Source: a virus
IMG/VR virus record: IMGVR_UViG_3300012920_000138
Span: 1-32,789 of that record
Direction: 5' to 3' (one strand)
Length of the DNA: 32,789 nucleotides
Part shown: piece by piece, positions 1 to 32,789 of the stretch
Position numbering within the stretch: the first letter of the stretch is position 1
Layout: the number at the start of each line of letters is the position of its first letter
Notes under the pieces: generated by a model
Told to the model about the DNA's origin: nothing
The model's database searches: none
What the model saw: the letters and a program-made list of their open reading frames with translations, nothing else
Translations under genes and position numbers: made by a program

Positions 1-62
1 ATGCGGCGCAGAGCCAGCCTAAGAAACTTGTTGCTGACTTCCTTTGTCGGGTCGGACTCCAT
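1..62 (-). CDS. 5' end of an unidentified gene, cut by window edge
   Basis: An ATG at 60-62 opens a reading frame that runs off the left edge after 20 codons, beginning MESDPTKEVSNKFLRLALRR. An AAGGTGAG Shine-Dalgarno-like stretch lies about six bases upstream, and the ATG follows the stop of the recombinase gene by only 14 bases, as expected for the next gene of the same operon. The fragment is too short to recognise. Its place directly after gp32- and UvsX-like genes makes a replication or recombination role plausible, for example a helicase, but that is inference from position only. Confidence 0.6.
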   Translation of the reverse strand, partial: MESDPTKEVSNKFLRLALRR

Positions 63-76
63 GGTTGGCTCACCTT

Positions 77-1147
77 TTACTTCTTACCTATTCTACACTC
101 ATCCTCTAGGATGTCAAGAACTCTTTCTTTAAACTTCTTGTCCTCTAGGAGTTTCAGGAAGTCTTTGCTTTGGAACTTTTTATCTTTGCCGTCAACGCTG
201 ATAGTATACCAAGCACCGCTGCGAACACAACCAGGCGTGCCAGCGATGGCAGAAAGCCAGGAACCCTCGTCATCAACTCCAACTCGGTCATTAGCAAGGT
301 CAAATAATACATCAAACTCACAACTCCTTGGCGATGGTCCGAAGCGAGACTTTATCGTTTTGGCACTTGTGTGAAAGCCGATGACTTGCTTCTTCTCGTT
401 TAGAATCTGACCGTTGGCTTTGCCCTTGTGTTGAGTCAGCCAGATACGACTGGAAGCGTGGTAGGGTAAAGCCTTGCCACCTGGCTCAACTCGGTTGTCT
501 CCGAACATCACGCCGATGTTAGTTTTCAACTGGTTAGTGAAAACCATGGCAATCTGTTCTTTGCCAAGTGTCTCTGTGACTTTCCGCATACCTTTGGCTA
601 GTGCCTTGGCTGTCAGACCGATACGGCTGTTGGGATCATAATCACCCTCAACCTCCGCTTTGACTGGTGTGCCGGCAACGCTGTCCCATACAATACAGAC
701 CAAGCGATCAGGAGCCTTCTCACGAATACGACCGATCAGTCGCTCAATCGTCTCAAAGACTTCTTCAATCGTGCCGGGCTGAACATACAAGAAATTGTTC
801 TTGGTGTCAAGCCCCAACTGCTCCATGAAGTCTGGAGAAGCTGCGTTCTCTGTATCAATGTAAACAGCAACTCCTCCCATCTTTTGTGTGTTCGCCAAAA
901 TCTGTGTGACGATGAGACTTTTACCGCTGGCAGATTCACCAGCAATCGTGGTGAGCTTGCCGACAGGGATACCACCATCTCGACGGTTAGAAATAATATA
1001 ATCTAACAATGTCGATCCGGTTGAGATCCAAGTCTTTACATCTGTGGGATTGTCTCCGTGCAGATCGTATGCAATGTTTTCTTTTGCTGCCTTGTTTAGT
1101 TCGCTTCGCAAATCACTTACAAGGCTGTTTCCTGTTTTGTTTGCCAT
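77..1147 (-). CDS. uvsX: RecA/UvsX-like strand-exchange recombinase
   Basis: ATP-dependent recombinase expected to form filaments on single-stranded DNA and to catalyse homologous pairing during recombination-dependent replication. Seen in the 356 residues: Walker A GESASGKS (about 70-77), DTEN with a candidate catalytic glutamate (E100), Walker B ending VWDS (about 149-156), and an L2 region NQLKTNIGVMFG followed by EPGGKALPYHAS (about 205-231), very close to bacterial RecA NQIRMKIGVMFG. It is therefore more RecA-like than T4 UvsX is, although its location directly after a gp32 homologue matches UvsX function in T4-like phages. The C-terminal region keeps the RecA-type SGAWYTI segment. The start has a GGAGA Shine-Dalgarno sequence inside a small hairpin (1152-1167), so translation may be regulated. 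Function is secure; the name UvsX versus RecA is a matter of convention. Confidence 0.93.
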   Translation of the reverse strand: MANKTGNSLVSDLRSELNKAAKENIAYDLHGDNPTDVKTWISTGSTLLDYIISNRRDGGIPVGKLTTIAGESASGKSLIVTQILANTQKMGGVAVYIDTENAASPDFMEQLGLDTKNNFLYVQPGTIEEVFETIERLIGRIREKAPDRLVCIVWDSVAGTPVKAEVEGDYDPNSRIGLTAKALAKGMRKVTETLGKEQIAMVFTNQLKTNIGVMFGDNRVEPGGKALPYHASSRIWLTQHKGKANGQILNEKKQVIGFHTSAKTIKSRFGPSPRSCEFDVLFDLANDRVGVDDEGSWLSAIAGTPGCVRSGAWYTISVDGKDKKFQSKDFLKLLEDKKFKERVLDILEDECRIGKK

Positions 1148-1151
1148 TTTA

Positions 1152-1167
1152 TCTCCATAAATGGAGA
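1152..1167 (-). promoter_or_regulatory. Hairpin sequestering the recombinase ribosome binding site
   Basis: On the minus strand TCTCCA-TTTA-TGGAGA forms a perfect six-base-pair stem with a four-base loop. The 3' arm is the GGAGA Shine-Dalgarno sequence of the recombinase gene, which begins four bases further on. If folded, the hairpin would block ribosome binding, so it could act as a translational switch or make expression depend on ribosomes coming from the upstream gp32-like gene 62 bases away. The structure is seen in the sequence; regulation is inferred. Confidence 0.5.
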
Positions 1168-1209
1168 GACACCTGTACCCCGTGCCTCCCTGCGGGTTTG
1201 GCGGGTCAA

Positions 1210-1995
1210 CTACGCCAGTAAGTCTTCAAACGCAGACTCGATGTCGGACACGCCCTCAAGACCATTGTTGGTCTTCGTTGCAGCAGTCGTGTTACTGCTG
1301 TTGTTATAATGAGCAGTACCAGTGCTGTTATCGTCAGTATCCGTATCACCGAGAGTCTGACTCAAGAGTCGCTCGCAGTCCTCGTAAGAGGCTTTCTCAA
1401 ACACGCTGTTTGCAGGAGTGATGTTCTGAAGAAGAGTGTTGACCTGCTCCTCAGTCTCTGCAAGCTTGCTAGTGCGGCGCATTGGGCGAACATCAGTCGT
1501 TGGGAAGGCTTGACCGGACTTCTTGCCGTAATCAATACGGATGTCAGTACCCTTCTCAGTGTCAGTGATGTCACCGTACTCGGGATCAAGAACTACATCA
1601 AGCAGTGCTTGGTAGGTCGTGCGGGAAAAGCCCCACCAGCGAACGCCCTTGTCTTCCTCACCACGAACGACAATGGGAGCAAAGACTCGCATCTTGGGCC
1701 AAAAGCGCTTAGCAGCTTCCTTGGAGCCGTCAGTGCCTTCGTTCCACAAGCGAGTTCCCCACTCTGCAATGGGATCAGACTCACCGAAAGTCCGAGGGCT
1801 GAGAATCGTTGTCTTTCCTTCAGCACCGAGACCGTAGTGGTAATATGCCTCAAAGAAAGGATCTCCGCCTTCTGGACAGACCAAACGAATTTGGTGAGTG
1901 CCTTCTTCGGGCTTCCAAAAGTTGTCATCGGTGTTGCCACCTCGGTTAGTGAGAGCAGCGTGCTTTTGCCGCATCTTCTCTAGATCAATACCCAT
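1210..1995 (-). CDS. gp32-like single-stranded DNA-binding protein
   Basis: Predicted to coat single-stranded DNA at the replication fork and cooperate with the polymerase and recombinase encoded beside it. The 261 residues show the gp32 pattern: a basic, polar N-terminus (MGIDLEKMRQKHAAL), an OB-fold core with FWKPEEGTHQIRLVCPEGGDPFFEAYYHY (about 26-54; quoted only in part as key residues FW, IR, HY), VVRGEEDKGVRWWGFS, the family-typical PEYGDITDTEKGTDIRI segment, and a Ser/Thr/Asn-rich linker ending in an acidic tail DIESAFEDLLA used by gp32 proteins to contact partners. T4 gp32 binds zinc through one His and three Cys in the core; the corresponding stretch here (ILSPRTFGESDPIAEW) has no cysteines. 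AAGGAGATAAAT precedes the ATG. A hairpin lies in the leader. Confidence 0.85.
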   Translation of the reverse strand: MGIDLEKMRQKHAALTNRGGNTDDNFWKPEEGTHQIRLVCPEGGDPFFEAYYHYGLGAEGKTTILSPRTFGESDPIAEWGTRLWNEGTDGSKEAAKRFWPKMRVFAPIVVRGEEDKGVRWWGFSRTTYQALLDVVLDPEYGDITDTEKGTDIRIDYGKKSGQAFPTTDVRPMRRTSKLAETEEQVNTLLQNITPANSVFEKASYEDCERLLSQTLGDTDTDDNSTGTAHYNNSSNTTAATKTNNGLEGVSDIESAFEDLLA

Positions 1996-2031
1996 ATTTA
2001 TCTCCTTTGCTGGTTAGTTGACCTTGATACT

Positions 2032-2060
2032 AATATACCACACCCCTGTGGTGTGTATAC
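2032..2060 (-). promoter_or_regulatory. Leader hairpin upstream of the gp32-like gene
   Basis: In the 132-base gap before the gp32-like gene, the minus strand contains CACACC-ACAGG-GGTGTG (2055-2039), a six-base-pair stem flanked by TATAC and GTATA sequence that can partly extend it. It ends about 44 bases upstream of the start codon, and the RNA between it and the ribosome binding site is A/U-rich and apparently unstructured. In T4, gp32 represses its own mRNA by nucleating on a structured element a few tens of bases upstream and spreading over an unstructured leader. This layout is similar, but I found no convincing pseudoknot pairing and the role is inferred. Confidence 0.35.
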
Positions 2061-2127
2061 TGTTTTTTAAATGTTTTTTTGTTTCCCTAGGAAAAGGAAC
2101 GGGTTACAAACGCCTTATTTAAGAATA

Positions 2128-2586
2128 CTATTCTGAGTCCGCTGTTACAGCATCATCTGGGGCGGGTCCGTCCTCAATCTTGAAGATCTTCGATACCGAA
2201 ATGCTGTGGATTTTTAGGTCTTTCCCTGAAGTTAGCAGGATTGAATCCCTGTAGTTCTCCCAGCTTAATTTAAGGTCACGACCTGTCTTGCCGTCATGTT
2301 CAAGAGCAACAGCTTTATTCAGTGCGTTGATCGTGTAAAGGGTGTTTGTTTGCTTTTTCCGATGAACACGGATGGTGTATAGACGAGGATTGAAAGTCTT
2401 ATTCTTAGAGATGACCGCATTATAAGTCAAAAACTTATTGTTTGGATCTTCTTTGTCTTCTAGTAAAAATATGAACTTATTAGTTAGCTGTAGATGGTTT
2501 ACTATAAATTCAACTTCTTTGAATATCTCTTCTTCAGATAGGCTTTTCAAAAAAGATGCCAGCAATACTCCTCGTGGTTGACTCAT
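2128..2586 (-). CDS. Unidentified 152-residue protein upstream of gp32 homologue
   Basis: I do not recognise this protein. The frame is open from 2691, but I place the start at the ATG 2584-2586 (MSQPRGVLLASF). That ATG has an AAGAGGAAC Shine-Dalgarno sequence about eight bases upstream and does not overlap the preceding gene, while the longer version would overlap it by 49 bases and begins with an unlikely sequence. The product is soluble, mixed alpha/beta in composition, with a beta-rich middle rich in Lys and Thr (RLYTIRVHRKKQTNTLYTI) and an acidic end (APDDAVTADSE). It is followed by the gp32-like gene after the leader region. A copy of the ACTATTTAT motif lies 26 bases upstream of the start. 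A replication-accessory role is possible by position only. Confidence 0.7.
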   Translation of the reverse strand: MSQPRGVLLASFLKSLSEEEIFKEVEFIVNHLQLTNKFIFLLEDKEDPNNKFLTYNAVISKNKTFNPRLYTIRVHRKKQTNTLYTINALNKAVALEHDGKTGRDLKLSWENYRDSILLTSGKDLKIHSISVSKIFKIEDGPAPDDAVTADSE

Positions 2587-2612
2587 CAAAAAGGTTCCTC
2601 TTAGTCTGTTGT

Positions 2613-2621
2613 ATAAATAGT
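2613..2621 (-). promoter_or_regulatory. Candidate promoter motif ACTATTTAT (copy 1)
   Basis: ACTATTTAT on the minus strand, followed by AC, lies in the 56-base gap between the tubulin-like gene and the 152-residue gene, 26 bases before the latter's start codon. The same nine bases recur upstream of the neck, sheath and scaffold genes. Read on the plus strand the site is TATAAATAGT, which contains the T4 late-promoter core, but that orientation would be antisense to every gene here. Confidence 0.4.
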
Positions 2622-2642
2622 CCGCTGGATGACAAAGCGATA

Positions 2643-3503
2643 TTATATATGCTCTGGAACGTTCTGAATCTTTGAGGAGTAAGCCACGCAAATAACCATT
2701 ATTTTGTCGAAACTTGTTGGATAGACCGAAAAGCTAGTGGAAACGCCTTCTTCTTTATAGCTTTTCACGTGAGCTTTAATTTTCTTTGTTAAAGATGGGT
2801 CATCGGCAAGATCTTGCTTTGGGATCCCATAGAAAAAATGAATATCCCTAGCTTCTTGAAGTGGGAATAAAAGCTTAATATCTTGCTCCTCCTCCTCCAA
2901 GGAAGAGACGCCAAACGTTGCCAAACGAGAAATATTACTAGGTTCCATCTTGTTTGATAAAATAGACTCTGTATGACTGAAGAAGTTGACCATGGCAACA
3001 ATATATGAAATGAAATGTGAAATACTTTGTTCATAGTCGTGAATAGAAACATCGCCAACCAGTGTTTCAACAGATGTTCGATCAACTAGGTAAATCGCCT
3101 CAAATACTCCGCTACGAGCATATTCCTGCAAAACACCAAATGCGATCTTATCATCACGTCGTTTTATTTCTGAAGACATTGATCTGTCAGGCACGATATA
3201 GAGAACATTTAGCTTGGTGTCTTTTATTGTTTCTAAAATCTTTAGTGATGCTCCAGAGATGGGATCACCGCCTTCAAGAATCAGCAGGACTTCATCGGAT
3301 TCTTTTATAGACCTAAGATAGACAGAGACCTCGTCCTGATCGATGTTTTTTTCATAATCGTCCATCCCTGAGAATTCTCCCAGAGAAAGGCTGCCCCGCT
3401 CTCCTATTTTAGAATCTATCTTGTATATTCTGTATTCTGGGTGCTCTGTGAGATGCTCGGCAATCAAACAGCCCGTCTTCCCCAAGCCAATAACTTTATC
3501 CAA
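2643..3503 (-). CDS. Degenerate FtsZ/tubulin-superfamily protein
   Basis: The 286 residues follow the FtsZ/tubulin fold from end to end. There is an N-terminal Rossmann start KVIGLGKTG (3-11), a D30 at the end of strand 2, a hydrophobic strand plus glycine loop VLLILEGGDPISGASLKIL (72-90) at the place of the tubulin signature GGGTGTGA, a strand LNVLYIVPDRS (98-108), a second strand ending IYLVDRTSVETLV (137-149) like the FtsZ NDRL segment, and a C-terminal domain opening near ATFGVSS (195-201) and closing IMVICVAYSSK. The signature loop has only its outer glycines, and the T7-loop region (about 184-190, NKMEPSN) lacks the catalytic aspartates. It may therefore not hydrolyse GTP normally. The start is TTG (3501-3503): an in-frame stop lies two codons upstream, and AAGGAA sits seven bases before it. 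It overlaps the polymerase stop by eight bases. The assignment rests on motif and strand order read by eye. Confidence 0.68.
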   Translation of the reverse strand: MDKVIGLGKTGCLIAEHLTEHPEYRIYKIDSKIGERGSLSLGEFSGMDDYEKNIDQDEVSVYLRSIKESDEVLLILEGGDPISGASLKILETIKDTKLNVLYIVPDRSMSSEIKRRDDKIAFGVLQEYARSGVFEAIYLVDRTSVETLVGDVSIHDYEQSISHFISYIVAMVNFFSHTESILSNKMEPSNISRLATFGVSSLEEEEQDIKLLFPLQEARDIHFFYGIPKQDLADDPSLTKKIKAHVKSYKEEGVSTSFSVYPTSFDKIMVICVAYSSKIQNVPEHI

Positions 3504-4716
3504 ACCTTATTTCCTTCATAGAACCCAAGGAGTTACCCTTTTTTACATTTACTTCAAATTTACCAAAATTTGTTGACGACATCAACGCCAGCAATGACTT
3601 AATTAGCTTTTCATCTTCTTTTTTCATGTCAACCACAACGGCATCATGAATGAGAAAGGCAATATTTGACCCTGCGGACTGTGTGCGAAGCAAGTAGTCC
3701 ATTTTTACAGCCTGCTTTAGAGTCAATTCTGCGGCAGTTGATTGAACTAAGTAGTTGAGAGCGTGATGGCGTGAAGTATCCGGTATTTCCTTCCTAAATG
3801 GCGTTGTAACTGTCTCACCGTCCCAATATTCTTCGAGTAGCTTGTCTTTTTCGTAAAATTCAGCCAATTTAGCCATATCTTTACTTGACACAGCAGTGTT
3901 CGAGCCATATAACCATGCAAAAAAGGCTGTTTTGGCATCGCCACGGGTCACAATCTCTGTAAAAATATCATTCAAGTGGAATTCATGAACATCTCCGACT
4001 GGTTGGGGCTTGCCAAGCAACCCCAACAAGGTTCGAACCTCAGCACCGTTGAAATCCAACTCAACAAAAAAGTCATTCTGTGGTTTGATAGCAGACCTGA
4101 ACTCTTTGTTGAGCGTCAGGATCGGGAATGACCCTTTCTTTGTTGTCAATCTGCCAGTCTTTGTGCCAAACAAATTATAATCAACACGAGGGTTGTTCGC
4201 TAGTAGTGAAGTTGCCTGATTCTTCAGCTTGGGAGAAGTCAGAAACGACCTGACCATTCTTTGGTCTACTGTTACGGTTCTCCCTTTGATATCCTCTAGC
4301 ATCATTGACACATATTTGTAGAATTCATATCTTGAAGGCTTTGGGACCGTCTTTATGATGTGTTCACATATTTTATTTTTTACCTCACAAAAGTCAATCA
4401 GAAACCTTTGCGGTACAAGATCAAAAAAGCAGTTTTCAAAAGTGTCAACCTGAGATATAGCCAGGGAGCGCTTGAATGCCTGAATCTTGGAAGAGACATC
4501 CTCCCAATCTTCCACAAGATATTCTGGGATATTATCCGATATCTTGCCACCTTCAAGATACAGGGAAATATACTCAACATCCATGTCTCTGAGGTACGGA
4601 GCGTATTTCCAAGTTTTTGTAAGGTTGTCTGGGAACTTTTCTATGTCGAATAATAATTCGTTATGTGTATAAATTCCGACGCACTCTGTTTTGTCGTCCA
4701 GTGTCTGAAAGATCAT
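3496..4716 (-). CDS. Family-A DNA polymerase, polymerase domain only
   Basis: Template-directed DNA synthesis, presumably the replicative polymerase. All polymerase motifs are visible in 406 residues: TGRL (187-190); motif A DFNGAEVR (221-228) with metal-binding D221, steric-gate-position E226 and R228; motif B RGDAKTAFFAWLYG (258-271) with the invariant R258, K262, F266 and Y270 of the O helix; Q325 in NYLVQSTAAE; and motif C IHDAVVVD (356-363) with catalytic D358. Motif C reads HDA where most Pol I enzymes have HDE. The 180 residues before the TGR motif contain no recognisable 3'-5' exonuclease motifs and are shorter than a Pol I exonuclease plus thumb, so proofreading would need a separate gene. 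T4 itself uses a family-B enzyme. The start overlaps the 505-residue gene by 56 bases, but GAGGAAAC lies just upstream of the ATG. Confidence 0.92.
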   Translation of the reverse strand: MIFQTLDDKTECVGIYTHNELLFDIEKFPDNLTKTWKYAPYLRDMDVEYISLYLEGGKISDNIPEYLVEDWEDVSSKIQAFKRSLAISQVDTFENCFFDLVPQRFLIDFCEVKNKICEHIIKTVPKPSRYEFYKYVSMMLEDIKGRTVTVDQRMVRSFLTSPKLKNQATSLLANNPRVDYNLFGTKTGRLTTKKGSFPILTLNKEFRSAIKPQNDFFVELDFNGAEVRTLLGLLGKPQPVGDVHEFHLNDIFTEIVTRGDAKTAFFAWLYGSNTAVSSKDMAKLAEFYEKDKLLEEYWDGETVTTPFRKEIPDTSRHHALNYLVQSTAAELTLKQAVKMDYLLRTQSAGSNIAFLIHDAVVVDMKKEDEKLIKSLLALMSSTNFGKFEVNVKKGNSLGSMKEIRFG

Positions 4717-6178
4717 CTGTTTCCTCGTCAGAACTAAGTATATCTCTTACTGTCTCTATTGTTAAAGGATCAGTATCATAAGGTCCAATATACTGTTCTT
4801 GTGCGAAACGAAGTGAGCGCATATATTGATTGTCTGTACTGAGATTATAAACATTCATCATTTCTTGTATCTGCTGTCGGCGGATTGAATCTATCCTATT
4901 AGGATCTCTTTCTGCTAATCTTGCGAGATAAAATGTCTTAAGTCTCCAGCGTGGTCCAAACATTGCCTCAAACTCTTCTTCGGAAATTTGTTCTCTAGGC
5001 ATGGTCTCTATCTCAGGCACACAGTCAACCTGAACGTATTCTGGGCGACGAGTGACTGTTGGGAAGTTGGCAACGTATGTGTTATAAAATCCGAACAAAT
5101 ATGTTTGCAAAGTATCAGCATCATTTTTCCAAGTTTCATCATAAGCTGTTTCAAACAAAATATCAAACACTTGCTCTTGAGATGAAGCATCTCTTGCTGC
5201 CTGATACTCTTGATACCCTGGTTGAGGGTTTTCATCTTCATCAAAGTGAACAGCAATTCTTCTTTTCACATCTTCCATCCCTGGAACCTGCGAATACCCA
5301 AACGCCATGGGAGCTAATTCTTTCCTGAGAAGGGTTGGATCACAGGGCAACGGATCAGGGTACCCACTCTCAAATTCTTCGATTGGAACGCCATACATAT
5401 ATTCTTGCATTGCTGGATTTCTGAGGTCTGCGATCAGTCTCCAGGGAATATTCCTGTCAATAGAGAAGCCGTATTGCCCAACGATGTTTGCTACGAGTTC
5501 AAAGTTTTCATCCAAGTACTCATAAGCCTTTGGAAGGTCGTCGGAATACTTTTCTGTGCCTATTTCTATCATTAGTCCAGACATCAAGGGAGATAGGCTC
5601 GTTCCCTCTAGAAAACCACTGAAAGTAGTAGGTCCCACTAAAGAAACAGCGACATCAATATATTCATCAAACACCTTCATAAAATTATCAATGTTTGTTA
5701 TCCTTCTATCTTTATTCCCCATGGGCAAAAAATCGCCAACAAAAGAACTATAAACAAGGTTACGCATATATATGTCATATTGCAGAGTTGGAGGGTTCCA
5801 TGCCTTGATTATTGTAGGGTTTGCCCATGGGCTGTTTCGAAAAATAATATTTTGATTTGCTAACTCTCTTAGCCTCTGCGCTAAATCATACCAAGCATCG
5901 GCAACAAAGTTCAAAGCAAATTGACTTTCTCCATCGGTAAAATACAATGGTTTCAAATAGGTTTCGTCAAGTAAAACTGTATTTCCTTTAGTGTTGACGA
6001 TCCCATAAAATCTATCGTCACCCCAACTATCCATGGAATTTGTAATAAGGTCAATGGGAAAGATAGTAAACTTGTACGCAAGCCTTTCTGCATGAATACT
6101 CTTAGCTCCCAAATCATTGGAACCATAAGAATACAACAAAGGGTTGTCAATCGGGGACGCTCTTCTCTGATCAGCCAT
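4661..6178 (-). CDS. Unidentified 505-residue protein, probably virion structural
   Basis: I do not recognise a family. The product is acidic, rich in Asp, Glu, Tyr and Pro, with no signal peptide or membrane segment. It has an aromatic N-terminal part (LTNSMDSWGDDRFYG and similar), a middle rich in helices, and a highly charged C-terminus with SSDEETDD. Its start ATG overlaps the stop of the hub-like gene by one base (TAATG), a sign of translational coupling to the baseplate genes, and it lies at the end of the tail block before the polymerase. A baseplate or tail role is inferred from that position; the protein does not look like a fibre because it lacks Gly/Ser/Asn-rich repeats. Confidence 0.75.
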   Translation of the reverse strand: MADQRRASPIDNPLLYSYGSNDLGAKSIHAERLAYKFTIFPIDLITNSMDSWGDDRFYGIVNTKGNTVLLDETYLKPLYFTDGESQFALNFVADAWYDLAQRLRELANQNIIFRNSPWANPTIIKAWNPPTLQYDIYMRNLVYSSFVGDFLPMGNKDRRITNIDNFMKVFDEYIDVAVSLVGPTTFSGFLEGTSLSPLMSGLMIEIGTEKYSDDLPKAYEYLDENFELVANIVGQYGFSIDRNIPWRLIADLRNPAMQEYMYGVPIEEFESGYPDPLPCDPTLLRKELAPMAFGYSQVPGMEDVKRRIAVHFDEDENPQPGYQEYQAARDASSQEQVFDILFETAYDETWKNDADTLQTYLFGFYNTYVANFPTVTRRPEYVQVDCVPEIETMPREQISEEEFEAMFGPRWRLKTFYLARLAERDPNRIDSIRRQQIQEMMNVYNLSTDNQYMRSLRFAQEQYIGPYDTDPLTIETVRDILSSDEETDDLSDTGRQNRVRRNLYT

Positions 6179-8910
6179 TATAATTGTATACCGTGTGTTC
6201 TATGTTGAAAATAAGCATCAATTGTGGATTCAAAACCCCTGTTTGTTATTGAATGGTTAGACCTGACGACTCGATAATATCCACCTAGTGTCAATATTTG
6301 ATTGGCATACTCACCAAGCAATGCTCGACTGTCAACATATATCAGGTCTCCATTTCTATGTATATTATTTCCGTACATTTTAATCGAAACATTTTGAGGC
6401 AACACAAGCGCTCTACCAAAATTAGCTCCATCCGGACCTGTTCTCATGTTTTCAATACTCATCGCTTTAAACTGAGGGACGTCCTGCTTAGAGAAGTCAA
6501 ATGTTTTTGCTATTCCTCGGTCAGCACCCAAGACATAGTGGTATATGCCCCTCTTTTCATCATCCACTCTCTTGCCCTCATATTTTGCATTTGTTTGACG
6601 AGTGTATAAAACATAATAACTCTTGATCTTTTTATTATATGACGGCGCAAGTAGTCGAGGCTTTATTGTCTTAAGGCGGTCTTTATCTAGAAGCAACAAT
6701 TTAGACTTAACTATCGTTGCCCGTCCTGTTGCTAGTGCAACTTCGCCCTCGGTTTTTATCTCCTCTTCTGTCATATACAATGTGTAATCAAAATTTATTC
6801 TAAATTTGAACGAAGACAGGTTGTTTAGCAACCTGCCGACAGCAGCCAAAAGTCCATCTAGAAACTGCCTAAAAGGATATTCATCAACATTTCTAGCAAT
6901 TATATTATCATAAATGAACTGCGACAGGTAATCTAATGCTATTGGAATATCATAAAGGGAGTAATTTGTATTATCATTTTCAAAGCCTGGTACACCGAGC
7001 TTCTTTGGAGAAAAGGTGCCAGTAATAAACTTAATGTCTTCTCGGATCTCTGCGTTTTGCATTGCTGCTAACAAAATGTCTCCAAGAAATACATATGGAA
7101 TCGGGACAGCATCCTCATCGTCTAGAGGCTCCTTATCACCCCTTTTAAAGGTAACATCCTTTGCTAGGCTGTTTTTCTTAAGGAAGTCTATTTTGTCTGC
7201 GTCTGACATCTTTGCCAGTCCTACTAATTTAGCAGCGGTGCCTTTTCCTGCTCCTTTGACTTTTTTTGCAAAATCAAGCTCAATCACATTTTCTGTGTTT
7301 GCAAAACCGTGGGCTACATACACCCTACTTGTATTTCCTGTTTCGCCAATCAAGTTATTTATCAAAGAGGCATACCTCTCGATTCGCAAAGACTTTTTAG
7401 CCCTGCCATATACTGTCTCAACTAAATTCATTTGTGAATCAAGTTTGTCCAGCTTCTTTTTATCCCCGGCGGTGGGTTTGCTATCTCCCAAAGTAGTTAG
7501 GATAAGTTGTCTTTCTCCGTCTAAATAGTCGGCCTCTCTCTTTAGCCTCTTCAAGTTCACAGGAACAAGGGTTGTTTCGGAAACAAGTGTGCTAAAGTTT
7601 TTCATTTGATGTTCTAAGTATCCATCTTTGAGAAGACTTTTGACGTCGATCTCTTCTGCTGAAACAAGAACCTGTTGGCTATTGAGGTTTCCTTTAGAAA
7701 AATTATTTTGCCCCAAAACATCAGACTCCCCCGAACTCAAGTAGTTGTCAGAAGAGCCAACATATTCCAGCGTTAGTGTTGTTGGACCCTCTTGTGAAAA
7801 GTTTACATTATAATCTACCAAGTTTAGCAATATAGTTGTTTGAGTATTTCTAACCGCCTCTTTGAAATCTTCTAGATCTTTTGCTCTTTTTTTCGCCCTT
7901 GTTTCTGCATTGGGGTGCATGTTGGAAGAATAAATGCGCTGAAGTTCTGCCTCTCTGCCCGAAGGAACTGCCCAGCCAACTAAAACTTTCAGTTGGCGAA
8001 AATCATTACTTGCTTTGTCATCAACTTCAGGTGCGTTTTTTCCTGGCTTCAAGCAGTCAAAAAGGGTTTTGTTGTTTTTCTTCAAGAATGCAATCTTATC
8101 GCCAATGTCGTTACTTACAGACGCAGCGTTAACTGTCTTTCTTCCGTTAGTGAACATAAACTTCAGGTAATCTTGGTTTACTAATTCTGACAGTGTGCCG
8201 AAATATAGCTCCAACTTTGCTTTGATGATTTTATCGCCCTCGTGTTTATTGTCATAACGCCAAGTAAATGACTTTATGCCAGCCTCAGTGCCACCTCTTT
8301 TGAGCGTCTTGTCTATCTTTCTGCTGGCTCGGGCATTTGCAAGTTTTACAATTCTTTCAGCGCTGGTAAAATCACTAAAAAATATCTCTTCTTGTTGATA
8401 CTTTCTATCGACAACTTTTTTCTTGTTCACAGTTTTTATAATGTTTTTTTCAGCAACAATAAAGAACCTCAATGTTGGTTCAAGAGATCCTAATTGCGCT
8501 GGGGTTGCTTGCAGCAGTGGCTTCATATTTGTGGGATTCAATAGGCTAGAGGTTACATCCTCTGGTGCTATGCCTACTGTTGGTAAAACGTATTTATTCC
8601 TTTCTAGTGCCGCTGTGTTTTCGAACGAGCTTAGTACAATATCATTACCAGCCCTAAATATCGGGGCTGTGGCATTCATAACAAATTTCATGTTCTTCAA
8701 GAGAAGCTCTTGGTGTGAAAAAGTAAGGGCTTTTTTTCTTTCTTCTGCTTGAGCCTTTGCAAGCGCCTCAGCAGCTTTTTTAGCTGCGGCTTTTTTGCGG
8801 CGCTCTTCTTCCTGTCGCTTTAAAGCTTCTTCAATGGCTTGAGCTGCTTTATCCCCAGCAGCGGCGGCGGCTTTCCGTTGGGCTCGACTCCTATATCGTC
8901 CGTTGCTCAT
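6178..8910 (-). CDS. Large baseplate hub-like structural protein
   Basis: This 910-residue protein opens with an unusual Ala/Lys/Glu-rich stretch (about residues 8-65) predicted to be a long charged coiled coil or single helix. It is followed by a large beta-containing body with many Lys residues. The last 80 residues (ALVLPQNVSIKMYGNN, DLIYVDSRALLGE, LGGYYRVVRSNHSI, FESTIDAYFQHR) resemble the end of baseplate hub proteins of the gp27/gpD type, where a short domain closes with a GGYYRV-like strand. The gene sits between the LysM/gp53-like wedge protein and the 505-residue protein, sharing one base with both neighbours (TAATG), as expected in a baseplate module. I see no lysozyme domain. Virion structural is likely; hub identity is an inference from the C-terminus and context. 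Confidence 0.7.
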   Translation of the reverse strand: MSNGRYRSRAQRKAAAAAGDKAAQAIEEALKRQEEERRKKAAAKKAAEALAKAQAEERKKALTFSHQELLLKNMKFVMNATAPIFRAGNDIVLSSFENTAALERNKYVLPTVGIAPEDVTSSLLNPTNMKPLLQATPAQLGSLEPTLRFFIVAEKNIIKTVNKKKVVDRKYQQEEIFFSDFTSAERIVKLANARASRKIDKTLKRGGTEAGIKSFTWRYDNKHEGDKIIKAKLELYFGTLSELVNQDYLKFMFTNGRKTVNAASVSNDIGDKIAFLKKNNKTLFDCLKPGKNAPEVDDKASNDFRQLKVLVGWAVPSGREAELQRIYSSNMHPNAETRAKKRAKDLEDFKEAVRNTQTTILLNLVDYNVNFSQEGPTTLTLEYVGSSDNYLSSGESDVLGQNNFSKGNLNSQQVLVSAEEIDVKSLLKDGYLEHQMKNFSTLVSETTLVPVNLKRLKREADYLDGERQLILTTLGDSKPTAGDKKKLDKLDSQMNLVETVYGRAKKSLRIERYASLINNLIGETGNTSRVYVAHGFANTENVIELDFAKKVKGAGKGTAAKLVGLAKMSDADKIDFLKKNSLAKDVTFKRGDKEPLDDEDAVPIPYVFLGDILLAAMQNAEIREDIKFITGTFSPKKLGVPGFENDNTNYSLYDIPIALDYLSQFIYDNIIARNVDEYPFRQFLDGLLAAVGRLLNNLSSFKFRINFDYTLYMTEEEIKTEGEVALATGRATIVKSKLLLLDKDRLKTIKPRLLAPSYNKKIKSYYVLYTRQTNAKYEGKRVDDEKRGIYHYVLGADRGIAKTFDFSKQDVPQFKAMSIENMRTGPDGANFGRALVLPQNVSIKMYGNNIHRNGDLIYVDSRALLGEYANQILTLGGYYRVVRSNHSITNRGFESTIDAYFQHRTHGIQL

Positions 8911-9248
8911 TAGACAAACTCCAATACATCTTCCAGAGGCAGTGGCACATAAAATAAGTCACCAGTCTTGAACTCTGCTTCAGAGGCCTTCTTGTTATAC
9001 CACGCAATAACCCACCAGTAGTCTGGTGATCCATAGTACTCATTTGCTACATTATATAATTTATCTGTTGCCTTCCACACTAATGGGATATTGTTTAGGT
9101 TACCCATAAATTCATTAGAAGGATAAGAGAATCTAGGAGATTCATATTGAAACGTCTCTTCTATTCCTCTTTTCTTAAAAAATACGTTTTTATAATTCCT
9201 GTCATTGTTCAAGAATAGTTTTCTTCTTTGATACCTTGAGTATGGCAT
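8910..9248 (-). CDS. Baseplate wedge protein, gp53/LysM-like
   Basis: A 112-residue protein with the pattern DKLYNVANEYYGSPDYWWVIAWYNKK (key residues L, Y-YG, WWVIA-YN at about 62-87), followed by GDLFYVPLPLEDVLEF. This is the LysM-like repeat of small phage baseplate proteins, including T4 gp53, where the domain helps hold wedges to the hub. In these proteins the WWVIA strand and the later YVP strand correspond to the two halves of LysM. A basic N-terminus (YSRYQRRKLFLNNDR) precedes it. It sits between the 270-residue tail protein and the hub-like protein with a three-base gap and a one-base overlap, consistent with co-translation of baseplate parts. Confidence 0.8.
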   Translation of the reverse strand: MPYSRYQRRKLFLNNDRNYKNVFFKKRGIEETFQYESPRFSYPSNEFMGNLNNIPLVWKATDKLYNVANEYYGSPDYWWVIAWYNKKASEAEFKTGDLFYVPLPLEDVLEFV

Positions 9249-9251
9249 TTA

Positions 9252-10064
9252 TCAGTCCTCGTTGTTTCCGCCGAATATATTAAATGTGCCGGCTTTGCGT
9301 GGAGTGTTCGGGTCTTTGCCCGCAGGTCCTCTGTTTTTTACTCGCCTGGTTTTGCTAATCAAGGCACCCTCAGCAGTCCTGTCGCTTGTGTATGGATAAT
9401 TGTTCTCATTGATACCTTTTCCGTTATAATTTCCACCCGTTCTGGACGGTCTCTTAAAGCCTAACGAGTGCTCATGAAGTACCGTGAACTCAAAGTTCAT
9501 TCTAAATGTTTTAGGGTAATACTCATTCCACTGCGGGTTTCTTCTTTTGCCATTTTTATCCTTCTTAAGGTCGCTGCTAAACATCGCCCGGCGGTTGAAC
9601 ATCCCATATTCAAGAGCAGGGTCAAAAGTGAAGCCGTTCATATATCCCAAAAGCCCTCTACCTGTTTTGGCATTGCGAATAAGGTTGCCAAAACTAACCC
9701 TCATAAGAGGACCTTGATTGATGACCGTTGCGCCGCCGTTTCCTTTGTTGTCATAAAGCGGGTACAAGAAACTTATAAGCTTATTAGCTTTTGCTAAGTT
9801 TTCTTCAGCATGTTCAAAAGAATCTGCGGGTACCCACCAAGCAACTGAAAGCGAGCGCCTTGTATTTACAAAGGTTGCAATAGGGTCCATACGACCGTAA
9901 ACATCTTCAGCGTTCCACTGAGAACTGAAGTTATCACTAAACAAATCTAAGAAAGCTGGGAAGGCTACATCTTCTCCTGTTGGTACATGCGAAATAGTCA
10001 AGTCTTCGCCACGCTCTTTAAATTGATGACGGGAACCTAGTGAATAAAAATCTTTCTTTGCCAC
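9252..10064 (-). CDS. Tail/baseplate protein next to the tape measure gene
   Basis: A soluble 270-residue protein. A central region reads VYGRMDPIATFVNTRRSLSV, WWVPADSFEHAEENLAKANKLISFLYPLY, PLMRVSFGNLIRN, LLGYMNGFTFDPALEYGMF. This arrangement (a DPI...T+R strand, a helix ending LYP, then PL+.V.F.NLI and a G..GF....E.G.F strand) occurs in tail-tube-proximal and baseplate proteins of many myophages, but I cannot name the T4 counterpart. The C-terminal 70 residues are Gly/Asn/Arg-rich and probably flexible. The start codon is GTG (10062-10064) with AGGAGAT nine bases upstream. Placement between tape measure and wedge genes supports a role in tube-baseplate connection. Confidence 0.72.
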   Translation of the reverse strand: MAKKDFYSLGSRHQFKERGEDLTISHVPTGEDVAFPAFLDLFSDNFSSQWNAEDVYGRMDPIATFVNTRRSLSVAWWVPADSFEHAEENLAKANKLISFLYPLYDNKGNGGATVINQGPLMRVSFGNLIRNAKTGRGLLGYMNGFTFDPALEYGMFNRRAMFSSDLKKDKNGKRRNPQWNEYYPKTFRMNFEFTVLHEHSLGFKRPSRTGGNYNGKGINENNYPYTSDRTAEGALISKTRRVKNRGPAGKDPNTPRKAGTFNIFGGNNED

Positions 10065-10077
10065 CTTGAATTATCTC

Positions 10078-11991
10078 CTATACTGCATGAACGGGGTTAA
10101 CGTGCTTGAATGCTGCCTTTGCAATTTCCCCTGAGTCTACTTCGAGTACCGCTGTCATTCCTCTTTCGGCTCCTGCTTTTGTAACCCTTATAAGCTCTTT
10201 CATTAAATTTACAAGTTGGCTTAACTCGCCGCCGTCTTTTTGTGCAATCATCGTATCGCCGGCTGCCAACCTAGTCATTCCCTGACTTGTTCGAACCAGT
10301 GCTGGTCCTGATGTTATTTTGTCGTTGGCAAACTCGGCACTAATTCCAGGGACTTCACGACCGAGTCCGTACCCGGCAACCGCACCTGGAATTGCTCCGA
10401 TGCCGAAGAACTTTGCGCCTGCTGCGGCACCGACGCCAGCGCCTACAGCTCCTGCTTTCAAGCGGGCTCGGGCAGCTTTGGTCTCTTCTTCCGTGCCGGT
10501 CATCGGGAGAGCCTGGTAAAGATCTTTAGCCAACAGAAGTCCAGAAACTATCCCACCTACAACTTTAACTACACCTTTGAGCGCCTTGCCAAAGAACCTG
10601 GCGATACCATAGACAGTTCCCATAAGAGACCCCACAAGTGTTAGTTTGCTGATCAATTCCCCGAATGGGCTGGTAATGATGTGGTTTAGTACTTCGGCGA
10701 AACTGTTGACCCCTGACATTACGGTTTCTATAACAGGCGCTAAGTTAATGAACAACTGCTCAGATGCGGCAGAGAATTTATCCATAGCGGATGTAAATTG
10801 TTCTAACCTCTCGTTATTGTTTTCTTGATCCCTTTGAAATTTACGCATCTCCATAGGATCACCAAGCAAACGCTCAGCAGTCAAAACATCAGTCTTTAGG
10901 ATGTCTGCAATCATTTGCTTCTGGCGACGACCCATCTGCTGCATGTTCATGCCACGCATGTCAAATTCTGCTCGCAGAATCTTCAAACGGTCTTCAGCTG
11001 TTGTGGCCATTAACTCAACAGAATTAAGCTGAAGTCCTAGCTGTGCATTTAGCTTGCCGGCAACATCAGCAGAACTCTCAAAGGTATCAAACAATTCAGA
11101 AATATCGAAAGCCTGTCTAGTTGTTAGCCCAAGTGTTCGAGCTTGCTCATTTAGCCTAGTAAAGACACGAACGCCGTCAACGCCGAAGCGAGCCATTTGA
11201 GGTCCAAGTTGTTGAAAGTCGCTCAACACTGCCGACAAAGGCTGTCCAGTTCTAATAGCTAAGTTTTCTAATTCTGCTGTTGCGGCGATTGCACCGCTAG
11301 TCAAACCACCGAAAATAACATTCATCTGGTCAAGGACTTCAGCAGTTTGAGAAGCATCTGCACCCAGAACACTGAACCTGCCGGCGAGAGAGTTTACCTC
11401 AAGGCGGGTCTGTTTGTTTTGAGCATTATACATTCTGAAACCTGTGGACAGTGCTCCGACAACCTTGCTACTCTCCTCCATAGACAAGTATAGTCCATCA
11501 TGACTTGATGCAAGGGCGAGTACATCTTTCCTAAGTGCTGATGAAAAGCCGGTTTGTTTGGCAAGCGCTACATTTACATTTTCTATTCCCTTTGCTGTTT
11601 CCCTTAATGCATTATTGAAAGACTTGGTCAGGCTAAGGGCCAACTCTTCAAGGTTTTTGCCGAGTTGTTTGGATCCATCAGCGCCTTTTTCAAAGAGTTT
11701 TGTAAATTTGGACATCCCAGGAATAACGGAATCCAACATTGCGCCTGATTCAGAAACTGCTTTGTTGAACTTAGCTACTGCCTCTTTATTGGCTTCTACT
11801 GCTTCCCTGTGCTCTCGAAGCTTAGCAGTGTATTTCTCCATGTTATCAGACGCTTCTTCGTACAATTGAGCATCAACCTGCCTGCCCTGCACCTTCTCAT
11901 TATTAAGGAGCCGAAGTATGCTTTTTTGTTCTTCCAGTTTACGATTGAGTTCATCAATCTGTTCTGGTGTTAAAGTTCCGTCGTTCGCCAT
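10078..11991 (-). CDS. Tail tape measure protein
   Basis: Predicted to set tail length and to help DNA passage through the membrane. The 637 residues are mostly helical, with charged coiled-coil segments in the first 110 (EQIDELNRKLEEQKSILRLL, MEKYTAKLREHREAVEANKE). The middle is Ala/Leu/Gln-rich. Two hydrophobic Gly/Ala-rich stretches follow: one near residues 445-495 (LTLVGSLMGTVYGIARFFG, VKVVGGIVSGLLLAKDL) and one near 520-550 (GAVGAGVGAAAGAKFFGIGA). Such segments are usual in tape measure proteins. At roughly 1.5 angstrom per residue the length implies a tail near 95 nm, close to T4 (gp29 has 590 residues). It follows two small genes downstream of tube and gp26-like genes, the usual tape measure position. 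Confidence 0.88.
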   Translation of the reverse strand: MANDGTLTPEQIDELNRKLEEQKSILRLLNNEKVQGRQVDAQLYEEASDNMEKYTAKLREHREAVEANKEAVAKFNKAVSESGAMLDSVIPGMSKFTKLFEKGADGSKQLGKNLEELALSLTKSFNNALRETAKGIENVNVALAKQTGFSSALRKDVLALASSHDGLYLSMEESSKVVGALSTGFRMYNAQNKQTRLEVNSLAGRFSVLGADASQTAEVLDQMNVIFGGLTSGAIAATAELENLAIRTGQPLSAVLSDFQQLGPQMARFGVDGVRVFTRLNEQARTLGLTTRQAFDISELFDTFESSADVAGKLNAQLGLQLNSVELMATTAEDRLKILRAEFDMRGMNMQQMGRRQKQMIADILKTDVLTAERLLGDPMEMRKFQRDQENNNERLEQFTSAMDKFSAASEQLFINLAPVIETVMSGVNSFAEVLNHIITSPFGELISKLTLVGSLMGTVYGIARFFGKALKGVVKVVGGIVSGLLLAKDLYQALPMTGTEEETKAARARLKAGAVGAGVGAAAGAKFFGIGAIPGAVAGYGLGREVPGISAEFANDKITSGPALVRTSQGMTRLAAGDTMIAQKDGGELSQLVNLMKELIRVTKAGAERGMTAVLEVDSGEIAKAAFKHVNPVHAV

Positions 11992-11998
11992 CTAACTA

Positions 11999-12328
11999 TT
12001 ATCCCTTAATAGGCCAGTTGATGCCGGCTTCTCTTTCAAATCTTTTAATAGCAACATCAAGCTTTGCTTTTTGCTTATAAGTCATAGGATCATCCAGACC
12101 ATACTTTTTTATAAAGTCAAGATATTTCTTTTCATTCACCAAAGCATCGGTAAATCTTTCTATTTCTATTCTGTTGCCTTTGACTCTGACTGGAACTCTA
12201 CGACCTTTGAACATCTTGCCCAAAAGATACTCAATCCATGCCGCAAAAACATGGAGAATATTTTCATTGAGTTGGTTGCCTCTGAACTGGGAAAGGTCCA
12301 GGGTATCATTTTCGAAATCAATTTGCAC
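11999..12328 (-). CDS. Small tail-module protein, unidentified
   Basis: A 109-residue helical, charged protein (QIDFENDTLDLSQFRGNQ, LHVFAAWIEYLLGKMF, PVRVKGNRIEIERFTD) located immediately before the tape measure gene, where many phages encode tail assembly chaperones; that role is inferred only from position. I use the GTG at 12326-12328 because GGAGG lies eight bases before it. The frame stays open upstream to 12379 and is the same frame as the preceding 75-residue gene, whose TAA stop (12380-12382) is the only interruption. The translated gap (RIRLSNYLLDEVAEGFS) looks like protein sequence, so a non-ATG upstream start or stop-codon readthrough is possible. Confidence 0.7.
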   Translation of the reverse strand: MQIDFENDTLDLSQFRGNQLNENILHVFAAWIEYLLGKMFKGRRVPVRVKGNRIEIERFTDALVNEKKYLDFIKKYGLDDPMTYKQKAKLDVAIKRFEREAGINWPIKG

Positions 12329-12379
12329 AGAAAAGCCCTCCGCTACTTCGTCTAATAAGTAGTTTGATAATCTAATTCT

Positions 12380-12607
12380 TTACGGAGTGTACTTTCTTCC
12401 ACGACCCTGACTCGAAGAGGAAACCTTTTTATAGGCTTCTTGTTCTTCTTGCTTTTGTTGGATGAGTCTGTTCAAAAACCAAACTCGAACACTGACTGGT
12501 AAATTGTAGGATTCAAAGAAGCTCCAACCACCATGATATTTTAATTGAAAGATCTGCTCGTAGACACTTTCAATATATTCATCATTTAGGCCAAAAAAAG
12601 TCAGCAT
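12380..12607 (-). CDS. Small tail protein following the gp26-like gene
   Basis: A 75-residue protein starting MLTFFGLNDEYIESVYEQIF and containing LKYHGGWSFFESYNLPVSVRVWFLNRLI, with a basic Ser/Arg/Gly end. Small proteins with this MLTFFGL start, a YHG..F turn and an NLP..+R.WF.. helix are found directly after gp26-type baseplate genes in T4-related phages, as I recall, possibly as assembly chaperones; the biochemical role is not known to me. The ATG overlaps the gp26-like stop by 26 bases, so its translation is probably coupled. Its stop is in frame with the next gene. Confidence 0.72.
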   Translation of the reverse strand: MLTFFGLNDEYIESVYEQIFQLKYHGGWSFFESYNLPVSVRVWFLNRLIQQKQEEQEAYKKVSSSSQGRGRKYTP

Positions 12608-13466
12608 TCAGCGGAACCTCCATGTCCGCCGTATGACCACAATTGGGGCAATCATACACTTGTGCCAAATCAATATTTGGCACACAAGCAGAATACCTCG
12701 CTCTGAGGATTCTGCCATCTCTTGCAGGCAATGCCTGAATGAAGGATTCAACAACTAAAGGAGAAGATTCACCGTTGACGCTAACAATATAACTTCTAAA
12801 CATATCCGTCATTGTGCGTTCTTCTGCTTTTCTCTTTGACTTTCTTTCTGCTTCCTTGAAAAGACGAATTTCATCTTCTCCTGTCAACATGCGACACTCA
12901 ACGGCTGCCCTTGTCATTGGAAGACTTACAATGAGATTACCGTTATCCGTAAGGACAACTGCCTCTTGTCTAATGTTTTCTTCAAAATTGTTTGTTCTTG
13001 GTTCTGAGATATCAAACTCAAATTCGTCTGTTGTTCCGCAAGCAGGGCAAGTTACAGACGTCACATATTCTGGTCCGTATCCTGTTCTCCTGGCAGCAAC
13101 CAAAAGAGCATTCTTATCGCCGATTAGGAGATCACTAATCCGAACACCCTCTTCAACCAATAGGCTTTGGAGCATACGATCAAGAGCTACACCCTCTTTT
13201 AATAAAGCACGGGAGGTTAGGATGTCCTCCTCCTTGGCTGTCATATATTTGATTTCAACTGTATCTTTGTTGTGAAGTGGGTGACCTTGTGGATAGAACT
13301 TTCCACCACTTGGGAGAGTTACAAACTCCGTAGGCACAGACCATGAAAAGGTTGGCTGTGATTGTGGCACACCAGCGCCCACCGTTGCAGCGACTGCGGG
13401 TGTTGGTGTGTCATCTTGTGGAGTGAAATTCTCAGGAAACCCTGTTCTATTTTCGTTACGACTCAT
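12582..13466 (-). CDS. T4 gp26-type baseplate protein with zinc ribbon
   Basis: The 294 residues match the T4 baseplate family (gp26 type). A proline-rich N-terminal tail is followed by LPSGGKFYPQGHPL (about 51-64), EIKYMTAKEEDILTSRALLKEG, a Leu-rich segment SLLVEEGVRISDLLIGDKNALLVAARRTGYG, then CPAC (about 139-142) and, near the C-terminus, CPNC. The two CxxC pairs probably bind one zinc. T4 gp26 takes part in assembling the central hub; this protein is longer than T4 gp26 (208 residues) because of the N-terminal tail and the second CxxC region. AAAGG lies six bases before the ATG. It follows the tube gene, separated by a hairpin at 13483-13499. Confidence 0.85.
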   Translation of the reverse strand: MSRNENRTGFPENFTPQDDTPTPAVAATVGAGVPQSQPTFSWSVPTEFVTLPSGGKFYPQGHPLHNKDTVEIKYMTAKEEDILTSRALLKEGVALDRMLQSLLVEEGVRISDLLIGDKNALLVAARRTGYGPEYVTSVTCPACGTTDEFEFDISEPRTNNFEENIRQEAVVLTDNGNLIVSLPMTRAAVECRMLTGEDEIRLFKEAERKSKRKAEERTMTDMFRSYIVSVNGESSPLVVESFIQALPARDGRILRARYSACVPNIDLAQVYDCPNCGHTADMEVPLNADFFWPK

Positions 13467-13482
13467 GTATAACCTTTCTTTT

Positions 13483-13499
13483 CCTCAGTATAACTGAAG
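13483..13499 (-). promoter_or_regulatory. Hairpin between tube and gp26-like genes
   Basis: On the minus strand CTTCAGT-TAT-ACTGAGG forms a seven-base-pair stem (one G-U pair) with a three-base loop in the 46-base gap. It begins 13 bases after the tube stop codon and ends 16 bases before the gp26-like start. No U-tract follows, so it is not a normal terminator. It could protect the tube mRNA end or lower expression of the downstream gene, since tube protein is needed in much larger amounts than gp26. Structure seen, function inferred. Confidence 0.4.
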
Positions 13500-13512
13500 T
13501 TATTTCTTTTGT

Positions 13513-14079
13513 TTAGTCTGCCGCAGATGTCTGGTCTCTTCCATTAGCTCTTGTTTGTGTGAGCTTTGCCCAGTCATATGTGACCTCAACAGTGACTTCG
13601 TTCATATCGTCGGAAGAGTAGTCTAGGCCACCACCGAAATCGATAGAAGTAATGAAAGGATTTTGGAGTTCCCAGCGCTCAATGATTTCACCGTTCTCGT
13701 CGATCTGGTCAATGAAGACAGAGCCGATCTGCTCGGCAAATGCCTTTTTGCTCAAGCTCAACTTGGAACGAGAAGCTGTTGTTGGGAACTTGTAGCCAGC
13801 GGCTCCAAGAACATCAAGGAAAGCGTAAGACAAGTCAGGATCAACTGGATCAACCAAGGTGATTGAAATAGGATCCCAAGTAACACGACCTGGGTATTTG
13901 AAAGTGTGATCAACGTACTGGTGCTCAATTGTGCTAACATTTGCTTTTGGCTTGCTAGCAGTCTTGATTGTCCATACTGGAATTGCGCCCTGACCTAGTG
14001 TGCGGCTGCTAAACTTAAGTTCAAACCGATACCTACGCTTTGGCTCAGTTCTTACGTCATTCCAAAATAAGTTCGACAT
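13513..14079 (-). CDS. Tail tube protein, gp19-like
   Basis: Forms the inner tube of the contractile tail as stacked hexameric rings. The 188 residues show the tube pattern: an N-terminal NDVRTEPKRRYRFELKF strand, PVWTIKTASKPKANVSTIEHQYV (key residues W..K...KP...I), the conserved HTFKYPGRVTWDPISITLVDP region (about 58-78), a helical YAFLDVLGAAGY, and a final paired-strand segment IERWELQNPFITSIDFG and VTVEVTYDWAKL. It matches T4 gp19 in length (163 residues) and in its position right after the sheath gene. CGAGGAG precedes the ATG, and a near-copy of the ACTATTTAT motif lies 23 bases upstream, which may give a separate high-level transcript. Confidence 0.93.
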   Translation of the reverse strand: MSNLFWNDVRTEPKRRYRFELKFSSRTLGQGAIPVWTIKTASKPKANVSTIEHQYVDHTFKYPGRVTWDPISITLVDPVDPDLSYAFLDVLGAAGYKFPTTASRSKLSLSKKAFAEQIGSVFIDQIDENGEIIERWELQNPFITSIDFGGGLDYSSDDMNEVTVEVTYDWAKLTQTRANGRDQTSAAD

Positions 14080-14102
14080 TATGTATCTTACTCCTCGATA
14101 AT

Positions 14103-14111
14103 ATAATTAGT
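14103..14111 (-). promoter_or_regulatory. Candidate promoter motif variant ACTAATTAT (copy 2, one mismatch)
   Basis: ACTAATTAT on the minus strand lies in the 42-base gap between sheath and tube genes, 23 bases before the tube start. It differs at one position from the ACTATTTAT motif found upstream of four other genes. A separate promoter for the tube, one of the most abundant tail proteins, would make sense. Single AT-rich matches like this also occur by chance. Confidence 0.28.
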
Positions 14112-14121
14112 TGCCTTTGAA

Positions 14122-17100
14122 TTAATCCTCAAAGGCTGCCCCACTGTTTGTAACTACAAAGTCGATTGCGAAGTACTCTACAGAGCGAGTAGGCTTGACA
14201 AGCAGCTTAGCGTAAATGATGTTTCGATCAATGAGGTCTGGAGTTGTGGTGGTTTCGTCTAAGACTAGACGGAAATCATCAATACCGAACTCAGCACGAA
14301 CACTTTCTAGAAGTGGTCCTGCTTGACCCAAGAAGCGATCCCAAGTATCTTTTGCGTTTGGTCCGAAAAGAAGTCGAGATGCGATGAAAGAAATCTCACG
14401 CTTCAAGAAGATCATCAAACGTCGAACGTTGATACGATCTAGAGCAGAAGCTGTTTGCTGTAGTGTCTTCTGTCCAAAGATTACAATACCTTCAGCAGGG
14501 AACTTAGCGATTGGGTTAATGTTATTTTCATAAAGCTTATCACGATCATCAGATGTGAGTCTTCTAGAAACATCAAGTACTGGTACGCCAGCAGCGCCTT
14601 CACTTAGACCGCCACGAGTAAATCCAGCAGGTGCAAACCATGGAGCGTTAAGTCTATCTGTGGAAGATAGTACGCCGAGTGCAGGAACTGTTGGTGGTAC
14701 CCACAAGTTTTGGTTTGTGTTTGTGTCCAAGATGCGAACCCATGGGTAGTATGTAGCGCCATAACTGTTGTTGATGCTACGGTCTGCCAAGGTGTCGGCT
14801 GCTTGAGTAGGTGTATTGGAAGCGTTTCTAGTGGCTGTATCACCTGTAGACTCAGTGTCTGGTGTGTAGCCATACTGAATATCAACCAATGCTAGGACAT
14901 CGCCACGATCTTCGGCTGCGTCAAGCAAGGAATCTGTTACAGTTGCTTTCCATACGCCTGGAATTGTTACTACGTTCATTTGAACATAATCTTTATCAGC
15001 AGCAATATTGATTGCCTTTCTTAGGCTGAACAATTCGTAAGATGTTTCTTCAGAGGCTCCGAAGTTCTTGTTCGCAAATGGCTCACGCTCTGAGATGTCA
15101 TATCCGTCAAAGCCACCATGAAGTAGCGTTGTGAATCGATCGACACCTGCTGAAAGAACATTCTTATAAGAAGCTCCTGCTTGAGCACTAATACTTGCGC
15201 CAGAGTTACGAGACCCACTAACGTAGGATACTACGCCGCTGACGGAAGGTGTGATGTCGTCCAATGAGAACACCCAAGCGATATTTACAGAGGTAGTTGT
15301 AGCCTGTGTTGGGGTGTCGCCCTCAATGTCAAGGGCAGTATCGGCAGGATTAGCAGCCTCACCAAAACTAGACACATCAGCAGAACGAATTCTCAAGCAA
15401 TCATGAATCTGCTGAGAGAAGAAAGTATCGTCGGCTGCACGACCTGTCCAAGCACCCCAGAATGTATTCTTAAGAGATTTTGGAGAGCCCCAACTGCTTT
15501 GACCACGAAGTGGTACAGATGGGAAGTTAATGATACCTTTCCAGGCTTGTCCTGAATATCCACCTTCAATTGGGACGTTCATGATATCAGTGGATGCTGA
15601 GGAGTGCCCAATGCTACCAATGTTACTACCGCCGTCGCCAAACAACATAGTTAGCGTATCGCCACGAACAGCAGCGCCGGGAGTGTTCAAGTTGGATGAG
15701 AATCCGCTTGACCCACTGAGGTAGCCTACATCACGATACTTTTGGGGTCCGAAGACGCCGAATGGCAACCAGCGACGCTCACCACCACCGGCAGCAACTG
15801 TATCATTCACAACAACACGAACAAAGTTTGACTTGTTTGGATACTCGCCATACTCGACGATGCGCTGCTCTGACTGGTCATAAGTGCAGTACCTGTCACC
15901 AATGCGCTTAGCGATGTAGCTATCAGAAGCTGGGTTTAGGGTTAGTCCATCGAAGCGCTCTAGGATCACTGGGCGGTTGTCTGTGTCCTGTAGATCACGA
16001 ACTAGAACCGAGAATGATCCAAAGTCTTGGAAGTTTCCTTCTGGTGCTTTGATGTTACTAATAGATATTTTTACTTCCCTTTGGGTTGACTCACCTGCGC
16101 TCAATGCTTCAAGTCGGAATAGCTTTTGCATAGCCTTTGACTGATAAGCGGCATTGTTTGAACTAAGGTCCTGAGAGATGAACCAGCCTGTGGAGGCTCT
16201 TGTTGCAGCCCCACGGAAATTGTTTTGTTGTTTTGTGCTGGCTTTGCTGCCAACAGTCTGCTCGCCCATGGGCAACATTGCAGCATAGTATTTGGTAGTA
16301 GATCCACCATCTAAGACACCAATGGAAGCTGGTCCAGATGCGACGAGAGAATCTTCAAACGTTTCGCCAAGCCAGTAAAGACCGCCCTGATAAAACGCTT
16401 GTGTGGATGTTTCTGTGATCGCACTGTTTGTGATTGTTGGGTTTGTATTAAGAGCCTTACGAATGAAGTTCTCTTGATCACGACGAAGACTGACTGTTAC
16501 CTTCTCGTTGATGGACCCTGCGGAACTTGTGAATACCAAAGTAATATCATCCAAGCTGGTAAGCTCAAGTATTCTGGAGCCACCCTGCTGCGTGACAGAA
16601 GGGAAGCCAGGAGTTGCGCCGGACAGTAAGGCACGACCACTATTCATGTAGATTTGTGCAGCGACAGATCCGGAAAGAACTTCGGTAGCATCATTAGACC
16701 CAGAAGGCCAGATGCAAAGAGCGTAAACACCACCAGCATTATCACCGGCAACGTCGCCATCGGTTGATACTTCGTTAACTTCCCAGCCAGCCTTGCCATT
16801 AGCAGTAGCATTGGTTGACTCATCACCCAAAACACGGATGAATGTTAGCGGGGAGCCGTTTTGTAGCCAAGCTTGAGCAGCATACGCAGCGTAAGTTGGG
16901 GCGGTCAAGTTGCCCTCACGCCAAACATCTGTGCCTTGAGCACCTGGCACGGGATTACCAAACGTTTGAACAAAGTCAGAAAATGACTCCACAGTCACAG
17001 GCTTGTCGCCAGGACCTTTTCTTGCTCTACCAATAACCAGTGGACCCACCGCCCCAGGTTGTTGGGGTAGTTGGGATTGATCGATCTCGTTGATAAATAC

Positions 17101-17145
17101 CCCTGGGGATATAAATTTGAACTTTCTTGAAGAGTTGTCAGCCAT
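14122..17145 (-). CDS. Tail sheath protein, gp18-like, enlarged
   Basis: Contractile sheath subunit surrounding the tube. Family features: N-terminal FISPGVFINEIDQSQLPQQP (about 11-30) and GAVGPLVIGRARKGPGDKPV, then SFSDFVQTFGNP; in the C-terminal 200 residues GIVIFGQKTL, INVRRLMIFLKREI, ASRLLFGPNAKDTWDRF, and the final strands IIYAKLLVKPTRSVEYFAIDF. These ends form the conserved sheath core and the arms that link neighbouring subunits. At 1007 residues it is about 350 longer than T4 gp18 (659). The extra length lies in the middle, rich in Ser, Gly, Asn and Thr, and probably forms exposed domains on the tail surface. An ACTATTTAT motif lies 65 bases upstream and GAGGAGAAGG before the ATG. Confidence 0.93.
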   Translation of the reverse strand: MADNSSRKFKFISPGVFINEIDQSQLPQQPGAVGPLVIGRARKGPGDKPVTVESFSDFVQTFGNPVPGAQGTDVWREGNLTAPTYAAYAAQAWLQNGSPLTFIRVLGDESTNATANGKAGWEVNEVSTDGDVAGDNAGGVYALCIWPSGSNDATEVLSGSVAAQIYMNSGRALLSGATPGFPSVTQQGGSRILELTSLDDITLVFTSSAGSINEKVTVSLRRDQENFIRKALNTNPTITNSAITETSTQAFYQGGLYWLGETFEDSLVASGPASIGVLDGGSTTKYYAAMLPMGEQTVGSKASTKQQNNFRGAATRASTGWFISQDLSSNNAAYQSKAMQKLFRLEALSAGESTQREVKISISNIKAPEGNFQDFGSFSVLVRDLQDTDNRPVILERFDGLTLNPASDSYIAKRIGDRYCTYDQSEQRIVEYGEYPNKSNFVRVVVNDTVAAGGGERRWLPFGVFGPQKYRDVGYLSGSSGFSSNLNTPGAAVRGDTLTMLFGDGGSNIGSIGHSSASTDIMNVPIEGGYSGQAWKGIINFPSVPLRGQSSWGSPKSLKNTFWGAWTGRAADDTFFSQQIHDCLRIRSADVSSFGEAANPADTALDIEGDTPTQATTTSVNIAWVFSLDDITPSVSGVVSYVSGSRNSGASISAQAGASYKNVLSAGVDRFTTLLHGGFDGYDISEREPFANKNFGASEETSYELFSLRKAINIAADKDYVQMNVVTIPGVWKATVTDSLLDAAEDRGDVLALVDIQYGYTPDTESTGDTATRNASNTPTQAADTLADRSINNSYGATYYPWVRILDTNTNQNLWVPPTVPALGVLSSTDRLNAPWFAPAGFTRGGLSEGAAGVPVLDVSRRLTSDDRDKLYENNINPIAKFPAEGIVIFGQKTLQQTASALDRINVRRLMIFLKREISFIASRLLFGPNAKDTWDRFLGQAGPLLESVRAEFGIDDFRLVLDETTTTPDLIDRNIIYAKLLVKPTRSVEYFAIDFVVTNSGAAFED

Positions 17146-17210
17146 TGATAATCCTTCTCCTCGGTTTTATAAATCGCTATTTTGCAGTATAAACATACTA
17201 AATGCTAATA

Positions 17211-17219
17211 ATAAATAGT
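17211..17219 (-). promoter_or_regulatory. Candidate promoter motif ACTATTTAT (copy 3)
   Basis: Exact ACTATTTAT in the 113-base gap before the sheath gene, 65 bases upstream of its start. The gap is otherwise AT-rich, and a weak hairpin AGTAT-GTTT-ATACT (17199-17186) lies between motif and gene. A dedicated promoter would fit the high demand for sheath protein. Confidence 0.4.
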
Positions 17220-17258
17220 AACTGATAAATCCAAACACCCACCAATATCCTAATATGG

Positions 17259-18140
17259 TTAGCGTCTGTAACTATCTTTTCTTTGTGCCTGAAATTCTGG
17301 CTTGTCTTCTGCGACCGTTCGCTCTCTTCCAATCGTGATTTCGGCGGCAGATTCAACGACAGCAACGGCTGGTGTCTCTTGGTTCTTATCAGATCCAATA
17401 ATGTGCCCCAAAACCTTGATGGTTATTGTTGACTTAAATACTCTCTCATCTGTATTGAGACCAGCATTATTGCTTTCATTTGAAAAATCTTGTTCTACAA
17501 ATGCCTCGTATGTGTTTCCTTCGTAAGTTATATTAAACACAGCAGGCGTGGAGAACCTAGAAAGCAAAGGAGACAACATTTGATTCATCTGCTGTTGGTA
17601 ATTAGAAATTAGTTTAATTTGATAAACCATCTCCACAAAGGTAGGAGTAGGAACAAACAAAGTCTCATAGACAACCTTTTCATTTTGAAAAGGAAATGTT
17701 TGGTAGGTTGAGTTAGTTCCTTGTCCGTATTTTTTTATAGCTGAGGCGTTTGCACGGTCTCTTGTTTTTTCTTGCTGAACCTTTCTTGCAATTGGAATTG
17801 CACCACCCTTTTTATAAAAGTCAAAGTAGGGAGGAATATAGACTCCATACCTACCTTTGTTCTGAGGGTTTTTTGTCAGAGAGGTTCGGATAATTGATAT
17901 AATTGGATATTCTAACGACCTGCCATTTTTTCTTAGCTCTTGTTGATTTTTAATTTGAAATGCTCTTTCTGCTCCCGCAAAGATAACGGGCACCTTCTCA
18001 AAGCCTTCATTTGTGTCGCAAAAGATATTTAGAGAGTCATTTACATAGTCAAAAATCGCAGCGTCGATGTCCTCTAGGGTAGAGGGCTTCAAACTGTAAT
18101 CTGCTTTCAAATCTTGATCTAACTCTGTCTTCTTTGGCAT
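17259..18140 (-). CDS. Tail sheath terminator/stabiliser, gp15-like
   Basis: Likely caps the finished sheath and tube and joins the tail to the head. The 293 residues contain KVPVIFAGAERAFQIKNQ, SLEYPIISIIRTSL, FVPTPTFVEMVYQIKLIS and a C-terminal domain with TITIKVLGHIIG, a pattern used by T4 gp15-type proteins of myophages (T4 gp15 has 272 residues). The order gp13, gp14, this gene, sheath, tube is that of T4, where gp15 follows gp14. The last 50 residues are charged and probably disordered. T4 gp3-type tube terminator is the main alternative; position and length favour gp15. Confidence 0.72.
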   Translation of the reverse strand: MPKKTELDQDLKADYSLKPSTLEDIDAAIFDYVNDSLNIFCDTNEGFEKVPVIFAGAERAFQIKNQQELRKNGRSLEYPIISIIRTSLTKNPQNKGRYGVYIPPYFDFYKKGGAIPIARKVQQEKTRDRANASAIKKYGQGTNSTYQTFPFQNEKVVYETLFVPTPTFVEMVYQIKLISNYQQQMNQMLSPLLSRFSTPAVFNITYEGNTYEAFVEQDFSNESNNAGLNTDERVFKSTITIKVLGHIIGSDKNQETPAVAVVESAAEITIGRERTVAEDKPEFQAQRKDSYRR

Positions 18141-18151
18141 TTCAAAAATTC

Positions 18152-18685
18152 CTATGATTTCTTATGTACACCACCAAGGCTACCAGCAGGATTGAACAAT
18201 CCGCTGCGAGCCTGACGACATACTGCTGTCACCTCTAGAGAAGTGCCGTCAGCAAAGTCACTGTCTTGTCCAAAAAGATATCGAGGTTCAAAAGTATCAA
18301 CAATCTCAAAGAACATCTGATCATATTGCACAAAGTCACCTAAGCGAACAAATAGATCTTGATCTTCTGTCAGTCTTCTTTTATGGAAGTGTATGTTGAT
18401 ACTATAAAGATTATCAAACCCAAACTCTTCCTGCACTCCAGTTGGTCCAACATACTCCACTAGTGAATATGCTCTTACTGGGGGTAAGAATGTTTTATTT
18501 ATTGCTTCCCCGTAAATTGGATGGTAGTTTGTTTTATCATGGTCAATTGGAAAATATAATAATTGTTGACCAATAATTCGCTCAATGACTTCGTCATTAA
18601 GTTGTTTTACAAAATTTCTCTCAGCTTTTCCGACGAAAAGCGGGGGAGGCGGCTGAGTAGGTTGGGTCCATTTATTTTGAGGCAT
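18152..18685 (-). CDS. Neck protein, gp14-like
   Basis: Head-completion connector that closes the portal and receives the tail. In 177 residues I can align the core of T4 gp14: YFPIDHDKTNYHPIYGEAINKTF matches [22 protein letters not shown] (quoted only to show Y-P and GE..K.F), then FGFDNLYSINIHF, a GDFVQYDQMFFEIVDTFEP strand pair matching GDLIYFP...FEINWVEP, and YLFGQDSDF matching YQLGQ. It is shorter than T4 gp14 (256) because the C-terminal extension is missing. A proline-rich N-terminus (TQPTQPPPPLF) precedes the domain. It lies between gp13- and gp15-like genes, as in T4. Confidence 0.83.
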   Translation of the reverse strand: MPQNKWTQPTQPPPPLFVGKAERNFVKQLNDEVIERIIGQQLLYFPIDHDKTNYHPIYGEAINKTFLPPVRAYSLVEYVGPTGVQEEFGFDNLYSINIHFHKRRLTEDQDLFVRLGDFVQYDQMFFEIVDTFEPRYLFGQDSDFADGTSLEVTAVCRQARSGLFNPAGSLGGVHKKS

Positions 18686-18690
18686 CTATA

Positions 18691-19941
18691 TTACCCCACA
18701 TAAATGCCAGTTGGAATCTTCTGGACAACTTCAGCGACGCTGTTCTGTAGTCTCTGATCTTGTTCCGCTAGAGCGGCATAGACCATCTGATCAAGTGTCT
18801 CTTTCAGTTCGGTCCTGAGATTTAGCTGTTCCTCTTTTGCTTCTGATATGAGAGCAGACCCGTTTAGAGTAATATCATTTCCTGGGATTGGGATCGATGC
18901 TAGCTTTGATCTAACCTGTCCGAGAGTTTCCTTTGATAAAGACAAGGCAAAACGGCGGATCCACTGTTTACCAATACTATTGATGTTCTTATAGGGGACG
19001 TTAGGGAACGGAAGCGTGTTCATGTTATTTACGCCTTCAGCGCCATACTTTCTGTCAGCATCTTCATCGTATGCATCTTCAGTTACTCTAAACTCTACCC
19101 AATAGGTTTGAGGGAAGTTACTAGATGGTGTAGGATAAATTCTTAATTTGTTATTTATAATTCTAAATGATTGGTGCGCTGCCCTGACATGTAAATCTTC
19201 CTCGAAAGCATATGCCTGCAAAACATTCTGCCAAGCTGGCACCAACTGAAAAGAGCTATCATCAGCATACATGCCGTAGGTTGACAAGTTTCCGACGGCA
19301 CCAATAGCATAACCACCATAAAAGTTCCACATAGATGCAGGAGTCTTATAATAAACCTTCTGAATTGTTACTGCTTTCTTGCCGACCTTATCGTGGAAAG
19401 GACTAGCGGCATTCAAAGAAGCCGTATAGATGATCTTTTGTAAATCATAGTCTTGTTTCTCATCCGTTGTATCAAACGATGCTGAATATACTGTTTGGTT
19501 TCCGCCAACACCTGCAAGGGTTCCAATACTATCGCCGATATTCCTTACATATCCCAATTGAAATCTTGGGTACTTAAGGTTTGGAGTTGACCCAGTGCCA
19601 GGAGCATATTCTGAAAATTCACCATCTTGATCGAATGATCCTGTTGTGTTTCCCAACAAAGAAGATAAAACATTCTTTGACTGGTGTGTATTGACAATAT
19701 ACGAATATTCTAAGCAAGCCTCTTCATATGCATTATAAACATTAGTTGGGGTGATCTCTAGATCTAAAACATTGCCACCTAGCTTGTTGTATGTGTAAGC
19801 GACTTGATCGGCAGCACCACTATAAAAAGCGTTTGTTGTATAGATATTGTACGCTAGAGTTGCTTGCACATCTGCTGGAGCACCAGAAGAAGGCAGAACA
19901 ACAGCACTCGTTGTGCTAACTGGCTGTAAGTTGGTTGGCAT
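18691..19941 (-). CDS. Neck protein, gp13-like adaptor
   Basis: Predicted adaptor ring between portal and tail connector. The 416 residues have LGGNVLDLEITPTNVYNAYEEACLEYSY (key LG..V..EIT...V..A...A) in the first quarter and, near the C-terminus, WIRRFALSLSKETLGQVRSKLASIPIPGNDITLNG (key WI++.AL.L.KE.LG..R.K...IPIPG..+.LNG), both typical of gp13-type neck proteins. A long middle insertion with Gly/Ser/Tyr-rich sequence makes it about 100 residues longer than T4 gp13 (309). It is the first gene after the capsid terminator; GAGGGT precedes its ATG, and an ACTATTTAT motif ends 20 bases upstream. Confidence 0.85.
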   Translation of the reverse strand: MPTNLQPVSTTSAVVLPSSGAPADVQATLAYNIYTTNAFYSGAADQVAYTYNKLGGNVLDLEITPTNVYNAYEEACLEYSYIVNTHQSKNVLSSLLGNTTGSFDQDGEFSEYAPGTGSTPNLKYPRFQLGYVRNIGDSIGTLAGVGGNQTVYSASFDTTDEKQDYDLQKIIYTASLNAASPFHDKVGKKAVTIQKVYYKTPASMWNFYGGYAIGAVGNLSTYGMYADDSSFQLVPAWQNVLQAYAFEEDLHVRAAHQSFRIINNKLRIYPTPSSNFPQTYWVEFRVTEDAYDEDADRKYGAEGVNNMNTLPFPNVPYKNINSIGKQWIRRFALSLSKETLGQVRSKLASIPIPGNDITLNGSALISEAKEEQLNLRTELKETLDQMVYAALAEQDQRLQNSVAEVVQKIPTGIYVG

Positions 19942-19961
19942 ATTTGACCCTCATTTATTGT

Positions 19962-19970
19962 ATAAATAGT
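19962..19970 (-). promoter_or_regulatory. Candidate promoter motif ACTATTTAT (copy 4)
   Basis: Exact ACTATTTAT followed by ACAATAAATGAGGGT, 20 bases before the neck gene start and 26 bases downstream of the capsid terminator. A promoter is expected at exactly this place, because transcription from the head block should end at the terminator. Its plus-strand reading TATAAATAGT contains the T4 late core in the antisense direction. Confidence 0.45.
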
Positions 19971-19995
19971 TTTCGACTTTTATAAAGTTTATGTT

Positions 19996-20025
19996 AAAAA
20001 GAAAACCCCGTCACAAGGACGGGGT
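19996..20025 (-). terminator. Intrinsic terminator after the major capsid gene
   Basis: On the minus strand ACCCCGTC-CTTGT-GACGGGGT forms a perfect eight-base-pair GC-rich stem with a five-base loop, followed at once by TTTCTTTTT. It lies 48 bases after the capsid stop codon. It should end most transcripts of the head block and protect the capsid mRNA 3' end. T4 also has a terminator after gene 23-type genes, so this is a sensible place. Confidence 0.93.
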
Positions 20026-20029
20026 AATC

Positions 20030-20062
20030 TCAAACAATATTCAAACAATATTCAAAGAATAT
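20030..20062 (-). repeat. Three tandem 11-base repeats between capsid stop and terminator
   Basis: Plus-strand units TCAAACAATAT, TCAAACAATAT and TCAAAGAATAT lie head to tail at 20030-20040, 20041-20051 and 20052-20062, with one base change in the third. They fill the space between the capsid stop codon and the terminator stem. On the mRNA they would be an A/U-rich spacer. The 11-base period is close to one helical turn, so protein binding is possible, but replication slippage is the simplest explanation. Confidence 0.85.
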
Positions 20063-20072
20063 TATTTATTGT

Positions 20073-21791
20073 TTACTTATTGGCAACATCCGATACAAGA
20101 TCTTTACAGATGACCAAACCATACATGTCAGGACGTACCATCTTCTTGGCATAGCGTGTCATAACGCCCTTACGAGGTACAAAGTCCTCGATACCAAAGA
20201 TGGTGGGTGTGACTTGTAGTGGCACGTATGGAGCATACACATAGCCGCTTTCTAAGAAGCTACCACCACGACGACCAACAAGAATGGTGGATCGTGGGAA
20301 GTATGGATCTACATGAATGTCCATCTTGCGACTAATAGAACCAACGTTTTGAGCACCCCAGGAGCCGGCTGTGTCGCTGTCTACTGCTGTAGAAGCACGG
20401 AAGCCGCTGGTGAACTCAAGAATGGAAGCTACTTCTGGACCGCAGACCACGAAGTTAGCGCCACCACGAAGCGTCTTACGGTGAATACGAGCGCTTACGT
20501 CGTTAATTGTCTCAAGTAGAGTTTCGTACCACTCGGATACGGTACCTGTGAAGTCTGGGTACAGCGTACCTGAGACGATGGATCCAGTTTCACGATCGAC
20601 AAACTTACCTGGGCTACGAGACCAGTACAATTTACCAGCGGTAGCGCCTTCGACGAGATCCTTGAGGATTTCACGATCGATTTCAAGAGCAACTTGCTCG
20701 GACAAAATGCTTGTTAGCTCAACTTCAGCGTCGAGGTTGTGATAAGCATTCAAATCTTGAGCTAGTTCTGGAGACCACTTAGCCTTGAGCTTACGGGTCA
20801 TTGCTGTGACAGCCACGGAATCGACCTTGATGTCGATCTCGTTGAGTTCGTCTTCAGCCTCTAGCCCCCATGGGTCTAGACCCTTGACACCGCCGGTAGC
20901 ATCAGCAGCGCCGAAGCGATCCGCACGGTTATATACCGCTGTAACAGCAGCACCCTTCGCTACACCGCCAGCAGTATGTAAAAGAATAAACGATAGAGCA
21001 CCGTCTGACTCAAAACGAGTTAGACGACGGACAAACTTACCAGTACCGTTGTGTGTTAATGTGATTGCTCCCAAGTTATCTCTGTTGAGTTGTGGGAACA
21101 GGGTATCAACTTCACCTGCGCCGGAACCGGCAGGTACTTCAAACTCATGCACTGATCCACCAGCGTTCAAGGTAGCAATGACATCGGGATCGTTACGAAG
21201 ACGAGCTAACTGAGCGCTAGTGAGGGCACCAATAAGTGTGGCTCCGCCAATGTTGGGACCATTATCTAGGTCAGTGGATACAAGGGTTGAAGAGGCGGAT
21301 GCAGCGGAGAAACCATTGTTAAGAGCATAGAAACTCTTTTCTGGGTCTTCAGCTCCATCGGAGCCCAAGTCAACACCACCGGTCAACTGGCTGGCAACTA
21401 CGTTACCACCGTAGACGGATTTACCAGTTTCAGCGCCACCAAGAGAATTGGTGCGAGCGTTGTAGGTGAAATCCATGAAGAAAATGAGACCTGAAGGTAG
21501 GCTCATTGGTTGAACGGATACAAGATCCTGTGCCAAAAGGTTGCCGAATACACGACGAACGATTGGAAATGCAACTGCGGAGAAGCCCTCTACGTCACCA
21601 GTGTTCATGGTACTGGATTCTTTTAGAAGCTGGGCAGCTTGGTTCTCAAGAAGACGAGCCATGTTACTACGTGTAACATCAGCCAAACCTTCAAGAAGAC
21701 CAGTCTTTTCCCACTTCTGTAGAAGTGCTTCACCCTCATTGGCCAAGGAACGAGCCTTAATGCCTTCTGTGAGTGTTTCTAATACTGACAT
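20073..21791 (-). CDS. Major capsid protein, gp23-like
   Basis: Main shell subunit with the HK97 fold. The 572 residues open with a helical propeptide (ALLQKWEKTGLLEGL, NMARLLENQAAQLLKE) and continue AFPIVRRVFGNLLAQDLVSVQPMSLPSGLIFFMDF, the gp23 signature (key PIVRR.F.N....D...VQPM..P.G.IF) at about 74-108. Near the end lie NFVVCGPEVASILE and RRGGSFLESGYVYAPYVPL with RKGVMTRYAKK. T4 gp21 cleaves after Glu in L-x-E or I-x-E; an LKE at residues 56-58, just before SSTMNTGD, is the natural candidate for removal of the propeptide and matches the T4 cleavage position near residue 65. AAGGAGATAATAAA precedes the ATG. A strong terminator follows. Confidence 0.95.
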   Translation of the reverse strand: MSVLETLTEGIKARSLANEGEALLQKWEKTGLLEGLADVTRSNMARLLENQAAQLLKESSTMNTGDVEGFSAVAFPIVRRVFGNLLAQDLVSVQPMSLPSGLIFFMDFTYNARTNSLGGAETGKSVYGGNVVASQLTGGVDLGSDGAEDPEKSFYALNNGFSAASASSTLVSTDLDNGPNIGGATLIGALTSAQLARLRNDPDVIATLNAGGSVHEFEVPAGSGAGEVDTLFPQLNRDNLGAITLTHNGTGKFVRRLTRFESDGALSFILLHTAGGVAKGAAVTAVYNRADRFGAADATGGVKGLDPWGLEAEDELNEIDIKVDSVAVTAMTRKLKAKWSPELAQDLNAYHNLDAEVELTSILSEQVALEIDREILKDLVEGATAGKLYWSRSPGKFVDRETGSIVSGTLYPDFTGTVSEWYETLLETINDVSARIHRKTLRGGANFVVCGPEVASILEFTSGFRASTAVDSDTAGSWGAQNVGSISRKMDIHVDPYFPRSTILVGRRGGSFLESGYVYAPYVPLQVTPTIFGIEDFVPRKGVMTRYAKKMVRPDMYGLVICKDLVSDVANK

Positions 21792-21816
21792 TTTATTATC
21801 TCCTTAAATGATTTTA

Positions 21817-22821
21817 TCAGTTTTTGTTAAGACCTGCGAGTGTCGCCCAACGATTTCTTGTTGGGTTACTCTCAGTAGTGCTTTCATCTCTACGATTTCC
21901 GCCAAGAATGACAGAAGAGGATTTTGATACTGCTTCAGACAATGATTGTGGAGCAGCCTTTTTGGTTGTCGCCATTGTCTTTTGAAGGGTTTCATAAACC
22001 AACTTCGCTTCTTCTACCGATCGTGCCTTATCAACCATCTCAGCAATTTTGGATTTTTGCTGCTCATTCAGGGAGGAGTCAGATAGTACACGGTTCGCAT
22101 ACAATAACCTTGCGTTGTGCAAGTTTATTTTTTCAAATGTTTCTTTAGCCAAGTTCAATGTTTCTGTTAGCTTAGCTACTTGTTCTTTTAAGTTTCCGTT
22201 TTCTTTTTCCAACTTAGCATGTATTTCTTCAACGTCTTCTTTATCCATGCCATCAGTTGGAGGAGTTTCTTGGAGTTCGTCCTGAGTTAGCTCTTCTTCG
22301 GGCTCCTCTTCGATTACTTCATCAATAACTCCCTGGGGGATGTCTACAGCCAAGACCTCTTTGAAGAGATCCACTAGGGCTTCTTCACTGAATTCGATTT
22401 CTTCATCTTCACGATTGCCTGGCTCTTCATCATCTTCAATTTCAATTTCTGAGTCCATTTCATCTGAGAGATTGTCAATCATCTCTTCACGAGAAACGCC
22501 GTCTTCAGCGGTGGCTTCGCCAGAAGATATTTCTTGGTTCAAAGTAGCACCAATATCATTTAGATCGATAACAACAGTCTCATCTTCTGAGAGGTGAGCT
22601 ACTGGTACCTGATCTACTACTTCTTCTGTTTCGGGTGATTGCTCTTGAGTTGGAGCCTCTGCATCAAGCCCTAAATCAAGATCATCTTGTTCTAAAAGGC
22701 TAGTGACTGCTTCACGCACTTCGTCAGAATACTTTTCAATAACTGCCGATTCAGCATTTTTGATAGCAGCCTCACGAAGTGTTTTGGCATCTATAATCGC
22801 TTGCTCTAGCATACTAGACAT
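21817..22821 (-). CDS. Prohead scaffold protein, gp22-like
   Basis: Internal scaffold around which the capsid assembles and which the prohead protease later degrades. The 334 residues are extremely acidic from about 40 to 195, with long Glu/Asp runs and several LxE sites for the protease. A coiled-coil segment follows (EIHAKLEKENGNLKEQVAKL, about 200-225), then NLHNARLLYANRVLSDSSLNEQQKSKIAEMVDKARSVEEAKLVYETL (key INLHNARLLYANRVL; about 233-280), a stretch shared by T4-like scaffolds. The C-terminal tail ends SNPTRNRWATLAGLNKN, a basic peptide like those that bind the capsid. Position directly before the capsid gene fits gp22. An ACTATTTAT motif lies 36 bases upstream of the start. Confidence 0.88.
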   Translation of the reverse strand: MSSMLEQAIIDAKTLREAAIKNAESAVIEKYSDEVREAVTSLLEQDDLDLGLDAEAPTQEQSPETEEVVDQVPVAHLSEDETVVIDLNDIGATLNQEISSGEATAEDGVSREEMIDNLSDEMDSEIEIEDDEEPGNREDEEIEFSEEALVDLFKEVLAVDIPQGVIDEVIEEEPEEELTQDELQETPPTDGMDKEDVEEIHAKLEKENGNLKEQVAKLTETLNLAKETFEKINLHNARLLYANRVLSDSSLNEQQKSKIAEMVDKARSVEEAKLVYETLQKTMATTKKAAPQSLSEAVSKSSSVILGGNRRDESTTESNPTRNRWATLAGLNKN

Positions 22822-22857
22822 ATATAAGTCCCCTCTTCTGATGATAATACATCAAAA

Positions 22858-22866
22858 ATAAATAGT
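22858..22866 (-). promoter_or_regulatory. Candidate promoter motif ACTATTTAT (copy 5)
   Basis: Exact ACTATTTAT followed by TTTTGATG in the 89-base gap upstream of the scaffold gene, 36 bases before its start. It would drive a scaffold-capsid transcript ending at the terminator near 20000. A small hairpin TGATG-TATTAT-CATCA lies just downstream of it. Confidence 0.4.
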
Positions 22867-22910
22867 TGCTACTAAATCTAAATGCCTAGTTTTCTGCTAT
22901 AACATTAAGC

Positions 22911-23771
22911 CTAGAAGCCTGTGAGGGCGACACGCTTCCATGTGGCAGCGCCGCCAGCGCCTCCAGAGGTACAGATATAAATATAGTTAGAGTCGTAAGA
23001 AATTTGCCCTGTGGCACCAGCCGCAGTGCTCGATGCTGGAACGGATGGTCCCTGATAGACGAGGTTTGTTCCGACCCCATAATAAATGTTCCCATTTTGA
23101 AAATAGAGCGTATTGCTAGCACCATTAGATATGTTCCATTGAGTAGCGTATGTTGTTTGAGGTCCCGTACCTACCGACATAAACCACCTTCCATCAGCGT
23201 TTTGATTGATGGTCATAGCGGGGTCATTAGTACCCTCATCAAGAGCACTATCAACCTGAAAAAGGTTCATGGCAGCTATCTCTGAACCTGAGACAGCTAG
23301 CAATGCATCTGGAGCATTTGTGTTTATGCCGACAAAACCCATCGTATTTTCAATTGTTATGCGAGCCTTCTTTTGATCATCAGTATTTCTTCTTGTGGCA
23401 ATCTGAAGTGCGTTGTCGTAGTTGGTGCTTGGGGCTGCCATTATAAAAAAAGCATTGGCTAAAGAATCAGTAAAAATCTCACCGGGGTCGCCGACCATGC
23501 CAATTGTTGCCTGTCTAAACGCTCTATTATCACCAGTGCCACCATCTTGGTAAAAATCGATATATGGATTATCATTTTCTCCGCCGGTTCCGTCTACGTC
23601 CGCAACCAAACGAATACCACAATCCACATTACTCTGGATAGTCAGGATAGACTCGGCGGACGAACTTAGAGTAAGGTTGGTACCACCAACAGTTAAATTA
23701 CCACTTATAGTAGCATCGCCTTGAATATTGTTTGGTGAAGCACTAAAGCCACTGCCGCCGCCAAAGCCCAT
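22911..23771 (-). CDS. Fibre-like structural protein
   Basis: A 286-residue Gly/Ser/Asn/Thr-rich protein. It begins GFGGGSGFSASPNNI and continues GDATISGNLTVGGTNLTLSSSAES, the DxxISGNLTVGG beta-strand repeat usual near the base of phage fibres. There is a middle IDFYQDGGTGDNRAFRQATIGM and FVGINTNAPDALLAVSGS segment like fibre/adhesin repeats, and an ending ISYDSNYIYICTSGGAGGAATWKRVALTGF (key YD..YIYICT, TWKRVAL) found at the C-terminus of many fibre proteins and tail spikes. Being encoded among head genes, it may be a head fibre rather than a tail fibre. No chaperone domain is visible. Receptor-binding is possible but not shown. Confidence 0.72.
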   Translation of the reverse strand: MGFGGGSGFSASPNNIQGDATISGNLTVGGTNLTLSSSAESILTIQSNVDCGIRLVADVDGTGGENDNPYIDFYQDGGTGDNRAFRQATIGMVGDPGEIFTDSLANAFFIMAAPSTNYDNALQIATRRNTDDQKKARITIENTMGFVGINTNAPDALLAVSGSEIAAMNLFQVDSALDEGTNDPAMTINQNADGRWFMSVGTGPQTTYATQWNISNGASNTLYFQNGNIYYGVGTNLVYQGPSVPASSTAAGATGQISYDSNYIYICTSGGAGGAATWKRVALTGF

Positions 23772-23786
23772 TATCTAATCCTCCAA

Positions 23787-24230
23787 TTATGCGTCAATGC
23801 CTTCGCCAGTCAAGGTCCACATAGCACCGGAACCTATTCCAGTTAGTTCTGCATACAATTCAAAGTTGCTATTGTTGCCAGACGGATCTAAATTTGATAT
23901 CCAAATAGACTTAGCTTTGACATTGAGAGTCACCGAAGAGTTCTTTGCATCTAAGGTGATAAAATGTTTATTAGTGATTGTTGCACCGCCATTGGCAGTC
24001 ATTGAGGCAAAGTGAACCTGAATAGCGTCGTTGCCGGCAGCATCTTTGTTTATTACTGTGATTGACTTTGTTACGTTTGGGAAATCAATTTGGACCTCTG
24101 ATCCGTTAGTAACTTCACTCCCCGTAAGGAAAGGCGTCCCTGAGACCTGATAAGACCCGACGCTTGCGATGCCTGGGCTTCTATTATAAAACCCTTGAAA
24201 GTGGGCGCTTTGATCTGGGGATGTTGCCAT
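23787..24230 (-). CDS. Small beta-rich virion protein, possible capsid decoration
   Basis: A 147-residue beta-rich protein with no signal peptide: SGTPFLTGSEVTNGSEVQIDFPNVTKSITVINKD (key FP.VTKSITVIN; about 30-63) and NVKAKSIWISNLDPSGNNSNFELYAELTGI near the end. Small proteins with a YNRSPGI..VGSYQVSG..F start and the FP.VTKSI strand occur next to capsid genes of marine phages, as I recall, and are usually called structural. It lies between a fibre-like protein and bS21 and overlaps the bS21 gene by one base. Head decoration is an inference. Confidence 0.65.
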   Translation of the reverse strand: MATSPDQSAHFQGFYNRSPGIASVGSYQVSGTPFLTGSEVTNGSEVQIDFPNVTKSITVINKDAAGNDAIQVHFASMTANGGATITNKHFITLDAKNSSVTLNVKAKSIWISNLDPSGNNSNFELYAELTGIGSGAMWTLTGEGIDA

Positions 24231-24520
24231 TAGCGTTTCCTCCTCTTGAAATTATCTCTAGCTGTAAATAGTTCGTTTCTTTTTCTATTCACTTGAGCTA
24301 TCAATCTTTTCTTTGCTCGTTTTCTTTCCGCACCAATTACACTTGGCTTGGTGTAGTGTGTTCTACTTCTAAATTCATCAATGATTCCATCACGCTTTAC
24401 TTTCTTTGTAAATCGTCGGACCATCTTCTCAGCATCTCCACCGCATTCTTCTGCTCTAACAATAACACATGTGTCGATGACTTCTGATCTTTGTCTTCTG
24501 AATCTGTTGTTTCTTCTCAT
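24230..24520 (-). CDS. rpsU: Ribosomal protein bS21 homologue encoded by the phage
   Basis: A small, very basic 96-residue protein that aligns with bacterial bS21. Key stretch: AEKMVRRFTKKVKRDGIIDEFRSRTHYTKPSV followed by ERKRAKKRLIAQVNRKRNE, against bS21 ALRRFKRSCEKAGVL.E.RRREFYEKPT..RKRAK. Its N-terminal VIDTCVIVRAEE fits the bS21 start VIKVRENE. It is about 25 residues longer than E. coli bS21 (71), with extra basic ends. bS21 sits by the mRNA exit/anti-Shine-Dalgarno region of the 30S subunit, exchanges readily, and has been reported from phages, where it can join host ribosomes. The start ATG has no strong Shine-Dalgarno sequence close by. It lies inside the head operon, so late expression is likely. 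Confidence 0.85.
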   Translation of the reverse strand: MRRNNRFRRQRSEVIDTCVIVRAEECGGDAEKMVRRFTKKVKRDGIIDEFRSRTHYTKPSVIGAERKRAKKRLIAQVNRKRNELFTARDNFKRRKR

Positions 24521-24525
24521 TTTAT

Positions 24526-24963
24526 TTACTTTCTGCCCTTGGAATTGGCAACGGTTCCCCAGTTCTCAAAACCGGGGATATTTGTAATGTCTAATCCTGC
24601 ATCTCCAGGGTTCATCCCAGATAGCGCACCCTTGCCCTTTGATTCTTGCAAGGGGCTTGTGCCAGCAAAATACTCTGGGTTTGCGAAGTTAGATGCGAGG
24701 TCGCTGTGTGATTGATTTCCGATGGCGTCAAGAATCTCTTTTCTTTTGCTTTCCATCTGAGCGGACATCTTAGTAGTGGCGTTGGTTAGCATTTGCATTT
24801 TAGCTGCCATGTCTGTATCGTAAGACTCGGCTACAACATTTGTTGTCTTTGAAGCTTTTAGCCCTGTGGCTACTTCAGTTATGATATTAGAAAGGACACC
24901 CTCTTCGAAGATGACTTCCTTTACGCACTCCTTTATTAAAGATTTGAGTTCCGATTTTTTCAT
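24526..24963 (-). CDS. Small prohead-type protein
   Basis: A 145-residue helical protein beginning MKKSELKSLIKECVKEVIFE, then GVLSNIITEVATGLK, a Met/Gln/Lys-rich middle and a Gly/Pro-rich end. The amphipathic LK.LIKE..KEV start is common in small proteins encoded near the prohead protease of T4-related phages, and resembles the N-terminus of the 75-residue protein on the other side of the protease gene. It may be a minor prohead core component that the protease removes; the role is inferred. It starts 14 bases after the protease gene ends. Confidence 0.65.
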   Translation of the reverse strand: MKKSELKSLIKECVKEVIFEEGVLSNIITEVATGLKASKTTNVVAESYDTDMAAKMQMLTNATTKMSAQMESKRKEILDAIGNQSHSDLASNFANPEYFAGTSPLQESKGKGALSGMNPGDAGLDITNIPGFENWGTVANSKGRK

Positions 24964-24977
24964 TATAACCTCTTTTT

Positions 24978-25580
24978 TTATGTGCCCAAAACATCATTCA
25001 AGGCACGGTTGATACGATCTGCTTTAGTTAGGGCGGTTAGACGATTTCTCATTTTGCTCTCTGCTACCAAAAAAGCACCAGATGTACTTGGCTCAGATAC
25101 AAGGTCAAAACAAAGAAGTTGGAAGTCGTCCTCAACAATGGTCATTCCGTCTCTCTGGACAGTGGAGCCAACACCTCGACTAGAAATACCTAACTGGACA
25201 TCTCCTGCAACAAGCTGTTTTGCAATTTGTCCTGCTGGGGTGTCTAGGATTTTGATCTTGCCCATGACATCATTGCCCTTCCACCACACCTCAGTAACAA
25301 TATGGCTGACATTCGCCAGGGTCACTACAGAATGATCTGGGTGATCTAGTTCGCCTGTCGCTCTGCGCTCTTTGACGAGTTTTTCATAGTTCTTCATTTC
25401 TCGCTCTAGCAAGCTTCTTGGGTAAACTCTTTTGTTTCCGTTTGGAGTGTCTGCTCGCTGAATGGGCCCAGCCACTATAAGGTGGGTTCCGTTGCGATTA
25501 CCTTCACGCTCTTCTTCGGTGAGAAGACTGTTGCTATAATCTAGATCCATAAACTCTTGTAAGACGTATTTCTTTGTCAT
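24978..25580 (-). CDS. Prohead maturation protease, gp21-like
   Basis: Serine protease that cleaves scaffold and capsid propeptides in the prohead and then itself. The 200 residues show the gp21/HK97-protease pattern: LIVAGPIQRADTPNGNKRVYP (key GP...AD..N.N+R.YP; about 34-54), GELDHPDHSVV with candidate catalytic His80, a beta segment VWWKGNDVMGKIKILDTPAGQ, QLGISSRGVG with catalytic Ser in about 133-134, and FDLVSEPSTSGAF (about 158-170). The PAGQ and SEPS pieces are typical. Length is close to T4 gp21 (212). Upstream, two small genes with LIKE-type N-termini flank it, which may be its substrates. Confidence 0.92.
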   Translation of the reverse strand: MTKKYVLQEFMDLDYSNSLLTEEEREGNRNGTHLIVAGPIQRADTPNGNKRVYPRSLLEREMKNYEKLVKERRATGELDHPDHSVVTLANVSHIVTEVWWKGNDVMGKIKILDTPAGQIAKQLVAGDVQLGISSRGVGSTVQRDGMTIVEDDFQLLCFDLVSEPSTSGAFLVAESKMRNRLTALTKADRINRALNDVLGT

Positions 25581-25616
25581 TATATCTTTCCTAGTTGTGA
25601 TTTTGTGATCTTCATT

Positions 25617-25844
25617 TTATGATCTCTCCATGGGCGGTAAGCCAAGCTTTGGTCTTAGATCTTCTTCCAACCTGTCTCTCTCATCGTCAGAGAGATTCTC
25701 AAGGGCGGTATCAATGTAGTACCTGAGTACGTCTTCGTCTTCCGCTGTTTTCTCGTTTTTCTCTGCCCACCCCTTATATCGATCAAGCTCTGATCCTAGC
25801 TCTTCTTTGATAAGTTGCCTTATATATTCTTTTGTTGCTTTCAT
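25617..25844 (-). CDS. Small acidic protein beside the protease gene
   Basis: A 75-residue highly charged protein starting MKATKEYIRQLIKEELGSEL, with a helical acidic body (TALENLSDDERDRLEEDLRP). The first 15 residues resemble the start of the 145-residue protein (K...LK.LIKE..) beyond the protease. AAGGAAGAT lies just before the ATG and a GC-rich hairpin just upstream of it. I recognise no family; a prohead core or internal head protein is plausible by position. Confidence 0.65.
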   Translation of the reverse strand: MKATKEYIRQLIKEELGSELDRYKGWAEKNEKTAEDEDVLRYYIDTALENLSDDERDRLEEDLRPKLGLPPMERS

Positions 25845-25860
25845 TTTATCTTCCTTGAAT

Positions 25861-25877
25861 TGCGGGCGCTACCCGCA
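25861..25877 (-). promoter_or_regulatory. GC-rich hairpin before the 75-residue gene
   Basis: On the minus strand TGCGGG-TAGCG-CCCGCA forms a perfect six-base-pair stem with a five-base loop, nine bases after the stop of the membrane protein gene and about 16 bases before the next start. No U-tract follows (ATTCAAGGAAG instead), so it is not a standard terminator. It is strikingly GC-rich for this genome. It may set mRNA stability or expression of the genes on either side. Confidence 0.5.
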
Positions 25878-25885
25878 CGATACTA

Positions 25886-26230
25886 CTACCCCTGCAACAC
25901 CTGGCGACTGGTCTCAGTCTCCACTTTTGCGTCCACATCCCTTTTAACTCGGTATTCATATTGAAATCCTCCATCCGAGATGAGAGCGCATAATGCATAA
26001 GAAGTGCCCGAAGATAGAGAACCTAAGAGCACAGCATTGAAAACGCTTACATCAAAGGTAAATAGTTCTGTAAATGGGTTTAGGAACATAAGAAGCACAC
26101 CTACCCAGAAGCCCATACACATTGGACAATGGAAAAAGTAGTAGTCCGGCCTGATTGGTTCTAATATTTTCGAATATGTTATTATCTGTGTCAAGCCGTA
26201 AGCACACAACACAAAATATAATAATTCCAT
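25886..26230 (-). CDS. Small membrane protein, DUF1360-like
   Basis: A 114-residue protein with a hydrophobic N-terminal segment (MELLYFVLCAYGLTQII), then YYFFHCPMCMGFWVGVLLMFLNPF (key CPMCMGFWVG; about 32-52), a second membrane segment and further hydrophobic residues to about 85, then a charged cytoplasmic-looking tail. The C-x-x-C-x-GFW-x-G motif in membrane context is that of the small DUF1360 family found in many phages and bacteria; its function is unknown to me. It sits between the 179- and 75-residue head-region genes. Confidence 0.75.
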   Translation of the reverse strand: MELLYFVLCAYGLTQIITYSKILEPIRPDYYFFHCPMCMGFWVGVLLMFLNPFTELFTFDVSVFNAVLLGSLSSGTSYALCALISDGGFQYEYRVKRDVDAKVETETSRQVLQG

Positions 26231-26241
26231 TTTATCTCTTT

Positions 26242-26781
26242 CTAGTAGTAATACCCATAGCCAGCAAAAGAATAAGTTGGATCACCAATCTGATAAGCCT
26301 CTGGATTATCCTCGTAAGGGGAAATCTCTCCAAGGGCTGTTGTTTCTGAATCGTCAGGATCGGTGAAACGATCTTCAATATTCTTATCGTACTCTTTGGC
26401 AACGTCTTCATCGCCAGATGTCTCTCTAATATATTCACTGATTAGGTAAAGTACAGATTGTAAAGAATTCACCTCTGTGGTGCTATCAACTTTATATGGT
26501 GCTTCAATCATACCGAAAGCCAAGCCTGCCTGGGGCATTGCTGCTTCGGTGACTCCACCCTTGAAAAGATAGTACATCAAATCTCGCTGATAATCATAAA
26601 CATCACTCTCAGCATAAGGTTTTGGAAGCGTGATTACCTTTCCTTCGTTTGGATTCACTACAATGTCGATAGACTCGTGATCATCAATAATAAGGTTTCC
26701 GTCAAGAGTCTTGGAAATCTTGAGTGCTATCTCAGCCTGAACTGGTTTTTCTATTTTTGTTAGCTTAATTTTAATTGTCAT
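26242..26781 (-). CDS. Unidentified 179-residue head-region protein
   Basis: A soluble, acidic protein of the head block. Residues 1-60 look beta-rich (IKIKLTKIEKPVQAEIAL, NLIIDDHESIDIVV), a middle contains DYQRDLMYYLFKGGVTEAAMPQAG and VNSLQSVLYLISEYIRE, and the end is Tyr/Gly-rich (SFAGYGYYY). I recognise no family. It overlaps the previous gene by 11 bases and is closely followed by the membrane protein, so its expression is coupled with the portal-protease region. Minor head component is only an inference. Confidence 0.65.
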   Translation of the reverse strand: MTIKIKLTKIEKPVQAEIALKISKTLDGNLIIDDHESIDIVVNPNEGKVITLPKPYAESDVYDYQRDLMYYLFKGGVTEAAMPQAGLAFGMIEAPYKVDSTTEVNSLQSVLYLISEYIRETSGDEDVAKEYDKNIEDRFTDPDDSETTALGEISPYEDNPEAYQIGDPTYSFAGYGYYY

Positions 26782-27595
26782 CAGATTGATACTCTTTGAC
26801 TAATTTCTGTAGCTTTAGTATTTTCAGAATCTCTTTGTCTCCCAAAGTAGCTACATTCATAGAATTGATTTGCTCTAAGACTTGATTTGTGGCACTAACC
26901 ATTTCTTCGTCTTGTTTTACTTCTTCTGAATCTAAGGAGCTTTCGACTTCTTCTTTAATTCTTTTCAATTCGTTCCCTGCATGAATTCGAAAATCTATAG
27001 CGTTTTGCCCAATAGAAACAATATACTTTCCTAGAAGCTGCTTTTGCTCTTCGAGAAGATGACCATATTGTTTATTAAATCTTTCAGAAAAGCTGCTGAC
27101 TACTAAAGAATCAACTGGCTTGAGTGTCTGCTTTTGTTCCTGCTCGTTCATCATGTCCTCGACGATGGTCTGTTCCATTAGGACACGATTTTTGACCGAT
27201 GTTTTGTCACCGAACAATTGTGCGATTGTTGCAAAGGATCTATAATTGGGAACAAAGTTATTATACACAGAACGATCAAGGTTGGTATTTATCTTTTTAA
27301 TAACCTTGGACTGTTCATTGAAAATTTCTTGATGATCTATCTTGTCATAAGTCTCTCTCGCAACAGACAAAAGCTTTTCGGCAGTTTCTTTGTTTACACC
27401 CTGCTTGGCAAGAACAGAGTTGTAACAATCCAACTCTTCATAAAGAACGCTATCTTTATTAAAGTGTTCTGCTAAAATAGACTTTGCAGCCCTGGTTCTT
27501 TTCTTGTCGTTTTTGACAACTGACTTTGTTACTTCTCTTACGAGAGCCTCAAATAAAAAGGCTGTATTTCTCTTTTTATTATGCTTGACCTTCAT
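26771..27595 (-). CDS. Helical protein following the portal gene
   Basis: A 274-residue, largely helical, Lys/Glu-rich protein beginning MKVKHNKKRNTAFLFEALVREVTK. The pattern KNT..LFE.LVREVT. with a basic start is shared by proteins encoded just after portal genes in T4-related phages, as I recall; no function is established that I know. It overlaps the portal stop by 17 bases, a sign of coupled translation. Predicted coiled-coil character through residues 170-250 would suit an internal head or assembly protein. Confidence 0.66.
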   Translation of the reverse strand: MKVKHNKKRNTAFLFEALVREVTKSVVKNDKKRTRAAKSILAEHFNKDSVLYEELDCYNSVLAKQGVNKETAEKLLSVARETYDKIDHQEIFNEQSKVIKKINTNLDRSVYNNFVPNYRSFATIAQLFGDKTSVKNRVLMEQTIVEDMMNEQEQKQTLKPVDSLVVSSFSERFNKQYGHLLEEQKQLLGKYIVSIGQNAIDFRIHAGNELKRIKEEVESSLDSEEVKQDEEMVSATNQVLEQINSMNVATLGDKEILKILKLQKLVKEYQSDDN

Positions 27596-29453
27596 TTTTC
27601 GTTTCCAATTGTTCTATCAGTAAGTTTATTTCATGTTGGTTGCTGAATAAGATCTGTTCTTCTTTGTTAGCCGACTCGCTCATAGAAGCTATTCCGTTTC
27701 CCAGAGTGAACATTTCTCCCGCTCCATTAAATAGTCTTCTTGAGTTTGAAGTGCTACCTACAGTTTGTTGACCAACTCCGGCATCCATTGATCGCCTTCT
27801 TGCGCCACGCTTTTGACGACCACGAGTCGGGGGATCATTTCTCATGCCGGGCTCGGGTTCTGCTAATAGTGGACCTTCGTCCGCCGGCTCTTCTGCGGGC
27901 TCTTCTGCGGGGGTGTCTCCTCCAAGATCTCCGCCGAGGTCATCGCCCAGGTCTCCCCCAAGTCCGCCGTCTGTTTCGGGGATAGTGCCAGCGCCTTCGA
28001 TGGCAGCACCGAACTTAGCGTCGCCATACATTTCAATCTGTATTCTTTCTACCTCTTCGTTGTCAAGCTTGAAGACGTTCTTATATACCCATCTCTTGGA
28101 AAAGAATCCGTCGGTAGCAGCACCAGCAATATCAAACTTAGTACGAAGATGTTCCAGTTCTTGAAGTTCTGCAATTTTGGATGGGTTGTTTAGAGCTAAC
28201 TTGAAAGATGTTAGATCTGAGTCTCTGTATCCCAAGGTGTACAAGTGAATAATTGCTAGCTTTTCTAACTCAGCGATGACTGTTCTTTGTAGTCTTTGAA
28301 TTGTTCTAGCAAAACGAATATCCTTTTGGGACAAGGTTGTTTTGTCTTCTATTGCGTCAGTTTGAGCCAAGTAAGCCTTTGGCACCTTGAGAGCAGAGAA
28401 TAGTTTATCACGAAGATAATTCACGTCATCAATGTCACCAGTGAACTGACCACCAGCCAAAGTTTCAATTCTTGTGTTACTTGCTGCACCACGAATTGGA
28501 ATATAATAATCTTCATCAACACTCATGGCATTATATCGAAGATCAACTCGACCACTATCTTCATCAACAATCTGGTTTCTCTTCATCTGAGTTTTGACTT
28601 GTTCAATATACCCTTCAACATCTTCTGGAGAAATATTACCTACATCAATGTAAAATACTCGTCGTTCAGGAGATCTAACAATTCTGTAAGCCATCATAGC
28701 ATCTTCGAGGAGAGTCAACTGACGCCAAATCCTTCGAGAGGGTTCTAAGACTGAGGTTCCGTTTGGAACATACTTGTCATTGCCAAGAACTCTAAAGTGG
28801 CAAACCTGCCAGTTCTCAAATGTAACACCCTTATTACCTTCAGCGCCGGTCCAAAAATATTGAATATAATTTGGATTTGTCTTGTCCGTTCCTTCGATTC
28901 TTTCGATCTCTCGAACTGGCAATGGAATTACATTTGTAATACCCAGAGTATCATCTATGTCAAGATATAAATAATAATCACCATACTTACACATGCCACG
29001 AGCCCAACCAAAAAGGTTTGACTCGATATTCAAAACAGTATACAGTAAAGTGCTGACTATTTCTTTTATCTCTCTATTGGAGCAATCAATTTCAACGATC
29101 GGATTGAATACGGTTGAAGTAGTTATCTCATCTGCATAAATGTCGAGAGTAGACGCAATCTCTGGCATATACTCCATTTGGTCAAAGTCTGTATATCTAA
29201 TCTGCTTATTTCTAGCATGTAGAACTTTATTACTGAGGTTTCCAAATGGGTTGTGATATTCCTTCTTTTTAAACTCACGTCCCGTACCAGTAGTAAATGT
29301 ATATTTTGTAATATCTTTACGGGACGAACGAGCGATTGCAGGTCTATCATAATTTACAATTGGACCACTGAAGAGGCGTGTGAGCCTCTTGAACAATGGT
29401 GATTGGTTATTGCGGGGATTATTTCCGTTGTTTGAATTTTGATCGTCTGCCAT
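27579..29453 (-). CDS. Portal protein, gp20-like
   Basis: Dodecameric head vertex through which DNA is packaged. The 624 residues open with an Asn-rich tail, then PIVNYDRPAIARSSRKDITKYTF, DFDQMEYMPEIASTLDIYADEITT (key M...PEIA.ALDIYADE; about 93-113), WARGMCKYGDYYLYLDID, VPNGTSVLEPSRRIWRQLTLLEDAMMAYRIVRSPERRVFYIDVG (key LEDA....R..RAPERRVFYIDVG) and TLAGGQFTGDIDDVNYLRDKLFSALKVPKAYL, all typical of T4 gp20. The C-terminal 110 residues differ: a Gly-Asp/Glu/Pro low-complexity tract (GGDLGDDLGGDLGGD) followed by a basic RGRQKRGARRR patch, probably disordered. It lies directly after the terminase gene. Confidence 0.94.
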   Translation of the reverse strand: MADDQNSNNGNNPRNNQSPLFKRLTRLFSGPIVNYDRPAIARSSRKDITKYTFTTGTGREFKKKEYHNPFGNLSNKVLHARNKQIRYTDFDQMEYMPEIASTLDIYADEITTSTVFNPIVEIDCSNREIKEIVSTLLYTVLNIESNLFGWARGMCKYGDYYLYLDIDDTLGITNVIPLPVREIERIEGTDKTNPNYIQYFWTGAEGNKGVTFENWQVCHFRVLGNDKYVPNGTSVLEPSRRIWRQLTLLEDAMMAYRIVRSPERRVFYIDVGNISPEDVEGYIEQVKTQMKRNQIVDEDSGRVDLRYNAMSVDEDYYIPIRGAASNTRIETLAGGQFTGDIDDVNYLRDKLFSALKVPKAYLAQTDAIEDKTTLSQKDIRFARTIQRLQRTVIAELEKLAIIHLYTLGYRDSDLTSFKLALNNPSKIAELQELEHLRTKFDIAGAATDGFFSKRWVYKNVFKLDNEEVERIQIEMYGDAKFGAAIEGAGTIPETDGGLGGDLGDDLGGDLGGDTPAEEPAEEPADEGPLLAEPEPGMRNDPPTRGRQKRGARRRSMDAGVGQQTVGSTSNSRRLFNGAGEMFTLGNGIASMSESANKEEQILFSNQHEINLLIEQLETKNEGQA

Positions 29454-29456
29454 TTT

Positions 29457-31028
29457 TTATCCTTTTATTATCCAGCCTAAGTCGTGTTGTCTACCATCAC
29501 TACCTGTAAAGGTTCTTTTCTGTTGTTGGAATCCGTGTTGCCCTTCGATCCTAGTATTCAAGACCTTATTACTTTTCGTTATTCCCTTCAACAAGGCTTT
29601 CTTATATGACTCCTCCCGCTTGTTTGCCGTCAGTGCGGTACCTCTTACCCAGCAACCTATTGAAGCAGCTATAACAAGATCATCATTATAACTTCTCATA
29701 GCCTGTGGTCTTCCGTTGTGCCAGACAAATGTTTTTATTTCATTTGCAAGACGCATGGAATTAATAGTAATTAGTTTATTTCTAACGAATTCCTCAAACT
29801 TCGCAATAACAAGTGGACGAGTTTTCATAGACATAGTAAAGCCAGGTATGCCACCAAGGGCTTCGGCGGTAACTTCATCAACATACTCATGTGTTGATTT
29901 TATACTATAATACAGATTCTTATAGTCTAAATCTTGAAGCCGGCTCAAAACGCCAATGCCTAAAGAATTATTTTCTATAATCAACAAAGCATCATTATAT
30001 TCAGCAGCGATCGAATATACCAAAGGAGCAAACATATCAGGTGTTACTTTGCCTTGATACTCTGCAACCTGCTCCATTGAATGAGTATCAAAAACATGAC
30101 ACACACTAAAATCTGAGCCGTCGCCTCTTGCAACGTCTGCTACTAAAATATAACTGTGACCTTCGCTTGGTTCTTTCCATATCCAATAATTTCTGTCGAA
30201 ACCTGTTTTTCTATTTGGTTCCGAAATATTTTCCAAGATAACATTTAGATCATCGCCATGGATAACTGTTTCGCCTGAAGCATTGAAATTACACTCTAAC
30301 TCCTGAGCGATTTCTCTGCGAGACATATTTCTGGTTTCTTTTTCGAACCATTCTTGATCTCGTTCAGGGTGAACATCCCACGGTAACTTTATTGTATGAA
30401 AATCATTTTTGCCTTCTTCGGCTTCAAAATATGTTTTATGAAACCAATTGCCAACACCGTTTGGGGTTGACAGAGCGATACAACGACCACCAGTTGACAA
30501 GGTAGGGTAAAGACCTGCCCACAACTCTTCCATACCTTCGACGAACGCTGCCTCATCTACCACTAGAAGAGACAATGCTTCTGAACGACCGGCGTCTCCA
30601 GAAGTTGAAGAAGCCTTCACTTGGGATCCATTAGTCAACTCGAACGAGGTTCTGTTATCGATTGAAATGCTAGCGATCTTTAGCCATGCTGGCAAATTCT
30701 TATGGATTGCTTTTATTTTCTTGACCAAATTTGTAGCTGTTTGCAATTTGGTAGCCACGATAAGAACATTCTTATCTCTGTGAAATAACATCATCCAGCA
30801 AACATAGGCTGCCACACTCGTAGAGATGCCCAACTGTCGAGCTTTCAGGATAACATTAAACCTATGCTCTTTGAAATCTCTTAGAGACTCCTCCTGAAAA
30901 TCATACATATCAAAAGGAATCAACCCCTTCATGGGGTGTGATATCTTAGCGTAGTTATTGCAAAAATAAACAGGATCCTTGCCGCAGCGAAGGATCTCTG
31001 CCATGATCTCCTTTTTGCTGGGTGGCAT
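29457..31028 (-). CDS. Terminase large subunit, gp17-like
   Basis: Packaging motor: an N-terminal ATPase pulls DNA into the prohead and a C-terminal nuclease cuts it. Seen in the 523 residues: Walker A variant KARQLGIST (62-70), Walker B LLVVDE (154-159) with D158/E159, the coupling motif LSTPNG (186-191), and a nuclease domain with VADVARGDGSDF (296-307), IIENNSLG and DDLVIAAS supplying acidic residues. The lysine-to-isoleucine change in the last Walker A positions relative to GKS/GKT (here GIST) is seen in T4-type terminases with a lysine or arginine earlier. Length fits the family (T4 gp17 has 610). A TAATG overlap joins it to the gene before it and it is followed by the portal gene. Confidence 0.94.
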   Translation of the reverse strand: MPPSKKEIMAEILRCGKDPVYFCNNYAKISHPMKGLIPFDMYDFQEESLRDFKEHRFNVILKARQLGISTSVAAYVCWMMLFHRDKNVLIVATKLQTATNLVKKIKAIHKNLPAWLKIASISIDNRTSFELTNGSQVKASSTSGDAGRSEALSLLVVDEAAFVEGMEELWAGLYPTLSTGGRCIALSTPNGVGNWFHKTYFEAEEGKNDFHTIKLPWDVHPERDQEWFEKETRNMSRREIAQELECNFNASGETVIHGDDLNVILENISEPNRKTGFDRNYWIWKEPSEGHSYILVADVARGDGSDFSVCHVFDTHSMEQVAEYQGKVTPDMFAPLVYSIAAEYNDALLIIENNSLGIGVLSRLQDLDYKNLYYSIKSTHEYVDEVTAEALGGIPGFTMSMKTRPLVIAKFEEFVRNKLITINSMRLANEIKTFVWHNGRPQAMRSYNDDLVIAASIGCWVRGTALTANKREESYKKALLKGITKSNKVLNTRIEGQHGFQQQKRTFTGSDGRQHDLGWIIKG

Positions 31029-31579
31029 TATGCCTCCGGCGTATCAGGATTCTTGGGAGCAGTATCGTTAGAAGGACGCTTATCAGAAGCTAATTCTAAG
31101 AAGTCACGGAACTTTTGCTCGTGTGGTCGATCATCAGGCTGTCCAGAAGGACGGCGAATTGCTACGACTTCATCCAGACCGCCAATGGTGTATTGCTTTG
31201 ATGCTTGAACCCAGGATCTAACTCTGGAAGTAGTCTGTACCATCATATCGGCAGGAGCTACCTCTGTTAGAGTTACGCTGCTCTTTGTAATATTTTTATA
31301 TTCCTTTTTCAAAAACTTGACAATATCAACAAAGCGTTGCTCTATCTCATTTTCAAATTGATTTCTTGGATGAAGCTCCTGAAGCATTACTTCTCCCTGA
31401 TAAGATACGATCATCTTGTCAGCAGCGAAGCGAACCTTGAAGCCGTCCATCACACGACTGTCAAGAATGGGGTCGCCCTCTTCTCTATTAAGACCGATGT
31501 TTTCTTCTAGGTCAGCACCATCATAGGCATTTGATGCCGCTTGGTTCAAACCCTTAATTACGTCTAGGACTGTTGCCAT
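31028..31579 (-). CDS. Unidentified protein directly before terminase
   Basis: A 183-residue protein starting MATVLDVIKGLNQAASNAYDG, with a middle MIVSYQGEVMLQELHPRNQFENEIEQRF (beta strand then helix) and a Pro/Asp-rich disordered end. In T4 the small terminase gp16 precedes gp17, and this gene is of similar size (T4 gp16 has 164), but its beta-rich core and disordered end do not look like the helical small terminase, so I do not assign it. Its stop overlaps the terminase ATG (TAATG), so the two are translated together. Confidence 0.62.
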   Translation of the reverse strand: MATVLDVIKGLNQAASNAYDGADLEENIGLNREEGDPILDSRVMDGFKVRFAADKMIVSYQGEVMLQELHPRNQFENEIEQRFVDIVKFLKKEYKNITKSSVTLTEVAPADMMVQTTSRVRSWVQASKQYTIGGLDEVVAIRRPSGQPDDRPHEQKFRDFLELASDKRPSNDTAPKNPDTPEA

Positions 31580-31994
31580 TGTTTCTTCTCCTTAAGCAGG
31601 TTTCTAAATGCTCTTTATCAGGTCGCCAGCCGGTTGCCCATCGTTCTGTTCGATCTTCTATAAAATCGACATAACATGAATAACAGCTTTGAAACCTATT
31701 CATATATAGGTCGTCCTTGGGTGAAAATGAATATGTTTTACACACTGGACATGTTCTATCTGCTGCTTGTTGTTTGTTGGGTCTTTTTACTTCTACAGAT
31801 CCATTTTCTAATACGATCTGTTTTTTAGTCTTTTGCCTTGTTACTTTTGCTCTATCTTTGAGTTGCTCCAAATAATCTTTTTCTTTTTCTTCTGCCCATT
31901 CGTTGCGAAAATCTTGCACGGTGTTTTTACCGTACTTCTCCGCAATCGCTCTTTCAACAGCAGCTAAGTAATTTGGATCATGTTTCGATTTCAT
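31554..31994 (-). CDS. Zinc-ribbon protein of the packaging region
   Basis: A 146-residue basic protein with two CxxC pairs, CPVC (about 82-85) and CYSC (about 103-106), 17 residues apart, which should form one zinc-binding ribbon. Around them: TYSFSPKDDLYMNRFQSCYSCYVDFIEDRTERWATGWRP (key YSF...D.YM.RF..CY.CYVDFIEDR...W..GWRP). The N-terminal half is a charged helix. Proteins with this pattern occur near terminase genes of T4-related phages, as I recall; their role is unknown to me. DNA or RNA binding is possible. It overlaps both neighbours, by 26 and 4 bases. Confidence 0.68.
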   Translation of the reverse strand: MKSKHDPNYLAAVERAIAEKYGKNTVQDFRNEWAEEKEKDYLEQLKDRAKVTRQKTKKQIVLENGSVEVKRPNKQQAADRTCPVCKTYSFSPKDDLYMNRFQSCYSCYVDFIEDRTERWATGWRPDKEHLETCLRRRNNGNSPRRN

Positions 31995-32374
31995 TGTGAT
32001 GGTTGTACCGCCCTGACAATAGCAATTGAGGTTCCTACTCCAATGACAATGCCAGATAGAAGCCCAAGTGCCCCTTTGTTTCTTCTAAACCAAGTATTAT
32101 CTTTTTGGATTGTTTCCTCAAGAATCTTGATCGATGATTTATAAGTGTCCTGAAGTTGATTGCAGACCTTCTTGTCCACGGAACACTCTGCAATTTTTGC
32201 ATTGTTTTCTATTTTGTCTTGAAGCATTTTGCGAAAGTCTTCTTCGCTCAACAAGATCCCAACATATGTATCGGACCCTTCTTGGACTGCTGCTGGGCGA
32301 GGTTTGAATTCAGTGACCTCGCCAGCAGTAGCCGTAAGGGAAAACAATAATACTAAAGATACAACAAACTTCAT
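31991..32374 (-). CDS. Exported protein with C-terminal membrane anchor
   Basis: A 127-residue protein with a classical signal peptide (MKFVVSLVLLFSLTATAGE, cleavage near residue 17-18), a Lys/Glu/Asp-rich periplasmic domain of about 80 residues with two cysteines (CSVDKKVC, about 65-72), probably coiled coil, and a membrane segment ALGLLSGIVIGVGTSIAIV near 103-121. Signal peptide plus C-terminal anchor is the topology of unimolecular spanins, but no lipobox cysteine is present at the cleavage site, so I do not call it one. Lysis or superinfection exclusion is possible. It shares four bases (ATGA) with the zinc-ribbon gene. Confidence 0.68.
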   Translation of the reverse strand: MKFVVSLVLLFSLTATAGEVTEFKPRPAAVQEGSDTYVGILLSEEDFRKMLQDKIENNAKIAECSVDKKVCNQLQDTYKSSIKILEETIQKDNTWFRRNKGALGLLSGIVIGVGTSIAIVRAVQPSQ

Positions 32375-32375
32375 A

Positions 32376-32789
32376 TTATTTCAAGAACTTTTTGAGTCCT
32401 TCAATTCTTTTAGCAGGGCGTTTCAAGCCGCTGACCAACGTATAGGTCACCAACTTATCACGTTTATCATCTTCGTAGATTCCACGATGAATGATTGCGC
32501 CACCAGTCAAAGCTGCCAGAGTATCAAATCCAAACTCAATACTATCCATCAACCCAACTGTCTCTTCAAAAATTTCTTCACCGCCGACGACAATGCAAGC
32601 AGCACCTGTGGCAGTTGTCAAGTCAAAACCTTCAGCTAAAAGTGTTTTTTCTAAGTTCTTTTTGAGAGCGCTGGAAATAGCTGTTTCACTTTCTACATCC
32701 TTGACGCTAGTAACGCCCATGATCATGCAGCCAGGTTGGCGCATAATACTGTCATAATCTGTAGCATCAAAGGTTGTGTACTCTGAGTC
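32376..32789 (-). CDS. C-terminal part of an FtsZ/tubulin-like GTPase, cut by window edge
   Basis: The frame is open at the right edge; 137 residues are visible and the start lies outside. The visible part aligns with the T7 loop and C-terminal domain of FtsZ: TTFDATDYDSIM against INVDFADVRTVM, GCMIMGVTSV against MAMMGSGVA, TATGAACIVVGG against ARGVLVNITGG, and GGAIIHRGIYEDDKRDKLVTYTLVSGL (key II..G...D...D...VT....G) against NIIWGAVIDPELEDEVRVTVIATG. Both catalytic aspartates of the T7 loop (E. coli FtsZ D209 and D212) have counterparts in FDATD (fragment residues 7-11), so GTP hydrolysis on polymerisation is likely. The protein could be a phage tubulin of the PhuZ/TubZ kind or an FtsZ-like filament. 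A shorter start at 32744 would lose the T7 loop. Confidence 0.78.
   Translation of the reverse strand, partial: DSEYTTFDATDYDSIMRQPGCMIMGVTSVKDVESETAISSALKKNLEKTLLAEGFDLTTATGAACIVVGGEEIFEETVGLMDSIEFGFDTLAALTGGAIIHRGIYEDDKRDKLVTYTLVSGLKRPAKRIEGLKKFLK

Follow-up and report, generated by a model that had tools for sequence, protein, structure and literature searches.

We describe a viral protein family with a predicted tubulin/FtsZ fold, the gene of which follows that of a family-A DNA polymerase. Its member in the window, the whole 32,789-nt stretch of viral DNA analysed here, carries an altered nucleotide site, and we read this protein as a tubulin-fold scaffold of the replication module that no longer needs GTP, with a probability of roughly 0.45. 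The polymerase-linked tubulin-like (PLT) family is defined here by its position after a ~400-residue family-A polymerase, with at most one small gene between. It is invisible to standard sequence libraries and, across a large set of uncultured T4-like phages, seems to be universal. The gene pair is apparently undescribed in the open-access literature, where we found no tubulin or FtsZ relative obligatorily paired with a DNA polymerase, no phage pseudo-tubulin and no tubulin encoded beside a phage polymerase. On an independent polymerase tree, sister clades with guanine-contact residues and one clade without them display steps of a tubulin giving up its nucleotide. The family makes two ideas testable: that a tubulin fold works without GTP, and that phages other than the PhuZ-type jumbo phages couple their replication to a filament of their own making.

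The window gene starts with TTG right at the first β-strand and shares 8 nt (3,496–3,503) with the end of the polymerase gene, in agreement with the first-pass annotation of this DNA, which had placed the start there and noted the overlap. The start codon falls inside the final codons of the polymerase (TTT GGA TAA), and the same junction recurs in more distant relatives with an ATG or GTG start. Along the protein, KVIGLGKTG corresponds to loop T1, GGDPISGA to T4, VPDRS to T5 and LVDRTS to T6, and the chain stops ~10 residues past the last strand of the model. Neither the window protein nor its family gave usable results in searches of Pfam, PHROGs and PDB sequences; in Pfam, the window protein matched neither PF00091 nor FtsZ. 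The best weak library matches, MurD-like_N and ribosomal L24, were discarded as chance. No relatives were found among 50,697 phage records or, with the peptide patterns tried, in cellular genomes.

Table 1 Features of the window discussed in the text
Feature	Position	Strand	Evidence or remark
UvsX recombinase	77..1147	-	PF00154 E 4e-43; phrog_97 E 2e-76
gp32-like single-strand DNA-binding protein	1210..1995	-	PF08804 E 8e-7; phrog_1192 E 1e-17
Small protein, about 152 aa; usual next gene, other ORF in distant lineage	2128..2583	-	No family match
Polymerase-linked protein, predicted tubulin/FtsZ fold, probable pseudo-GTPase form	2643..3503	-	286 aa, TTG start
T7 region NKMEPSNISRL, no Asp pair, residues 184–194	2922..2954	-	Alignment; intact phage tubulin has FDATDYDSI
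H7 guanine-contact position, S162 instead of Asn	3018..3020	-	Alignment
T6 guanine-contact position, R142 instead of Asn	3078..3080	-	Alignment
T4 glycine-loop position, GGDPISGA, residues 78–85	3249..3272	-	Alignment
Family-A DNA polymerase, 406 aa	3496..4716	-	PF00476 E 2.9e-12; last 8 nt overlap tubulin-like gene
C-terminal 137 residues of intact TubZ-like tubulin	32376..32789	-	Cut by contig end; T7 FDATDYDSI, Asps present

An AlphaFold2 model of the window protein, computed on an alignment of 14 homologues (59–75% identity), reached a mean pLDDT of 78.9 and a pTM of 0.78. It was the best of five (the remaining four at 38–62), of moderate confidence overall and least certain between T6 and the beginning of H7 (pLDDT about 51–61). 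The first 50 Foldseek matches in the PDB were all FtsZ or TubZ (E from 4.9e-12, for FtsZ), and the best viral matches were phage FtsZ-like and tubulin models. A second structure aligner placed CetZ at the top (Z 23.7, 258 residues, 3.2 Å), with TubZ, FtsZ and tubulins next at Z >20 over residues 1–286, C-terminal domain included. A distant homologue, L310, was modelled from a separate 60-row alignment holding no window-clade sequence; the five models agreed (pLDDT 93.4, pTM 0.91), and the top Foldseek matches were TubZ, in first place, CetZ and FtsZ. Its matches span residues 1–289, with CetZ at Z 24.2 (3.1 Å, 264 residues).

Both models align with tubulin, FtsZ, CetZ and TubZ chains at Z 20–24 over about 256–280 residues, and both contain the N-terminal Rossmann-like domain, helix H7 and C-terminal domain that characterize the superfamily. 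The S7–S8 stretch has no helix in either model; FtsZ has helix H9 there. By prediction, the window protein adopts the complete two-domain FtsZ/tubulin fold. This fold, C-terminal domain included, had been proposed from the letters of the sequence, as had the FtsZ order of elements (KVIGLGKTG, glycine loop, VPDRS, LVDRTS, C-terminal domain). Two predicted models now bear out the former and the full-length match to FtsZ, CetZ and TubZ the latter; no other Rossmann-type family lacking the tubulin C-terminal domain turned up among the first 50 Foldseek matches.

Profile comparisons made without structure prediction point the same way. A profile of distant homologues matched that of the intact phage tubulin described below (P 4.2e-6, 184 columns), and an unrelated control profile, that of the polymerase, gave P 0.049 over 13 columns. 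The window-clade profile also matched this tubulin, over the segment that runs from the helix before S6 to H7 (P 0.0016). When the family HMM was run against six-frame translations of the loci then collected, the intact tubulin was the only match outside the family; the reverse search from the intact tubulin found, beyond itself, only a member of the tubulin-like family. PF00091 gave sub-threshold matches at T1 and T4 of distant members (E 0.0055 on L308).

We analysed the nucleotide site in 130 aligned family rows, 45 from the window clade and 85 from outside it, with fewer rows in some columns. The T4 signature GGGTG(S/T)G is missing in all 130, and sister clades carry G-rich variants such as GGGGAISG. 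The window-clade loop mostly reads GG[DE]P[IV]SG, with D or E at the third position (residue 80) in 39/45 and never G; outside the clade this position is G in 59/84. The T6 column lines up with N204, an invariant residue of the intact phage tubulin, and with the Asn through which tubulins contact guanine; window-clade rows have K or R here in 37/45 and Asn in none (elsewhere Asn in 77/82). The H7 Asn is present in 1/45 window-clade rows and in 78/82 elsewhere. At T7 the window reads EPSN, the register being taken from sequence alignment only, and the last column is acidic in 12/44 window-clade rows and 57/81 outside. The window clade still has the T1 glycines, Gly78–Gly79 and Gly84 of T4 and, in part, the T5 Glu/Arg pair (E112 in 27/45, R116 in 37/45), so some ligand could still bind. 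From these residues we infer that the window protein very probably does not bind GTP; sister-clade members with both the T6 and the H7 Asn plausibly bind guanine nucleotide.

The first-pass annotation had described a degenerate GTP site and a T7 loop without an aspartate pair, and had suggested a pseudo-GTPase. The degenerate site holds for every window-clade member, all of which have changed T4 and T6 and 44/45 a changed H7, the T7 loop of the window indeed has no such pair, and the lost motifs lend support to the pseudo-GTPase idea within this clade. Whether the loops are always degenerate has a divided answer: they are throughout the 45-sequence clade, but outside it the T6 and H7 Asn are nearly always kept.

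For close pairs with unsaturated dS, the computed dN/dS of the tubulin-like gene is 0.02–0.05, like or below that of the polymerase. This purifying selection argues that the altered pocket is not the decay of a dead gene, and since homologues of 50–75% identity also retain the same altered loops, the changes are not due to chance. We followed the T6 state on a polymerase tree, built by a quick search and independent of the pocket residues. It requires 4 changes against a shuffled mean of 39.5 (0/500 shuffles as low), and the window clade of 45 forms one side of a supported branch. The T6 Asn would most simply have been lost once for this clade, the direction being read as loss because the intact tubulin also has Asn.

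Viral contigs scanned for the polymerase yielded 159 loci, from two scans that each took the best 80 of more than 500 relatives; within this set, the tubulin-like gene follows the polymerase in 156/156 loci with downstream sequence. The window gene does so with its 8-nt overlap. In 22 of the 156 the tubulin-like start is shifted downstream by about 300–430 nt, and those of the 22 that were inspected have a small gene in the interval. Where divergence was greatest among the inspected loci, with 43–44% identity between polymerases and 34–36% between tubulin-like proteins, the pair is kept and the next gene is replaced. The surrounding replication module comprises PolA, the tubulin-like gene, the small ORF, gp32, UvsX, dCMP deaminase, 5'–3' exonuclease, DnaB helicase and ribonucleotide reductase. 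Given the strictness of the polymerase linkage, the deepest association of PLT is with replication, although gene linkage is no proof of physical contact between PLT and the polymerase.

The same phages also encode an intact TubZ-like tubulin. The window had been annotated as carrying a second tubulin-like protein, and the word is apt: the end of an intact tubulin gene lies at the far edge of the window (Table 1). A full-length homologue (L061:808-1944(-)) matches PF00091 (E 4.9e-9), the TubZ C-terminal family PF22453 (E 1.7e-7) and, in the PDB, RepX/TubZ (E 4.8e-14). The T1, T6 and T7 residues are all present in full-length intact tubulins, whose T4 loop is rich in glycine; these proteins occur in dozens of viral contigs and are mostly >85% identical to one another. 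The phage records searched held no close relative, the nearest being that of Bacillus phage G (22% identity). In the window clade the gene adjoins terminase, and every contig that spans the two regions has the intact tubulin and PLT together, among them contigs of 172, 179 and 191 kb and the L003/L072 and L007/L071 contigs. Contigs with the intact tubulin and no tubulin-like protein also showed no polymerase, and in the sister tubulin lineage L155–L163 the contigs do not cover the replication module and hence give no linkage data.

Presence of the intact gene varies among lineages. Two sister lineages have no tubulin gene in the syntenic stretch from the SbcCD-like gene to terminase, which is covered in both. 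The intact tubulin was also not found in PLT-carrying contigs of 184, 162, 147 and 131 kb; contigs may be incomplete, so the absence rests more on the syntenic sites than on contig counts. A different intact tubulin (GVGGGGGKI, GGGGGTGSS, LDNEK) is encoded among the head genes of a phage from a sister lineage (L404:1015-2055(-)) and is weakly PhuZ-like (phrog_4733 E 3e-4). Across lineages, then, it is the polymerase-linked protein that stays constant and the intact tubulin that varies. Since PLT also occurs in lineages whose syntenic site has no tubulin, simple decay of a duplicated intact tubulin does not account for it. The annotation's suggestion that one copy of a duplicated cytoskeletal protein had turned regulator is not supported as written, given those empty sites and the polymerase linkage.

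Service in replication is our leading reading for the window protein, held tentatively and at a little under even odds. Guanine nucleotide was most likely a ligand of the ancestral PLT, with a structural role or as a slow switch; the window clade would have given up the pocket once, leaving a nucleotide-independent scaffold. PLT and polymerase are most likely made together by translational coupling, and we infer that PLT works at the replisome or close to it, either as one of its structural subunits or by tethering the phage DNA under replication. Where a phage also makes the intact TubZ-like tubulin, PLT might be an adaptor or cap joining the replication machinery to the filament. A broader statement would make the tubulin fold a core component of the viral replisome: a polymerase partner, ancestrally guanine-nucleotide-binding, nucleotide-free in one clade and possibly linking replication to an intact tubulin filament. 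We consider this rather less likely than not.

Regulation of the phage's own filament is a possible reading that we judge unlikely. PLT would cap, seed or co-assemble with the intact tubulin encoded about 30 kb away, in a manner comparable in principle to that of ARC3 on chloroplast FtsZ or γ-tubulin on microtubules. The joint presence of both genes in the window clade fits this, as does the coincidence, in one clade, of the lost guanine Asn and a TubZ-like gene beside terminase; this is, however, a single shared evolutionary event and no test of co-dependence. The linkage, moreover, is to the polymerase and not to the tubulin gene, and PLT is found in 131–184-kb contigs with no detectable intact tubulin and in the two lineages with an empty syntenic site. 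We dropped co-occurrence as the sign of a dedicated pair from the primary reading because of the lineages with PLT alone. That PLT couples replication to the intact tubulin may be seen either as a rival to the replication reading or as its extension, and is likewise improbable.

A tubulin that still uses GTP and forms filaments, with unusual loops, has little to recommend it for the window protein. The conserved glycines of T1 and T4 and the partly acidic T7 column would suit such a protein, as would the plausible guanine binding of sister members; yet the window clade is without the T6 Asn, the H7 Asn (44/45) and a normal T4 signature. Phages commonly block host division, and a non-hydrolysing FtsZ mimic could cap host protofilaments during infection. 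We regard such a decoy as very improbable: the full FtsZ-like fold without the GTPase signature would suit it, but the gene sits in the replication operon and overlaps the polymerase gene, PLT is universal and as strongly selected as the polymerase, unlike the usual accessory host-takeover genes, and sister clades keep the guanine-contact residues. Mis-assignment of another Rossmann-type protein, suggested by the lack of significant single-sequence family matches and by weak local MurD-like and TrkA_N matches, already fails at the prediction level against two independent models that match tubulin-family chains through the C-terminal domain and the profile match to phage tubulin, and is extremely improbable.

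Among known systems, archaeal CetZ (3zid, 4b45, 4b46) gives the best structural alignment, at 12–16% identity; its nucleotide loops are intact and bind GTP or GDP in those structures, unlike those of the window protein. TubZ/RepX (PDB 4ei7, 2xka) and the intact phage TubZ-like protein resemble PLT in the whole fold, with local sequence likeness that starts at the end of the helix before S6 and extends across H7. The window protein differs in lacking the GTP signature, the guanine Asn and the T7 Asp pair, in being encoded with a DNA polymerase, and in being shorter (286 versus about 380 residues), with no N-terminal extension or C-terminal tail. With FtsZ it shares the two-domain fold, length and element order, but not the GGGTG(S/T)G loop or the N-terminal or C-terminal tail. 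To our knowledge, no degenerate FtsZ paralogue is linked to a DNA polymerase; in chloroplasts, ARC3 is a degenerate FtsZ relative that acts on chloroplast FtsZ. Archaea have FtsZ paralogues without key motifs, of which FtsZl1 keeps the GTP signature loop (PMC2875224). Such degenerate paralogues share the loss of motifs and elements with PLT, but they are cellular and not phage proteins. In the PhuZ/phiKZ TubZ group of jumbo phages, PhuZ retains a catalytic Asp in T7, and its C-terminal tail takes part in polymerization (PMC3678025). PhuZ is, like PLT, a phage-encoded tubulin fold; the window protein has no T7 Asp, tail or PHROG PhuZ match, and neither the intact nucleotide loops nor the C-terminal tail by which TubZ and PhuZ are recognized.

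Several further observations concern the neighbourhood of the gene pair. A recombination point is apparent at or near the polymerase/tubulin-like junction between L243 and L245, where the polymerase genes are nearly identical (dS 0.14) and the adjoining tubulin-like genes have dS 1.52. A small gene lies exactly between polymerase and tubulin-like gene in L291 (2695-3003), L288 (5188-5499) and about 20 other loci; in L291, the one example scanned, it matches phosphoribosyl-ATP pyrophosphohydrolase (MazG-like). The window polymerase has only 406 residues, and a gene of its own, farther down the module, encodes the 5'–3' exonuclease. The conserved 152-residue protein has distant relatives (36%) in other phages near gp32/UvsX, with no tubulin-like gene in the stretch read. 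Naming a host through the terminase gave Flavobacterium phage immuto (67% DNA identity over only 8% of the query), a match too weak to use. Upstream of the window polymerase lie genes for two large conserved proteins of 505 and 910 residues (4661-8910(-)), with no PHROG match. In a 190-kb relative, a gene close to the replication module (L154:18432-19130(+)) has a DUF3293 match and a weak S-adenosylmethionine lyase-family match, and is a possible anti-restriction gene.
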